Positions 1 through 46,640 of a stretch of 46,640 nt of DNA are shown here, piece by piece. The notes below the pieces were generated by a model. It did no database searches. It had not been told where the DNA came from and saw nothing but the letters and a program-made list of their open reading frames with translations. The stretch's first letter is position 1. Every line of letters starts with the position of its first letter. Source of the DNA: Candidatus Caribbeanibacter nitroreducens (GTDB lineage Bacteria; Gemmatimonadota; Gemmatimonadetes; Palauibacterales; Palauibacteraceae); NCBI GenBank assembly GCA_947581645.1, contig CANPVF010000165.1:1-46640 (forward strand), in the 5' to 3' direction. The translations under genes were made by a program, and so were the position numbers.

Positions 1-733
1 CCCGTACCACCGCGCGACCCAGCCGGTCGCCGGACCCCGCGGCTCGGACGCTAGCGGTCAGCCGCAGCTCGTCTCCTACGGCAACCGCGGAGCCCAGGAC
101 GGCGTAGCGCGCCCCCACGCCCCGGGCCACAGTCAGGGCCTCCGCGGTGCTGACCGGCCGGTCGAGGCGACCGCCCTGCTCCCACCGGGCGAATACCGTT
201 CGACCGGGTATGACGCGGAGGCCGGCGGCACCGTCCAGGCCGGGGTTTAGAAGCGACACCATCCCGTCCCGCCACTCCTCCGCCCCGGAGCCGGAGACCT
301 GGAACGGAAGCACCGCCACCGTGCCCTCGGTCACATCCGGGCTCTCGCCTCCGCCGCCGGTTAGGTACCAACCACCCGTCACGGCCGCGGCGATCAGCCC
401 GAGCGCCACCAGCACCTTGTAGCCGGTGCGGACGCCACCTCCGGCCTCGGCGGACTGCTGCGCTGACGGCTCAGGTTCCGCGGTGCGCCGCATCCCCTCC
501 GGCGTCCGTTCGAAGGCCCACGCCAGGACCACGGCCAGCGGGAAGCCCGTCGCCACCAGGACGATGACGAGGGTAACAGTCCAGGACGGTAGCCCCAGGC
601 GAACGAAGGTGAGATCGGCCACCTGGATCAGGACGAAGCCGACCACGGCATAGGTGGCGGCGACCTGGTAGACATTCCGGCGCCGTAGTTCAGCGAAGAA
701 CCGCCGAAGGCGCTGGAAGGGCTTGTCAGCCAT
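1..733 (-). CDS. membrane-anchored TolB-like regulatory protein, C-terminus beyond window edge
   Basis: The frame opens at the ATG at 733 and stays open to base 1, giving 244 codons without a stop. The gene is therefore cut by the window edge. The N-terminus contains RRNVYQVAATYAVVGF followed by two hydrophobic stretches (about residues 22-45 and 49-70). A third hydrophobic segment lies near residues 110-125. After it comes GTVAVLPFQVSGSG, the start of a TolB-N-like fold (about residues 135-240). This arrangement is common in multi-domain proteins of Gemmatimonadota and relatives, where TPR repeats often follow; a cyclase or DNA-binding domain can precede. The role is probably signalling or scaffolding at the inner membrane, but the missing half prevents a firm call. 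Confidence 0.8.
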   Translation of the reverse strand, partial: MADKPFQRLRRFFAELRRRNVYQVAATYAVVGFVLIQVADLTFVRLGLPSWTVTLVIVLVATGFPLAVVLAWAFERTPEGMRRTAEPEPSAQQSAEAGGGVRTGYKVLVALGLIAAAVTGGWYLTGGGGESPDVTEGTVAVLPFQVSGSGAEEWRDGMVSLLNPGLDGAAGLRVIPGRTVFARWEQGGRLDRPVSTAEALTVARGVGARYAVLGSAVAVGDELRLTASVRAAGSGDRLGRAVVR

Positions 734-969
734 CGGGCTCAGGCCGGCCGTGGGGAAGAGAGCCGGTCGCCGCGTGTGTCCGTACGGTCAAGGGCATTGG
801 TGCGAGACGCAAGGAGGCGGGCGGCTCCGGGCCGTCGAGAACGTCGGCCGCGGCGGGCTCCGATCCGGTAACAGTGTGATCTAGTTGTTCGCAACGTACC
901 GGAACACACATACTGTCGTATCCTTTGCTACCGACACTTCGCGCATCCGACTGACAGCGAGGGAACAGC

Positions 970-1866
970 ATGCTCCGTCGAATCTTCATACCGGCGGTAC
1001 TCGTCTCTCTCCTCGCCGCTCATCCAAGTCCGGCGCAAGAGGGATCAGCCAGCGGACCCCCCGTCATCGACATCACGGCCGTCGACTACGCCTTTCAGGC
1101 CCCGGACTCGATTCCGTCCGGTTGGGTCACGCTGCGCATGGCGAATCAAGGTGAGGAGCAGCACCACTTCCACGTATATCGTCTTCCGGACGGCCGGACG
1201 CACGCGGAATTCCTTGGGGCGTTTATGAGCCCAGCGGACAGCATGCGAGATTTGTTCGCGGCCGGCCAGGGTGAGCGCGCCAGGAAGCTGGCAATGACGT
1301 CCGTACCTGACTGGGCTCACCCCGCAAACATGACGGTCCGGGGAGGCGTCGGGGCGGTGGCGCCCGGCGCGACCGGACGGGTCAGCGTGAGGCTGGCACC
1401 TGGTCGCTACGTTCTTGCCTGCGTGATTCGCTCGCCGAGTGGAGTACCACATTACGTGAACGGCATGATCCGGGGACTCACCGTCTCCGAGGCATCAAAC
1501 AGCGGAGAGCCACCCGTGGCGGACCTCACGATGCGAGCCTCCGGGTGGGAGCTGACAGTGGAGGGCGACTTCACGTCCGGGACGAACACCGTCCGATTCG
1601 TCGTTGATAGCATTCCGGACGTGCCGGACAGCACCCGTACCGCGTGGCTCGCCCGCCTGGATTCGACCACGAGCGCCGAGGATCTGGCAGACTGGATCCA
1701 GAAGGGAACCACTCTCCCGGCGCCGGCGCCGTTCGTCGGTGGCTTCGAGTACTATCCGGCGAGCGATCCCATCTACTTCACGGTCGACCTGGAGCCGGGC
1801 CGTCACGGCCTCATCTGGGGCTATCGAGGTGAAAATATCGAGACGATGGAATTCGTGGTGAAATGA
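970..1866 (+). CDS. secreted cupredoxin-like protein, function unknown
   Basis: This 298-residue protein starts with a signal peptide ending near AHPSPAQ (residue about 23). The frame begins at ATG 970 with GAGGGAACAGC just upstream. Two beta-rich halves can be seen. The first (about 35-165) holds EEQHHFHVYRLPDG and GRYVLACVIRS, which resemble cupredoxin strands. The second (about 175-298) ends in GRHGLIWGYRGENIETMEF. The clustered histidines could bind a metal, but a complete His-Cys-His-Met copper site is not evident. Base composition is noticeably less GC-rich than in the rest of the window, which fits an accessory gene. It stands alone between the TolB-like gene and the phage remnant. Confidence 0.75.
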   Translation: MLRRIFIPAVLVSLLAAHPSPAQEGSASGPPVIDITAVDYAFQAPDSIPSGWVTLRMANQGEEQHHFHVYRLPDGRTHAEFLGAFMSPADSMRDLFAAGQGERARKLAMTSVPDWAHPANMTVRGGVGAVAPGATGRVSVRLAPGRYVLACVIRSPSGVPHYVNGMIRGLTVSEASNSGEPPVADLTMRASGWELTVEGDFTSGTNTVRFVVDSIPDVPDSTRTAWLARLDSTTSAEDLADWIQKGTTLPAPAPFVGGFEYYPASDPIYFTVDLEPGRHGLIWGYRGENIETMEFVVK

Positions 1867-2046
1867 ATTGAGTTCGGTAGACGGAAGTTCGGTCACGGTC
1901 TGCCTGAGTACGCGGATCTTGAGTATCCGATAGCCGCGGGTCCTTCCAAGGCCCAACGGCTTGAAGTGGTCAGCTCAGCGCCGGACTCCGCTAGTGACCG
2001 GTCATCAGTGCTCACTTCCGCCTCCGGAGATCGCGGGAGGTAGTCG

Positions 2047-2361
2047 ATGGAGGTAGACCAGAAGCAGTTGGCAGACGCGTTCGGCATCAGCACCCGTACC
2101 ATCAGGTCGTGGCAGAGGGACAGGATGCCGGCCCAGGGATGGCGGAAGAAGCGGAGATACGACACCGGGGACTGCATGTCGTCGTACGTGGCCGAGCGCC
2201 GCGGCGGAGCGTCATCACCGCTCCGTCCCGGCCTCTCCGTGGTCCTGCGGAACGCGCCCGGGAGGAGTCGAACCCCCAACCTACGGATCCGAAGTCCGTC
2301 GCTCTATCCAATTGAGCTACGGGCGCAGAGCGAACTGAACCTGCTCGTCCGCGGACTCTGA
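2047..2361 (+). pseudogene. remnant of phage terminase small subunit (Nu1-like winged HTH)
   Basis: The frame starts at ATG 2047 with a good GGGAGG site 6 bases upstream. Its first 55 residues or so contain KQLADAFGISTRTIRSWQ and RYDTGDCMSSYVAERR. That is the MerR-like DNA-recognition helix and following segment of Nu1/GpA-type terminase small subunits. After about base 2210 the reading frame no longer looks like the family and runs antisense through the tRNA-Arg gene to a stop at 2361. Intact relatives continue with long helices that are missing here. I read it as the surviving 5' end of a phage gene. A free-standing small HTH protein is the alternative. Confidence 0.55.
2253..2326 (-). tRNA. 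tRNA-Arg (anticodon UCG)
   Basis: On the minus strand the 74 bases fold into a full cloverleaf. The acceptor stem is GCGCCCG/CGGGCGC, the D stem is GCTC/GAGC, and the anticodon stem ACGGA/TCCGT closes the loop CTTCGGA with anticodon TCG. The T arm carries GGTTCGACTCC. The discriminator base is G, and CCA is not encoded. Its 3' end faces the phage terminase remnant, the usual side for tRNA-targeted integration. Confidence 0.95.
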
Positions 2362-2408
2362 TACAATCGGGACGTCCGGCCGTTCGCCCCGCCGGTCCAG
2401 TGCGGCCA

Positions 2409-2424
2409 CGTCTCCGCGGAGACG
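2409..2424. repeat. 16-bp perfect palindrome, copy 1
   Basis: CGTCTCCGCGGAGACG is its own reverse complement. It is flanked by GCCACG (2405-2410) and CGTGGC (2425-2430), which can extend a cruciform or hairpin. An identical 16-mer occurs at 46121-46136, also between genes. It could be an operator or a processing/termination element. Confidence 0.6.
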
Positions 2425-2446
2425 CGTGGCGGCGCGCCCCCCGTTC

Positions 2447-2481
2447 CCGGCCCCCGAAAGCGCGACTCTGAAGGGGGCCGG
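2447..2481. terminator. GC-rich hairpin downstream of glutaryl-CoA dehydrogenase gene
   Basis: CCGGCCCCC (2447-2455) pairs with GGGGGCCGG (2473-2481) around a 17-base loop. It lies about 180 bases past the end of the minus-strand operon. No U-run follows on either strand, so it is a weak intrinsic terminator at best. Confidence 0.3.
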
Positions 2482-2661
2482 TGTCTGGCCCCCGGCGCGA
2501 CGGCGAGGAGATCCGCGTCGGACGTCAGGCCGACGCTAGCTCCGAGCCCAAAGCTTCGGAGCGCGGAGGGGGCACGGGAGCGGGCGCGCGCTCACCGCCC
2601 TGCCGAGCTCCGAGCCGGAGCCCGGAGCGACGAGGGGACCGGGCCGAACGCCGGAGCCCGC

Positions 2662-3843
2662 TCAGTACGCCGGGATCCCCGTGATGTCCTGGCCCAGGAT
2701 GAGCCCGTGGATGTCGTGGGTGCCCTCGTAGGTGTAGACCGACTCCAGGTTGGCCATGTGCCGCATGGACTGGTACTCCACCAGGATCCCGTTCGCCCCG
2801 AGCAGCCGCCGGGCCTCACGGGCGCACTCGCAGGCCATGTCCACGTTGTTGCGCTTGGCCATGGACACCTGCTGCGGGCGCATCGTGCCCTCGTCCTTGA
2901 GCCGCCCCAGCCGGTAGGCCAGCAGCTGCGCCCTGGTGATGTCGGTGAGCATCTCGGCCAGCCGCGTCTGCTGCAGCTGCGTCCCGGCGATGGGCTCGTC
3001 GTCGAACTGGGTCCGCTCGCCGGCGTAGTCCACGGCCTCCCGGTAGCAGGCCATGGCCGCCCCGCACGCCCCCCAGGCGATGCCGTAGCGGGCCTGGGTC
3101 AGGCACTTGAGGGCGCTCACCAGCCCGTCGCTCTCCGGCAGCAGGTTCTCCTCGGGCACCCGCACGTCCTGCAGGGCGATCTCGCTGGTGTCGGAGGCCA
3201 GCAGCGACAGCTTCCCCTCCTGGTCCTTGCCCGTGTAGCCCTCCCGGTCGGTCTCCACGATGAACCCGCGGATGTCGTCCGGGTCGTCGCCCTCACCGGT
3301 CTTGGCCCAGATCACCGCCACGTCGGCCATGGACCCGTTGGTGATCCACATCTTCGTGCCGTTGATCACCCACTCGTCGCCGTCCTTCCGGGCCCGGGTC
3401 CGCATGCCGCCGGGGTTGGAGCCGAAGTCCGGCTCGGTGAGGCCGAAGCAGCCGATGGCCTCGCCGGAGGCCAGCTTCGGGAGCCACTCCCGCCGCTGCT
3501 CCTCGCTGCCGAACTCGTAGATGGGATACATGACCAGGGCGCCCTGGACGGAGGCGAAGGAGCGGATGCCCGAGTCGCCCCGCTCCAGCTCCTGCATGAT
3601 GAGCCCGTAGGCCACGTTGTTGAGGCCGGCGCAGCCGTACTCCTGCGGGAGGTTCGCCCCGTAGAAGCCGAGCTCCGCCATCTCCGGCACGAGCTGGGAG
3701 GGGAACTCGTGCTCGACGTAGTGCTCGTCGATGATGGGCATGACGTTCTCGTCCACCCAGCGGCGGACCATGTCGCGGACCTGCCGCTCCTCGTCGCTGA
3801 GCATGCCGTCGATGTCGAAGTAGTCGACGCCCTCGAAGGACAT
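2662..3843 (-). CDS. gcdH: glutaryl-CoA dehydrogenase
   Basis: The 393-residue protein is a full-length FAD-dependent acyl-CoA dehydrogenase. The GcdH subgroup is shown by RSFASVQGALVMYPIY, GCFGLTEPDFGSNPGG, WITNGSMADVAVIWAK and the C-terminal YEGTHDIHGLILG. Glu373 of that last motif is the catalytic base position. The family oxidises and decarboxylates glutaryl-CoA to crotonyl-CoA, passing electrons to ETF. The ATG at 3843 is preceded by GGGAG 5 bases upstream. It is the last gene of the minus-strand run from 8888 and follows the zinc-ribbon gene after 72 bases. Its presence implies catabolism of lysine, tryptophan or glutarate, or of 2-oxoadipate. Confidence 0.93.
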   Translation of the reverse strand: MSFEGVDYFDIDGMLSDEERQVRDMVRRWVDENVMPIIDEHYVEHEFPSQLVPEMAELGFYGANLPQEYGCAGLNNVAYGLIMQELERGDSGIRSFASVQGALVMYPIYEFGSEEQRREWLPKLASGEAIGCFGLTEPDFGSNPGGMRTRARKDGDEWVINGTKMWITNGSMADVAVIWAKTGEGDDPDDIRGFIVETDREGYTGKDQEGKLSLLASDTSEIALQDVRVPEENLLPESDGLVSALKCLTQARYGIAWGACGAAMACYREAVDYAGERTQFDDEPIAGTQLQQTRLAEMLTDITRAQLLAYRLGRLKDEGTMRPQQVSMAKRNNVDMACECAREARRLLGANGILVEYQSMRHMANLESVYTYEGTHDIHGLILGQDITGIPAY

Positions 3844-3915
3844 GGGGTCTCCCGTCGGTTGTTCGTTGGTGTTCGGGACTTCAGCCGCGCCGTGGCCGGA
3901 ACGGCCGGCGCGGGC

Positions 3916-4242
3916 TCACTCCGGGCGGTTCACCCGCTGCCACCGGATCCACCCCTTCATGACCTCCCGCCCGAGCCGGAAGCCCAGGTAGTAGGCGGCG
4001 CCCAGGGGGAGGAGCCACGCGTACCAGGGGAAGTAGCTGAACTGGCTGTCCAGGAGGATCCACCCGGCGAAGGGGAGCACCACCAGGAGGGCGATGACGT
4101 GGGCCCGCCCGGTGATGCGCTTCCGGAGCCCCTCCTGGCACTCCTCGCACCAGTGGTACTGGTCCAGCTCCGAGAGGGGCTTCGGCTCGCCGCAGGAGCG
4201 ACAGACCTGGTCGCCCGTGCCGGCGTCAAACCCGGACGGCAC
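3916..4242 (-). CDS. small zinc-ribbon membrane protein
   Basis: This 108-residue protein begins with a CxxC pair (CRSC, about residues 14-17) and a second pair (CEEC, about 32-35), which make a zinc ribbon. Two hydrophobic segments follow (about 48-64 and 73-89), and the tail is basic (RLGREVMKGWIRWQR). Its start overlaps the end of the dehydrogenase gene by 17 bases, so translation is probably coupled. The four cysteines and two membrane spans suggest an inner-membrane protein with its ribbon in the cytoplasm. I do not recognise a named family, and no function is claimed. Confidence 0.75.
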   Translation of the reverse strand: MPSGFDAGTGDQVCRSCGEPKPLSELDQYHWCEECQEGLRKRITGRAHVIALLVVLPFAGWILLDSQFSYFPWYAWLLPLGAAYYLGFRLGREVMKGWIRWQRVNRPE

Positions 4243-5260
4243 CGCTCTCCACCTCGGCGATCACGGCGTCGGCGAACTCCTCGGTGGTGGCGTCGCCGCC
4301 CAGGTCCGGAGTCCGCACCTCTCCCCGGTCCAGCACCGATCGGATGGAGGATCGGATCCGCTCCGCCATCTCGGCCTCGTCCAGGTGATCGAGCATCAGA
4401 CAGGCGGCCAGGATCTGGGCCGTCGGGTTGGCGACGCCCTCGCCGGCGATGTCCGGCGCCGAGCCGTGGACGGGCTCGAAGATGGCGGCGTCCTCGCCGA
4501 TGTTCGCCCCCGGGGCGAAGCCCAGCCCGCCGATGAGGCCGGCGACCTGATCCGAGAGGATGTCGCCGAACATGTTCTCGGTGACCAGGACGTCGAACTG
4601 GTAGGGATCCACCACCAGCTGCATCGCCGTGTTGTCGACGATCTTGTCCTCGAACTCGATCTGCCCCTCGTACTCCTCGGCCACCTGCCGGCCCACCTCG
4701 AGGAACAGCCCCTGGGTGCACTTCAGGATGTTCGCCTTGTGGACCAGGGTGACCTTGTCGCGGTCGTGGTCCAGGGCGTACTCGAAGGCGTAGCGGACGA
4801 TGCGCTCCGAGGCGAAGCGGGTGATGAGCATCACCGACTCGGCCACGGCCTTCGGGTCGTCCTCCATGCCGATGTAGTGCTCGATCCCGGCGTAGAGGCC
4901 CTCGGTGTTCTCGCGGACGATGACCAGGTCGATGTCGTCGTAGCGTCCGCCGGACATCATGGACCGGGCCGGTCGCAGGTTCGCGTACAGGTCGAACTCC
5001 TGCCGCATCGCCACGTTGATCGACCGGAAGCCGGCTCCCACCGGCGTGGTGAGCGGCCCCTTCAGGGCCAGGCGTCGGTCCCGGATGGACTGCAGCGTCT
5101 CGGCCGGCAGGGGATCCATGCCCTGCTCCGTGGCCGTGACGCCGGCGATGTGCCGGTCCCACTCGGCCTCGAAGCCGGCGGCCTCGAGGACGCGCACCGT
5201 GGCGTCGGTGATGGTCGGTCCGATCCCGTCTCCGGGGACGAGCGTGATCTCGTGTGCCAT
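4226..5260 (-). CDS. NAD-dependent isocitrate/homoisocitrate/isopropylmalate-type dehydrogenase
   Basis: The 344-residue enzyme has the beta-decarboxylating dehydrogenase hallmarks: LVPGDGIGP at the start, the substrate loop LYANLRPARS, DLVIVRENTEGLYAGIEH, and the metal-binding DVLVTENMFGDILSD. The cofactor region is EPVHGSAPDIAG. ENTEGLYAG favours isocitrate or homoisocitrate over isopropylmalate. Its neighbours, an HCS/LeuA-like synthase upstream and glutaryl-CoA dehydrogenase downstream, leave open a 2-oxoadipate route. Ordinary TCA isocitrate dehydrogenase is the simplest reading. The ATG at 5260 has GGAG five bases upstream. Confidence 0.9.
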   Translation of the reverse strand: MAHEITLVPGDGIGPTITDATVRVLEAAGFEAEWDRHIAGVTATEQGMDPLPAETLQSIRDRRLALKGPLTTPVGAGFRSINVAMRQEFDLYANLRPARSMMSGGRYDDIDLVIVRENTEGLYAGIEHYIGMEDDPKAVAESVMLITRFASERIVRYAFEYALDHDRDKVTLVHKANILKCTQGLFLEVGRQVAEEYEGQIEFEDKIVDNTAMQLVVDPYQFDVLVTENMFGDILSDQVAGLIGGLGFAPGANIGEDAAIFEPVHGSAPDIAGEGVANPTAQILAACLMLDHLDEAEMAERIRSSIRSVLDRGEVRTPDLGGDATTEEFADAVIAEVESGAVRV

Positions 5261-5306
5261 GTCGCTCCGTCTATGCGGTCTGTCGTGTGCGGACTGTGGG
5301 TGCGGA

Positions 5307-5894
5307 CTACTGCTCGACGAACTGCTCGCTGTACTCGTACTGCGTGTGATCCTCGCCGTAGCCGACGAGGTCCTCCAGGTACCCGGGCTTCTCCGTTCCC
5401 TCCTTGCGCGCCCGGACCACGTGGGCCTTCGCCTCCCTCCAGGTCACGCTCGTGAGCTCGTCGCGGCGCAGCATGGCCCGGGCGATCTCGGTGCCGTCCG
5501 GCGTGACCGTCCGGACGCGCACCGCCGCCACGCCGTTCCACTCCTGGAAGATCTCCTGGGTCTGGGGCGAGAAGGCGTAGATGTAGGGCCCGACCCGTGC
5601 CCACAGGCTGCCGCCGCGGCGCAGCTGGTCGGGGTCCTGGGTGGCCTCGACGTCCACCACGTTGCCCTCGAGGCCGACCTCGGTGCGCTCGCCGTACAGG
5701 CCCTCGAGCTCCGACGGGGCGGGCAGCTCGAGCTCCTGCTCGGGCTGGCACCCCACGGCGGCCAGCAGAACGGCCAGGACCCCGACGACCGCCGTGACCC
5801 TGCCGGGGGACGCGGGGAGGACACCCGCGCTCGGGTCAGTCCATCGGCGGGCCCAGTCGCGGGTTCGCTGGAGAGCTGTCGGAATGATTCGCAT
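5307..5894 (-). CDS. putative lipoprotein of unknown function
   Basis: This 195-residue protein has a basic N-terminus and a hydrophobic run VVGVLAVLLAAVGC with a lipobox cysteine near residue 49. The N-region before the hydrophobic core is unusually long, so the true start may be later, but no better ATG/GTG with an SD is visible. The mature part is mixed alpha/beta with acidic stretches and ends YSEQFVEQ. It sits between the exported protein gene (60-base gap) and the dehydrogenase gene (46-base gap) in the same direction. It shows no recognised catalytic motif. Confidence 0.7.
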   Translation of the reverse strand: MRIIPTALQRTRDWARRWTDPSAGVLPASPGRVTAVVGVLAVLLAAVGCQPEQELELPAPSELEGLYGERTEVGLEGNVVDVEATQDPDQLRRGGSLWARVGPYIYAFSPQTQEIFQEWNGVAAVRVRTVTPDGTEIARAMLRRDELTSVTWREAKAHVVRARKEGTEKPGYLEDLVGYGEDHTQYEYSEQFVEQ

Positions 5895-5954
5895 CCGTGG
5901 TGCGCCGTCCGCCGTCGATTCGAGTTCGAGAGAACATCGTTCCGGGGAACACGG

Positions 5955-6644
5955 TCAGGGCGCCGCCCCCTCGGCCAGCCGCGCGGCCAGGGTGGCCAGC
6001 AGGGCCGGCGAGTCCCGGGGGGCGCGCCCGCCGTAGAGCGTGCCGCGCCACATGACCAGGCCCCTCCGGATGTCCACCAGCGCCATGTCCAGCGCGGCCC
6101 GGCCTGTGGTACCTGCCTCCGCCCCTCCCGGTCCCGCAGCCGAGTCCGGGGACGGGGTCGTATCGCCGGCGCTCGCCGCCGTCGAGTCGGGCTCCCACCC
6201 CAGCGTCAGCGGAACCATCATGTACCGCGTGTCGAACAGCGCCGAGATCCTCCGGAGCTGTCCGTGCAGGGGCGCCGGAACCCGGTCCCCCTTCACGGTT
6301 CCCTGCAGGAGCGAGGCGGCCACCCGCCGGGGCTCCACGCCCAGCGTGGGATTCCGGGCCGCCAGGTCCACGATCTCCTGCGGAGTGTGCCAGTCGGCGG
6401 CACCGGGGCCCAGCTCCTCGAAGGCGAACTGGATCTCCGCGTTCACCTGCTCGAGCAGGGCACCTCGGCTGGAGGCTCCGGCCGGCCACGCCCCCGACGG
6501 GAGCGGCGCCGCCGACTGCACGGGCAGCAGCACGACGGGCACCCCGCCGGGCAGGCTCGGCACGCCGCCGGCGCCCTGCTGCGCCCGGGCGGCGGACGGG
6601 ACGGCCAGGGCCAGGAGAGCAGCAAGAAGAACGCCGCGCTTCAG
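5955..6644 (-). CDS. exported protein of unknown function (CTG start)
   Basis: The mature protein follows a clear signal peptide, MKRGVLLAALLALAVPSA. Its only well-placed start is CTG at 6644-6642, which overlaps the TGA of the upstream synthase as CTGA and has GGGAGGG four bases upstream. There is no ATG, GTG or TTG in frame near it. The 229-residue product contains GVPVVLLPVQS, FAFEELGPGA, a Thr/Ser/Pro/Gly-rich insert (about 150-180) and LVDIRRGLVMWRG, which recalls periplasmic proteins carrying TolB-like N-terminal strands. Function is unknown; translational coupling to the synthase gene is inferred from the overlap. Confidence 0.75.
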   Translation of the reverse strand: MKRGVLLAALLALAVPSAARAQQGAGGVPSLPGGVPVVLLPVQSAAPLPSGAWPAGASSRGALLEQVNAEIQFAFEELGPGAADWHTPQEIVDLAARNPTLGVEPRRVAASLLQGTVKGDRVPAPLHGQLRRISALFDTRYMMVPLTLGWEPDSTAASAGDTTPSPDSAAGPGGAEAGTTGRAALDMALVDIRRGLVMWRGTLYGGRAPRDSPALLATLAARLAEGAAP

Positions 6645-7900
6645 GAGGCCCTCCCGGCCCGTGCACGCTCGATCTCCCGCTCGATCTCCCGGCGGCTGAG
6701 CGTGTGATCGCTCTGCTTCGCCAGGTCGAAGAGCGCGTCCACCAGCTCCTCGTCCTCCCCGTCGTACCCGTGCTCCTCGAGCCAGTACCGGACGTTGCTC
6801 TTGCCCGAGACCGGCGAGATCTCGATCCGCTGACGGCGGCCGAACTGGGAGGCCGGCACGCCGCTGTACACCCTGTCCTCGAGCCACCGATCTCCCTTCT
6901 TCTTCGCCTTGATGATCGCGGCGGCGTGCACCCCGGTGCCGGTGCGGAACGCGTCCTCTCCGAATACGGGGTAGTCGTGGCCGATCTCCACGTCGCACAT
7001 CTCGGCCACGAGCTCGCAGTAGTCGGTGAGCCGGGAGAGGTCGCGGTCGTGCATCCCCAGCAGCTTCAGATTTACGAGCAGGAGATCCATCTCCACGTTG
7101 CCCACCCGTTCCCCGATTCCGAGGCCCGTGGCGTGGACCCGATCCGCCCCCTCTTCGATGGCGGCCAGGGCGTTGGGGAGCCCGAACCCGCGGTCCCGGT
7201 GGCCGTGCCAGTCGATCTTCACCGACTCGTCCCACTCCTCCTCCAGCTCCCGGGCGAAGCGGACGAGCTGCCGGACCCCGTGGGGCGTGGCGTGGCCCAC
7301 GGTGTCGGCCAGGCAGATCCGCCGGGCGCCGCACTCCACGGCGGCCGTGTACAGCTGGCGGAGCGTCTCGGGGCGGGAGCGCGTCGTGTCCTCCGTGACG
7401 TACATCACGTCGAGCCCCCGGTCCACGGCGTAGGTCACGGCCTCCCGGGTGGCGTCCAGCAGCTTCTCCCTCCCCCATCCCTCGGCGTACTGGCGGATGG
7501 GCGAGCTGCCGATGAAGGTGGCGGCGGCGATGGGCACGCCGGTCTCCTCGGCGATGTCGGCGATGGGCGCGATGTCGGCCCGGACGGTGCGGGCGGCACA
7601 GTAGGCGTCGATGGGCAGGCCGCCGTCGGCGATCTGCCGGGCCAGGGCCCGGGTGTCCTCCTCGGCCCGCGGGCCGGCCCCGGGCAGGCCGATGTCGGCG
7701 CAGTGGACGCCGAGCTCCACCATGAGCTCCAGCAGGCGACGCTTCTGGTCGATCCCCGGGTCCCGGACGGAGGGGTTCTGGAGGCCGTCCCGCAGCGTCT
7801 CGTCCGCCAGCTCCACCTCGACGTCCGAGTAGTCGTAGCTGCCGGGACGCCGGTTCCAGTCGTAGATCAGGTCCGCCGCCTCCGTCCCGTCGCCGGTCAC
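6641..7900 (-). CDS. homocitrate/2-isopropylmalate synthase-like DRE-TIM enzyme
   Basis: The 419-residue protein has the DRE-TIM metallolyase core. DETLRDGLQNP provides the catalytic Arg-Asp and WHGHRDRGFGL the metal-binding HxH, with further conserved segments such as ADTVGHATP. Such enzymes condense acetyl-CoA with a 2-oxo acid. The LeuA-type regulatory C-terminal domain is missing, since full LeuA is over 500 residues. That favours a homocitrate-synthase-like or unregulated enzyme, but the substrate cannot be fixed. I chose GTG 7900 because GGAGGT lies six bases upstream. The longer frame from 7945 would overlap the nucleotidyltransferase gene. Confidence 0.85.
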   Translation of the reverse strand: MTGDGTEAADLIYDWNRRPGSYDYSDVEVELADETLRDGLQNPSVRDPGIDQKRRLLELMVELGVHCADIGLPGAGPRAEEDTRALARQIADGGLPIDAYCAARTVRADIAPIADIAEETGVPIAAATFIGSSPIRQYAEGWGREKLLDATREAVTYAVDRGLDVMYVTEDTTRSRPETLRQLYTAAVECGARRICLADTVGHATPHGVRQLVRFARELEEEWDESVKIDWHGHRDRGFGLPNALAAIEEGADRVHATGLGIGERVGNVEMDLLLVNLKLLGMHDRDLSRLTDYCELVAEMCDVEIGHDYPVFGEDAFRTGTGVHAAAIIKAKKKGDRWLEDRVYSGVPASQFGRRQRIEISPVSGKSNVRYWLEEHGYDGEDEELVDALFDLAKQSDHTLSRREIEREIERARAGRAS

Positions 7901-7904
7901 CCTG

Positions 7905-8888
7905 TCACCTCCCGTACACCCGACAGTGGTCCCCGAGGTGCGCATGGCCCGTAACCCCCTCGGCGTCCACGTGGTCCCCGATCAGGGAGTCGCTCAGGTC
8001 GCATCCGACCAGGCGGGAGTCCTCCCCGACGATGCAGTCCCGCAGCCGGCAGTCCCGGACCTCGGCGCCGGAGGCGACGGCCACGTTCGGGCCGATCTCC
8101 GATCCCGCCACCGTGGCGTCCGGCGCCACGCGCACCGGGTGGTTCACCGTCAGCCCCCGGCCCTCGGGCTCGCTGGACTCGCCCCTCTCCAGGAGCACGC
8201 GGTTCGTCTCCAGGATCGTCTCCGGCTTGCCGCAGTCCCACCATCCGTCCACCGAGGCCGTGTACAGGTCGGCGCCGTGGTCGATCATGTACTGGAAGGC
8301 GTCGGTGAGGAAGTACTCGCCCATGTGCGGGTCCCCCGCCATGACCTCGTCGATCCCCTCGAACATCAGCTCCGGGTCCCGGATGTAGTACACCCCGATG
8401 TTGGCCAGGTCGGAGACGGGCTCCCGGGGCTTCTCGTCGATGCGCTGCATGTACCCGCCCTCGTCGGTCACCACGACGCCGAACTCCTCCGGGTTGTCGA
8501 CGCGGTACGCCCAGATGACGCCGTCGGCCTCCGGACGCTCCCGGATCACGTCGAAATCGGCGTCGAAGAGGGTGTCGACGAAGACGATGAGCACGGGTCC
8601 GTCCACGTACGGCCGGGCGAGGCCGATGGCGTCGGCGGTCCCGATCTGACGCTCCTGCTCCACGAAGTGCGTCTCGAGGTCGGGATACTCGTCCTCGAAG
8701 AACTCCTCGATCTGCTCCTTCCGGTACCCCGTGATGCCGATGATCTCGTCCACGCCCTCCTCCCGGAGCCTCTCGATGACGTGGGCCAGCACGGGCCGGT
8801 TGGCGACGCGCACCAGCGGCTTCGGGCGCGAGTGGGTCAGGGGACGGAGGCGCGTGCCCATTCCGGCGAGGGGGACGATGGCTTGCAT
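7905..8888 (-). CDS. sugar-1-phosphate nucleotidyltransferase with left-handed beta-helix tail
   Basis: The 327-residue protein begins MQAIVPLAGMGTRLRPLTHS, the nucleotide-binding signature of RmlA/GlmU-type transferases, and continues with RPKPLVRVANRPV. FVDTLFDADFD carries the metal-binding acidic pair. The C-terminal part (about 235-327) has hexapeptide-like repeats such as GSEIGPNVAVASGAEV, forming a left-handed beta-helix. It should make an NDP-sugar, UDP- or dTDP-linked, for polysaccharide or glycan synthesis; the sugar is not predictable. It is the first gene of the minus-strand run. No clear SD precedes ATG 8888, so the message may have a short leader. Confidence 0.88.
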   Translation of the reverse strand: MQAIVPLAGMGTRLRPLTHSRPKPLVRVANRPVLAHVIERLREEGVDEIIGITGYRKEQIEEFFEDEYPDLETHFVEQERQIGTADAIGLARPYVDGPVLIVFVDTLFDADFDVIRERPEADGVIWAYRVDNPEEFGVVVTDEGGYMQRIDEKPREPVSDLANIGVYYIRDPELMFEGIDEVMAGDPHMGEYFLTDAFQYMIDHGADLYTASVDGWWDCGKPETILETNRVLLERGESSEPEGRGLTVNHPVRVAPDATVAGSEIGPNVAVASGAEVRDCRLRDCIVGEDSRLVGCDLSDSLIGDHVDAEGVTGHAHLGDHCRVYGR

Positions 8889-9052
8889 GGGTGGTTGGGG
8901 TCGCGTGTATTGCGGAGCCAGTGGACCAGGATCGGCGGTCCGACGGACGTGAGGAGCGCGGACGGCCGCGCCGGCGACAGGTCGCTGAGGAACCCGGCCG
9001 GGGCGCGCTGCGGTCGCCGCGGCTCCGGGGGCCGATTCTCGCCGGCAACGTA

Positions 9053-9069
9053 CCCGTGACGATCACGGG
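9053..9069. promoter_or_regulatory. 17-bp inverted repeat in divergent promoter region, candidate operator
   Basis: CCCGTGACGATCACGGG has 7-bp arms around a CGA centre. It lies between the divergent nucleotidyltransferase gene (start 8888) and the DUF1499 gene (start 9154). The GTGA-TCAC half-sites resemble binding sites of dimeric HTH regulators. No regulator gene is next to it. Confidence 0.35.
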
Positions 9070-9153
9070 CGGCAACCGGCCGACCGGCGCCGTGGGGGCG
9101 GTCCGCGCGGGCCCGAATCGACCGGCACGGAACGACCAACGAAGTGCGGGAGC

Positions 9154-9513
9154 ATGCTGCGCTGGCTGACCGAGAACGAGGCGGACACCCGCGACGAGGA
9201 CGGTCCCTCCGGGCGGCGCCTCCAGGTGCCGTACCTCCGGGTCTGGGACGCGCTGGGGGAGGAGATCCGGTCCCACTCGCGGTGGGATCTGGTGGAGGCC
9301 GACCGACAGGAGGGCCGGATCCGGGTGGAGTGCAGCTCCCTGGTCTTCGGGTTCGTCGACGACCTGGAGGTGGACGTGAGCCTGGACGAGAACGGCTTCA
9401 CCCGGGTGGAGGCCCGGTCCGCCGCCCGCGTGGGGAACGCCGACTTCGGCGTGAACCGGCGCCGGGTCCGTCGGCTGATGGACGCCCTGGACGACCGGCT
9501 GGCGGACTACTAG
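9154..9513 (+). CDS. DUF1499-like protein
   Basis: This 119-residue soluble protein resembles the conserved part of DUF1499. It has a central FVDDLEVDVSLDENGFTRVE segment, then EARSAARVGNADFGVNRRRV, and the short C-terminal helix LMDALDDRLADY. It has no signal peptide or membrane segment. The family has no established biochemical function. ATG 9154 has GGGAG immediately upstream (spacing short). It is convergent with the symporter gene, from which it is separated by 28 bases, and divergent from the nucleotidyltransferase gene. Confidence 0.8.
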   Translation: MLRWLTENEADTRDEDGPSGRRLQVPYLRVWDALGEEIRSHSRWDLVEADRQEGRIRVECSSLVFGFVDDLEVDVSLDENGFTRVEARSAARVGNADFGVNRRRVRRLMDALDDRLADY

Positions 9514-9541
9514 CCGCCAGCCGCCCTCCGATCAGGACAGC

Positions 9542-10852
9542 TCAGGCCGCCGAGCGCGCCTCCGAGGGCTTCCGCGGCGCGTCCACCGTCAGCGTCTCGT
9601 TCTCGGAGACGGCGATGACGGAGACCGCCGTCAGGTCGCCGGTGACGTTCAGCGCCGTCCGGCACATGTCCAGGATGCGGTCCACGCCGAAGATGAGGGC
9701 GATGCCCGCCGCCGGGTCCACGCCCGCCGGCAGCGCCTGGGTGAGGACGATCACCAGGATGATGATCCCCGCCGAGGGAACGCCGGCGGCCCCGATGGAG
9801 GCCAGCGTCGCCGTGAGAACGATCCCGATCTGCGCGGTGAGCGCCAGCTGCCCCACCAGGACCTGGGCGATGAACATCGTCGCCACCGCCTGATAGAGCG
9901 CGGTCCCGTCCATGTTGATCGTGGCCCCCAGCGGCAGGACGAAGCTGGAGGACTCCCGGCTCACGCCCAGCTCCTCCTCGGCCGTCTCCATCGTCACGGG
10001 CAGGGTGGCGTTGGAGCTGGAGGTGGAGAAGGCGATGAGCGGCACCTCGCGGATCCGCTTGAACCACTCGCTCAGATCCACCTTCGCCAGGAACTTGAGC
10101 GCGCTGGTGTAGGTGATGAGCAGGTGGAGGACCAGGCCTCCGATCACCACGGCGCAGTAGACCAGCAGGCTCTGCAGCACCTCGAGGCCGAACTGGGCCA
10201 CGACCGCGGCGATGAGGGCGAAGACGGCGTACGGGGCGAGCTTCATGATCCAGTGGACCATCTTCATCGACGCCTCGTTGATGCCGTCGAAGAAGCTGAT
10301 CACCGTGGAGCCGCCCGTGTCCTCGGGGAGCACCGACACGGCGGCGCCGAGGAAGATCGAGAAGATGATGATGGGGAGCATCCGCATCTCGGTGAGCGCC
10401 GCCACCGGGTTGCGGGGGATCATGCCGAGCAGCATGTCGACGATGCCGGTGTCCTGCGCCTGGGCGGTCTGGACCTGCTGGGCGCTCTCGTCCATGTAGG
10501 CGTTCCGCAGGCTCTCCAGCGTCGCCGGATCGATCCGCCCACCGGGGACGATCACGTTGGAGAGGACCAGGCCGATGGTGACGGCGATGGCGGTGGTCAC
10601 CAGGTAGAAGGCCACGGTCTTGCCGCCGAGCCGGCCCAGTTTGGTCATGTCTCCGAGGCTGGCGGTTCCCACCACGAGGCTCGCCACGACCAGCGGAACC
10701 ACCACCATGGTGATCAGGTCGATCCAGGCCGTCCCGATGGGCTCGATGGCCACCAGGGTGGACTGCAGCCAGCCGATGCCGAAATAGTTTGAAGCCAGTC
10801 CCGCGAGGGCCCCGGCCACGAGCGCGATCGATATCTGCGTGTGTAGCTTCAT
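9542..10852 (-). CDS. dicarboxylate/amino acid:cation symporter (DAACS family)
   Basis: The 436-residue inner-membrane protein has the glutamate-transporter fold. The serine-rich hairpin is STSSSNATLP, the cation and substrate site is NMDGTALYQA, and the second hairpin region GAAGVPSAGIIIL is followed by DRILDMCRTALNVTGD, whose Asp, Arg and Asn bind substrate and sodium. It should import glutamate, aspartate or C4-dicarboxylates with sodium or protons. I chose ATG 10852 (MKLHTQISIALV) over an upstream in-frame start at 10897 because GAGGCGGAG precedes it and the family begins with this helix. It is divergent from the lipoprotein gene at 10916. Confidence 0.93.
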   Translation of the reverse strand: MKLHTQISIALVAGALAGLASNYFGIGWLQSTLVAIEPIGTAWIDLITMVVVPLVVASLVVGTASLGDMTKLGRLGGKTVAFYLVTTAIAVTIGLVLSNVIVPGGRIDPATLESLRNAYMDESAQQVQTAQAQDTGIVDMLLGMIPRNPVAALTEMRMLPIIIFSIFLGAAVSVLPEDTGGSTVISFFDGINEASMKMVHWIMKLAPYAVFALIAAVVAQFGLEVLQSLLVYCAVVIGGLVLHLLITYTSALKFLAKVDLSEWFKRIREVPLIAFSTSSSNATLPVTMETAEEELGVSRESSSFVLPLGATINMDGTALYQAVATMFIAQVLVGQLALTAQIGIVLTATLASIGAAGVPSAGIIILVIVLTQALPAGVDPAAGIALIFGVDRILDMCRTALNVTGDLTAVSVIAVSENETLTVDAPRKPSEARSAA

Positions 10853-10915
10853 CGCCGCTCCGCCTCGGGTGGATCCTTTTCTCGCTCGGGCCAACATAGG
10901 AGGCCGCCCGGCAGC

Positions 10916-11851
10916 ATGACAGACGACCCGAAGAGCACGTCGCTCCCGGTCCTCGTGGCCCTCCTGATCGCCCCCGTCCTGCTGGCCTGCGGCGACGCCC
11001 CGCGGAGGCCGGACGCGCCTGCCCCGGAGTCCGCGGCGACGGCCGCCCCTTCCCTGCCGCCTGCCCGGTACGTGACCGTGCTGGCCTGGACCGCCGGCGG
11101 AGGGCGGCCGTCCGGCGTGCTGTGGATGGAGAACTGGACCGGCGCCTCCGGAGACCTGGTCCGCATGTACCGGGGCTGGCGGCTCGACGGGGACACCGCC
11201 CGGGCCGTCCTGGCGGTGGACGACACCCTTCCGGTGGCCCCGGCGGCCTGGCGGCCGCTTCCCGCCCCCGGCCTGCGCCTGTCCGTGGATCCCGGGGGAC
11301 GGCTCTCATCGCTGGACGTGGGGAACGGCCGGGTGCGGCTCCGGCTGGATCGGGAGCTGGCCTCCTGGCGGGGCGCGACGGGGGCGGACCAGCGCCTGCG
11401 GCGGGGCAGCCTCCTGGCGCCGGACGCCGACAGCGCCGTGGCCGGCGTCATCGCCGCGGTGCTGCGCTTCGAGCGCCTTCCGGGCGGCCCGGGGCCAGCG
11501 GGCCCGGTCCGGACACTGCTCCTGTCCGGTGAAGACGGCCGCGGGCTGCTCGTCCTGGACGAGGGGACCGACAGGCCCTGGAGCCGCGGCTGGGCGTGGG
11601 ACGGCGAGGGCGCCCTGAGCTCGCTGGATCCCTCCTCGCTCCCGGACACCGCCCGGGGGCCGGGGGCGTGGACCTTCCCGGGCGCTTCCGGCCGGGACGC
11701 AGCGGACGAGTGGCGGGTTCCGGAGGGCGACTCGCTGCCGGCCTCCGGCGCGGACTCCTCGGCCGCGTTCCGCGTGCTTCCGGCCTCCGGCCGGGTGGGA
11801 CGGGGTGCGGGCGCGGTGCCCGCCAGTGGCTATCTGCTCGTGGCGCCCTGA
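10916..11851 (+). CDS. putative lipoprotein, Pro/Ala/Gly-rich, unknown function
   Basis: The 311-residue protein has an export signal with the lipobox LLAC (Cys about 25), then a Pro/Ala-rich linker. The rest is rich in Trp, Arg, Asp and Gly with beta-strand-like segments such as YVTVLAWTAGGG and GVLWMENWTGASG. An AGGAGG site lies 11 bases upstream of ATG 10916. It probably sits at the outer membrane or periplasmic face. No family is recognised. Its stop is only 27 bases from the end of the convergent TPR gene. The small GGCGCC hairpin over its stop codon (11842-11859) could act on both transcripts. Confidence 0.75.
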   Translation: MTDDPKSTSLPVLVALLIAPVLLACGDAPRRPDAPAPESAATAAPSLPPARYVTVLAWTAGGGRPSGVLWMENWTGASGDLVRMYRGWRLDGDTARAVLAVDDTLPVAPAAWRPLPAPGLRLSVDPGGRLSSLDVGNGRVRLRLDRELASWRGATGADQRLRRGSLLAPDADSAVAGVIAAVLRFERLPGGPGPAGPVRTLLLSGEDGRGLLVLDEGTDRPWSRGWAWDGEGALSSLDPSSLPDTARGPGAWTFPGASGRDAADEWRVPEGDSLPASGADSSAAFRVLPASGRVGRGAGAVPASGYLLVAP

Positions 11852-11878
11852 TCGGCGCCCCGGTACGGCCGGTATCTC

Positions 11879-12553
11879 TCAGTCGTCCGACAGCTCGCGG
11901 GCTTTCCGGTAGAGCTCCGACGCCCGCTGGGGCTGCTTCTTTCGGTCGTACAGGATCCCCAGCGTGTAGTAGGCCCTGTCGTTCTCGGGATCCAGCTGGA
12001 CGGCCTCCTCCAGGGCCTCCATGGCCTCCTCGACGCGCCCCAGCCGGTTGTAGGACTCGCCCAGGTAGAAGTGGGCCATCCCGTTCTCCGGGTCCTCGTC
12101 GATGGCGTCCCGGAGCGACTCGGTGGCCTTCTCGTACAGTCCCTTCCGGTAGTAGACCAGGCCCAGGTTCAGGAGGGCGTCGGGGCTCCGGCGATCGAGC
12201 TGCAGGGCCCGCTCCAGGTGCTCCTCGGCCTCCTCGAACCGGCCCAGGGCCCCCAGCGACGCCCCCACGTTGGTCAGGAGCTGCACGTTGTCCGGGTCCA
12301 TCTCCAGCGCAGCCCGGTACTCCTGCAGGGCCTGCTCGGTCTCCCCCAGGCGGTCGTACACGTAGCCCAGGTTGTTCCGGGCGCGGAGGTGATCGGGCTC
12401 GTGCAGCAGGAGCTCCGTGTACAGGTCCACGGCCGTCCTGAGCTCGCCGCGTTCGGCGTGCTCACGGGCGCGGCGGTACAGCTCGCTCTCGTCGTCCTGC
12501 TCCGACTGCCCCTCGGAACCCGTCGCGTCCTCTTCGGTGGTCTCTGCTCCCAT
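11879..12553 (-). CDS. TPR-repeat protein
   Basis: After an acidic 25-residue N-terminus, the 224-residue protein is essentially all tetratricopeptide repeats, about five or six units. Examples are ARNNLGYVYDRLGETEQALQ, ALLNLGLVYYRKGLYEKATE and AHFYLGESYNRLGRVEEAME. There is no signal peptide, so a cytoplasmic protein-binding scaffold is expected. ATG 12553 shares one base with the stop of cutA (TGATG), which indicates coupled translation. It is the last gene of the run that starts at 18110. The partner is unknown. Confidence 0.9.
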   Translation of the reverse strand: MGAETTEEDATGSEGQSEQDDESELYRRAREHAERGELRTAVDLYTELLLHEPDHLRARNNLGYVYDRLGETEQALQEYRAALEMDPDNVQLLTNVGASLGALGRFEEAEEHLERALQLDRRSPDALLNLGLVYYRKGLYEKATESLRDAIDEDPENGMAHFYLGESYNRLGRVEEAMEALEEAVQLDPENDRAYYTLGILYDRKKQPQRASELYRKARELSDD

Positions 12554-12912
12554 CAGGTCGCCGTCGGTGTGACCGAATTCGCCACCCAGTCCAGGTAGGA
12601 GCGGGCTCCCTCGTCCACGGACAGGGCGAGAAACTCGGGCTCGTCGTAGGGGTGGAGCTCCACGACGCGGGCCTCCAGGTCGTCGAGCCGGCCGCGCGTG
12701 GTCTTCACCAGGGCCAGGCCCTCGTCCTCCTCGTGGACCTCGCCCTGCCAACGGTACACGGACCGGACGCCTTCGGTCACGTTCACGCAGGCCGCCAGCT
12801 CCTCCTCCACGAGGCGCCGGCCCAGCCGCAGCAGGCTCTCACGGTCCGGCCCCGTGACGAGCACGACGTACACCTCGACGCCGACGTCTGGCTCGGCCGA
12901 GTCGCCGCTCAC
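12553..12912 (-). CDS. cutA: CutA-like divalent cation tolerance protein
   Basis: The 119-residue protein matches the small trimeric CutA1 family in length and motifs: VYVVLVTGPDRESLLRLGR, EEELAACVNVTEGVRSVYRW, and ELHPYDEPEFLALSV. CutA was named for copper tolerance, but its biochemical role remains unsettled. The start is GTG 12912, which overlaps the TGA of the ligase gene as GTGA. It lies between a fatty-acyl ligase gene and a TPR gene, giving no clue to a metal role here. Confidence 0.9.
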   Translation of the reverse strand: MSGDSAEPDVGVEVYVVLVTGPDRESLLRLGRRLVEEELAACVNVTEGVRSVYRWQGEVHEEDEGLALVKTTRGRLDDLEARVVELHPYDEPEFLALSVDEGARSYLDWVANSVTPTAT

Positions 12913-14834
12913 CGGGCGTCTCCGCCGCCCCTCTCCCCGCCGGCCGCCTCCCGCTCCTCGGCCTCGTGCTCGCGGTCCGCCTCGCGGTACAGGCCGTCGA
13001 TCTCCTCCGCGTACTGCTCCTCCACGACCCGCCGCTTGACCTTCATCGTGGGCGTGAGCTCTCCGCCCTCCACCGTGAACTCGGCGGCCAGCGGCAGGAC
13101 CTCCTTGGGCTGCTCGTGCTCGTCGAACGGGTCGGTCCGTTCCCGCACGACCTCCTCGAAGCGGCGGCGCACCCGCTCGTCGGCCACCAGCTCCCCGTCG
13201 TCCCTGTCGCCGTCCACCCCCGCCCGGGCCGCCCACTTCCGGAGCGGGCCGAAGGCGGGCACCACCAGCACCACCGGGAACTTGCGCCCGTCTCCGATCA
13301 TGACCGCGTGGTCCACGAGCTCCGACTGGCGGATGGCGTTCTCCACGGGAGCCGGGGCGAGATTCTTCCCGTAGGAGGTGACGATGATCTCCTTCTTGCG
13401 GTCGGTGATGCGGAGGTAGCCGTCGTCGTCGATGGAGGCGATGTCGCCGGTCTTGAGCCACCCGTCGTCGGTGAGGGTCGCCTCCGTCTCCTCCTCCAGG
13501 TTGTAGTACCCCTTCATCACCTGCGGCCCCCGGCACAGGAGCTCGCCGTCCTCGGCGATCTCCACCTCGGTGCCCGGTACCGGCGGCCCAACGGAGCCGA
13601 GCCGCACACCGTCCGGCGGATTGACGGCCACCACGGGCGACGCCTCGGTGAGGCCGTAGCCCTCCAGCACCGGGATGCCGGCGGCGTGGAAGAAGCGGGC
13701 GACCTCCACGGGGAGCGGGGCGCCTCCGCTCACGAAGTAGCGCACGCGTCCTCCCACCCGCTCCCGCAGCTTCCGGAAGACCAGACGATCGGCCACGGCG
13801 CACTTCAGCCGGAGCAGCGGACCCACCGGGCGCTCCCCCTGCTCCCGGTTCACCCGCTCCTCGCCCACGCCCCGGGCCCAGCGGAAGATCGCCTCCCGCA
13901 GCCCGCCGGACTCCTCCGCGGCCTCCACCACCCGCTCCAGGATCTTCTCGTAGAAACGCGGGACGCCGGTCATCAGGGTGGGGCGGACCTCGGTCATGTC
14001 CCGCGCCACGGTGTCCACGGACTCGGCGTAGGCGATCCGCACGCCGGACTTCCACATGATGTAGTGCCCGGCGGTCCGCTCGAAGACGTGCGAGAGGGGG
14101 AGCCACGAGAGGACGACGTCCTCCGGGCCGATCTGGAGCACGCGCCAGCTCTGGAGGACGTTGCTGTAGAAGTTGGCGTGCGTGAGCATGACGCCCTTGG
14201 GCTGGCCCGTGGTGCCCGACGTGTAGATCAGGGTCGCCAAATCCCCGGGCTCCGTCTGCCGGGCGTACTCCTCGTAGCTGTCGGCCAGCTCCGCCGGCGC
14301 CTCGCCGCCGCGCCGCTCCAGCTCGTCCAGCCCGATCACCTCCATCCCCGGAACCGTGGCGCCGGTGGGCTCCAGGGTGTAGAGCCTCTCGAGCTCCGGC
14401 AGCTCCTCGCGGACCTCGCGCACCTTCCGGAGCTGCTCCTCGTCCTCGACGAAAGCCGCGCGGGCGCCGGAGTCCGAGAGGATGTGGCGGAGGCCGCTGG
14501 CGGGAAGGGACGGGTAGACGGGGACGCTCACCAGGCCGGACATGATGAGCGAGTAGTCGGCCAGCGCCCACTCGAGCCGCGTGTCGGAGACGATGGCCAC
14601 CCGCTCGCCCCGCTCGTGGCCCAGGGAGCGGAGCGCCAGGGCGATCCGCCGCACCCGCTCCCCGATCTCCGTCCGGGAGAAGCAGTCCCACTCCCCCGCC
14701 TCCCCCCGGCACATGAGGGCGTCCTCCCGGGTGTAGTCGCGCAGCCCCCGGAGGAAGAGGTCCACCAGGGTGCCGGGCTCGAAGTCGGCCGGGCCCCCGG
14801 CCTCTCTCCTGCCGGGCGTTCCGTACTCAGCCAC
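12909..14834 (-). CDS. long-chain fatty-acid--CoA ligase (AMP-forming)
   Basis: This 641-residue ANL-superfamily enzyme has the P-loop YTSGTTGQPKGVMLTH, the adenine motif EGYGLTEASPVV, and the hinge region TGDIASIDDDGYLRITDRKK. The C-terminal catalytic lysine is in LTPTMKVKRR. Its length and the KEIIVTSYGKNLAP segment fit the FadD15/ACSL-type long-chain group. It activates free fatty acids to acyl-CoA via acyl-AMP at the inner membrane. Two in-frame GTG starts exist (14849 and 14834). I prefer 14834 because GAGGG lies 8 bases upstream and it gives an 8-base overlap with the preceding TPR gene. Confidence 0.92.
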   Translation of the reverse strand: MAEYGTPGRREAGGPADFEPGTLVDLFLRGLRDYTREDALMCRGEAGEWDCFSRTEIGERVRRIALALRSLGHERGERVAIVSDTRLEWALADYSLIMSGLVSVPVYPSLPASGLRHILSDSGARAAFVEDEEQLRKVREVREELPELERLYTLEPTGATVPGMEVIGLDELERRGGEAPAELADSYEEYARQTEPGDLATLIYTSGTTGQPKGVMLTHANFYSNVLQSWRVLQIGPEDVVLSWLPLSHVFERTAGHYIMWKSGVRIAYAESVDTVARDMTEVRPTLMTGVPRFYEKILERVVEAAEESGGLREAIFRWARGVGEERVNREQGERPVGPLLRLKCAVADRLVFRKLRERVGGRVRYFVSGGAPLPVEVARFFHAAGIPVLEGYGLTEASPVVAVNPPDGVRLGSVGPPVPGTEVEIAEDGELLCRGPQVMKGYYNLEEETEATLTDDGWLKTGDIASIDDDGYLRITDRKKEIIVTSYGKNLAPAPVENAIRQSELVDHAVMIGDGRKFPVVLVVPAFGPLRKWAARAGVDGDRDDGELVADERVRRRFEEVVRERTDPFDEHEQPKEVLPLAAEFTVEGGELTPTMKVKRRVVEEQYAEEIDGLYREADREHEAEEREAAGGERGGGDAR

Positions 14835-15306
14835 GGTCCGGGCCCTCACCGGCAGACGCGTCGGGCGAGCCTCCCCGGCCCGTTCCGCTGGGCTGCTCTC
14901 CCCGCAGCTCCTCCAGCGTCTCCCGGGCGTGACGCACGTGCTCGTTCGCCTGCGGCTCGTCCGGGGGATTCTCCAGGAAGGCCTCCAGGTGGCGGCGCGC
15001 CGCCTCCTCCTGCCCCCGGTCCAGGTACAGGTAGGCGACCCCGTAGTGGGAGCCCGGGCTCTCGGCGTCGGCCTCCAGGGCCCGCCGGTAGGTCTTGATG
15101 GCCTCGTCGGTCATCCCGATGCGGGTGTAGACCACCGCCATCTGCTCCATGGCGGCCACGTTCTCCGGCGACTCCCGCAGGGCCAGGCGAAAGGAGGTCA
15201 GGGCCTCGTGATACTTCTCCCGACGGGCGAGCTGCACGCCCTCCTCGTAGTAGTCGGGCGAGGCCGCCTCGTCCTCCTCGTCGGACCAGAACTTCCACCA
15301 GGACAC
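14827..15306 (-). CDS. small TPR-repeat protein
   Basis: The 159-residue protein opens with MSWWKFWSDEEDEA and then carries about three TPR units (about residues 18-120), including VAAMEQMAVVYTRIGMTDEA and SHYGVAYLYLDRGQEEAAR. The C-terminal 30 residues are Gly/Ser/Pro-rich and probably disordered. GTG 15306 is preceded by AGGAGG eight bases upstream. The aromatic N-terminus without a full membrane helix suggests peripheral membrane contact or protein binding. The stop overlaps the acyl-CoA ligase start, so the two products may act together. Confidence 0.87.
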   Translation of the reverse strand: MSWWKFWSDEEDEAASPDYYEEGVQLARREKYHEALTSFRLALRESPENVAAMEQMAVVYTRIGMTDEAIKTYRRALEADAESPGSHYGVAYLYLDRGQEEAARRHLEAFLENPPDEPQANEHVRHARETLEELRGEQPSGTGRGGSPDASAGEGPDRG

Positions 15307-15337
15307 CCGAAGGACCTCCTCTCGTCGTCTCCGGCCG

Positions 15338-15607
15338 CTACTCGGTCGGGGGCGGTGCGGCCGGAGCCAGGGCCAGGTTGTAGACGAACGCGAAGCCCGC
15401 GGCGATCAGGAACCCGTAGGCGTAGGCCCAGAGCGACCCGACGACGGCGCCGACCACGCTCGCCGAATAGCCGAAGAGTACGGATCCGAGCGGCGCCAGC
15501 GCGCCGGGCTCTCGCCCTCCCATCAGCCAGAGCGCCGTTCCCCCCAGCAGGCAGACGACGGCGAGCGTCCCGCCGGCGATCCCGAAGGCGCGCGTGTCGA
15601 TCCGCAT
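15338..15607 (-). CDS. small integral membrane protein
   Basis: The 89-residue protein has two or three hydrophobic helices: IAGGTLAVVCLLGGTALWLMG, the GSVLFGYSASVVGAVVGSLW region, and a C-terminal FLIAAGFAFVYNLALAP. ATG 15607 gives a compact membrane protein; a longer TTG start at 15646 has no support. The C-terminal NLALAP segment is seen in small bacterial membrane proteins annotated only as hypothetical. It lies 31 bases before the TPR gene in the same direction. No function is proposed. Confidence 0.72.
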   Translation of the reverse strand: MRIDTRAFGIAGGTLAVVCLLGGTALWLMGGREPGALAPLGSVLFGYSASVVGAVVGSLWAYAYGFLIAAGFAFVYNLALAPAAPPPTE

Positions 15608-15712
15608 GGGTGAGTCGAAGGTAGACAGGACGACCCGGCCCTGCAATGCGGCGGCTATCCCCGTTCGGTGCGGAGCGTTGGAGCTCCGCCGGCGGCCGTC
15701 TCCCGGGTGCGG

Positions 15713-16351
15713 CTATCCGGATCGTCGGGCCACGGCGGCCCGCTCCTCGGAGGCCAGCACCTCCAGGCCCGAGCCCTCCAGATCGCGCCGGGCGTCCTCG
15801 TCCGGGCGGAGCAGGGCCAGCCGCCCGCCCGGCGACAGCGCGCGGCGGGCGTCCTCCAGGGCCCCGGCGCCGGGCTTCCACAGGGCCACGCCCTCCGCCT
15901 TGCCGGGGAGGAGGGGGAGCCGGCCGGCCGGGGCGAGGACCAGGGTCCAGGAGTCGGCGGCGCCGTCCCCGGCCTCTTCGGCCAGCGCCAGGAGGGAGAC
16001 GCCCTCCAGCAGCCCGGCCAGGGGGCCCGCCGCCGGCGCGAGCCCGTGTCCCAGGACCACGGGGCCACTGGCGCTCCGCAGGTCCAGGAGCCCTCCGATC
16101 TCCGCGGCCAGCTCCCGCGGCGACGGGCGCCCGCCGTCGCCCTCGGCGACGCGCTCGGGCTCCCCGCTGCCGCCTCCGCCCAGGAGATCCACCACGCCGT
16201 CCCGGATGGGATACCGGCGCTGACAGCGGGAGCAGCCCAGGTCGCCGTCCCGCACGCGGCCCTCGTCGTCGAGCTCGTCCACCAGGACGATGAGCCCCTG
16301 GGGAGATCGGCAGTCGGGGCAGGTCAGGATCTCGCTCAGCTCGATCTGCAT
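15713..16351 (-). CDS. Trm112-like zinc domain protein with degenerate methyltransferase-like tail
   Basis: Residues 1-60 form a Trm112-like zinc domain with two cysteine pairs (CPDC about 11-14, CSRC about 40-43), followed by RRYPIRDGVVDLL, the typical C-terminal strand of that domain. The remaining 150 residues resemble the end of a class I methyltransferase in ARRALSPGGRLALLRP, but the usual glycine-rich SAM loop is replaced by VVLGHGLAPAAG. In other bacteria Trm112 domains are often fused to methyltransferases. Here the catalytic part appears eroded, so a binding or scaffold role is possible. The gene lies 40 bases after the reductase gene. Confidence 0.75.
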   Translation of the reverse strand: MQIELSEILTCPDCRSPQGLIVLVDELDDEGRVRDGDLGCSRCQRRYPIRDGVVDLLGGGGSGEPERVAEGDGGRPSPRELAAEIGGLLDLRSASGPVVLGHGLAPAAGPLAGLLEGVSLLALAEEAGDGAADSWTLVLAPAGRLPLLPGKAEGVALWKPGAGALEDARRALSPGGRLALLRPDEDARRDLEGSGLEVLASEERAAVARRSG

Positions 16352-16391
16352 GGGGCCGATCGCTCCGGTCGAGGGAGGCTGCGGGCCGAGG

Positions 16392-17114
16392 CTACGGCTC
16401 GAGGGAGAGGCTGTCCGGGGAGCCTCCCCGCCCGTAGGGCCCCATCCGGAGCACGTCCGCGACGGCCCGGGCCACCTGGCCCGGTGCCAGCATGGCCTCG
16501 CGGGCCGGGAGATCGTCCCCGAGACGCTCCTCCAGGTCGTCCCAGGCCGCCGTGTCCACGGCCCCGGGCTCGAGCAGCGTGCTGCACACGCCGGAGCCCT
16601 GCAGCTCCACCCGCAGCACCTCGTGCAGGCCCCGGAGGCCGAACTTGGAGGCCGAGTACGCGGCGTTGCCCGGCAGGGCGCGTCGGCCGGCCACCGAGCC
16701 CAGGTGCACCAGGTGGCCGTCGCCTCGCTCCCGCATCGCGCCGAGGAACTCCCGGGTCAGGAGGGCCGGCGCCCGCAGGTTGAGTGACAGGTGACGGTCC
16801 AGGACCTCCGTCGGGGTCTCGTGGGCCGCGGCCAGGTCGAAGACGCCGGCGTTGTTGACCAGGACGTGCGGCGGGCCTCCGAGGCGACGGCGCACCTCCT
16901 CCACGAGGGCCCGGATCTGTTCGTCGTCGGTCAGGTCGGCGGTCAGCGCCTCCCGGCCGCAGCGGCGGGCGACCTCCTCCAGCCCGGGACCGCCGCGGGA
17001 GACCGGGAGCACCCCGGCGCCGGCCTCCGCCAGGGAGAGGGCGACGTGGCGGCCGATGCCGCGGCTGGCGCCGGTCACCAGGGCGTCGACGCCCTCGAGG
17101 AACCGCTCGCTCAC
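16392..17114 (-). CDS. short-chain dehydrogenase/reductase, candidate sepiapterin reductase-like
   Basis: The 240-residue protein is a classical SDR. The NADP(H) motif is TGASRGIG (14-21), NNAG lies at 87-90, and the catalytic residues are Ser140, Tyr153 and Lys157 in [21 protein letters not shown]. An Arg follows the first Gly-rich motif, which favours NADPH. GTG 17114 overlaps the folE stop as GTGA, so it is translated with folE. Position after a PTPS and GTP cyclohydrolase I suggests that it reduces 6-pyruvoyl-tetrahydropterin, as sepiapterin reductase does. SDRs are too diverse to assign that from sequence alone. Confidence 0.85.
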
Positions 17115-17704
17115 GAGATGAACTGCGGCGACAGCACCAGTCCCAGGAACTCGTCCCGCGTCTTCTGGTCGTCCCGGAAGGTGCCGCGGACGGCGCTCGT
17201 GATGGTCTTGCTGTTCTGCTTCTCCACGCCGCGCATCATCATGCACAGGTGGTAGGCCTCCACCACCACGCCCACGCCGCTGGGCTCCAGCTCCTCCTGC
17301 AGGGCCTCCGCGATCTCCTCGGTGAGCCGCTCCTGGATCTGCAGGCGCCGCGAGAAAACGTCCACGACGCGGGGGATCTTGCTCAGGCCCACCACCTTCC
17401 CGTCGGGGATGTAGGCCACGTGCGCCTTCCCGAAGAACGGGAGCATGTGGTGCTCGCAGAGGGAGTACAGCTCCACGTCCTTGACCAGCACCATGCTGTC
17501 GTGGGGCTCCTGGAAGACGCCGTTTCCCAACGCCTCCTCCACGGTCATGTCGTAGCCGCGGGTCAGGAACTCCAGGGACTCCTCCACGCGCTCCGGCGTC
17601 CGCTCGAGGCCCGATCGGTCGGGATCCTCACCCAGGCGCCGGAGCTGCTCCCGCACCAGGTCCCGGAAGGAGACCTGGCTCAGGTCCGGCTCTCCGTCAC
17701 TCAC
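17111..17704 (-). CDS. folE: GTP cyclohydrolase I
   Basis: The 197-residue protein is full-length FolE. Zinc ligands are visible as Cys83 in [11 protein letters not shown] and Cys154 in [25 protein letters not shown] and [16 protein letters not shown] are family signatures. It converts GTP to 7,8-dihydroneopterin triphosphate, the shared precursor of folate, queuosine and biopterin. GTG 17704 overlaps the PTPS stop by 8 bases and the stop overlaps the SDR start by 4. That places it in the middle of a coupled three-gene unit. folK is elsewhere (31155-31724), so this copy may serve biopterin rather than only folate. Confidence 0.96.
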
Positions 17705-18110
17705 CGCGGTACTCCACCATGTTGCGCTCCGTCTCCCACAGCTTCAGCGATACGAGCTCGGCACCGTCCAGGTTGCCCTCCAGGCGGTCCCAGATCCGGA
17801 CGACCAGGTTCTCGGCCGTGGGGATCACGCCCTCCATCCACTCCACGTCCACGTTCAGGTTGGCGTGATCCACGTCGTCGACGACGGCGCGGTGGACCAG
17901 TTCCTTCACCCGCTTCAGATCGATCACGTAGCCGGTGTCGGGATCCACCTCTCCCCGCACCGTCACCTCGAGGTCGTAGTTGTGTCCGTGACCGGCGGGG
18001 TTGCTGCACGCCCCGTACAGCTCCCGGTTCTCCTCGTCGCTGAGTCCCGGCCTGGCCAGCCGGTGTCCCGCGGAGAAGTGAACCTTTCTGGTGACGCGAA
18101 CCGTCGGCAT
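17697..18110 (-). CDS. 6-pyruvoyl-tetrahydropterin synthase-like protein (PTPS-II type)
   Basis: The 137-residue protein belongs to COG0720. Zinc-binding His16 is in FSAGHRL, with His41 and His43 in [11 protein letters not shown]. Cys35 is the catalytic cysteine, and Asp81-His82 (DDVDHANLN) and Glu100 (PTAEN) complete the site. The spacing C-x5-HGH and the segment [18 protein letters not shown] match the animal-type PTPS (PTPS-II). QueD, which makes a queuosine precursor, normally has C-x3-HGH. I therefore favour 6-pyruvoyl-tetrahydropterin formation for biopterin. ATG 18110 follows GGGAGAGGATC. It heads the minus-strand run. Confidence 0.88.
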
Positions 18111-18323
18111 GATCCTCTCCCGTCCGGTGTCGTCTGCGCCGTCGAGTGCGGCCACAGGGACGTGCAGGACCCGCGCCAGAGCAGGCGGCGGGGCACGTCC
18201 CCTGCATCTTCGTTGCGGGCGGGCGCAGCGACCGTCGCCCGCGCCGTCCCGCGTCTCCATCCCGGCGCTCGCGGCCGGGGCCCTGCGCCGCTCGTCCGCT
18301 CACTCGTTCGCCCAGGAGACCCC

Positions 18324-19190
18324 GTGCACACCGTTCAGCGAGACGACGCCGGCCCGGACCGAGCCAGGTTCTCGCGGCTCGGAATGGCCTCCCTCGTCCT
18401 CCTGGCCCTGCTGTCGGTGCCCGCCGCCCTGGCCGGGCTCGGGAAGCTCCTCGTCATCTCGTGGACGGCCTTCGTCGCCATGGCCGGCATGATCCCCGTG
18501 GGGAGCCGGGCCGCCGAGCACCGGCATCCCCGGTACCTGGTGTGGGGATACGGGCTGGCCAGCGGTGCCATGATCACTTCCGCGGCCGTCTTCCTCGTGC
18601 CGCCGGCCCTGGGGCAGGGGAGCGCCGCGGTGGGCGGCTTCGGCCTCGCCCTGGGCATCCTCGCCGGCTTCGCGGGGCACACCGTGGGCCACCGCCTCAC
18701 CCACGCGGGCATCGAGTACGACGCGGCGGCCGTGGAGCTGGGCGCCCACGCCCTCTCGGCCGGGGCCATCATCGGGCTCGTGTACAACACGCTGCCGGAG
18801 CTGGGGGCGGTGCTCGGCCTCTCCATCGTCTCGCACAAGGCGCCGGCCGGCTACGCCGCCTCGCACCGCCTCTCCCGCGCCGGCCGTCGTACCAGCGTCC
18901 TGCTGGTCCCGGCGTGCGGCGTGGGGCTCACCGCCCTCCCCGTCGGCCTCCTGGAGCTTCCCGACGACCCGATGCTGAGCGGCGCCGTGTTCGGCTTCGC
19001 CGCGGGCATCTTCCTGCACGTGGCCATGGACTTCCTCCCCCGGTGTGAGATCGGGGACGAAGTGTACCGGGCGGCCGCGCTCTCGAACGACGGCCACGCC
19101 CGGCTGGACCGCCTGCGCGTGCACGCCGTGGTGAGCACCTTCCTCGGTGGCGCGGCGGTGCTGGCGGCCTGGCTGGCCCTCCCGGCCTGA
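18324..19190 (+). CDS. ZIP-family metal transporter-like membrane protein
   Basis: The protein is about 288 residues with about eight hydrophobic helices. The ZIP pattern is seen in the pair of metal-site helices: GAHALSAGAIIGLVYNTLP followed by LSIVSHKAPAGYAASHRL. A later GIFLHVAMDFLPRCE supplies further His and Asp residues. ZIP carriers move zinc, iron or manganese into the cytoplasm. GTG 18324 has CAGGAG five bases upstream. ATG 18384 (MASLVLLALL) is an alternative that removes the 20-residue soluble leader. The gene lies 80 bases before the metal-binding operon in the same orientation. Confidence 0.8.
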   Translation: MHTVQRDDAGPDRARFSRLGMASLVLLALLSVPAALAGLGKLLVISWTAFVAMAGMIPVGSRAAEHRHPRYLVWGYGLASGAMITSAAVFLVPPALGQGSAAVGGFGLALGILAGFAGHTVGHRLTHAGIEYDAAAVELGAHALSAGAIIGLVYNTLPELGAVLGLSIVSHKAPAGYAASHRLSRAGRRTSVLLVPACGVGLTALPVGLLELPDDPMLSGAVFGFAAGIFLHVAMDFLPRCEIGDEVYRAAALSNDGHARLDRLRVHAVVSTFLGGAAVLAAWLALPA

Positions 19191-19236
19191 GGAGGACCAC
19201 CGGACGCCGTTCTCCCCTGCGTCACGGGGGTGATCG

Positions 19237-19265
19237 TTGCCGACCGCGACGCCGTTCGGTATCTT
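19237..19265 (+). promoter_or_regulatory. sigma70-like promoter placed for leaderless transcription
   Basis: TTGCCG (19237-19242) and TATCTT (19260-19265) are separated by exactly 17 bases. The next start codon, ATG 19271, begins only five bases after the -10 box. A transcript starting about seven bases beyond the box would begin at or within that ATG. No SD is present. This predicts a leaderless message for the metal operon. Confidence 0.55.
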
Positions 19266-19270
19266 ACGGC

Positions 19271-19603
19271 ATGATTCGAAGATCCGTCGCACGCCGTCCG
19301 GTCGCCCTCCTCCTGGCGGCCCTCCTGTCCGCCGGCGGCGCGGCCGTGCCCCTGCTCGACGCGGCACCGGCCGACCACCGGCCGCAGGTCGAGGCGAGCC
19401 ACGACCCGTCACGCTGCGGCGTGGGCCACGACCATCTCGCCTGCCGGCTCCTGAGCGGAGGGGCCACGGCCCCGTCGGAGCCTCCCGGCGTCGAGCTCGG
19501 CGCCGACCGGGCGAGCACGGGTCCCGCCCGCCGGACCTCGGACGCTCCCACCACGCCGTCCCGAACCCTTCCGGAACCGAGAGGACCTCCCGCCGCGGGC
19601 TGA
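19271..19603 (+). CDS. small exported His/Cys-containing protein of the metal operon
   Basis: The 110-residue product has an N-terminal signal sequence, RRSVARRPVALLLAALLSAGG, ending near residue 25-32. It is followed by a short motif with several potential metal ligands: DHRP, EASHDPSRCGVGHDHLAC. The C-terminal half is Pro/Thr/Arg-rich and probably disordered. The ATG at 19271 sits directly behind the promoter described at 19237. The position ahead of a porin and a ZnuA-like protein suggests a periplasmic metal-binding or sensing peptide. No known family is recognised, and the low-complexity tail makes the exact extent less certain. Confidence 0.6.
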   Translation: MIRRSVARRPVALLLAALLSAGGAAVPLLDAAPADHRPQVEASHDPSRCGVGHDHLACRLLSGGATAPSEPPGVELGADRASTGPARRTSDAPTTPSRTLPEPRGPPAAG

Positions 19604-19731
19604 ACCTCGCCCGTTTCCCCGGCCGTCCCCACCGCGGGGCGCCCGGACATCGACGGTGAGTCCCCGATCGCAGCCCGGGCTACGAGCTCGGGCCTCGGCC
19701 GGCACCGTCGCCCGTTCCTCCCGGAGGTCCC

Positions 19732-21114
19732 ATGACATACGCCCGCAGTCGGCGCGCGGTGCCGCGCCTCGTTCTCCTCGCCCTCGGCCTGCTCTGTGCC
19801 CACGCCGTCCGTCCCGGACCCGCGGGGGCCGCGCAGGAGGCCGACAGCGTCTCCCCCGCTCCCCCGGACACCGTGGCGGCGGTCCCGGACTCGATCCTGG
19901 ACCGGCTGGACCGGCTGGAGGCGGAGGTCCGCACCCTGCGCTCGACCCTCGACAGCCTCGACGCCGCCGGGGCGGAGAGGGCGGCTCCGCCCGGCGACGC
20001 CCGGGCCGATCTCCGCGAGGCGGCCCGAGCGGCCGCGAAGGAGGCGGCGTCCGAGAGGCCGGACACCGGGGGCGGCGGGACCAGCCGCACCCGCAGCCTG
20101 CAGGCGCTGAACCCGGAGATCAGCGTCACCGGCGATTTCGTCGCCAGCGCCCTGGACCCGGGTGGTGCCGGCGACGAGGTGACGGCCACGCCCCGGGGCG
20201 TGGAGCTGTCGCTGCAGGCAGCCCTGGACCCCTACACCCGCATGAAGGTCTACGCCGTCCGGGAGGAGGAGCTGGAGATCGCGGGCCTCCCCCACGAGGA
20301 GGGCGAGGGGGGCGAGGAGGAGCACGCGGCCGGCGTCGACGTGGAGGAGGCGTACATGTACTGGGTGGGGCTCCCGGGGGGATTCGGGGCCCGGATCGGC
20401 AAGTTCCGCCAGGAGCTCGGCCTCTACAACCGCTGGCACACCCACGCCCTGTTCGAGGTGGACCGTCCCCTGGCGGCGACCACGTTCCTCGGCGAGGGGC
20501 TGATCCAGCCGGGCGTCGGCCTCACCCTCCCGTCCTTCGCGCTGGGCCCCGCCGGGCAGACCCTCACGCTGGAGGCGGCCCGTGCCGACAACACGCCCCT
20601 GTTCGGCGAGGAGGGCGACCTCAGCTACCTGGCGCGCTACCGGAGCTTCATCGACCTGGGCCCGGCCAGCTACCTCCAGGTCGGCGCCACCGGCGTCTAC
20701 GGCGAGAACGACGGGTCGGACCTCGAGTCGCGCCTGCTGGGCCTGGACCTCTCCTACCGGTGGCGACCGCCGTCGCGGGGCCGGTACCGGGACCTGCAGC
20801 TCAAGTCGGAGTGGTTCTTCGCCGAGCGGGAGACCGGCGCCCTCTCCGAGACCGGGCACGGCGGGTACCTCCAGGCCAACCTGCGGCTGGACCGGAGCTG
20901 GACGCTCGGCGCGCGGGGAGACTGGGTGGACGGCTACGGCGACGGGCCGGGGACCCTGCTGCAGCTCGCGCCGAGCGTGAGCTGGTGGCAGAGCGAGTGG
21001 GTGCGGCTCCGGCTCCAGTACAACTGGCTCCATCCCGACGTCGGGTCCGACGGTCACACGCTGCTCTTCCAGGTGGTCTGGGCTGCCGGTCCCCACAAGC
21101 ACGAGACGTACTGA
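19732..21114 (+). CDS. outer-membrane beta-barrel porin-like protein of the metal operon
   Basis: The 460-residue protein has a signal peptide (about 1-34, ending AGAAQ) and a predicted coiled-coil (LDRLDRLEAEVRTLRSTLDS, about 58-77). The barrel (about 125-460) has alternating aromatic/polar strands such as GGFGARIGKFRQELGLYN and YLQVGATGVYGENDG. It ends with Tyr rather than Phe (HKHETY). An acidic/His insert, EEGEGGEEEHAAG (about 187-199), could attract metal ions. GGAGG lies four bases before ATG 19732. It is one base from the binding-protein gene, so an outer-membrane entry route for the same metal is inferred. Confidence 0.83.
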   Translation: MTYARSRRAVPRLVLLALGLLCAHAVRPGPAGAAQEADSVSPAPPDTVAAVPDSILDRLDRLEAEVRTLRSTLDSLDAAGAERAAPPGDARADLREAARAAAKEAASERPDTGGGGTSRTRSLQALNPEISVTGDFVASALDPGGAGDEVTATPRGVELSLQAALDPYTRMKVYAVREEELEIAGLPHEEGEGGEEEHAAGVDVEEAYMYWVGLPGGFGARIGKFRQELGLYNRWHTHALFEVDRPLAATTFLGEGLIQPGVGLTLPSFALGPAGQTLTLEAARADNTPLFGEEGDLSYLARYRSFIDLGPASYLQVGATGVYGENDGSDLESRLLGLDLSYRWRPPSRGRYRDLQLKSEWFFAERETGALSETGHGGYLQANLRLDRSWTLGARGDWVDGYGDGPGTLLQLAPSVSWWQSEWVRLRLQYNWLHPDVGSDGHTLLFQVVWAAGPHKHETY

Positions 21115-21115
21115 G

Positions 21116-22228
21116 ATGAGACACGACACGAGACGGCACGCGCGTACTCCGATTCCACTCGTCTTCGTCCTGGCCGCGATGGTGGCGCTCCCGTCGGCGG
21201 TCCTCGGGTCCGTCGCCGGGCCCGCCGGGCCGCCGCACCAGGAGCAGGAGACGGTGCGGGTGGTGACGACGCTGCCCACCTACGCCGCCATCGCCCGGGA
21301 GATCACCGGCGACCTGGCCCGGGTGGAGGCCATCGCCCGCGGCGACGAGGATCCACACTTCGTCACCCCCCGTCCCAGCTTCGCCCGGGCCATCTCCCGG
21401 GCCGACCTGTTCGTCACGACGGGTCTCGACCTGGAAGTCTGGGTGCCGGGACTCCTGGACCGGGCCAACAACCCCCGGGTCCTGGAGGGGGCGCCCGGCC
21501 ACGTGGTGGCGTACTCGGGCGTCCGGCTGCTGGACGTCCCGGAGACCACCTCCCGCGCCGAGGGGGACATCCACATCTACGGCAACCCCCACGTCCACAC
21601 CGACCCGGTGAACGCCGTGCAGATCGCCCGCAACATCCTGGAGGGGCTCCGGAGGGTGGACCCGGACAACGCGGCCGGGTACGAACGGCGGACGCGGGAC
21701 TTCGAGGACCGCATCCTCGCCCGGACCTTCGGCGACCGGATGATCGACCTCCTGGGGCGGGAGAGCCTCCTGGAGCTGGCGCTGAACGGTCGGTTCTGGA
21801 GCTTCGTCGAGGGCCGGGAGATCGACGGCCGCCCGCTGGTGGACCAGCTCGGCGGCTGGCTCGCCGAGGCCGCGCCGTTCCGCGGACGCAGCCTGGCGTG
21901 CTACCACAAGAACTGGAGCTACTTCAGTCACCGCTTCCGGATCCCCTGCGCCATCTACGTGGAGGAGAAGCCCGGCGTGCCGCCGACGCCCGGCCAGGTG
22001 GGCCGCGTCATCACCTTTCTCCGGGACCAGGAGCTGCCGGTGCTCCTGGCCGCCAACTACTTCAGCCGCGGGCAGGTGAACCGGGTGGCGGAGCGCACCG
22101 GAGGGGTCGCCGTCATCGTGCCGGAGCACGTGGGCGGCGCCGAGGGCGTCGACACCTACTTCGACCTGGTCGACCTGTGGGTGAGCCGCCTCGCCGAAGC
22201 CTACTCCGGGTCCGGGGGCGCCCGATGA
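21116..22228 (+). CDS. ZnuA/TroA-like metal-binding protein of an ABC importer
   Basis: The 370-residue protein has a signal sequence (about 1-37) and the cluster A-I fold. It opens VRVVTTLPTYAAIAREITGD, and metal-ligand histidines are seen in EDPHFVTPRPS (about 80), GNPHVHTDPVNA (about 158-163) and ACYHKNWSYFSHRF (about 263). The long helix between lobes is DRMIDLLGRESLLELAL. The usual acidic fourth ligand after the linker is not obvious: the corresponding place reads AANYFSRGQVNRVAERTGG. Periplasmic capture of zinc, manganese or iron is expected. The stop overlaps the permease start as ATGA. Confidence 0.9.
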   Translation: MRHDTRRHARTPIPLVFVLAAMVALPSAVLGSVAGPAGPPHQEQETVRVVTTLPTYAAIAREITGDLARVEAIARGDEDPHFVTPRPSFARAISRADLFVTTGLDLEVWVPGLLDRANNPRVLEGAPGHVVAYSGVRLLDVPETTSRAEGDIHIYGNPHVHTDPVNAVQIARNILEGLRRVDPDNAAGYERRTRDFEDRILARTFGDRMIDLLGRESLLELALNGRFWSFVEGREIDGRPLVDQLGGWLAEAAPFRGRSLACYHKNWSYFSHRFRIPCAIYVEEKPGVPPTPGQVGRVITFLRDQELPVLLAANYFSRGQVNRVAERTGGVAVIVPEHVGGAEGVDTYFDLVDLWVSRLAEAYSGSGGAR

Positions 22229-23076
22229 TGGAGCTCATGCTCCCGGCCCTGGTGGCCTGCCTGGTGCTGGTGGGCATCCACGGCTACCTGGGCGTCCACA
22301 TCATCGCCCGGGGCGTCATCTTCGTGGACCTGGCCCTGGCCCAGGTGGCGGCCCTGGGATGGACCGCCGCGGGCTTCGGACCCGGGAGCTGGCTGGCCGG
22401 CGTCCTGGGTGTCTCCCCCGAGACCGCAGCCTACCTGGTGGGCCTCCTGGCCACCCTGATCGCCGCCGCCGTGTTCAGCGTCTCCCGGATCGACCACGAG
22501 CACATCACCCAGGAGGCCATCATCGGCATCGTCTACGTGGTCGCCTCGGCCGGGACGATCCTGCTGGCGGCGCAGGCGCCCCGCGGCTCCGAGCACGTGG
22601 AGGAGCTCCTCACCGGGACGCTGCTGTGGGTCACCTGGCCCACGGTGATGAAGACGGCCCTCCTGTACGCCGCCCTCGGCGTCGTCCACTGGCTGCTCCG
22701 GGACCGCTTCCTCACCATCTCGCTGGAGCCGGAGCGGGCCCGGCGGGAGGGTTGGGCGGTGCGGGCCTGGGACTTCCTCTTCTACGCCCTGTTCGGCGTC
22801 GTCGTCACGTCGTCGGTGGCCATCGCCGGGGTCCTGGTGGTGTTCAGCTTCCTCGTGATCCCGGCGGTCATCGCCTTCCTGTTCGTCCGCTCGCCCGGTC
22901 GCCTGCTGGCCGTGGCGTGGGTCACCGGCACGCTGGCGGCGGTGGCCGGCGTCCTGGCCTCCTACGGCACCGACCTGCCCACGGGCCCCCTCGTCGTCTC
23001 CTCCTTCGCGGCGGCGCTGCTCGTCGCCTTCGGCGTCCGGTGGGCGAGCGGGCGCCGGCCGGCCGGAACCGGGTGA
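22225..23076 (+). CDS. ZnuB-like permease subunit of a metal ABC importer
   Basis: The 283-residue protein has about eight hydrophobic helices and the ABC-3 family signatures GVHIIARGVIFVDLALAQVA and ITQEAIIGIVYVVASAGTIL. It also has GVVVTSSVAIAGVLVVFSFL. It should form the membrane channel for the upstream binding protein. ATG 22225 overlaps the upstream stop by four bases. The expected ATPase gene (ZnuC type) is not beside it: upstream is the binding protein and downstream, 65 bases away, the convergent antiporter. The ATPase must be encoded elsewhere, or the module is incomplete. Confidence 0.92.
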   Translation: MMELMLPALVACLVLVGIHGYLGVHIIARGVIFVDLALAQVAALGWTAAGFGPGSWLAGVLGVSPETAAYLVGLLATLIAAAVFSVSRIDHEHITQEAIIGIVYVVASAGTILLAAQAPRGSEHVEELLTGTLLWVTWPTVMKTALLYAALGVVHWLLRDRFLTISLEPERARREGWAVRAWDFLFYALFGVVVTSSVAIAGVLVVFSFLVIPAVIAFLFVRSPGRLLAVAWVTGTLAAVAGVLASYGTDLPTGPLVVSSFAAALLVAFGVRWASGRRPAGTG

Positions 23077-23141
23077 GCGGGCGGCCCGCGTCCGCCGCGG
23101 GGTTCCGGGCGCCCGACACCCGACCGGGCCCCTGCCGCCCC

Positions 23142-24551
23142 CTACAGCACCGCCCCCAGGATCCCGAAGCCCAGCGCGGCCACGGAGCCGGCGGTGAGGG
23201 CGTAGGGCAGCTGGGTCCGGACGTGCTCGATGTGGTCCGAGGCCGACGCCATGGAGGAGATGATCGTGGTGTCGCTGATCGGCGAGCAGTGGTCGCCGAA
23301 CACGCCGCCCGCCAGCGCCGCGGCGACGAAGGGCGGCAGCGAGACGGAGAGCGACCCGGCGATGGGGACCACCACCGGGAGCATGATGGCGAAGGTGCCC
23401 CAGCTCGACCCCATGGCGAAGGCGATGCCCCCGGAGGCCAGGAAGGCCATGGGGAGCAGCAGGTAGAGGGGGAGCGCCCCGCTCACGACGCCGGCCACGT
23501 ACTCGCCGGTGCCCATCTGCTGGGTGACGTCGCCCAGGGTGAGGGCGAGGAGCAGGACCAGCGCCATGCCGGTGAGACCGCTCGCCCCCTTGAGGCTGGA
23601 GTCGCTCAGCGTCTCCACCGAGAGGATTCGCTGGCCCAGGGCCAGCATCCACGCGGCGGCCAGCCCGGCCAGCACCGCCCAGAAGACGCTGGTGGTGCCG
23701 GACCCCTCGGCCAGGCTCCCGTCGCCGGTGATGAACATGGCCACCGGCATCATCACCACCATCACGATCACCGGGAGCAGCATGTTCAGGGCCCGATGGG
23801 GGATGCCGTCCGGCGGGGCCGGGGCGATCTCGTCCGGGTCGGCCATGGCGGAGGCGTGGTCCCAGTGGAGCTCACCCTCGGACGCCCGCTCCTCGGCGTC
23901 GGCCATGGGGCCCAGGTTCAGGCCCGTGGTGGCCGTGATCCCGGCCAGGACGACGGCGGCCAGGGCGTAGAAGTTCACCGGCACGCTGGCCACGAAGACG
24001 CCCACCGGGTTCTCCACACCCAGCCCGCCCAGCAGCCCCAGGACGTACGCTCCCCAGGCGTTGAAAGGGATGAGGATGCAGATGGGGGCGGAGGTGGAGT
24101 CGATGATGTACGCCAGCTTCTCGCGCGCCACGCGGAAGCGGTCGAAGAGGGGGCGCGAGACGGAGCCGGCGACGAGGATCGTGATGTTGGACTCGATGAA
24201 GATGACGAGCCCCACGATCCACGCGAGCACCTGGGCGCGCCGTCCCGTGGTCACCCACTCCCGGTTCTCCAGCCAGTCGACGAAGCCCCGGATTCCGCCG
24301 TTGGTGCGGACGACGGCGATGAGGGAGCCCATGGCGAAGGTGAACATCAGGACCCGGAGGTTGCCGGGCTCTCCCCCGACGGTGACCAGGGCCTCCACGG
24401 TGTCGGCGAAGCCCGCCGCCGGGTTCCATCCGGCGACGATCGTCCACCCCAGGAAGATGCCCGCGGCCAGGGAGAGGTAGACCTGGCGGCTGTAGATCGC
24501 CAGGCCGATGGCCAGGAGCGGCGGGAGCAGCGAGAGCGCGCCGAACTCTAT
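23142..24551 (-). CDS. nhaC: NhaC-family Na+/H+ antiporter (apparent ATA start)
   Basis: The 469-residue inner-membrane protein has about eleven hydrophobic helices. NhaC features include LSLLPPLLAIGLAI at the start, VGLVIFIESNITILVAGSVS, DSTSAPICILIPFNAWG, and ASGGIAFAMGSSWGTFAIM with GDHCSPISDTTI. It should exchange external protons for internal sodium. No ATG, GTG or TTG lies between the upstream in-frame stop (24626) and the conserved N-terminus. ATA at 24551, with GGGAGG six bases before it, is the best start. The first canonical start, GTG 24398, would delete two helices. The gene is two bases from a sequencing or mutation alternative (ATG to ATA). Confidence 0.9.
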   Translation of the reverse strand: MEFGALSLLPPLLAIGLAIYSRQVYLSLAAGIFLGWTIVAGWNPAAGFADTVEALVTVGGEPGNLRVLMFTFAMGSLIAVVRTNGGIRGFVDWLENREWVTTGRRAQVLAWIVGLVIFIESNITILVAGSVSRPLFDRFRVAREKLAYIIDSTSAPICILIPFNAWGAYVLGLLGGLGVENPVGVFVASVPVNFYALAAVVLAGITATTGLNLGPMADAEERASEGELHWDHASAMADPDEIAPAPPDGIPHRALNMLLPVIVMVVMMPVAMFITGDGSLAEGSGTTSVFWAVLAGLAAAWMLALGQRILSVETLSDSSLKGASGLTGMALVLLLALTLGDVTQQMGTGEYVAGVVSGALPLYLLLPMAFLASGGIAFAMGSSWGTFAIMLPVVVPIAGSLSVSLPPFVAAALAGGVFGDHCSPISDTTIISSMASASDHIEHVRTQLPYALTAGSVAALGFGILGAVL

Positions 24552-24623
24552 GGTCGTCCTCCCGGTCCCGTTCTCACCCCTCGCGGCGCGGACGCCGCAG
24601 CGAGCCGCCCCGTCCGGCCGCCG

Positions 24624-26759
24624 TCAGTCGCGGTCGCCCCCCGCCTCTCTCTCGCTCTGCCGCTCCGCGGCCCGGGCCTGGAGAACCGCCTCGGCCCGGT
24701 GCTTCGGCAGGAGGTTCTCCACCCTGCGCGGGTCCTCGTCGATCACCGACAGGGTGTCCTCTCCGAACTCGTCCACCAGCTTCTGCGCCGTCTTCTCCCC
24801 GACGCCGGAGTAGCGCTCCCTCATGTGCTGGACGATCTCGTCGGCGTCGGCGTCGGAGGTCGTTCGGGCGGGAGACTCGTCTCGAGCGGCCGCCGTGCCC
24901 CCCCGGTCCGTGGTGCCCGGGGCCCGCTCCGACTCGTCCGTGGCGGAGGGCTCCGGCTGCGGCTCCTCCTCGGCATCGTCCTCCTGCTCATCGCCGGAGC
25001 CGGTGCTCACCGGACCGGGCGTGGGCTCGCTCCCGGACTCGTCCTCCTTCTCCCCCTTTCCGCTCTTCCGCCCCCGGCGGAAGCGTCCGACGCCGCGCCG
25101 GCCTGACGCCCCGGAGTCCGACTCCTCGCGGCCGGACGTTCCGGACGTCGCGGGGGTCGAGCTCTTCGAACCGTCGTCGCCGCCGCCCGTGTCCACGGGT
25201 CCCGGCACCCAGGATTCGTCCCCGGATCCGGACTTCTCCTCCCCCTTGCTCTTCCGGCGGCGACGGAGGCCTCCCACCGGCTTCGTCGGCTCCGGGGGCT
25301 CCTCCTGCTCTTCCTCCGCCTGCTCCGTGTCCTCCGCACGGGGCTCCGGCTGCGGCTCGGGCTCCGGTTCGGGGGCGGGCTCCTCCCGGCGGGCCGCTTC
25401 CGGTTCCGGCTCGGGCTGTCGCTCTGGCTCTGGCTCTGGCTCCGGCTTCGACTCCGGCTCCGGCTGCGGTTCGCGCTCGGGAGCCGCCTGCTCGGCGCCG
25501 CCGACGGGCTGCAGGTAGTAGTTGCCGTCGGAGTCCTTGGTGATGTCCACGACCTCCTCGTCGTGGGCCTGGCGGATGAATCGGCTGAACTTGCTGAACC
25601 CGAGGGCTCCCTCGTCGAAGGACGAGTCCCGGTTCAGCATCTCCCGCTTCACCTCGGAGTCGCGGACCCGGCCCTCGTCGCCGGAGAGGTCCGCCACGAC
25701 CTCCTGCAGGAGGTCGTAGCCGGCCCGGAGCTGCTCGGCCTCGACCACCGGTCGGTCGCCCGCCGAGGCCGCGGTCGTCCGCTGACGGCTCTTCTTCCGG
25801 CCGCCTCCGTCGCCGTCGCCGGAGCGCTCCCGGTCGGGCGCGCCGCCCTCCTCGCTCAGGTCGCGGGGCGGGGGCGCTCCGCCGTCCTCCTTCTTCTTCT
25901 CCTTCTTCGCCTTCTTCTCCGGCTGCTTCTTCTCCCGCGTCTGTCTCGGCTCCCGGCCGCCGTCTCCGCCGGAGGGGGCCTCCACGTCGACGCTGGAGCC
26001 CGGCCCCACCTTGTACTGCCCGTTGCCGATCTTCTGCAGCCTGAGGATGCCGCGGGAGCTGGCCTCGGTGAGGAAGCGGTTGAACTTGCTGTACCCGATC
26101 TCCTTCTCGTCGAAGCTCGGGTCCAGCTCCAGCATCACCTGCTTCAGGCGGTCGGAGCGCATGACGTCGTCTCGCTCCACCATCTTCTTGATCGAGTGCT
26201 CCGTCAGCTCCCAGGGGTCGTGCCGCTTCGTGTCCATCTCGTCGGCCGTCACGAGCCCGGAGAGGCTGTCGTAGCTGTAGTACTCGTCGCAGTTCTGGAC
26301 CAGCAGGTCGGAGCTCGACTCCTGCATGCCGACGCCGATCACGTATTTCCCGTACTCCTTGAGCTTGAGCACGAGGCTCGAGAAGTCGGAGTCGCCGGAC
26401 AGCAGGATGAAGGTCCCGATCTCCGGCCGGGTGAAGACCAGCTCCAGGGCGTCGATGGCCAGCCGGATGTCGGTGGCGTTCTTCTTCGAGGAGCCGTAGG
26501 CCGGGGCGTAGATCAGGTCGATGGCCGCCTCGGAGAGGGGCACCACGTACTGCGGGTAGCGGCGCCAGTCGGCGTAGGCCCGCTGGACCGAGACCTTGCC
26601 CCGGATGATGTCGGAGTTGAGAAGCTGACGGAGCTCCTGGCCCAGGTTGGACCGGATCCCCATCGTCACGTTGTCGAAGTCGATCAGGAGCGCCGCGTTC
26701 GGCGACGGAGCGCTGCTCCGGTCGGTGTGGTGCGGCGCGCGTGTGAATTGCTCGTTCAT
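24624..26759 (-). CDS. NYN-domain protein with two LOTUS/OST-HTH domains and C-terminal HhH
   Basis: The 711-residue protein starts with a NYN/PIN-like nuclease fold. Acidic residues sit at Asp27/Asp29 (LLIDFDNV), Asp97 (NATDIRLAID) and Asp123/Asp125 (LLSGDSDFSSLV). Two LOTUS-like winged helices follow (about 180-255, with DEKEIGYSKFNRFLTEASS, and about 335-420, with DEGALGFSKFSRFIRQA). A long acidic Pro-Glu-rich low-complexity region spans about 425-630. The C-terminus has a helix-hairpin-helix (SGVGEKTAQKLVDEFG, near 650). In other organisms NYN plus LOTUS proteins act on RNA, and RNA cleavage or binding is inferred here. ATG 26759 has GAGAGGAAC directly before it. Confidence 0.88.
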   Translation of the reverse strand: MNEQFTRAPHHTDRSSAPSPNAALLIDFDNVTMGIRSNLGQELRQLLNSDIIRGKVSVQRAYADWRRYPQYVVPLSEAAIDLIYAPAYGSSKKNATDIRLAIDALELVFTRPEIGTFILLSGDSDFSSLVLKLKEYGKYVIGVGMQESSSDLLVQNCDEYYSYDSLSGLVTADEMDTKRHDPWELTEHSIKKMVERDDVMRSDRLKQVMLELDPSFDEKEIGYSKFNRFLTEASSRGILRLQKIGNGQYKVGPGSSVDVEAPSGGDGGREPRQTREKKQPEKKAKKEKKKEDGGAPPPRDLSEEGGAPDRERSGDGDGGGRKKSRQRTTAASAGDRPVVEAEQLRAGYDLLQEVVADLSGDEGRVRDSEVKREMLNRDSSFDEGALGFSKFSRFIRQAHDEEVVDITKDSDGNYYLQPVGGAEQAAPEREPQPEPESKPEPEPEPERQPEPEPEAARREEPAPEPEPEPQPEPRAEDTEQAEEEQEEPPEPTKPVGGLRRRRKSKGEEKSGSGDESWVPGPVDTGGGDDGSKSSTPATSGTSGREESDSGASGRRGVGRFRRGRKSGKGEKEDESGSEPTPGPVSTGSGDEQEDDAEEEPQPEPSATDESERAPGTTDRGGTAAARDESPARTTSDADADEIVQHMRERYSGVGEKTAQKLVDEFGEDTLSVIDEDPRRVENLLPKHRAEAVLQARAAERQSEREAGGDRD
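25330..25490. repeat. hexamer-type degenerate repeat coding for Pro-Glu tract
   Basis: Within the NYN/LOTUS gene the plus strand shows repeated GGCTCC/TGGCTC-like hexamers. On the coding strand they give runs of Pro-Glu dipeptides (PEPEPEPE). Such repeats are prone to length change by slippage. The shadow frame on the other strand encodes Gly-Ser repeats and is not a gene. Confidence 0.7.
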
Positions 26760-26874
26760 GTTCCTCTCGCCTGCCTGTTCGTTGGTATCGTCGTGCAGAC
26801 CCGCGCGGGGCGCGGGCGAGAGGCCCCCCGATCTCGCCTCCGGCGTGGCCGAAGGGGACGATGCGAGCGGACTC

Positions 26875-28455
26875 TCAGTCTATCTCTTCTTCTTCCTGTC
26901 GAACCGTCTGCGCCAGTTCCTGGCGCCGGGTCTTGCCCCCGGGCGTCCGGGGAAGCTCGTCGAAAAATCGGACGAGATCCGGGACCTTGTAGTCCGCCAG
27001 TGCGGACTCGCAGTACTCCCGGAGCTCCTCCTCGCTCACGATGGCCCCTTCCACGGTGTGCACGCAGGCGCAGACCAGCTCGCCGAGCACTTCCTCGGGC
27101 ACGCCCACGACCACGGCATCCAGGACCGCGGGATGCGAGCGGAGGTGATCCTCGACCTCGCGGGGGTGGACGTTGTAGCCGCCCCGGAGGATGACGTCGC
27201 TCTTCCGACCGACCACCCGGAGATAACCGTCCTCGTCCCGAATCGCCAGGTCCCCCGTGCGGAAGAAGCCGTCCTCCGTGAAGGAGGCGGCGGTCTCCCC
27301 GGGCTGCCGGAAGTACCCCAGCATGACGTTGTAGCCCCGGACGCCGATCTCGCCGGTCTCGCCGCGAGGCAGCGCCTCTCCCTGCTCGTCCAGCACCCGG
27401 ACCTCCACACCCTCCAGGGGTCGGCCCACCGTCGTGCTCCGGCGCTCCTCGTCGTCCGAGGGGCGGGTGATGCTCACCGTGGGCGAGGTCTCGGTCAGAC
27501 CGTAGGCGATCTCGAGGTCCGGCGCCATCTCCTCCCGGGCCCGGCGAATGAGCGCTTCGTCCACCGGGGCCCCGGCGACGATGCCCGTCCGGAGCGCGTC
27601 CAGGTCCCGCTCCTCGAGATCCGGCTCGCGCAGGGCCATCACGAACATCGTCGGAACGCCATGGAACACTGTTACCCGGTGTCTCTCCATGAGTTCGAGG
27701 GCCCCGGCGGCGTCGAATCGCTCCTGCAGCACCAGGGAGGAGCCGGAGCAGAGCACCGTGAACAGCGTCGCGCCGAAGCCGAAGATGTGGAAGAGGGGGA
27801 CGGAGCACAGGGTCCGGTCCCCGGGCTCCAGGGAGAGAGCCCCCGCGGTGCGCCGCGCCGTTCGGACCAGGTTGCCGTGGCTCAGGACGACGCCCTTGGG
27901 CTTCCCCGTCGTCCCGGGCGTGTACAGGATGCCGAACCGCTCGTCCGCGTCCGTCTCCGCCGGGCTCCAGGACCGGCCGCGGCCGCTGGAGATCAGGTCC
28001 TCGAACTGGAAGATCCGGTCGTCGTACCAGAGGTCCTCCTCGCCCACGGTCACCAGGTACTGCAGGGCGGGCAGCTCCACCAGGAGCTTCTCGAACAGCT
28101 GCAGGTAGTCCGTGCCCCGATGCTGCTCCGGCGTGACGGCCACCGTGGCCTCGGAGTTCCGGAGCATGAACTGGAGCTCGCGGGAGGTATAGCCCGGGTT
28201 CAGCGGGACCACCACGGCGCCGAGCTCCGCGGCGGCCAGGGTCACCACCACGGCCTCGGGCCAGTTGGGCAGGTCCACCGCGATCCGGTCGCCGGGCTCC
28301 ACGCCCAGGCCCGCCAGGGCCACCGCCAGGTTCGTGGCCTCGTCCAGCGTCTCGGCGTAGCTCCACGACCGGTCGCCGGCGACGAGGAACGTCTCGTCGC
28401 CGCGGCGGTCTGCCTGGCGCCGCAGGACTCCGGCGGCGGTGAGGGGATCGCTCAT
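26875..28455 (-). CDS. acyl-CoA synthetase (AMP-forming, medium/long chain or aryl acid)
   Basis: The 526-residue ANL-family enzyme has the P-loop YTPGTTGKPKGVVLSH, where the usual Ser is Pro. It also has IAYGLTETSPTVSI, TGDLAIRDEDGYLRVVGRKSD, and the catalytic lysine in PGGKTRRQEL near the C-terminus. The length and RGGYNVHPREVEDHL segment fit the FadD/MenE-like group acting on free fatty or aromatic acids. It is a second, distinct ligase from the one at 12909-14834. The ATG at 28455 begins MSDPLTAAGVLRRQ. It follows aroB on the same strand after a 72-base gap; whether they share a transcript is unclear. Confidence 0.9.
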   Translation of the reverse strand: MSDPLTAAGVLRRQADRRGDETFLVAGDRSWSYAETLDEATNLAVALAGLGVEPGDRIAVDLPNWPEAVVVTLAAAELGAVVVPLNPGYTSRELQFMLRNSEATVAVTPEQHRGTDYLQLFEKLLVELPALQYLVTVGEEDLWYDDRIFQFEDLISSGRGRSWSPAETDADERFGILYTPGTTGKPKGVVLSHGNLVRTARRTAGALSLEPGDRTLCSVPLFHIFGFGATLFTVLCSGSSLVLQERFDAAGALELMERHRVTVFHGVPTMFVMALREPDLEERDLDALRTGIVAGAPVDEALIRRAREEMAPDLEIAYGLTETSPTVSITRPSDDEERRSTTVGRPLEGVEVRVLDEQGEALPRGETGEIGVRGYNVMLGYFRQPGETAASFTEDGFFRTGDLAIRDEDGYLRVVGRKSDVILRGGYNVHPREVEDHLRSHPAVLDAVVVGVPEEVLGELVCACVHTVEGAIVSEEELREYCESALADYKVPDLVRFFDELPRTPGGKTRRQELAQTVRQEEEEID

Positions 28456-28527
28456 GGAGGGGGCTGAAGCGGGTCGGGTAACGTCGGTGGCGGGAACCTC
28501 GGGTGGATACAGTGGATCGGGTGCCCC

Positions 28528-29691
28528 CTAATCTGTCGAAGGCTGCTCCGACCGTAAAGCACGGGGAAGCCAGGACAGGAGCCGGTCCTCGTCGACCGGG
28601 TGGGTCCACGCCCGCCCGTCCGCCCGGCTCACGTTTCCGATGTTCTCGAGCAAGACCAGTCGGACCCCGCCCTCCCGGGCTTTCTTGTCCCGGCGCGCCG
28701 CCTCCAGCACCTCGCGGGGGTCGTGCCGCTCCAGGGGCCAGGGCGGGATGCCGCAGGCCTCCAGCAGCGACCGGAGGCGATCGGCGGTGCCCGGGCGGGT
28801 GACCCCCGTCTCCTCGCCCCGGCGGGCCTCCAGGACCATGCCCGCCGCCACCGCCTCGCCGTGGAGACCGGAGAGACCGGCGGTGGACTCCAGGGCGTGA
28901 CCCAGGGTGTGGCCGAAGTTCAGAATCTGCCGCCGGCCGGCCTCCTCCGGGTCCCGGGCCACCACGTCGGCCTTGATGGCCACGGCCCGGCGCACGAGCT
29001 CCGTCGTCGGCCCGATCTCGCCGGCGGCCAGGGCCCCGGCCCGCTCCTCCATCCACGCGAAGAGCTCGCCGTCGGCGATGGCCGCCGCCTTCACGGCCTC
29101 GGCCAGGCCGGCGCGCAGGTGCCGCCGGTCCAGGGTGGCGAGGACCTCCGGGTCGACGAGCACGTGCTCCGGGTGGTGGAAGGCCCCGACCAGGTTCTTG
29201 CCGGCCGGCGTGTTCACGCCCGTCTTCCCGCCCACCGAGCTGTCCAGCATGGCCAGCAGGGAGGTGGGGACCTGAACCACGGGCACGCCCCGCATGTAGG
29301 TGGCGGCCACGAAGCCGGCCAGGTCGCCGGTGACCCCGCCGCCCAGGGCCACCACGGCCGCGTCGCGGCTCAGGCCGGCCTCGAGCATCCGGTCGGTGAG
29401 GCGTCCCCACCGCTCCCGGCTCTTGCTGGCCTCGCCCTCGGGAAACGTGAAGAGCTCGGCCGGCTGCCCCGCTCCCTCCAGGGAGCGCAGGGCCCGCTCC
29501 GCGTAGTGGTCGGCCACGCGCTCGTCCGCGACCACGGCGTACCGGTGGGCTCCCACCGCGCGGCGGCAGCGCGGGCCCAGATCGTCCAGGGCTCCGGGGC
29601 GGACCTCGACGCGGTAGCCGCCGGCGCCGGTGTCCGGCACGGGCACGAGGAGCCCCTCGCCCTCCGCCGGATCGGTGCCCTCCCCGCTCAC
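28528..29691 (-). CDS. aroB: 3-dehydroquinate synthase
   Basis: The 387-residue protein is AroB. The NAD-binding region has ALGGGVTGDLAGFVAATYMRG, followed by the active-site PTSLLAMLDSSVGGKTGVN and KNLVGAFHHP. Metal ligands lie in RAGLAEAVK and in the ILNFGHTLGHALE motif. It catalyses the second step of the shikimate pathway from DAHP. GTG 29691 begins only four bases after the stop of the HExxH lipoprotein gene, so it is probably translated from that message. No other shikimate gene is in the window. Confidence 0.95.
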   Translation of the reverse strand: MSGEGTDPAEGEGLLVPVPDTGAGGYRVEVRPGALDDLGPRCRRAVGAHRYAVVADERVADHYAERALRSLEGAGQPAELFTFPEGEASKSRERWGRLTDRMLEAGLSRDAAVVALGGGVTGDLAGFVAATYMRGVPVVQVPTSLLAMLDSSVGGKTGVNTPAGKNLVGAFHHPEHVLVDPEVLATLDRRHLRAGLAEAVKAAAIADGELFAWMEERAGALAAGEIGPTTELVRRAVAIKADVVARDPEEAGRRQILNFGHTLGHALESTAGLSGLHGEAVAAGMVLEARRGEETGVTRPGTADRLRSLLEACGIPPWPLERHDPREVLEAARRDKKAREGGVRLVLLENIGNVSRADGRAWTHPVDEDRLLSWLPRALRSEQPSTD

Positions 29692-29695
29692 CGGC

Positions 29696-31120
29696 TCACG
29701 GGCCGCCTGCCGCCGGCTCTCCGCCGGTCCCGCCTCCCGACAGCCGAACCTCTGCCGCCGGGGCCAGCACGCCGGCGTCCACCTCCGTCGGCCGGTCCAC
29801 GACCCTCACCAGGGGACGCCCCCCGGCGTCGAGCCGCTCCACGGTCACCGCCCGGCCGGCGGCGCCGGGCTCCCCGCCGTAGCGGGCCCGGAGGGCGCGA
29901 CGGGCGGCGGACGCGAACTCCTCCGCCTCCGCGGGCTCGTCCCACACGCTGGTCCACAGCAGGGCCTCGCTCCCGTCGGACCGGAGCAGGCGCAGCCGGT
30001 CGCCGTCCCAGCCGGCGGCCGCCGAGCGCGCCTCACTCTCGTCGCCCAGGTGGACCGACAGGAAGACGCGCGTTTCCAGCTCGCCCAGGCTGTTGGCGTA
30101 GGCCTCGGTCCACCCGTCGGGAGACGCGGAGGGGAACGCGACCTCCGTGGGAGCGTCCGGACTCGGCCCCAGGGCCCGCTCGGGGTGGATCACCTGCTCC
30201 GTGGAGGCCGGCAGCCGGGGACCGAACGGGGCCGGTCGCCCGTCCGTCTCCCGCCACAGCGCCTGCATGTAGCCGAGCCCGCCCACGTAGGGAAACGTCA
30301 GGGTCTCCCGGATGATCCTGGGGGCGGAGCCGAAGGTGGGCATGCTCTCCGGCGCTCCCTCCGTGGCGATCTCGCCGAACTTCTCGGCGATGCCGGGCAT
30401 GGTGGTCAGGTCGACGTCGGAGCCGGTGGTCTCGGCCAACGTCCACTCGGCCATGACCAGCGTGGCCTGACCCTCGATGGCCGCCCGTGCGGCGTTGCTG
30501 GCGTCGTTCTGCTCCCGCAGGGAGGACGTCAGGCTGTCCAGGTCCAGGTGCTGGTCCTGGAGCGCGTGGACCAGCTCGTGCACCAGCACCGTGCGGGCCT
30601 CCGCCGGCGGCACGTCCTCCAGCACGAAGAGGGTGTCGGCCTCCGGGTCGTAGTACCCCACCACCTGCTCCATGTACAGCTTCCGGAGCAGACCCTCCAG
30701 CTGGAGCGTGTCCGGCAGGAGCCCCAGACGGGAGTACGTGCCCCCCAGGGCCTCGGCCTTCTCCGGCGGGAGCTGCTCGGCCAGCTCGTCCTCCAGGAAC
30801 GCCTCGAGCTGGGCGCGGCTGCGCCGGGCCAGACGGGGGGGATGGCGGGCCTCCAGGCCGCTGCGTCGCTCGAGCTCGGGCACCAGGGCCCGGGCCAGGC
30901 TGTCCAGGGACGAGCTCCCGGCCTCCGGCCCCGACCCCGCCGGGGTGGAGGTCTCCGCCCCGTCCTCGCGGGCCGTCTCGCCGGCGTCACCGACCGCCCC
31001 GCAGGCCACCGTGGCCGCGGCGACCAGCACCGCCGCCAGCGTCCGAAGTCGGTCCACGGCCCGCGCCGGCCGCCCGAACCGACCTTTCCACTCGCCGTGC
31101 ACATCTGATCTCATCGTCAC
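29696..31120 (-). CDS. putative lipoprotein with gluzincin-like HExxH motif
   Basis: The 474-residue protein has an export signal with lipobox VACG (Cys about 40) and then an Ala/Gly/Ser-rich linker. HELVHALQDQHLDLD (about residues 181-195) is an HExxH motif. About 30 residues later AIEGQATLVMAEW supplies a conserved glutamate of the gluzincin type, so a zinc-dependent peptidase fold is likely. Substrate and activity are unproven. Two in-frame starts, GTG 31120 and ATG 31114, lie together; GGGAGGGG is ten bases before the first. It is upstream of aroB with a 4-base gap. Confidence 0.82.
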   Translation of the reverse strand: MTMRSDVHGEWKGRFGRPARAVDRLRTLAAVLVAAATVACGAVGDAGETAREDGAETSTPAGSGPEAGSSSLDSLARALVPELERRSGLEARHPPRLARRSRAQLEAFLEDELAEQLPPEKAEALGGTYSRLGLLPDTLQLEGLLRKLYMEQVVGYYDPEADTLFVLEDVPPAEARTVLVHELVHALQDQHLDLDSLTSSLREQNDASNAARAAIEGQATLVMAEWTLAETTGSDVDLTTMPGIAEKFGEIATEGAPESMPTFGSAPRIIRETLTFPYVGGLGYMQALWRETDGRPAPFGPRLPASTEQVIHPERALGPSPDAPTEVAFPSASPDGWTEAYANSLGELETRVFLSVHLGDESEARSAAAGWDGDRLRLLRSDGSEALLWTSVWDEPAEAEEFASAARRALRARYGGEPGAAGRAVTVERLDAGGRPLVRVVDRPTEVDAGVLAPAAEVRLSGGGTGGEPAAGGP

Positions 31121-31154
31121 GACCGTCCGTCCCCTCCCGGCGATTCCAGGCTCA

Positions 31155-31724
31155 TCACGTGATCTCGTTCGACGCGCGGTACGGCTCGAGGCCCGGGGAC
31201 GTGTGCCGGCGTGCCAGCTCCGTCACCGTCTCTCCCACCACCGGGTGTCGCCACTCCGGCACGAGTTCGGAGAGCGGGCGAAGGACGAAGCCCCGCTCCG
31301 CCATCCTCGGATGAGGGACCTCCAGCCCCGCCTCCCGAATCCGCAGATCATCCACGAGCAGCAGGTCCAGGTCCAGACACCGCGGCTCCCCCGGGCTCCG
31401 CTGCAGTGAACGGCCGGCGCCCAGCTCGACGTAGCGGAGCTGGTCCAGGACTCTCCTCGCCGCCCCGCGGCCTGCCGGGCCGTCTCCTCTCCACACCCCG
31501 GCGACGCACATGTTCAGGTATCCGCCGCCGCGGGCCCCCTCCCGGGGCGGGCTCCGGTAGACGCTGGACGTACGGAGGCGCTCCAGGCACCGCTCCAGCT
31601 CCCTCGCGGCGAACCGCAGACACTCCTCCCGGTCGCCCAGGTTCGAGCCGATTCCCACGGCGACGCGTGCTCCGGCTGCGGGTCTCTCCTCGGCCCGGCC
31701 CACGGCGGCCACCTCCGTCCACAC
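31155..31724 (-). CDS. folK: 2-amino-4-hydroxy-6-hydroxymethyldihydropteridine pyrophosphokinase
   Basis: The 189-residue protein is recognised as FolK by ARVAVGIGSNLGDREE, SSVYRSPP, GYLNMCVAG, and the signature PRCLDLDLLLVDDL with VPHPRMAERGFVLRPL. It transfers pyrophosphate from ATP to the pterin alcohol in folate synthesis. Start choice is uncertain. GTG 31724 has AGGA seven bases upstream; GTG 31712 and GTG 31703 are possible and give a protein closer to the usual 160-residue size. It lies after the SusD gene on the same strand but behind a strong terminator, so it has its own promoter or depends on read-through. Confidence 0.9.
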   Translation of the reverse strand: MWTEVAAVGRAEERPAAGARVAVGIGSNLGDREECLRFAARELERCLERLRTSSVYRSPPREGARGGGYLNMCVAGVWRGDGPAGRGAARRVLDQLRYVELGAGRSLQRSPGEPRCLDLDLLLVDDLRIREAGLEVPHPRMAERGFVLRPLSELVPEWRHPVVGETVTELARRHTSPGLEPYRASNEIT

Positions 31725-31750
31725 GTTCGCGTCCTGCCCCGCCAACGGCA

Positions 31751-31790
31751 AAAAGCCGCCGCCGGGATCAGCTCCCGACGACGGCTTCTT
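31751..31790 (-). terminator. intrinsic terminator of the SusC/SusD operon
   Basis: On the minus strand the RNA folds as AAGCCG-UCGU-CGGGA, loop GCUGA, then UCCCG-GCGG-CGGCUU, followed by UUU. The middle four bases pair through two G-U wobbles, giving a 15-bp stem. The opposite strand cannot form those wobble pairs and so folds less stably. It begins about 45 bases after the SusD stop. Confidence 0.8.
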
Positions 31791-31834
31791 CCCACCGGGG
31801 GCTGAACCCCGGCACGCGGCTATCGGCCCGTACC

Positions 31835-33490
31835 CTACTGCTTCTTGTTCGGGCGCAGGCCCTGCCTGCCGTCCGGCGCCATCTTCTGAATTCGCTCCAG
31901 CATCTTCAGGTCGTTCTCGATTCTCCTGTCGACGCTGGCGGCATCGTTCCACTGGACGGAGGGAGCGGCGCCTCCGGCCTCGCCTCCGAAGGTGTAGATC
32001 TCCTTCTGGAGCACCTCCAGCTCGGAGCCCGGCACCGGCATGTGAATGGGCGTTCCGCTCACCAGCGCACCCCAGCCACGGTCGTGCGCCCAGGCCAGAC
32101 CGGCCGAGACCTGGAAGACCTCGACGCCCCACTCGTACTGGAGAGCGTCCATCAGATCGCCGCAGGACCCGTCGGCGTTCTGCGGCACGCAGGAGTTGGA
32201 ATCCGGCACGCCGTTGGCCGTCACCTCGGGCAGTCCGCCGTTGGCGGTGCGGGTCTGGTTGATGATGTCCGCCGCCTGCCCGGGACTGCCCGTGCGCATG
32301 AGCGCCTCCGCCTTCAGCAGGTTCATCTCGGTCACGGTCATCTCGGGGACCATGCCCGTCCAGCAGAAGTTGCAGGAGAAGGCGTACGCCGCGTACCGCG
32401 TGTCCACGTAATGGGACCGGTGGTACGTCCCCCGCACCGGCGGGTGCGGAATGGCGTCCAGGTACTGGAAGTACCCGCCCGTGGCCGAGTCCGAGGGAGC
32501 CGGGAAGCGCTGATCCGGCGTCTGGATGTCGATGGGCGTCCTGTCGGCCACGGGCGTCGACATCCGGGTCTCGTACGCCCCGGAGGTGTCGGCCGGCCCG
32601 ATCTGGCGGTAGTCCACGCGGGACCAGCCGGGGTAGTTGGAACCGAGCGTCTTGATGCCGGACCACCAGCCGTCGGAGGCCGCCCCGTCGACCATCAGGT
32701 CGCTCTGGATGCCCTGATCCACGTGGTCGATCACGCCCTGCCAGTCCACGTTCGCCCGCTCGTCGGGCGACCTGGCCACCGCGGCCATGAAGCGCGCCCG
32801 GTAGGAGTGGGCGATCCGCGCCAGCTCGGAGCTGCTCCGCTCGGCACCGTTGATCCACGGCGAGGCGGGCAGCGTGAAGGTGTTGTTCTCGGAGAGCTGG
32901 ATCGCCTGGTCCAGGTAGCTCAGGGCCTGGTTCATCACCTCGCCGTAGGGGCGGAGCTCCGGCGTGCCCTCGGTGAGGTTCACCGTCTCGTCCACGATGG
33001 CCGCCTGGTCGTAGATCATGGCCAGGAAGCCGTGGCAGACGCCCTGTACGAAGCGTCCGAAGGCACGGGCTCTCGTCTCGTTGTCCAGGCTCACCTCACC
33101 CTCGATGGCCTTGAAGCCGTCGGAGACGGCGGCCAGGGCTGCGTAGCAGCCGGTCCAGGCGAACTCGTTGGAGAAGGCGTAGGTGAAGGACGGACTGTTG
33201 TTGAAGGCGTCACGCGGCTCGGACCCCTGGGAGCGCATGGCGAAGTTGCCCCACGAGGAGGTGGTCTGGTCGGCCATGACGCTGAGCATGTTCCCCGGCG
33301 AGTACTGCTGCGCCGGCTGGAAGTAGCTCTTGTAGGAGCTCGCGATCAGCGACTCCACGTCCCCGGCCGTGGCCAGCGCCCGGTCGGCGTCCGGCTCGTT
33401 CGGGTTGTTGACGTCGAGGTCGTCGCAGGCGCCCAGGAGCAGTGCTGCCCCTGCGACGCCGGCGACGGCCATCGTTCGTAGAGTTCTCAT
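31835..33490 (-). CDS. susD: SusD/RagB-like nutrient-binding outer-membrane lipoprotein
   Basis: The protein is about 551 residues with signal peptide and lipobox LLLGAC (Cys22). SusD-type helical features appear as VESLIASSYKSYFQPAQQYS and in the C-terminal part PGQAADIINQTRTANGGLP and WAHDRGWGALVSG. It sits on the cell surface as lid for the SusC channel encoded 72 bases upstream. ATG 33490 (MRTLRTMAVAG) is chosen; an earlier GTG at 33514 adds eight hydrophilic residues. No polysaccharide-degrading enzyme, regulator or sulfatase gene is near, so the ligand, glycan or peptide, is unknown. Confidence 0.92.
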   Translation of the reverse strand: MRTLRTMAVAGVAGAALLLGACDDLDVNNPNEPDADRALATAGDVESLIASSYKSYFQPAQQYSPGNMLSVMADQTTSSWGNFAMRSQGSEPRDAFNNSPSFTYAFSNEFAWTGCYAALAAVSDGFKAIEGEVSLDNETRARAFGRFVQGVCHGFLAMIYDQAAIVDETVNLTEGTPELRPYGEVMNQALSYLDQAIQLSENNTFTLPASPWINGAERSSSELARIAHSYRARFMAAVARSPDERANVDWQGVIDHVDQGIQSDLMVDGAASDGWWSGIKTLGSNYPGWSRVDYRQIGPADTSGAYETRMSTPVADRTPIDIQTPDQRFPAPSDSATGGYFQYLDAIPHPPVRGTYHRSHYVDTRYAAYAFSCNFCWTGMVPEMTVTEMNLLKAEALMRTGSPGQAADIINQTRTANGGLPEVTANGVPDSNSCVPQNADGSCGDLMDALQYEWGVEVFQVSAGLAWAHDRGWGALVSGTPIHMPVPGSELEVLQKEIYTFGGEAGGAAPSVQWNDAASVDRRIENDLKMLERIQKMAPDGRQGLRPNKKQ

Positions 33491-33562
33491 GTTTATGTCC
33501 CGTTCGTTATTCACTGCGTCGTGGTCTCCGGGCGAGCGAGATCGTCGGGCGCTCGCTCCCGA

Positions 33563-36500
33563 TCAGAAGACCACCTCGACTCCCGCGGTGAGCGTGCGGT
33601 AGTTCGGGTAGTTGAAGTCGTCGAAGCGGTTGACCGCGGACGAGCCGGCCTGACCGCCGCCCTGGCCCACCTCGGGGTCGAAGCCCGTGTAGTCGGTCCA
33701 GGTGAAGACGTTGCGCCCGATGAGGTTCAGGCTCAGGCGCTCGACGTTGCCCCCGAACGCGCTCTGCAGGAAGCTGCCCGGGAAGCTGTAGGTGATGCTC
33801 AGCTCCCTGAGCTTCAGGTACGAGCCGTCCTCGACGAACTCGCTGTTGGACGAGTTGGTGTCGTAGAGCGTGGCGTAGTAGCCGATGGGCTTCTTGAGAC
33901 CCTCGGGCTTGCCCGTCTGGTCCAGGAAGCCGTGCCGGCGCTCACGGTAGCCCCACTGCCGGGTCAGGTTATAGACGTCGTTCCCGACGGTGGCGTCGAA
34001 GAGGCCGTAGACGCTGAAGTTGTTCCAGTTGATCGAGTTCGACCAGCTGACCGTGAACTCGGGCTGGGTGTTCCCGATGGAGAGGAACTCCTCCTGCTCC
34101 CCGTCACCGTCGGTGTCCTCCACGGCGCGGACCGGCATGCCCCAGCTGTAGTCGTTGCCGTTCACGGTGCCGGCCGTGCCCCAGAGATCGTTGGCGAGGC
34201 CGTCGCGGTAGGAGTTGCCCTCCCCGACCCAGACGAGGTAGCCGTCGTCGTTCACCTCGAACTGGCTGCAGGAGGTGCCCTCCGGCAGGCCGTCGCAACT
34301 GGTCGCCCAGCGCGTGCCGTAGAAGGTCCCGAAGACCTCACCCTCGCGGTTGTAGAAGCGGTTCTCGGGCCCCCACCTGTACGGCGGCCGGTTGAAATCG
34401 GTGATCTTCTGGGTGGTGCGGGAGCCGGTGACCGACGTCCTCCAGCTGAACTCGGAGGTCTGGACCGGCGTGGCCTCGAGGCTGGCCTCCCAGGTCTTCG
34501 CCTCGAGTGTGCCGGCGTTCTGCCACTGACTGGTGAAGCCGGCGAAGGCCGGAAGCGGCACGTCCAGGATCTGGTCCTCGGTCTCGGACCGCGCGTGCAC
34601 CACTTCCAGGGCCACCTTGTCGAACAGCGTCATGTTGACGCCGTACTCCTGCTCCTTCGAGAACTCGGGCTTCAGGTTCTTGTTCCCGAGGTTGCTCGGG
34701 GAGACGCTTCCGCCCGATCCCACGCTGTACGTCTCGTACTGGGCGTAGTAGTTGGGTCGACCGCCGGCAGTGCCGTAGGACGCGCGGAGCTTGAAGTTCG
34801 TGATGGCGTCCTCGAACGGCCACCAGTTCTCCTCGGAGACGAGGTAGGCGCCGCTTCCGCGGTAGTAGGTCTGCCACCGCTCCTCGGGCCCGAAGAGGGA
34901 GCTCCCGTCACGCCGGACCAGGAGGTCGACGATGTACTTCCCGTCGTACTCCCAGTTGGAGATCAGGAAGTAGCCGTGGGAGACGATCTCCCGCGTCTCG
35001 TCTTCGATCGCGAAGTTGTCCGTCAGGGTGCCCAGCGAGGGCGTCTGCTCGACGGCGAAGTTGTTCCCGCTGGCGAAGACCTGGTCGAAGTTCTGGTCCT
35101 CGTACAGGTAGCGGACCCGGGTCCTCGTCACGAAGTCGCCCAGGGACTTGTTGATGCCCGCCGTGACGCTGGCGTTGATCGCCTCGTCCGTCCAGTTGTT
35201 GCGGGCCAGCTCGCCGGGCGTCGTGCCGTCGATGTCCTTGTAGCCCTTCGGCAGCAGCTCGGAGCGGCGACGGTGCGTCCGGTCGTAGCTGAAGTTCCCG
35301 TCGACGTTGAACCAGCTGGTGGGCGACCAGGTGAACTGGCCGTTCCCCATCACCCGCTGGCGCTTGTTGATGAATTCGGCGTTGCGGACGATGTAGATCG
35401 GGTTCGGCTCGTTGGAGAGCGGATCGGGCTGGATCACCAGCGACCCGTCCGCGGCCTCCTCCAGCAGGTTCGCCTTCGGCGACATGAAGGTGAGCGAGAA
35501 GAGCGGATTCGTCGGCGTACTCGTGATGTCGTCCTGCTCGGACGAGGAGTAGAACCCGCTCATCTGGAAGTCGAACTCCTGCGAGGGGCTCGAGCCGACG
35601 TTCAGGCGGACGTTCTTCCGGTCGTATCCGCCCGTGTTCTTGATGACCCCGTCCTCGCTGAAGTTCTCGGCGGAGGCCCGGAAGTTGGTCTCCCCGAAGC
35701 GACCGGAGGCGGCCAGGTACGTGGTGATCGTGTTACCGGGATCGAAGAATCGATCCAGGTTGTCGAAGGTCTCTCCCGGCCACGGGTTGTCGGCGAAGAC
35801 CTGCGCCTCGCTCGGACCGTCCAGGACGAGGCCGCTGCCGTACTCGATGTCGTTGCCTGCCCCGTCCACGAACGAGTTCCCCGACTCGTTCATGGCGTAG
35901 TAGTGGTGGTCCAGCAGAGGAATCTCGTTCGGCAACTGGTTGGTGCCGTACTCCTGCCGGACGGTCAGGTCGAAGCTCCCCTCGTCCATCTCGGCGCCGC
36001 TCCTGGTCGTGATCTGCACGACACCGTTGGCGGCACGCGAGCCGTACATGGACGCGGCCGCGGCCCCCTTGACCACCTCGATGTTCTTGATGTCCTGGCT
36101 GTTGATGTCGGACAGGGTGGCGTTGTCCGACTGGATCACGCCGTCGATCACGATGAGGGGGCCCTGCGTCCGTCCGGACGCGTTGATGCTGGTGGCTCCC
36201 CGCAGCTGGATCGACGCCTCTTCGCCGGGGAGTCCGGAGCCCTGGACGATCTGGGCGCCGGCCACGCGACCCTGGAGCATGGACGAGACGTTGTTCGAGG
36301 ACGTCTCGACCTCGTCGAAGCTCACCTGGTCCACGCTGAAGGGCAGCTTGGCCTGGGGCGTCTCACCGGCGACTCCCGTGACGACGACCTCCTGCAGCTT
36401 CAGCGCCGTCTGCGACAGCTGGAAGTCGGCGGTGGATGCCTGACCCGCGGAGACGTTCACCGTCCGCGAGGCCGTCTGGTAACCGATCAGACGGACCCGG

Positions 36501-36754
36501 ACGGTCTGCTGGCCGGTGGGGACTCCCTCCAGCCGATAGCTCCCGTCCTGGGAAGTGAGCGTCCCGAGGTTGGTGCCCCGGATGAAGACCTGCGCGCCGG
36601 AGATGGGCTCTCCATTCCCGGCGTCGGTCACGGTGCCCGTCACGGCACCCTGCTGTGCGGAAGCGGGGGACGCTCCGAAGAGGAGCCAGGCGGCGGCGAC
36701 TACCGCACCCAGCCCGAATCCACGGCTTCGTCCCCGAAGTAGCGACGAAATCAT
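33563..36754 (-). CDS. susC: SusC/RagA-like TonB-linked outer-membrane receptor
   Basis: The 1063-residue protein has a signal peptide (about 1-34, ending SASAQ). It continues with a carboxypeptidase-like regulatory domain (GAVTGTVTDAGNGEPISGAQ, about 36-110). The plug follows (LKLQEVVVTG TonB box-like, then IQLRGATSINASG and IKNIEVVKGAAAASMYGSRA), then a long beta-barrel ending AGVEVVF. It imports bulky substrates with TonB energy. ATG 36754 has AGGAGG seven bases upstream. The 248-base region before it contains a direct repeat, CTGAAGGC, near 36846-36868, but no clear regulator site. SusD is downstream. Confidence 0.96.
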   Translation of the reverse strand: MISSLLRGRSRGFGLGAVVAAAWLLFGASPASAQQGAVTGTVTDAGNGEPISGAQVFIRGTNLGTLTSQDGSYRLEGVPTGQQTVRVRLIGYQTASRTVNVSAGQASTADFQLSQTALKLQEVVVTGVAGETPQAKLPFSVDQVSFDEVETSSNNVSSMLQGRVAGAQIVQGSGLPGEEASIQLRGATSINASGRTQGPLIVIDGVIQSDNATLSDINSQDIKNIEVVKGAAAASMYGSRAANGVVQITTRSGAEMDEGSFDLTVRQEYGTNQLPNEIPLLDHHYYAMNESGNSFVDGAGNDIEYGSGLVLDGPSEAQVFADNPWPGETFDNLDRFFDPGNTITTYLAASGRFGETNFRASAENFSEDGVIKNTGGYDRKNVRLNVGSSPSQEFDFQMSGFYSSSEQDDITSTPTNPLFSLTFMSPKANLLEEAADGSLVIQPDPLSNEPNPIYIVRNAEFINKRQRVMGNGQFTWSPTSWFNVDGNFSYDRTHRRRSELLPKGYKDIDGTTPGELARNNWTDEAINASVTAGINKSLGDFVTRTRVRYLYEDQNFDQVFASGNNFAVEQTPSLGTLTDNFAIEDETREIVSHGYFLISNWEYDGKYIVDLLVRRDGSSLFGPEERWQTYYRGSGAYLVSEENWWPFEDAITNFKLRASYGTAGGRPNYYAQYETYSVGSGGSVSPSNLGNKNLKPEFSKEQEYGVNMTLFDKVALEVVHARSETEDQILDVPLPAFAGFTSQWQNAGTLEAKTWEASLEATPVQTSEFSWRTSVTGSRTTQKITDFNRPPYRWGPENRFYNREGEVFGTFYGTRWATSCDGLPEGTSCSQFEVNDDGYLVWVGEGNSYRDGLANDLWGTAGTVNGNDYSWGMPVRAVEDTDGDGEQEEFLSIGNTQPEFTVSWSNSINWNNFSVYGLFDATVGNDVYNLTRQWGYRERRHGFLDQTGKPEGLKKPIGYYATLYDTNSSNSEFVEDGSYLKLRELSITYSFPGSFLQSAFGGNVERLSLNLIGRNVFTWTDYTGFDPEVGQGGGQAGSSAVNRFDDFNYPNYRTLTAGVEVVF

Positions 36755-37002
36755 CGATCACCCTCCTGTCGGCTGCTACTCGGGCTAGCGTCGGCTCCGA
36801 ACGCCCCGTCTGAGCGAGGGTCCGGGCCATGAGAATCTGTGGTCCGTCTGAAGGCCGTATCTGAAGGCCTCCTGCTCTCGTTGCCAGCTCGTTACATGGC
36901 GTCGCGCGAGATCGCGCTGGGAGGCGTCGAGAGCTATGCGCCACCCTACCGGGGCGCTCGGAACGCGTCAAGGGCGCTCCGTGCCCCGTCTCGGGCGATG
37001 TC

Positions 37003-38223
37003 TCACCCGCGAATCCGAATACGGGCGAAGTCTCGCTTCCCGCGCTGGAGCAGGTACTCGCCCGGCTCCAGCTGGAGGTCGTCGTCCTCGACCACCTCTC
37101 CGTCCACCCGGACCCCCCCCTGCTCGAGCAGGCGGAGCGCCTTCGAGGTCGACGGTACGAGCTGCGTATCTTGCAACGCGTAGCCGATCCATCGCGTTCC
37201 GGAGTCCGGATCGGCGTCGACCTCGTATTCGGGGACGTCCTCAGGAACACCCCCGTGACGATGCACCCGATCGAAGGCCTCCTCCGCGTCCTCGGCCTCC
37301 TTCGACGAGTGGTAGCGGGCGACGATGCGGCGGGCGAGCCACCGCTTCACGGCCAGCGGGTCGTCCCCGGCCTCGCTGATCCGCTCCTCCCGCTCCTCGG
37401 GCCCCGTCTCCACCGCCAGCCGGATCCACTCGGGCAGCAGATGATCGGGGATCGACATGGTCCGCCCGAACATCTCCCCCGGCTCCATCGAGAGGCCGAT
37501 GTAGTTGTCGTAGGTCTTCGACATCTTCCGCTCGCCGTCGGTGCCCCGGAGGAGCGGCATGATCAGGCACACCTGGGGATCCTGGCCGGCACGCTCCTGG
37601 AGGGTGCGGGCCAGCAGCAGGTTGAAGCGCTGGTCCGTGCCGCCCAGCTCCACGTCGGCGTCGAGCTCCACCGAGTCGTAGCCCTGCATGATCGGATAGA
37701 CGAACTCGTGCAGGGAGATGGGGCGGCTCTCCTCGTAGCGGGTGGCGAAGTCGTCCCGCTCCAGCATGCGGGCCACGGTCACCCGGGAGGTGAGCTCCAG
37801 CACGTCCTCGAGGCCGAGCTCCGCCAGCCACCGGCTGTTCTGCCGGATCACGGTCTCCTCCGGGTCCAGGATGCTGAAGACCTGCTCCCGGTAGGTGGCG
37901 AGGTTCTCCCGGACCTCCTCCTCGCTGAGCACGGGCCGGGTCTCGTCCTGTCCCGACGGGTCGCCGATGCGGGCGGTGAAGTCGCCGATGACGAAGACCA
38001 CGCGGTGTCCCATCTCCTGGAAGGTCCGGAGCTTGTGGAGGGAGACGGCGTGGCCGATGTGCAGGTCCGGCCGGGTGGGATCGAAGCCCTGCTTCACGGT
38101 GAGCGGTGTGCCCGTGGACCGCGATCTCTCCAGCTTCTGTTCGAGCTCCTCCTCCGGGATCGCCTCCTCGGCTCCCTGGAGGATCCGGTCCATCTGCTCT
38201 CGTACGCGGGGAAACTCTATCAT
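37003..38223 (-). CDS. tyrS: tyrosine--tRNA ligase
   Basis: The 406-residue protein is class I TyrS. HIGH appears in DLHIGHAVSLHKL, the KMSKS-type motif is KMSKTYDNYIGL, and Gln/Asp substrate residues lie in SVELDADVELGGTDQRFNLL. A C-terminal S4 RNA-binding domain ends GEYLLQRGKRDFARI. The KMSKT and the YPIMQGYDSVE region fit the TyrZ-like branch (the longer-spaced group). ATG 38223 starts MIEFPRVREQMDRI; an extended frame to 38271 is less likely. It is divergent from the penicillin-binding protein gene, with 158 bases between them. Confidence 0.95.
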   Translation of the reverse strand: MIEFPRVREQMDRILQGAEEAIPEEELEQKLERSRSTGTPLTVKQGFDPTRPDLHIGHAVSLHKLRTFQEMGHRVVFVIGDFTARIGDPSGQDETRPVLSEEEVRENLATYREQVFSILDPEETVIRQNSRWLAELGLEDVLELTSRVTVARMLERDDFATRYEESRPISLHEFVYPIMQGYDSVELDADVELGGTDQRFNLLLARTLQERAGQDPQVCLIMPLLRGTDGERKMSKTYDNYIGLSMEPGEMFGRTMSIPDHLLPEWIRLAVETGPEEREERISEAGDDPLAVKRWLARRIVARYHSSKEAEDAEEAFDRVHRHGGVPEDVPEYEVDADPDSGTRWIGYALQDTQLVPSTSKALRLLEQGGVRVDGEVVEDDDLQLEPGEYLLQRGKRDFARIRIRG

Positions 38224-38381
38224 TCCTGACCAGTACCAAGTGTGGCTGACCCGCCCCAACTCCGGCGGCACGAACGAAGACCGCGGCGCGAGTTCCGGCC
38301 GCGGGCGCCGCGAACCTAGGCCCCTCCAACTCGTGCAATCAAGGCTGAGATCGAGCCGTCTCCCGTCCCCTCCGGCCGCGG

Positions 38382-40631
38382 ATGGACGCCATGTTCGAGT
38401 CTAGCCGCCGCTCCCGACGGGGACGGGACCGGGGGCTCCTGAAGCGGGCCGCGGAGCGGGTGTCGGGTTTCCTCTCGGGGGCCGCTGAGTGGTTCCGCCG
38501 GCTCCGGAACGCGAGCTGGGAACGGATGGGGCCGCGCGGCCGGCGGCGGGTCGGCGTCGCGGTCCTCACTGCCGCGGGGCTGGGCGCCGGGCTGGCGTGG
38601 GGCACGTGGACGAACGTCTGCTCCGACTGTCCCTCCATCGCCCAGATCTACGCCTTCGAGGCCAAGGAAGCGACGCGAGTCTACGCCCGGGACGGCACCC
38701 TCCTGGCGGACTTCGCCACGGAGAGGCGCACGGTCGTCCGCTACGACTCCCTCCCGGCCTTCGTGCCCCAGGCGTTCGTGGCCATCGAGGACCGCCGGTT
38801 CTGGGACCACGGCGGCGTGGACCTGATGCGCACCTTCCGGGCGGGCCTCGCCTTCCTGGTCCAGGGCTACGACGCGCCGGGGGCCAGCACCATCACCCAG
38901 CAGCTGGCCGGCAACATGTTCTCCGGCGCGGTGAACCGCCGGGTGATCACGATCCGGCGGAAGCTGAAGGAGATGCGCGTGGCCCTGGATCTGGAGCAGG
39001 CGTACACGAAGGAGGAGATCCTCGCCGCCTACCTGAACCAGATCAACTTCGGCTCCGGCCACTACGGCATCCAGAGCGCCTCCCACTACTACTTCAACAA
39101 GACGGCGGGCCAGCTGAATCTGGCCGAGGCCGCCCTCCTGGCGGCCCTTCCCCGGGCTCCCGCCACGTACCACCCCTACCGGAACCCGGAGCGGGCCCTC
39201 CAGCGGCGGAACCTTGTCCTGGAGCTCATGGCCGACCAGGGCAAGATCAACCGGCGGCAGGCGGAGGCGGCCAAGGCGGCACCCCTGGGCCTCCAGCGCG
39301 GCGAGTCGCGGGCCAGCCGGGCGCCGTACTTCGTGGAGTGGGTGCGGCGGCGGCTCATGGAGCGCTACGGACAGGAGATCTACGAGGCCGGATACCGGGT
39401 CCACACGACCCTGGACCCGGAGCTGCAGGCGGTGGCCGACTCCGCGATCCACGCCCGGCTCCGGTGGGTGGAGGAGCAGGGCGGCTACCGGGCCCCCACC
39501 TACGCGGAGACGCGGAGCTGGCCCGAGGAGCGGCTCGAGGGGGACCGGATGCCCTACGTGCAGGGCGCCTTCATCGCCATGGATCCCCGGACCGGCGACG
39601 TCCGGGCCCTGATCGGGGGACGGGACTACGAGGACTCCGAGTTCAACCGCGCCACCCAGGCGCGCCGACAGCCCGGCTCCGTCTTCAAGGGCTTCGTCTA
39701 CACCTCGGCCCTGGCCAACGGGATCCCGGCCTCGGAGATCATCTACGACACGTCCGTCGAGTTCGTGATGTCGGACAGCACGATCTACGCGCCGAAGAAC
39801 TTCGGCGGCGAGTTCCACGGCCCCATGACCGTGCGGGAGGCGCTGTACCGCTCCATCAACGTGGTGGCGGTGAAGGTGGGCGAGCGGGTGGGATACGAGA
39901 CCATCGCCCAGTACGCCCGGCGGATGGGCCTCGAGACGCCGATCCCCCGGGTCCCCTCCATGCCCATCGGCTCGGCGTCGGTGATCCCCATCCAGATCGC
40001 CGAGGCCTATTCCACCTTCGCCACGCTGGGTTTGAAGGCCGAGCCCCGGCTCATCGAGCGGGTGGAGACCAAGGGCGGCCGGGTGCTGTACGAGAGCGGG
40101 ATCCAGCGGGAGCGGGTGCTGGAGGAGCCCGTGGCCTGGCTCATGAACTCCATGCTGCAGGACGTGGTGAACCGGGGCACCGGCTACGTGCTCCGGTCCA
40201 GCGGCCTGCCCCGCACGGTGCCGGCGGCGGGCAAGACGGGCACGACCAACGAGGCCACCAACGCGTGGTTCGTGGGCTTCACCCCGGAGCTGCTCACCAC
40301 CACATGGATCGGCTTCGACGAGCCGCAGCGGCTGCACGTCAACGCCACCGGGGGACGCGACGCGGCGCCGGTGGCGGCCGCCGTCCTCAACTGGTACTAC
40401 GGCCGGAACCCGCCGCCGGCCGACTGGCAGCGCCCGGCCGGGCTGGACTCGGCCCGGGTGGACCGCGGCACCGGTCTCCTCTCCACCCGGTGGTGCCCCT
40501 CGGACGCCGTCTACACGGAGTACTTTCTGCCGGGCACGGAGCCGGTGGAATCGTGCAGCCTCCACGGCCCGTGGAACGAGGGCGAGGGACGGAGCTTCGA
40601 CCCCGACACGCTGATGGACGACGGCCGCTGA
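38382..40631 (+). CDS. bifunctional penicillin-binding protein 1A
   Basis: The 749-residue protein has a basic cytoplasmic N-terminus, one membrane anchor (about 57-76), and a GT51 glycosyltransferase domain with EDRRFWDHGG (136-145) and GASTITQQLAGN. The transpeptidase has Ser433 and Lys436 in GSVFKGF, Ser491 in SINVV, and Lys618 in AGKTGTTNEATN. It polymerises and cross-links peptidoglycan in the periplasm. The C-terminal part has a cysteine pair (WCPSD and ESCSLHG) that could form a disulfide. ATG 38382 (MDAMFESSRR) and the nearby ATG 38391 are both possible starts, with weak SD. Confidence 0.95.
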   Translation: MDAMFESSRRSRRGRDRGLLKRAAERVSGFLSGAAEWFRRLRNASWERMGPRGRRRVGVAVLTAAGLGAGLAWGTWTNVCSDCPSIAQIYAFEAKEATRVYARDGTLLADFATERRTVVRYDSLPAFVPQAFVAIEDRRFWDHGGVDLMRTFRAGLAFLVQGYDAPGASTITQQLAGNMFSGAVNRRVITIRRKLKEMRVALDLEQAYTKEEILAAYLNQINFGSGHYGIQSASHYYFNKTAGQLNLAEAALLAALPRAPATYHPYRNPERALQRRNLVLELMADQGKINRRQAEAAKAAPLGLQRGESRASRAPYFVEWVRRRLMERYGQEIYEAGYRVHTTLDPELQAVADSAIHARLRWVEEQGGYRAPTYAETRSWPEERLEGDRMPYVQGAFIAMDPRTGDVRALIGGRDYEDSEFNRATQARRQPGSVFKGFVYTSALANGIPASEIIYDTSVEFVMSDSTIYAPKNFGGEFHGPMTVREALYRSINVVAVKVGERVGYETIAQYARRMGLETPIPRVPSMPIGSASVIPIQIAEAYSTFATLGLKAEPRLIERVETKGGRVLYESGIQRERVLEEPVAWLMNSMLQDVVNRGTGYVLRSSGLPRTVPAAGKTGTTNEATNAWFVGFTPELLTTTWIGFDEPQRLHVNATGGRDAAPVAAAVLNWYYGRNPPPADWQRPAGLDSARVDRGTGLLSTRWCPSDAVYTEYFLPGTEPVESCSLHGPWNEGEGRSFDPDTLMDDGR

Positions 40632-40639
40632 CCCGCCCG

Positions 40640-40669
40640 GAGCGTCGGTCCCGAGACGGGGCGACGCTC
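40640..40669. terminator. hairpin between convergent PBP1A and thymidine phosphorylase genes
   Basis: GAGCGTCG (40640-40647) pairs with CGACGCTC (40662-40669) around a 14-base loop. It lies nine bases after the PBP1A stop and covers the end of the convergent phosphorylase gene. No U-tract follows on either side, so strength as an intrinsic terminator is doubtful. Confidence 0.45.
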
Positions 40670-41984
40670 AGTCGACCGGGACGCGCTCCAGAACCCGGCC
40701 CTCGCGTCCCTCGACGGCGCCCCCCTCGCCCAGCGAGAGGGCGTTGAAGAAGCGGGTCTCCGCCCGGGTGGCGTCCTCCTCGCTTCGGGCGTGGACCTCG
40801 GCCAGCTCGTCGCCCGGCTCGACGCGGTCCCCGGGACGCACGTGGATCCGGAATCCGACGGCAGGATCCACCTCCTCGCCCATGGTGCGCCGCCCCGCGC
40901 CCAGCTCCACGGCGGCCAGGCCCACCTCCCGGGCGTCGATCCCGCTCACCGTCCCGGAGTCCTCGGCGGTCACTGCCCGGCGCACGGGCGCCGACGGCAG
41001 CCGGTCGGGCTCGTCCATCACCCTCGGGTCTCCCCCCTGCCGCTCCACGATGCGGGCCATGCGGCCGGCGGCCGCCCCGCTGTCCAGGAGCTCCTCCAGC
41101 TCGTCCCGGGCAGCGGCCGCCGACGTCGACGGATCGGCGGCGGCCGCCAGCTCGCCTCCCAGGGCCAGGGTCACGTCCACCAGGTCCGAGCGGACGCCGC
41201 CCCGGAGGCAGCGGATGGCCTCCCGCGCCTCCAGCGCGTTCCCCACGGCGGGCCCGAGGGGCGACCGCATGTCGGTGAGCAGCGCCCGGCACCGGAGGCC
41301 GAGCTCGGTCCCCAGCTCGACGAGCGTGCGCGCGAGCCGGCGGGCCTCCTCCATGGTCTCCATGAATCCGCCGCGGCCCACCTTCACGTCCAGGACCAGC
41401 GCGTCCAGACCCTCCGCGGCCTTCTTGGAGATGATGCTCGAGGCAATGAGGGGCACGGACGGCACCGTCCCCGTCACGTCGCGCAGGGCGTAGAGGCGGC
41501 CGTCCAGCGGGGCCAGGTCGTCGGTCTGTCCCGCCAGGCCGCAGCCGAGGTCCCGGACGGCAGAGCGGAGCTCGTCCAGGTCCAGGTCCGTCCGGAAGCC
41601 GGGGATGGACTCGAGCTTGTCCAGGGTGCCGCCGGTGTGCCCGAGGCCGCGCCCGGAGATCATCGGCACCCGGAACCCGGCCTCGGCCAGCAGCGGAGCC
41701 AGGACGAGCGAGACGGTGTCGCCCACTCCGCCGGTGGAGTGCTTGTCCACGACAGCGGGCCCGTCCGTCCAATCGAGCTGAACCCCCGAGGCAAGGATGG
41801 CCCGGGTCAGCGTTCGGAGCTCGCCGTCGTCCAGGCCCCGGAAGTAGACGGCCATGAGGAAGGCCGCCATCTGGTAGTCCGCAACCTCGCCCGAGCCGTA
41901 GGCCGCGAGGAAGTCCCGGAGCACGTCGACGGGGAGGGAGGAGCCGTCCCGCTTGGCCTCGATGACCTCCGTCGGGAGGGTCAC
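40668..41984 (-). CDS. deoA: thymidine/pyrimidine-nucleoside phosphorylase
   Basis: The 438-residue protein has the family signature SGRGLGHTGGTLDKLESIPG, VVDKHSTGGVGDTVSLVLAP for phosphate binding, and IASSIISKKAAEGLDALVLD. The C-terminal domain (about 345-438, with GFRIHVRPGDRVEPGDELAEV) is the pyrimidine nucleoside phosphorylase tail. It splits thymidine, deoxyuridine or uridine to base and (deoxy)ribose-1-phosphate. Sequence does not separate DeoA from Pdp. The ATG at 41984 begins MTLPTEVIEAKRDG. It lies 46 bases after the lipoprotein gene, possibly co-transcribed with YtxH and the lipoprotein. Confidence 0.94.
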   Translation of the reverse strand: MTLPTEVIEAKRDGSSLPVDVLRDFLAAYGSGEVADYQMAAFLMAVYFRGLDDGELRTLTRAILASGVQLDWTDGPAVVDKHSTGGVGDTVSLVLAPLLAEAGFRVPMISGRGLGHTGGTLDKLESIPGFRTDLDLDELRSAVRDLGCGLAGQTDDLAPLDGRLYALRDVTGTVPSVPLIASSIISKKAAEGLDALVLDVKVGRGGFMETMEEARRLARTLVELGTELGLRCRALLTDMRSPLGPAVGNALEAREAIRCLRGGVRSDLVDVTLALGGELAAAADPSTSAAAARDELEELLDSGAAAGRMARIVERQGGDPRVMDEPDRLPSAPVRRAVTAEDSGTVSGIDAREVGLAAVELGAGRRTMGEEVDPAVGFRIHVRPGDRVEPGDELAEVHARSEEDATRAETRFFNALSLGEGGAVEGREGRVLERVPVD

Positions 41985-42030
41985 GACGTCGTTCGCCGGT
42001 CGGCCGGGGGTGGCGCGGCCGCGGCGGGTG

Positions 42031-42870
42031 CTACTGCGATCCCGGTCCGGTGCGGTCCGGCTCGCCGTCGCCGTCCTGGTCCGGGAAGGCGGATGTCGAG
42101 GCCTCGATCAGCTCCTCCGTCAGCCGCCCGGTGGTCTGACGGGGATCGAGCACGCTTCCGTCGGCGAGCTGATACCAGGAGGTGACGGTGGTGGACAGCG
42201 TGAGGTTGGTGGCGTTGGTCGACTCCGTGATGTCCAGACCCGGGGTGATGGTGAACTCCACGGTACCGGTGAGGTCCCGCGTCACGGTGAAGGGGGCGTC
42301 GTTGAAGCTCCCCTTCACGAGGATGCTCTGCCCCTCGAACTCCGGGAGGCTGTCCAGGAGGGCGCTGTCGGACGCCGACGCGGTGATGAGCCGGAAGGTC
42401 ACCCTGTCGTACAGGCCGACCCCCACCCTCGTCTCGAGCTGCGGCCGCGTCTCGCCGTCCAGAGGTATCGTGAACCCGGTGGCCCGGGACTGCAGCTGGG
42501 CACAGGCACTGTCTCCTCCGCACGCCTCGACGGTGCGCGGCGCCATCCGACCGTCGTCCACGAGAAGCGCCACGAAGTCGATGACCAGCGTGTCCCCGCC
42601 GGAGCCGCCCACCGTCACCGACCGGGACGCACCGGGTACGGAGAAAACTCCGGCGTCGGCGGTGACCCCGGACGGACCATCTCCCTGCCGGGAAGCCTGC
42701 ACCAGGGTGCGGCTCGACGTCGTCGAGACGGCCATCGGCACGCCCTGGCCCTCGTCCTCCGGACCGCTCAGCCCGCAACCCGCCAGCAGCACGGCGAGTC
42801 CCAGGGCCAGGGCGCCCGGTAGCCGGGAGCCTGCCCCGGCGTGCCCGTCAGCTGGTTCGCCGGACCGCAT
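42031..42870 (-). CDS. putative lipoprotein, DUF4382-like
   Basis: The 279-residue protein has a lipobox LLAGC (Cys32) after a hydrophobic run ALALGLAVLLAGC. The mature part includes VTVGGSGGDTLVIDFVALLV, EGQSILVKGSFNDAPFTVTRD and LDITESTNATNLTLS, beta-strand-rich and resembling the DUF4382-type fold. The C-terminus has FPDQDGDGEPDRTG, an acidic loop of calcium-binding kind. It should sit on the outer membrane or in the periplasm. The ATG at 42870 directly abuts the YtxH stop. Function is unknown. Confidence 0.8.
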   Translation of the reverse strand: MRSGEPADGHAGAGSRLPGALALGLAVLLAGCGLSGPEDEGQGVPMAVSTTSSRTLVQASRQGDGPSGVTADAGVFSVPGASRSVTVGGSGGDTLVIDFVALLVDDGRMAPRTVEACGGDSACAQLQSRATGFTIPLDGETRPQLETRVGVGLYDRVTFRLITASASDSALLDSLPEFEGQSILVKGSFNDAPFTVTRDLTGTVEFTITPGLDITESTNATNLTLSTTVTSWYQLADGSVLDPRQTTGRLTEELIEASTSAFPDQDGDGEPDRTGPGSQ

Positions 42871-43173
42871 TCAGCGGCCCATCCGGCTGCGGCCTTCCTC
42901 GACCCCGCGCTTCACGCCCCGGGAGATGCGCTCGCCGGACTCCTCGGCCTTCTGCCGGACGTCGCGCGCGGCGCGCCGCGCGTCCTCGCGAGCGTGATCC
43001 ACCTTCTCCTCCGCCCGCTCCGCCAGGTCCTCGGCGGAACGCCGGATCTTGCCCCGGGTCCGACGGCCGGACTGGGGAGCGTACATCAGAGCCACGCCCG
43101 CTCCGACGAGCGCGCCGAACGCGGCGCCCGCCACGAACATCCCGATCTCTCTAGCGTCCTGGTCGTCAGCCAT
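42871..43173 (-). CDS. YtxH-domain membrane protein
   Basis: The 100-residue protein carries one N-terminal helix, IGMFVAGAAFGALVGAGVAL, followed by the YtxH signature MYAPQSGRRTRGKIR. Then comes a charged amphipathic helix rich in Ala, Arg and Glu (about 45-95). YtxH proteins are small stress-associated envelope proteins of unsettled function. It is first in a minus-strand unit with the lipoprotein and probably deoA. Confidence 0.9.
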   Translation of the reverse strand: MADDQDAREIGMFVAGAAFGALVGAGVALMYAPQSGRRTRGKIRRSAEDLAERAEEKVDHAREDARRAARDVRQKAEESGERISRGVKRGVEEGRSRMGR

Positions 43174-43433
43174 CGTCTCCTCCCGGTGCGATCACAGGCG
43201 AACGGTGCAGTCGTCTCGGCGACGATCGGAGAGTCCTCGAGTCGCAAGGAGCGTACCCTGTTCTGGGGGCTCCGGTCCCGACCCGGCCGGCGCGCGACCG
43301 GGCCCCGACGGAGCCGCGACGGAGCCGCAACGACGCTTGTCGCCGGGGGAGAGCCGATCTAGCTTTCCGCGCCGACGGTACGGAGTCTCCGGCCCGGCGG
43401 CGCCCCGATCCCCCGCCACTCGATCCCGTCTCC

Positions 43434-44021
43434 ATGGACCACGCCTCCACCCCAGCGAGCGAACGTGACGCGGCTGATTCCGCGAGGGCGCGCACGGCCG
43501 ACGAGATCCGACTCCCGGCTGATGCCCTGCGGCGTCTCTCGCGTCTCTGCGACGAGCTCGGAACCGGAAGCGTCGCCGTCCTGCGGGAGGCGGGGCGGGC
43601 CGCGGGCCGGAGCCTCGTGGCGACCCTTCCGGGGAGCGACGCCGCGCCGCAGCTGGACGTCGACCGTTTCTGGACGGGACTCGGCGGGGCCGCCGAGGAC
43701 GCCGGCTACGGCCGCGTGGAGTACCGGGTCCTCGAGGCCGACGTGGGCGAGGTCGAGCTGCGGCACTCGCCGGAGGCGGGCGCCGACGGGCCCGGGGGCG
43801 GCCTCCCTCCGGGAGGATGTCATTTCGCCGCCGGGTGGATCGGAGGGGCTCTGAGCGCTGCCGCCGGCGAGCCGGTGGCGGTCCTCGAGGTGCAGTGCGC
43901 CGCCGAGGACGATGCCGCCGCCTGCCGCTTTCTCGTGGGGGAGGAGAGCCGGCTGGAGGAGATCAGGCGCACGCTCCGGGCGGGGGGCCGGACCGTGGAC
44001 GAGGCCCTGGCGGACCGCTGA
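43434..44021 (+). CDS. V4R (4-vinyl reductase)-domain protein
   Basis: The 195-residue soluble protein matches the V4R domain in GGCHFAAGWIGGALSAAAGE and VLEVQCAAEDDAAACRFLVG. The latter carries the cysteine pair typical of the family's zinc or ligand site. V4R domains bind small hydrophobic ligands or tetrapyrroles and often sense aromatic compounds. The N-terminal half (about 24-75, LPADALRRLSRLCDELGT) is helical, as in V4R proteins of sensor type. ATG 43434 starts MDHASTPASERD. Its stop overlaps ruvX by four bases (CTGA), so it is translated with a DNA-repair gene, with no obvious functional link. Confidence 0.83.
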   Translation: MDHASTPASERDAADSARARTADEIRLPADALRRLSRLCDELGTGSVAVLREAGRAAGRSLVATLPGSDAAPQLDVDRFWTGLGGAAEDAGYGRVEYRVLEADVGEVELRHSPEAGADGPGGGLPPGGCHFAAGWIGGALSAAAGEPVAVLEVQCAAEDDAAACRFLVGEESRLEEIRRTLRAGGRTVDEALADR

Positions 44022-44446
44022 CCTCCGGACGGATCGCCGCGGTCGACTACGGCCGACGTCGCATCGGAGTCGCCGCCTCCGACCCCACCGGCACCATCGT
44101 CACCCCCCGGGCCGCCGTCGAGAACGAGGACCCTCCCGTGGAGCCCCCCGAGGAGCTCCTGCGCGTGCTGCGGGAGATCGAACCCGTCGAGATCGTCGTG
44201 GGTATCCCTCTCGAGATGAACGGAACGAGCGGCGCGATGGCGGACGAGGTCCGCGAATTCGCCGAGAACCTACGAAGCAGCCTCGAGGTGCCCGTCACCG
44301 AGTGGGACGAGCGACTCACGACCGAGCAGGCCCGGGACTTCCTCCGGGAGGGGGGAACGAGCCCCACGCGGCGGGGCCGGGAGAAGGGGCGCCTGGACCG
44401 CGCCGCGGCCGCCGTCCTCCTGCGGCGCTACCTGGGCGCACGGTGA
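44018..44446 (+). CDS. ruvX: Holliday junction resolvase-like protein RuvX/YqgF (CTG start)
   Basis: The 142-residue protein has the RNase H-like core. The first Asp is in AAVDYGRRRIGVAASD, the second acidic residue in TEWDERLTTEQARDFL, and the last Asp in EKGRLDRAAAAVLL. VVGIPLEMNGTSG is the YqgF signature. It is implicated in recombination and in pre-16S rRNA end processing. Family members begin about eight residues before DYG. Only CTG 44018 fits, overlapping the upstream stop as CTGA; no ATG, GTG or TTG exists in frame there. Its own stop overlaps the mltG start (GTGA). Confidence 0.92.
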   Translation: MTSGRIAAVDYGRRRIGVAASDPTGTIVTPRAAVENEDPPVEPPEELLRVLREIEPVEIVVGIPLEMNGTSGAMADEVREFAENLRSSLEVPVTEWDERLTTEQARDFLREGGTSPTRRGREKGRLDRAAAAVLLRRYLGAR

Positions 44447-45423
44447 CGCCCGGAAGCCGCGGCTCAGCGGTCGCGGCGATCCTCGCCGCGCTGCTCCTGG
44501 TCCTGCCCGCCTGCGGCGGGGGCGGGGACCAGACCGTCGAGATCACGGTGGACGCCGGCTCCAGCGCCCGGCAGGTGGCCGAGCGACTGCAGGACGCGGG
44601 CCTGGTCGAACATCCGCGGATCTTCACCCTCTACGCGCGCCTCCGGGGAGCCGGATCCGGGCTGAAATCGGGCCAGTACCGGCTGCGGAAGAACGCCAGC
44701 TGGGAGGAGCTGCTCGACGCCCTGCGGTCGGGCCGTGTCGTCACGCACCCGGTGACGATCCCCCCGGGCTTCACCGTCCGCCAGATCGCCCCCCGTGTGG
44801 CCGACGTCGCCGGCGTCCCGGCGGACTCGGTGCTGGCGCTGGCCCGTGACTCCTCCCTGGCCGCGGAGCTCGGCGTCCCGGGTCCGCACCTGGAGGGCTA
44901 TCTCTTTCCGGAGACCTACCGCTTCGCGGCGGGGATCTCTCCGCGGGAGGCCCTGGCGGCCATGGCGCGTCGCTACCGCGAGTTCTGGGGACCCGGCGAG
45001 CGGGCGCGGCTCGACTCGCTGGACCTGACCGAGCGCGAGGTCGTCACCCTGGCCAGCATCGTCGAGCGCGAGGCCCGTGTGGCCGGCGAGCGCCCGGTCA
45101 TCGCCGGGGTGTACGCGAACCGCCTCGAGGAGGGAATGCGCCTGCAGGCCGATCCCACGGTGCAGTATCTCCTGGACCGGCCGAAGGAGCGGCTCCTGTA
45201 CGCCGACATCGAGCGGGTCGGGGACGACCCCTACAACACGTACACGCACGCCGGCCTCCCGCCCGGGCCCATCGCCTCGCCGGGGGCCGCCTCCCTCCGC
45301 GCCGCCCTGAACCCCGCGGACGTCCCCTACCTGTACTTCGTGGCCCGGCCCGACGGGACCCACATCTTCACGAGAACGCGGGAGGAGCACGTCGCCGCCA
45401 AGGAGCGGGTGCGACAGCCCTGA
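44443..45423 (+). CDS. mltG: endolytic transglycosylase MltG
   Basis: The 326-residue protein is MltG/YceG: the LysM-like N-part (SARQVAERLQDAGLV and LKSGQYRLRKN) is followed by the catalytic domain with LEGYLFPETYRF, the Glu in LASIVEREA, LQADPTVQYLL and NTYTHAGLPPGPIASPG. It cuts nascent peptidoglycan strands, acting as terminase at the inner membrane. Unusually the N-terminus ends in LVLPACGGGG, a lipobox, so a lipid anchor may replace the usual transmembrane helix. The start is GTG 44443 inside the ruvX stop. It ends on the thiE start (TGATG). Confidence 0.94.
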   Translation: MTPGSRGSAVAAILAALLLVLPACGGGGDQTVEITVDAGSSARQVAERLQDAGLVEHPRIFTLYARLRGAGSGLKSGQYRLRKNASWEELLDALRSGRVVTHPVTIPPGFTVRQIAPRVADVAGVPADSVLALARDSSLAAELGVPGPHLEGYLFPETYRFAAGISPREALAAMARRYREFWGPGERARLDSLDLTEREVVTLASIVEREARVAGERPVIAGVYANRLEEGMRLQADPTVQYLLDRPKERLLYADIERVGDDPYNTYTHAGLPPGPIASPGAASLRAALNPADVPYLYFVARPDGTHIFTRTREEHVAAKERVRQP

Positions 45424-46064
45424 TGGAGATTCCGACCCTGGCCGACCGGCTCGAGCTGATGATCGTCACCTCCCCCCGACCCCGGTGCGGCCAGCCGCTC
45501 CGGGACGTGGTGGACGAGTGCCTGGAGGCCGGGGCCACCGCCGTGGAGCTCCGGGACGAGGAGGCCACCAGCCGCGAGCTCTACGGCCGGGCCCGGGAGC
45601 TCGTGCCCGTCGTCCGCCGGCACGGGGCCCTCTTCCTGGTGAACGACCGCCTGGACGTCGCCCGCGCGGTGGTGGCCGACGGCGTGCACCTGGGGCCGGA
45701 GGACCCGCCGCTGGCCGACGTGCGGCGCCGGGTCCCCGACGACTTCGTCCTCGGGTACTCCACCGACGACCCGGCGGAGGCCCGGCGGGCGGCCGAGGAC
45801 GGCGCGGACTACCTGGGGGTGGGGGCGGTGTACGGGACCGCCACCAAGGCCGACGCCGCCGACGAGCGGATCGGCCCGGACCGGGTGGCCGAGGTCCTGG
45901 AGGCGGCGGGGCTCCCGGGCGTGGGGATCGGCGGCATCGACGAGAGCAATGCCGGTGACGTGGCGGCCCGGGGCGCCGGCATCGCCGTCTCCAGCGCCGT
46001 CATGGACGCCCCGCGTCCCGCCGAGGCCGTGCGCCGTCTGCGGGAGGCGATCGCCGGGTCCTGA
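45423..46064 (+). CDS. thiE: thiamine-phosphate synthase-like protein
   Basis: The 213-residue TIM-barrel protein has ThiE motifs: ATAVELRDEEA, LFLVNDRLDVARAVVADGVHLG, LGYSTDDPAEARRAAEDGAD, YLGVGAVYGTATKADA, and GIGGIDESNAGD. It should join HMP pyrophosphate and thiazole phosphate. The usual YST-H-S pair reads YSTDDP, a minor variation; TenI-type paralogs also exist, so a thiazole tautomerase is possible. The ATG at 45423 shares its A with the mltG stop. No TPP riboswitch is seen upstream because the gene is inside the coupled run. Confidence 0.88.
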   Translation: MEIPTLADRLELMIVTSPRPRCGQPLRDVVDECLEAGATAVELRDEEATSRELYGRARELVPVVRRHGALFLVNDRLDVARAVVADGVHLGPEDPPLADVRRRVPDDFVLGYSTDDPAEARRAAEDGADYLGVGAVYGTATKADAADERIGPDRVAEVLEAAGLPGVGIGGIDESNAGDVAARGAGIAVSSAVMDAPRPAEAVRRLREAIAGS

Positions 46065-46120
46065 TCTCGCCGGACACGATGTCACCGCGCGTTCGCCCGG
46101 TCGCCGCGCCGTCGCCGGAC

Positions 46121-46136
46121 CGTCTCCGCGGAGACG
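46121..46136. repeat. 16-bp perfect palindrome, copy 2
   Basis: CGTCTCCGCGGAGACG is identical to the palindrome at 2409-2424. It lies in the 118-base gap between thiE and the small gene at 46183, about 57 bases after the thiE stop. No U-run follows, so it looks more like a protein-binding site than an intrinsic terminator. Confidence 0.6.
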
Positions 46137-46182
46137 CCCTCCACAACATTTCCTCCACAGCCCGGTACAGGTCTCCGTCACC

Positions 46183-46473
46183 ATGACCGGACCACACCAC
46201 GTGCCACGCAAGCTCTGGATGCTCTACCGCGTCCGCCCCCCGGCGCAGCAGGGGACCGGCGCGTCGACGGCGGCCGCCCGCCGGGAGCGGGTGCGGGCGT
46301 GCCGGACCCCGGAGGGGGCGAAAAAGGCCGCCGAGTCGGACCTGTCCCGACGCTCGACCGACGGCGCCCCGGTGGAGGCGCTCCGCTGGGAGCGGTGGAA
46401 CGGCCGCCTGGTCTCCGAGGAACGGGACGGCGTGGCGTACACGGTGGAGCGCTACGACGTGCTGGAGAACTGA
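46183..46473 (+). CDS. small hypothetical protein
   Basis: The 96-residue frame starts at ATG 46183 and is highly basic at its centre (AAARRERVRACRTPEG) and acidic at the C-terminus (YTVERYDVLEN). It has no signal sequence or membrane segment. The aromatic beta-type pattern of its last third (LRWERWNGRLVSEERDGVAY) looks protein-like. A hairpin follows 31 bases after the stop. The SD is weak (ACAGG about 11 bases upstream), so I rate the start as uncertain. No family is recognised. Confidence 0.6.
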   Translation: MTGPHHVPRKLWMLYRVRPPAQQGTGASTAAARRERVRACRTPEGAKKAAESDLSRRSTDGAPVEALRWERWNGRLVSEERDGVAYTVERYDVLEN

Positions 46474-46504
46474 GTCCGGCGCCGCCGTCCACCCCACAAC
46501 AGAA

Positions 46505-46550
46505 GAACCCCCCGGGACCGTGGAGCGCATGCTCCCGGATCGGGGGGTTC
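46505..46550. terminator. long nested hairpin, bidirectional terminator candidate
   Basis: GAACCCCCCG (46505-46514) pairs perfectly with CGGGGGGTTC (46541-46550). Within the 26-base loop GGAGC and GCTCC form a second hairpin around GCAT. It closes the plus-strand unit ending at 46473. On the minus strand the outer stem is followed by TTCTTCTGTTGT, a U-rich tract, which would also stop a transcript coming from the right. Confidence 0.65.
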
Positions 46551-46640
46551 GGTATGTAACTGGAGTGGGCGAGACGGTGGTGTGGTGTCGTGTCGTCTCG
46601 GGTGTGGGTGTGTGGTGGGTCGGGGTGTGAGGTCGAGCCG
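46551..46640. other. GT-rich tract with G-quadruplex potential at window edge
   Basis: From about 46575 to the edge the plus strand is almost only G and T, with GGG at 46600-46602, 46606-46608 and 46617-46619, and GGGG at 46622-46625. The loops are short (3, 8 and 2 bases), so a G-quadruplex is plausible. No coding frame is visible. It probably leads into the next gene's promoter region. Confidence 0.4.

Follow-up and report, generated by a model that had tools for sequence, protein, structure and literature searches.

The window analysed here, a stretch of 46,640 nucleotides that makes up contig C165 of a 2.96 Mb genome with a completeness of 96%, carries three overlapping genes for a COG0720 protein, a GTP cyclohydrolase I (FolE) and an SDR. 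Members of the COG0720 family serve different pterin pathways, and the question that the locus raises is which of these the unit belongs to. The first-pass annotation proposed that the genes make tetrahydrobiopterin (BH4) or an isomer of it, not a queuosine precursor. A bacterial BH4 pathway is already known (PMC5041015, PMC5683033), and within COG0720 gene clustering has been given as grounds for linking the PTPS-II subfamily to BH4 (PMC5041015); for Gemmatimonadota, no account of BH4 turned up in the literature searched. Our analysis indicates that the three genes are likely to form a BH4 operon. The features on which the argument draws are as follows.

17697-18110, minus strand: PTPS-II, 6-pyruvoyltetrahydropterin synthase (C-x5-HGH), 137 aa, first gene of the unit (PF01242, E 5e-34)
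17111-17704, minus strand: FolE, GTP cyclohydrolase I, second gene (TIGR00063, 249.9 bits)
16392-17114, minus strand: SDR, candidate Chlorobium-type sepiapterin reductase, 240 aa, third gene (PF00106, E 5.5e-42)
15713-16351, minus strand: fourth gene, Trm112 zinc domain and methyltransferase-like Rossmann fold (PF03966)
17697-17704, minus strand: PTPS/FolE overlap of 8 bases, GTGAGTGA (from the sequence)
17111-17114, minus strand: FolE/SDR overlap of 4 bases, GTGA (from the sequence)
18114-18121, minus strand: good Shine-Dalgarno-like GGGAGAGG ahead of the PTPS ATG (from the sequence, by eye)
31257-31658, minus strand: FolK (HPPK) of the folate branch, outside the PTPS-FolE-SDR unit (PF01288)

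The SDR gene is placed at 16392-17114 because the GTG at 17114 is the start that yields the 4-base GTGA overlap. Motif, TIGR00063, PF00106 and coordinates all agree with the original description of three overlapping genes for a C-x5-HGH PTPS, a GTP cyclohydrolase I and an SDR, and both overlaps are present in the sequence. The matched synthesis of the three enzymes that had been read from these overlaps is less secure: the exact overlaps differ between the units of relatives, so that this claim reduces to ordinary operon logic. PTPS, FolE and SDR are presumably expressed as one unit.

We infer the reactions and stereochemistry of the three enzymes as follows. FolE would convert GTP to 7,8-dihydroneopterin triphosphate. 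PTPS-II, with zinc held by three His residues and a Cys-Asp-His triad, would remove the triphosphate and rearrange the side chain to give 6-pyruvoyl-tetrahydropterin. The SDR, with NADPH, would then reduce both side-chain ketones to give tetrahydrobiopterin in the manner of the Chlorobium sepiapterin reductase.

Identity of the synthase and the reductase

Three signatures divide COG0720, with C-x5-HGH in PTPS-II, C-x3-HGH in PTPS-I/QueD and ExxHGH in PTPS-III (PMC5041015). The window PTPS reads CSNPAGHGH, the CxxxxxHGH signature, which recurs in every operon PTPS listed and is shared with the bacterial PTPS-II proteins already described (the SEED 'PTPS paralogs' and Synechococcus PTPS-II). Its Cys lies six residues ahead of HGH, so the QueD signature CxxxHGH is absent; a Pro stands at the Glu place of the PTPS-III signature (PAGHGH); and the score against the QueD model TIGR03367 is 69.3 bits, below the curated cut-off of 89.25. 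Residues H16, H41, H43, C35, D81, H82 and E126 are invariant in 29 PTPS-II rows and are the equivalents of His23, His48, His50, Cys42, Asp88, His89 and Glu133 of rat PTPS, where we take the three His to be the zinc ligands, Cys42, Asp88 and His89 to be catalytic and Glu133 to anchor the pterin. QueD and PTPS-III belong to the same family and have the same zinc site, but the window PTPS differs from them in signature and in tree branch, and a separate CExxHGH protein is encoded elsewhere in the same genome. Among solved structures, its nearest relatives are the human and rat enzymes. In a 66-row tree, operon PTPS-II and animal PTPS (human, rat and 2g64 chains) form one group with moderate support (82/88), and QueD and PTPS-III branch apart from it. 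Motif, active site and phylogeny thus agree with the earlier assignment of the COG0720 protein as an animal-type PTPS and not QueD. Such an enzyme would be expected to make 6-pyruvoyl-tetrahydropterin.

The likeness to the animal BH4 pathway (GCH1, PTS, SPR) lies in the PTPS, which has the same active site and C-x5-HGH, whereas animal SPR is a distant SDR that lacks the Trp discussed below. For the reductase the nearer comparison is the L-threo-BH4 pathway of Chlorobium tepidum (FolE, PTPS and the sepiapterin reductase CTSR, 2bd0), with which the window unit shares the three enzyme types, the SDR clade and Trp196. The window SDR keeps the catalytic residues Ser140-Tyr153-Lys157 together with Trp191 (240-aa numbering); the triad, S141, Y154 and K158 in alignment numbering, is invariant among the aligned operon SDRs. 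Our tree unites CTSR and 27 operon SDRs of several phyla in a single clade (91/88), and E. coli FabG, acetoin reductase and other SDRs lie outside; the clade is still recovered at 80/85 once long branches and the F99 and W196 columns are removed. We regard the grouping as moderately supported. An AU test does not reject an arrangement in which the operon SDRs form a clade of their own that excludes CTSR (p 0.20), and CTSR may therefore sit either inside the operon SDRs or as their sister. The tree does not place the SDR with FabG or in an unrelated group, the outcome that would have counted against a BH4 operon.

Two CTSR residues, Phe99 and Trp196, have been studied for L-threo-BH4 production (PMC7520308). 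A Trp in the W196 column is invariant in 36 operon SDRs (all first-position operon SDRs checked) and missing from the non-operon SDRs aligned, with Gln in that column in human SPR. We note that a Trp at this position is not unique to operon SDRs, as acetoin reductase 4weo also has one. Phe99 is mostly kept in the operon SDRs of KSB1, Bacteroidota and Ignavibacteriota, but the window SDR, which is about 30% identical to CTSR by fold alignment, has Leu in this column, with a Phe at an earlier loop position. When a profile of the 36 operon SDRs was searched against 488 solved chains, 2bd0 came second, 0.5 bit behind a two-domain enzyme. SDR families are difficult to separate, and searches with the window SDR by itself do not discriminate between SDR groups: 2bd0 ranked 9 in the single-sequence PDB search, and CTSR ranked 10 among near-equal SDRs in the fold search with the model. 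We propose the window SDR as a candidate CTSR-type sepiapterin reductase that would act on 6-pyruvoyl-tetrahydropterin. For genome annotation, the pathway can be called from a C-x5-HGH protein encoded next to FolE and an SDR that carries the Trp196 signature, and the genes of this operon should not be labelled queD or fabG.

Conservation of the unit and its neighbours

The order PTPS-FolE-SDR recurs in Gemmatimonadota, Ignavibacteriota, Bacteroidota, Rhodothermota and KSB1. Among named loci with enough sequence, the complete unit is present in 27 of 34 from Gemmatimonadota, 8 of 12 from Ignavibacteriota, 3 of 8 from Bacteroidota, and both of those from KSB1 (2/2) and Rhodothermota (2/2); the named Nitrospinota loci have PTPS-FolE only. 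The closest copies among named genomes are in Gemmatimonadota. The PTPS-FolE pair is kept in nearly all relatives that carry PTPS-II, with the SDR next to it in sister families, and in the single-contig genome G035 PTPS-II and FolE are fused in one 371-residue open frame that matches both families (L026:1501-2613). The repetition of this gene order, mostly with the SDR, at tens of loci belonging to several phyla, taken with the fusion, argues that the association is not due to chance. In the window's own family the SDR is missing beside the unit (E<=1e-33) in 14 of 16 PTPS-II genomes; these genomes would use a different reductase or make a different product.

About 50 bacterial cases of PTPS-II were counted earlier (PMC5041015), compared with 246 of 300 near-complete genomes of the phylum here (close homolog, E<=1e-30), a figure that is approximate because this threshold may admit a few Cys-less paralogs. 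The window unit is very probably a BH4-type operon of known kind that is very widespread in its phylum, and this breadth is one of its points of interest: most of a major bacterial phylum, together with allied phyla, would have a complete BH4 route of animal-like type.

Variants of the unit were also observed. A second PTPS gene (CERLHGH; CRNLHGH in L164) directly follows the SDR in the BH4 operons of L126 (G043), L161, L164 and L201, and in G049 (L128) a CENLHGH PTPS adjoins the SDR. In L116 (G046), L150, L153, L155, L202 and L221, the SDR comes directly after PTPS-II and the intervening FolE is missing. A search for PF01227 (FolE) anywhere in G046, a single contig of 99% completeness, found none, and FolE2 may stand in for FolE in such loci.

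The fourth gene, a Trm112/methyltransferase-like gene that distinguishes the window unit from that of C. tepidum, is kept with the unit in 26 of 34 named Gemmatimonadota loci and was not found beside it in named loci outside the phylum; it belongs to the unit in Gemmatimonadota. Its AlphaFold2 model (pLDDT 90) gives RlmA(I) and Bud23-type methyltransferases as the best folds, with weak matches (TM about 0.5). On the other side of the operon, and divergent from it, lie zinc uptake genes (18342-23076, plus strand) for a ZIP-like protein (sub-threshold score), ZnuA and an ABC-3 permease; in the operon, FolE and PTPS are themselves zinc enzymes. A Zur link between the operon and the uptake genes was considered and rejected: in the loci of relatives searched, no ZIP gene was found next to the unit, and there is no convincing palindrome.

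Folate, queuosine and other COG0720 proteins

The genome holds three COG0720 genes, namely the window PTPS-II, a Cys-less paralog (C67) and a CEHLHGH protein of PTPS-I/III type (C142). The window FolE is the sole copy found (a single PF01227 match) and exceeds the TIGR00063 cut-off of 181.6. It must also supply the folate branch, which would run from the same FolE through the separate PTPS-III (CExxHGH, C142) and FolK.

Could the unit itself serve folate, with PTPS-II and FolE replacing FolB and the SDR a bystander? FolB was searched for in the genome and not found, FolK lies in the window, the only FolE sits in the operon, and most members of the family retain PTPS-II but have no SDR with it. 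However, the ExxHGH signature is missing from the window PTPS and present in the C142 paralog. Across 43 FolK-positive relatives, FolB occurs in 22 and a CExxHGH or folK-adjacent PTPS in 21, with no genome having both or neither. PTPS-II does not follow this pattern, since G054 carries it together with FolB, and it is retained in 7 genomes in which FolK, FolB and PTPS-III were not detected, some of these genomes being incomplete. The mutual exclusion of FolB and the other PTPS, together with the independence of PTPS-II from the folate genes, indicates that PTPS-II is not the folate enzyme, and we consider a folate bypass improbable. The case for a queuosine/preQ0 unit in which the PTPS is QueD is weaker again: the proteins share a family, the TIGR03367 match exists at a sub-threshold score, and FolE is also the first enzyme of the queuosine pathway, but the Cys spacing, the score and the separate tree branch all stand against it. 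QueC was searched for in the genome and not found, so a queuosine pathway that PTPS-II could serve is not evident, and neither is a queC whose only partner would be the window gene. This reading we judge highly improbable.

Several other COG0720 proteins were also noted. The C67 paralog (L004:5397-5807, minus strand; GTSATPHGH) is PTPS-II-like without the catalytic Cys and is flanked by dnaN and by a gene resembling those for ADP-forming acyl-CoA synthetases, with the same neighbours in G003 (L087); Cys-less paralogs form one well-supported branch (95/97) in which active-site residues vary. A folK-adjacent PTPS with SGRxHGH or similar, and neither the Cys nor the Glu signature, occurs in L238, L239, L240, L140 and L141 of FolB-less genomes (G041, G037, G040, G035 and G036) and is possibly a new kind of FolB replacement. 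A QueD-type PTPS (CRRLHGH) is present in G003, G007, G008, G009, G015, G018 and G021 and in family f2 (e.g., L085 and L112), and the QueC model finds nothing convincing in the genomes that bear it.

Product and use of the cofactor

A further possibility is that the unit makes a different reduced pterin, with a once-reduced side chain (lactoyl or oxo-hydroxypropyl tetrahydropterin) or as methylated or glycosylated BH4, for use as a redox cofactor or photoprotectant. Most genomes lack a known BH4 enzyme, a methyltransferase-like fourth gene is conserved in Gemmatimonadota, and C. tepidum produces glycosylated L-threo-BH4 (PMC5683033). Against this, BH4 accounts for the first three enzymes with no added assumptions, and the fourth gene resembles rRNA-type methyltransferases and was seen beside the unit in loci of Gemmatimonadota only. 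We regard such a product as unlikely. BH4 or an isomer remains the best reading of the unit, as originally proposed, because the PTPS is of type II, QueC was not found and the SDR groups with the Chlorobium sepiapterin reductase; the absence of the SDR from most family genomes and the search for a user enzyme described below weigh on the other side. The SDR evidence (CTSR clade and Trp196) would tip the balance slightly toward L-threo rather than L-erythro BH4 as the product.

A BH4-dependent aromatic amino acid hydroxylase was sought with Biopterin_H (PF00351), and none was found in the genome itself. Among 60 relatives it was found in 3 and not in the other 57. In the 300 near-complete genomes of the phylum a hydroxylase is present in 94, comprising 86 of the 246 with a PTPS-II-like match and 8 of the 54 without one; this co-occurrence (Fisher p 0.003, with no phylogenetic correction) we treat as weak evidence. 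The hydroxylase accounts for about a third of the PTPS-II cases. Since two thirds of the PTPS-II genomes have no detected hydroxylase, we tentatively suggest that most Gemmatimonadota, including this one, might produce BH4, probably in the L-threo form, as a permanent cofactor that serves an enzyme or role undescribed in bacteria, with the fourth gene perhaps modifying the pterin. The glycosylated product of C. tepidum makes bacterial roles of BH4 beyond hydroxylation plausible. The missing user enzyme is the second point of interest of this operon, and it makes an old question testable, that of BH4 use in bacteria without aromatic amino acid hydroxylases.

Pterin-4a-carbinolamine dehydratase (PCD, PF01329) was considered as a marker of pterin-dependent hydroxylation and set aside as uninformative, since 55 of 60 relatives have it, among them genomes that lack PTPS-II. 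In G045:C18 and G057:C8 (L229 and L100) the gene for this enzyme adjoins the CExxHGH PTPS-III gene.

Follow-up and report, generated by a model that had tools for sequence, protein, structure and literature searches.

Fusions of an N-terminal NYN domain (LK-nuclease/DUF88) with one or two OST-HTH domains were described in 2010 as a stereotypic bacterial architecture and predicted to be stand-alone RNases, without a conserved link to RNA-processing genes in the wider bacterial family and with no mention of a helix-hairpin-helix (HhH) in the text (Anantharaman, Zhang, Aravind 2010, PMC2848206). The NYN domain of human MARF1 is a Mn-dependent single-stranded RNA endonuclease whose acidic pocket is required (PMC6294520), and LOTUS domains, including bacterial ones, are reported to bind G4 RNA (Ding 2020, as related in PMC12247748). 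By sequence profile, the nearest bacterial structures of NYN and LOTUS domains are VPA0982 (2qip), NE0665 (2kpm) and CV_0373 (2kzv), all isolated domains of uncharacterised proteins, and no structure of an NYN-LOTUS-LOTUS-HhH arrangement has been solved. No functional study of a bacterial NYN-LOTUS protein was found in the literature searched, and a full-text search, which mostly did not extend to subscription papers, returned no combination of NYN with HhH.

The window analysed here comprises positions 1 to 46,640 of contig CANPVF010000165.1 from Candidatus Caribbeanibacter nitroreducens (Gemmatimonadota). Judged by its sequence, the 711-residue protein that it encodes belongs to the known bacterial NYN plus OST-HTH kind, having the N-terminal NYN domain followed by OST-HTH domains and, like the proteins of 2010, no linked RNA-processing gene. 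A preliminary description of this DNA had called the bacterial role of the architecture not established, which holds for the function, while the architecture itself dates from the 2010 work. In contrast to the proteins described then, a C-terminal HhH of the RecD2 type is attached through a low-complexity linker, the gene is near-core in one phylum, the NYN domain is exceptionally conserved and the synteny is stable; new here are the near-core status, an NYN domain as conserved as EF-Tu, an HhH fusion that is restricted to, and retained in, a single clade, and the conserved synteny. The protein is probably a chromosomal housekeeping metal-dependent endoribonuclease of Gemmatimonadota, in which the LOTUS domains would choose the RNA and the HhH would add a duplex contact.

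MARF1/limkain b1 of animals resembles the protein in its NYN fold (TM up to 0.80), acidic active site and possession of several LOTUS domains, whereas the bacterial protein has two LOTUS domains against eight in human, an extra HhH and no decapping partners, and the NYN domains are 15-17% identical in the structure alignment. An orthologue of MARF1 was rejected, as the protein is bacterial and the Pfam scan found no RRM.

NYN active site and LOTUS domains

The open reading frame (Table 1) starts with ATG and has a GAGAGG-like ribosome-binding site immediately 5'. The GC content of the window is 65-75%, and Rfam gave no matches between positions 20000 and 32000.

Table 1. Coordinates of the protein, its parts and its conserved neighbours in the window
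Feature	Position	Strand	Evidence
NYN-LOTUS-LOTUS-linker-HhH protein, whole ORF, 711 aa	24624..26759	-	ORF reading and phylum homologues
NYN nuclease domain (LK-nuclease/DUF88-type, PIN-like), residues 22-165	26265..26696	-	Pfam 7.7e-26, AF2, Foldseek, invariant residues
LOTUS/OST-HTH domain 1, residues 182-254	25998..26216	-	AF2 pLDDT mostly >90; profile matches to 2kpm/2kzv
Low-complexity linker 1, K/R/G/E-rich	25740..25997	-	pLDDT about 30-50; composition
LOTUS/OST-HTH domain 2, residues 341-418	25506..25739	-	Pfam OST-HTH best stretch 353-414; AF2 pLDDT >90; kinship to LOTUS1
Low-complexity linker 2, residues 419-635	24855..25505	-	AF2 disorder; composition
C-terminal HhH domain, RecD2 type, residues 636-705, GVGEKTAQ hairpin	24645..24854	-	AF2, TIGR01448, PDB XPF (HhH)2
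AMP-binding (acyl-CoA ligase-like) enzyme, upstream neighbour	26875..28455	-	Pfam; adjacent in 53/68 eligible loci
3-dehydroquinate synthase (aroB), upstream neighbour	28528..29691	-	Pfam; in 69/81 loci
Na+/H+ antiporter-family protein, downstream neighbour	23142..24398	-	Pfam; in 53/81 loci

Residues 22-163 matched the NYN family (PF01936) with 91.8 bits against a curated cutoff of 24.2. The NYN domain was modelled poorly in the full-length AF2 prediction owing to the near-identity of the aligned NYN sequences, so distant NYN proteins were added to the alignment for the final model, in which pLDDT was mostly 62-96 for the domain and 82 on average over residues 1-256. The top Foldseek matches of this model included 2qip (7e-9) and the MARF1 NYN domain (TMt 0.76-0.80), and 2qip was also found at 1e-26 by a profile search of PDB sequences. 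The model, the structural matches and the residue invariance together describe a PIN-like fold with a conserved acidic centre.

Of five aspartates named earlier for a check of conservation, Asp27, Asp97, Asp123 and Asp125 occurred in 87 of 87 members of the family, and Asp29 was replaced by Glu in the Caballeronia and Eleftheria homologues. Loss of the acidic residues was looked for in the homologues, and the catalytic acids were kept in all 87. The same four aspartates, together with Asn30, Lys93 and Asp103, remained invariant when viral, LabA-like and other distant NYN proteins at 17-29% identity were aligned with the family. By analogy with characterised NYN enzymes, metal-dependent RNA cleavage would be expected of the 711-residue protein, the four invariant aspartates binding a divalent metal at the site where RNA is cut.

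Other NYN proteins of the phylum, such as the LabA-like L117 and the proteins L119-L124 of family f11, share the NYN fold and the core acids, differing in that no LOTUS or HhH was detected in them and in their 17-23% identity to the window protein. The LabA-like protein (L117:1038-1817) is a second NYN protein with a cold-shock-like tail, recognised by eye, and lies close to recA in genome G029 (recA at G029:C150:16005-16970).

The OST-HTH model (PF12872) matched in two stretches with 51.1 bits against a cutoff of 23.8, the better of which reached 1.2e-13. The two units are 30% identical over 71 residues (E 5e-13 for a single comparison) and have in common the motif (I/L)G(Y/F)SKF(N/S)RF(L/I), which bears out the earlier recognition of two related winged-helix units. 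A fold unlike LOTUS was looked for at both units; they were modelled at residues 182-253 and 341-418 of the full-length prediction and matched the LOTUS domains of TDRD7 and TDRD5 (TMt 0.75-0.77), and the first also matched the bacterial LOTUS NMR structures 2kpm (9e-9) and 2kzv (8e-7) in the profile search of PDB sequences. The LOTUS domains would be the part that selects RNA, the best precedent being structured or G-rich RNA. Given the high GC content of the window and the reported binding of G4 RNA by LOTUS domains, G-rich RNA is a plausible ligand here.

Disordered linkers and a RecD2-type HhH in one clade

Both linkers were disordered in the full-length model. The tract of 200 Pro and Glu residues described previously proved to be a strong tract of about 74 residues (419-492; 25284-25505; 28% P, 35% E) within a low-complexity stretch of roughly 220, and imperfect 6/18-bp DNA repeats occur inside this linker at 25341-25469. 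Low-complexity regions are present in nearly all family members, and the first linker is R/G-rich in most homologues. Of 78 homologues, 20 have an acidic second linker and 19 a basic one, and in some the linker is as short as 22-26 residues; since charge and length vary in this way, low complexity is conserved and acidity is not. An acidic linker as a functional spacer was accordingly rejected as a conserved property, and the idea that it separates the nuclease from the HhH does not hold generally. Flexible and, in most relatives, rich in R/G, the linkers may let the domains act over distance.

The prevalence of low-complexity regions would also suit an RNA-binding scaffold, one that organises RNA-protein bodies through its LOTUS domains and R/G-rich disordered regions and cuts RNA little or not at all, and animal LOTUS proteins are described as organisers of germ granules (PMC8331183). 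Such a scaffold is very unlikely, however, since length, charge and composition change freely in the disordered parts, whereas the nuclease domain is by far the slowest-evolving part and retains every catalytic acid.

The C-terminal helix-hairpin-helix noted earlier is well founded. The unit has four helices (pLDDT about 97; helices at 636-649 and 655-675) and a GVGEKTA hairpin, with the GhG hairpin and two flanking helices of the HhH superfamily. The HhH of 15 of 16 homologues matched TIGR01448 at profile positions of about 75-133, the N-terminal HhH region of RecD2 (best 2.8e-9; window protein 4.9e-8), and HHH_5 matched in 13 of 16 (best 4e-7). The protein was rejected as a RecD2 helicase, because it scored 27.1 bits against an equivalog cutoff of 500, matched in the HhH alone and lacks a helicase domain. 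After RecD2, the PDB match was the (HhH)2 of XPF (6e-5), and a weak similarity to the C-terminal fold of 5'-3' exonucleases was also seen (0.0027). By comparison with these proteins, the HhH ligand would be duplex nucleic acid, most simply DNA. As a domain partner new to the architecture, the fused RecD2-type HhH predicts DNA or duplex contact, through which the nuclease of this one clade may act near nucleoid-associated or nascent RNA.

Among 91 genomes, the HhH was found in the NYN proteins of families f1, f3, f6 and f8, to which direct reading of the loci added f2, and the NYN proteins of families f5, f7 and f10 were without it; the other HhH matches in f7 and f11 belong to ORFs of 741-768 residues, whose size suggests RecD2 itself. 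In a tree of NYN plus LOTUS1, every HhH-bearing row fell in one clade (support 94/97), and the genuinely HhH-less proteins L028, L115, L029, L101, L116 and L118 fell outside it. Loss of the HhH in L016, L046, L056, L057 and L068 was rejected, as these ORFs reach the contig end and are truncated, and the domain was kept in every untruncated clade member examined. Since the tree was rooted with long-branch outgroups, a single gain of the HhH is favoured rather than settled, the alternative being one loss on the other side of the root.

Distribution and constraint in Gemmatimonadota

With NYN plus LOTUS1 as the query, the protein was detected in 362 of 395 Gemmatimonadota genomes, 272 of the 286 of good quality, and 127 of 138 genera. 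About 8% of the genomes had no detected copy, some of them incomplete assemblies, and certain families, f4 among them, seem to be genuinely without the gene. Genomes of f11, which is outside the class, were not among the matches listed and encode a different NYN protein. Apart from a few metagenome-assembled genomes labelled Gammaproteobacteria or BD2-11, the named relatives in the genome collection belong to Gemmatimonadota; three contigs labelled Gammaproteobacteria (L070, L076, L099) carry the Gemmatimonadota NYN protein and are probably mislabelled bins. An NYN gene split between two distant places of the single-contig genome G010 (L111, L112) was rejected, as both parts end in unknown bases, and the split is probably a scaffold misjoin or assembly artefact.

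Mean pairwise identity across 41 loci was 0.90 for NYN, 0.66 and 0.51 for the two LOTUS domains, 0.51 for the HhH and 0.50 for the neighbouring AroB. As these loci had been chosen by similarity to the NYN-LOTUS protein itself, RecA and EF-Tu were used as an independent control in matched genomes, limited to those with both loci recovered and with non-independent pairs. The effect was large: NYN exceeded RecA (0.867 versus 0.797, higher in 85 of 91 genome pairs) and equalled EF-Tu (0.844 versus 0.836, 28 pairs). The first, second and third codon positions of the NYN region differ at 12, 5 and 42%, and the excess at third over second positions indicates that the constraint acts on the protein.

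A constraint close to that of EF-Tu speaks against involvement in an arms race and in favour of a substrate or partner that hardly varies. The comparison suggests, for instance, a stable RNA or the ribosome, and the extreme conservation of NYN is in itself a clue that whatever it acts on is probably nearly invariant. Together with the near-ubiquity in one phylum, it suggests that NYN-LOTUS proteins can have a housekeeping function and not just an accessory one. A defence or conflict RNase, antiphage or toxin-like, is in keeping with the occurrence of NYN and OST-HTH domains in some conflict and immunity proteins (PMC8195603) and with distant NYN-LOTUS proteins on plasmids and phages, but is extremely improbable for a near-core gene syntenic with aroB and metabolic genes, with so slowly evolving an NYN domain. 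The PADLOC defence-system models gave 0 matches, no antitoxin-like partner gene was found, and every homologue on a plasmid or phage falls short of 60% identity.

The same constraint allows a more specific form of the endoribonuclease reading, in which a lineage-specific core RNase under EF-Tu-level constraint acts on an RNA that hardly varies (stable RNA, ribosome-bound RNA or R-loops) and is tethered to DNA in one clade by the captured RecD2-type HhH. This form is rather unlikely; if true, it would tie RNA processing to the nucleoid, a kind of connection undescribed for bacteria.

Neighbourhood and the case for an RNase

The conserved neighbours are listed in Table 1. A methylpurine-DNA glycosylase gene (PF02245; 3-methyladenine DNA glycosylase) is the commonest downstream neighbour of the NYN gene, to which it is immediately adjacent in 48 of 63 eligible loci (e.g. 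L112:3819-4457), and is absent from the matching position in the window. Genes for EtfB/EtfA and MoeA-like proteins, named by reading the sequence, are also found downstream, and no RNA-processing partner gene was seen in the conserved neighbourhood.

This glycosylase and the RecD2- and XPF-like HhH, with its weak exonuclease similarity, are what would be expected of a PIN/FEN-like structure-specific nuclease or R-loop processor recruited by the HhH to duplex DNA and working alongside base-excision repair. They count against the endoribonuclease reading, in that the commonest downstream neighbour is a DNA-repair gene and the HhH resembles those of DNA enzymes. A nuclease acting on DNA or hybrids is nevertheless unlikely, given that the nearest NYN structures include an RNase, the LOTUS precedents are RNA binders, the remaining neighbourhood is unrelated metabolism, and the window is without the glycosylase. 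As the glycosylase also adjoins HhH-less NYN proteins (L114, L115, L116, L118), the two are not linked, and the glycosylase was rejected as the partner of the HhH.

The source genome and its relatives encode RNase E/G, RNase Y and RNase P RNA, so the NYN-LOTUS protein would add to a normal RNase set, and a stand-in for a missing RNase was rejected. This also counts against the endoribonuclease reading, as no missing activity points to it. An RNase or RNA-decay role, which we infer, remains the best-supported guess, with RNA cleavage, the class of substrate, the ligand of the HhH and the cellular role all as predictions.

Further observations concern the surrounding genes. A 474-residue lipoprotein-like ORF (29696-31120, minus strand) with a VHELVHALQD (HExxH) motif gave no Pfam match at 1e-5 and is a conserved feature of 34 of 81 loci, some 4.5 kb upstream of the NYN gene; it possibly represents an undescribed metallopeptidase family. 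By reading of the sequence, a zinc-uptake-like set of an outer-membrane protein, a ZnuA-like binding protein and a ZnuB-like permease lies at 19732-23076 (plus strand), and a SusD-like and TonB-receptor-like pair lies upstream of the syntenic block at 31835-36754 (minus strand).
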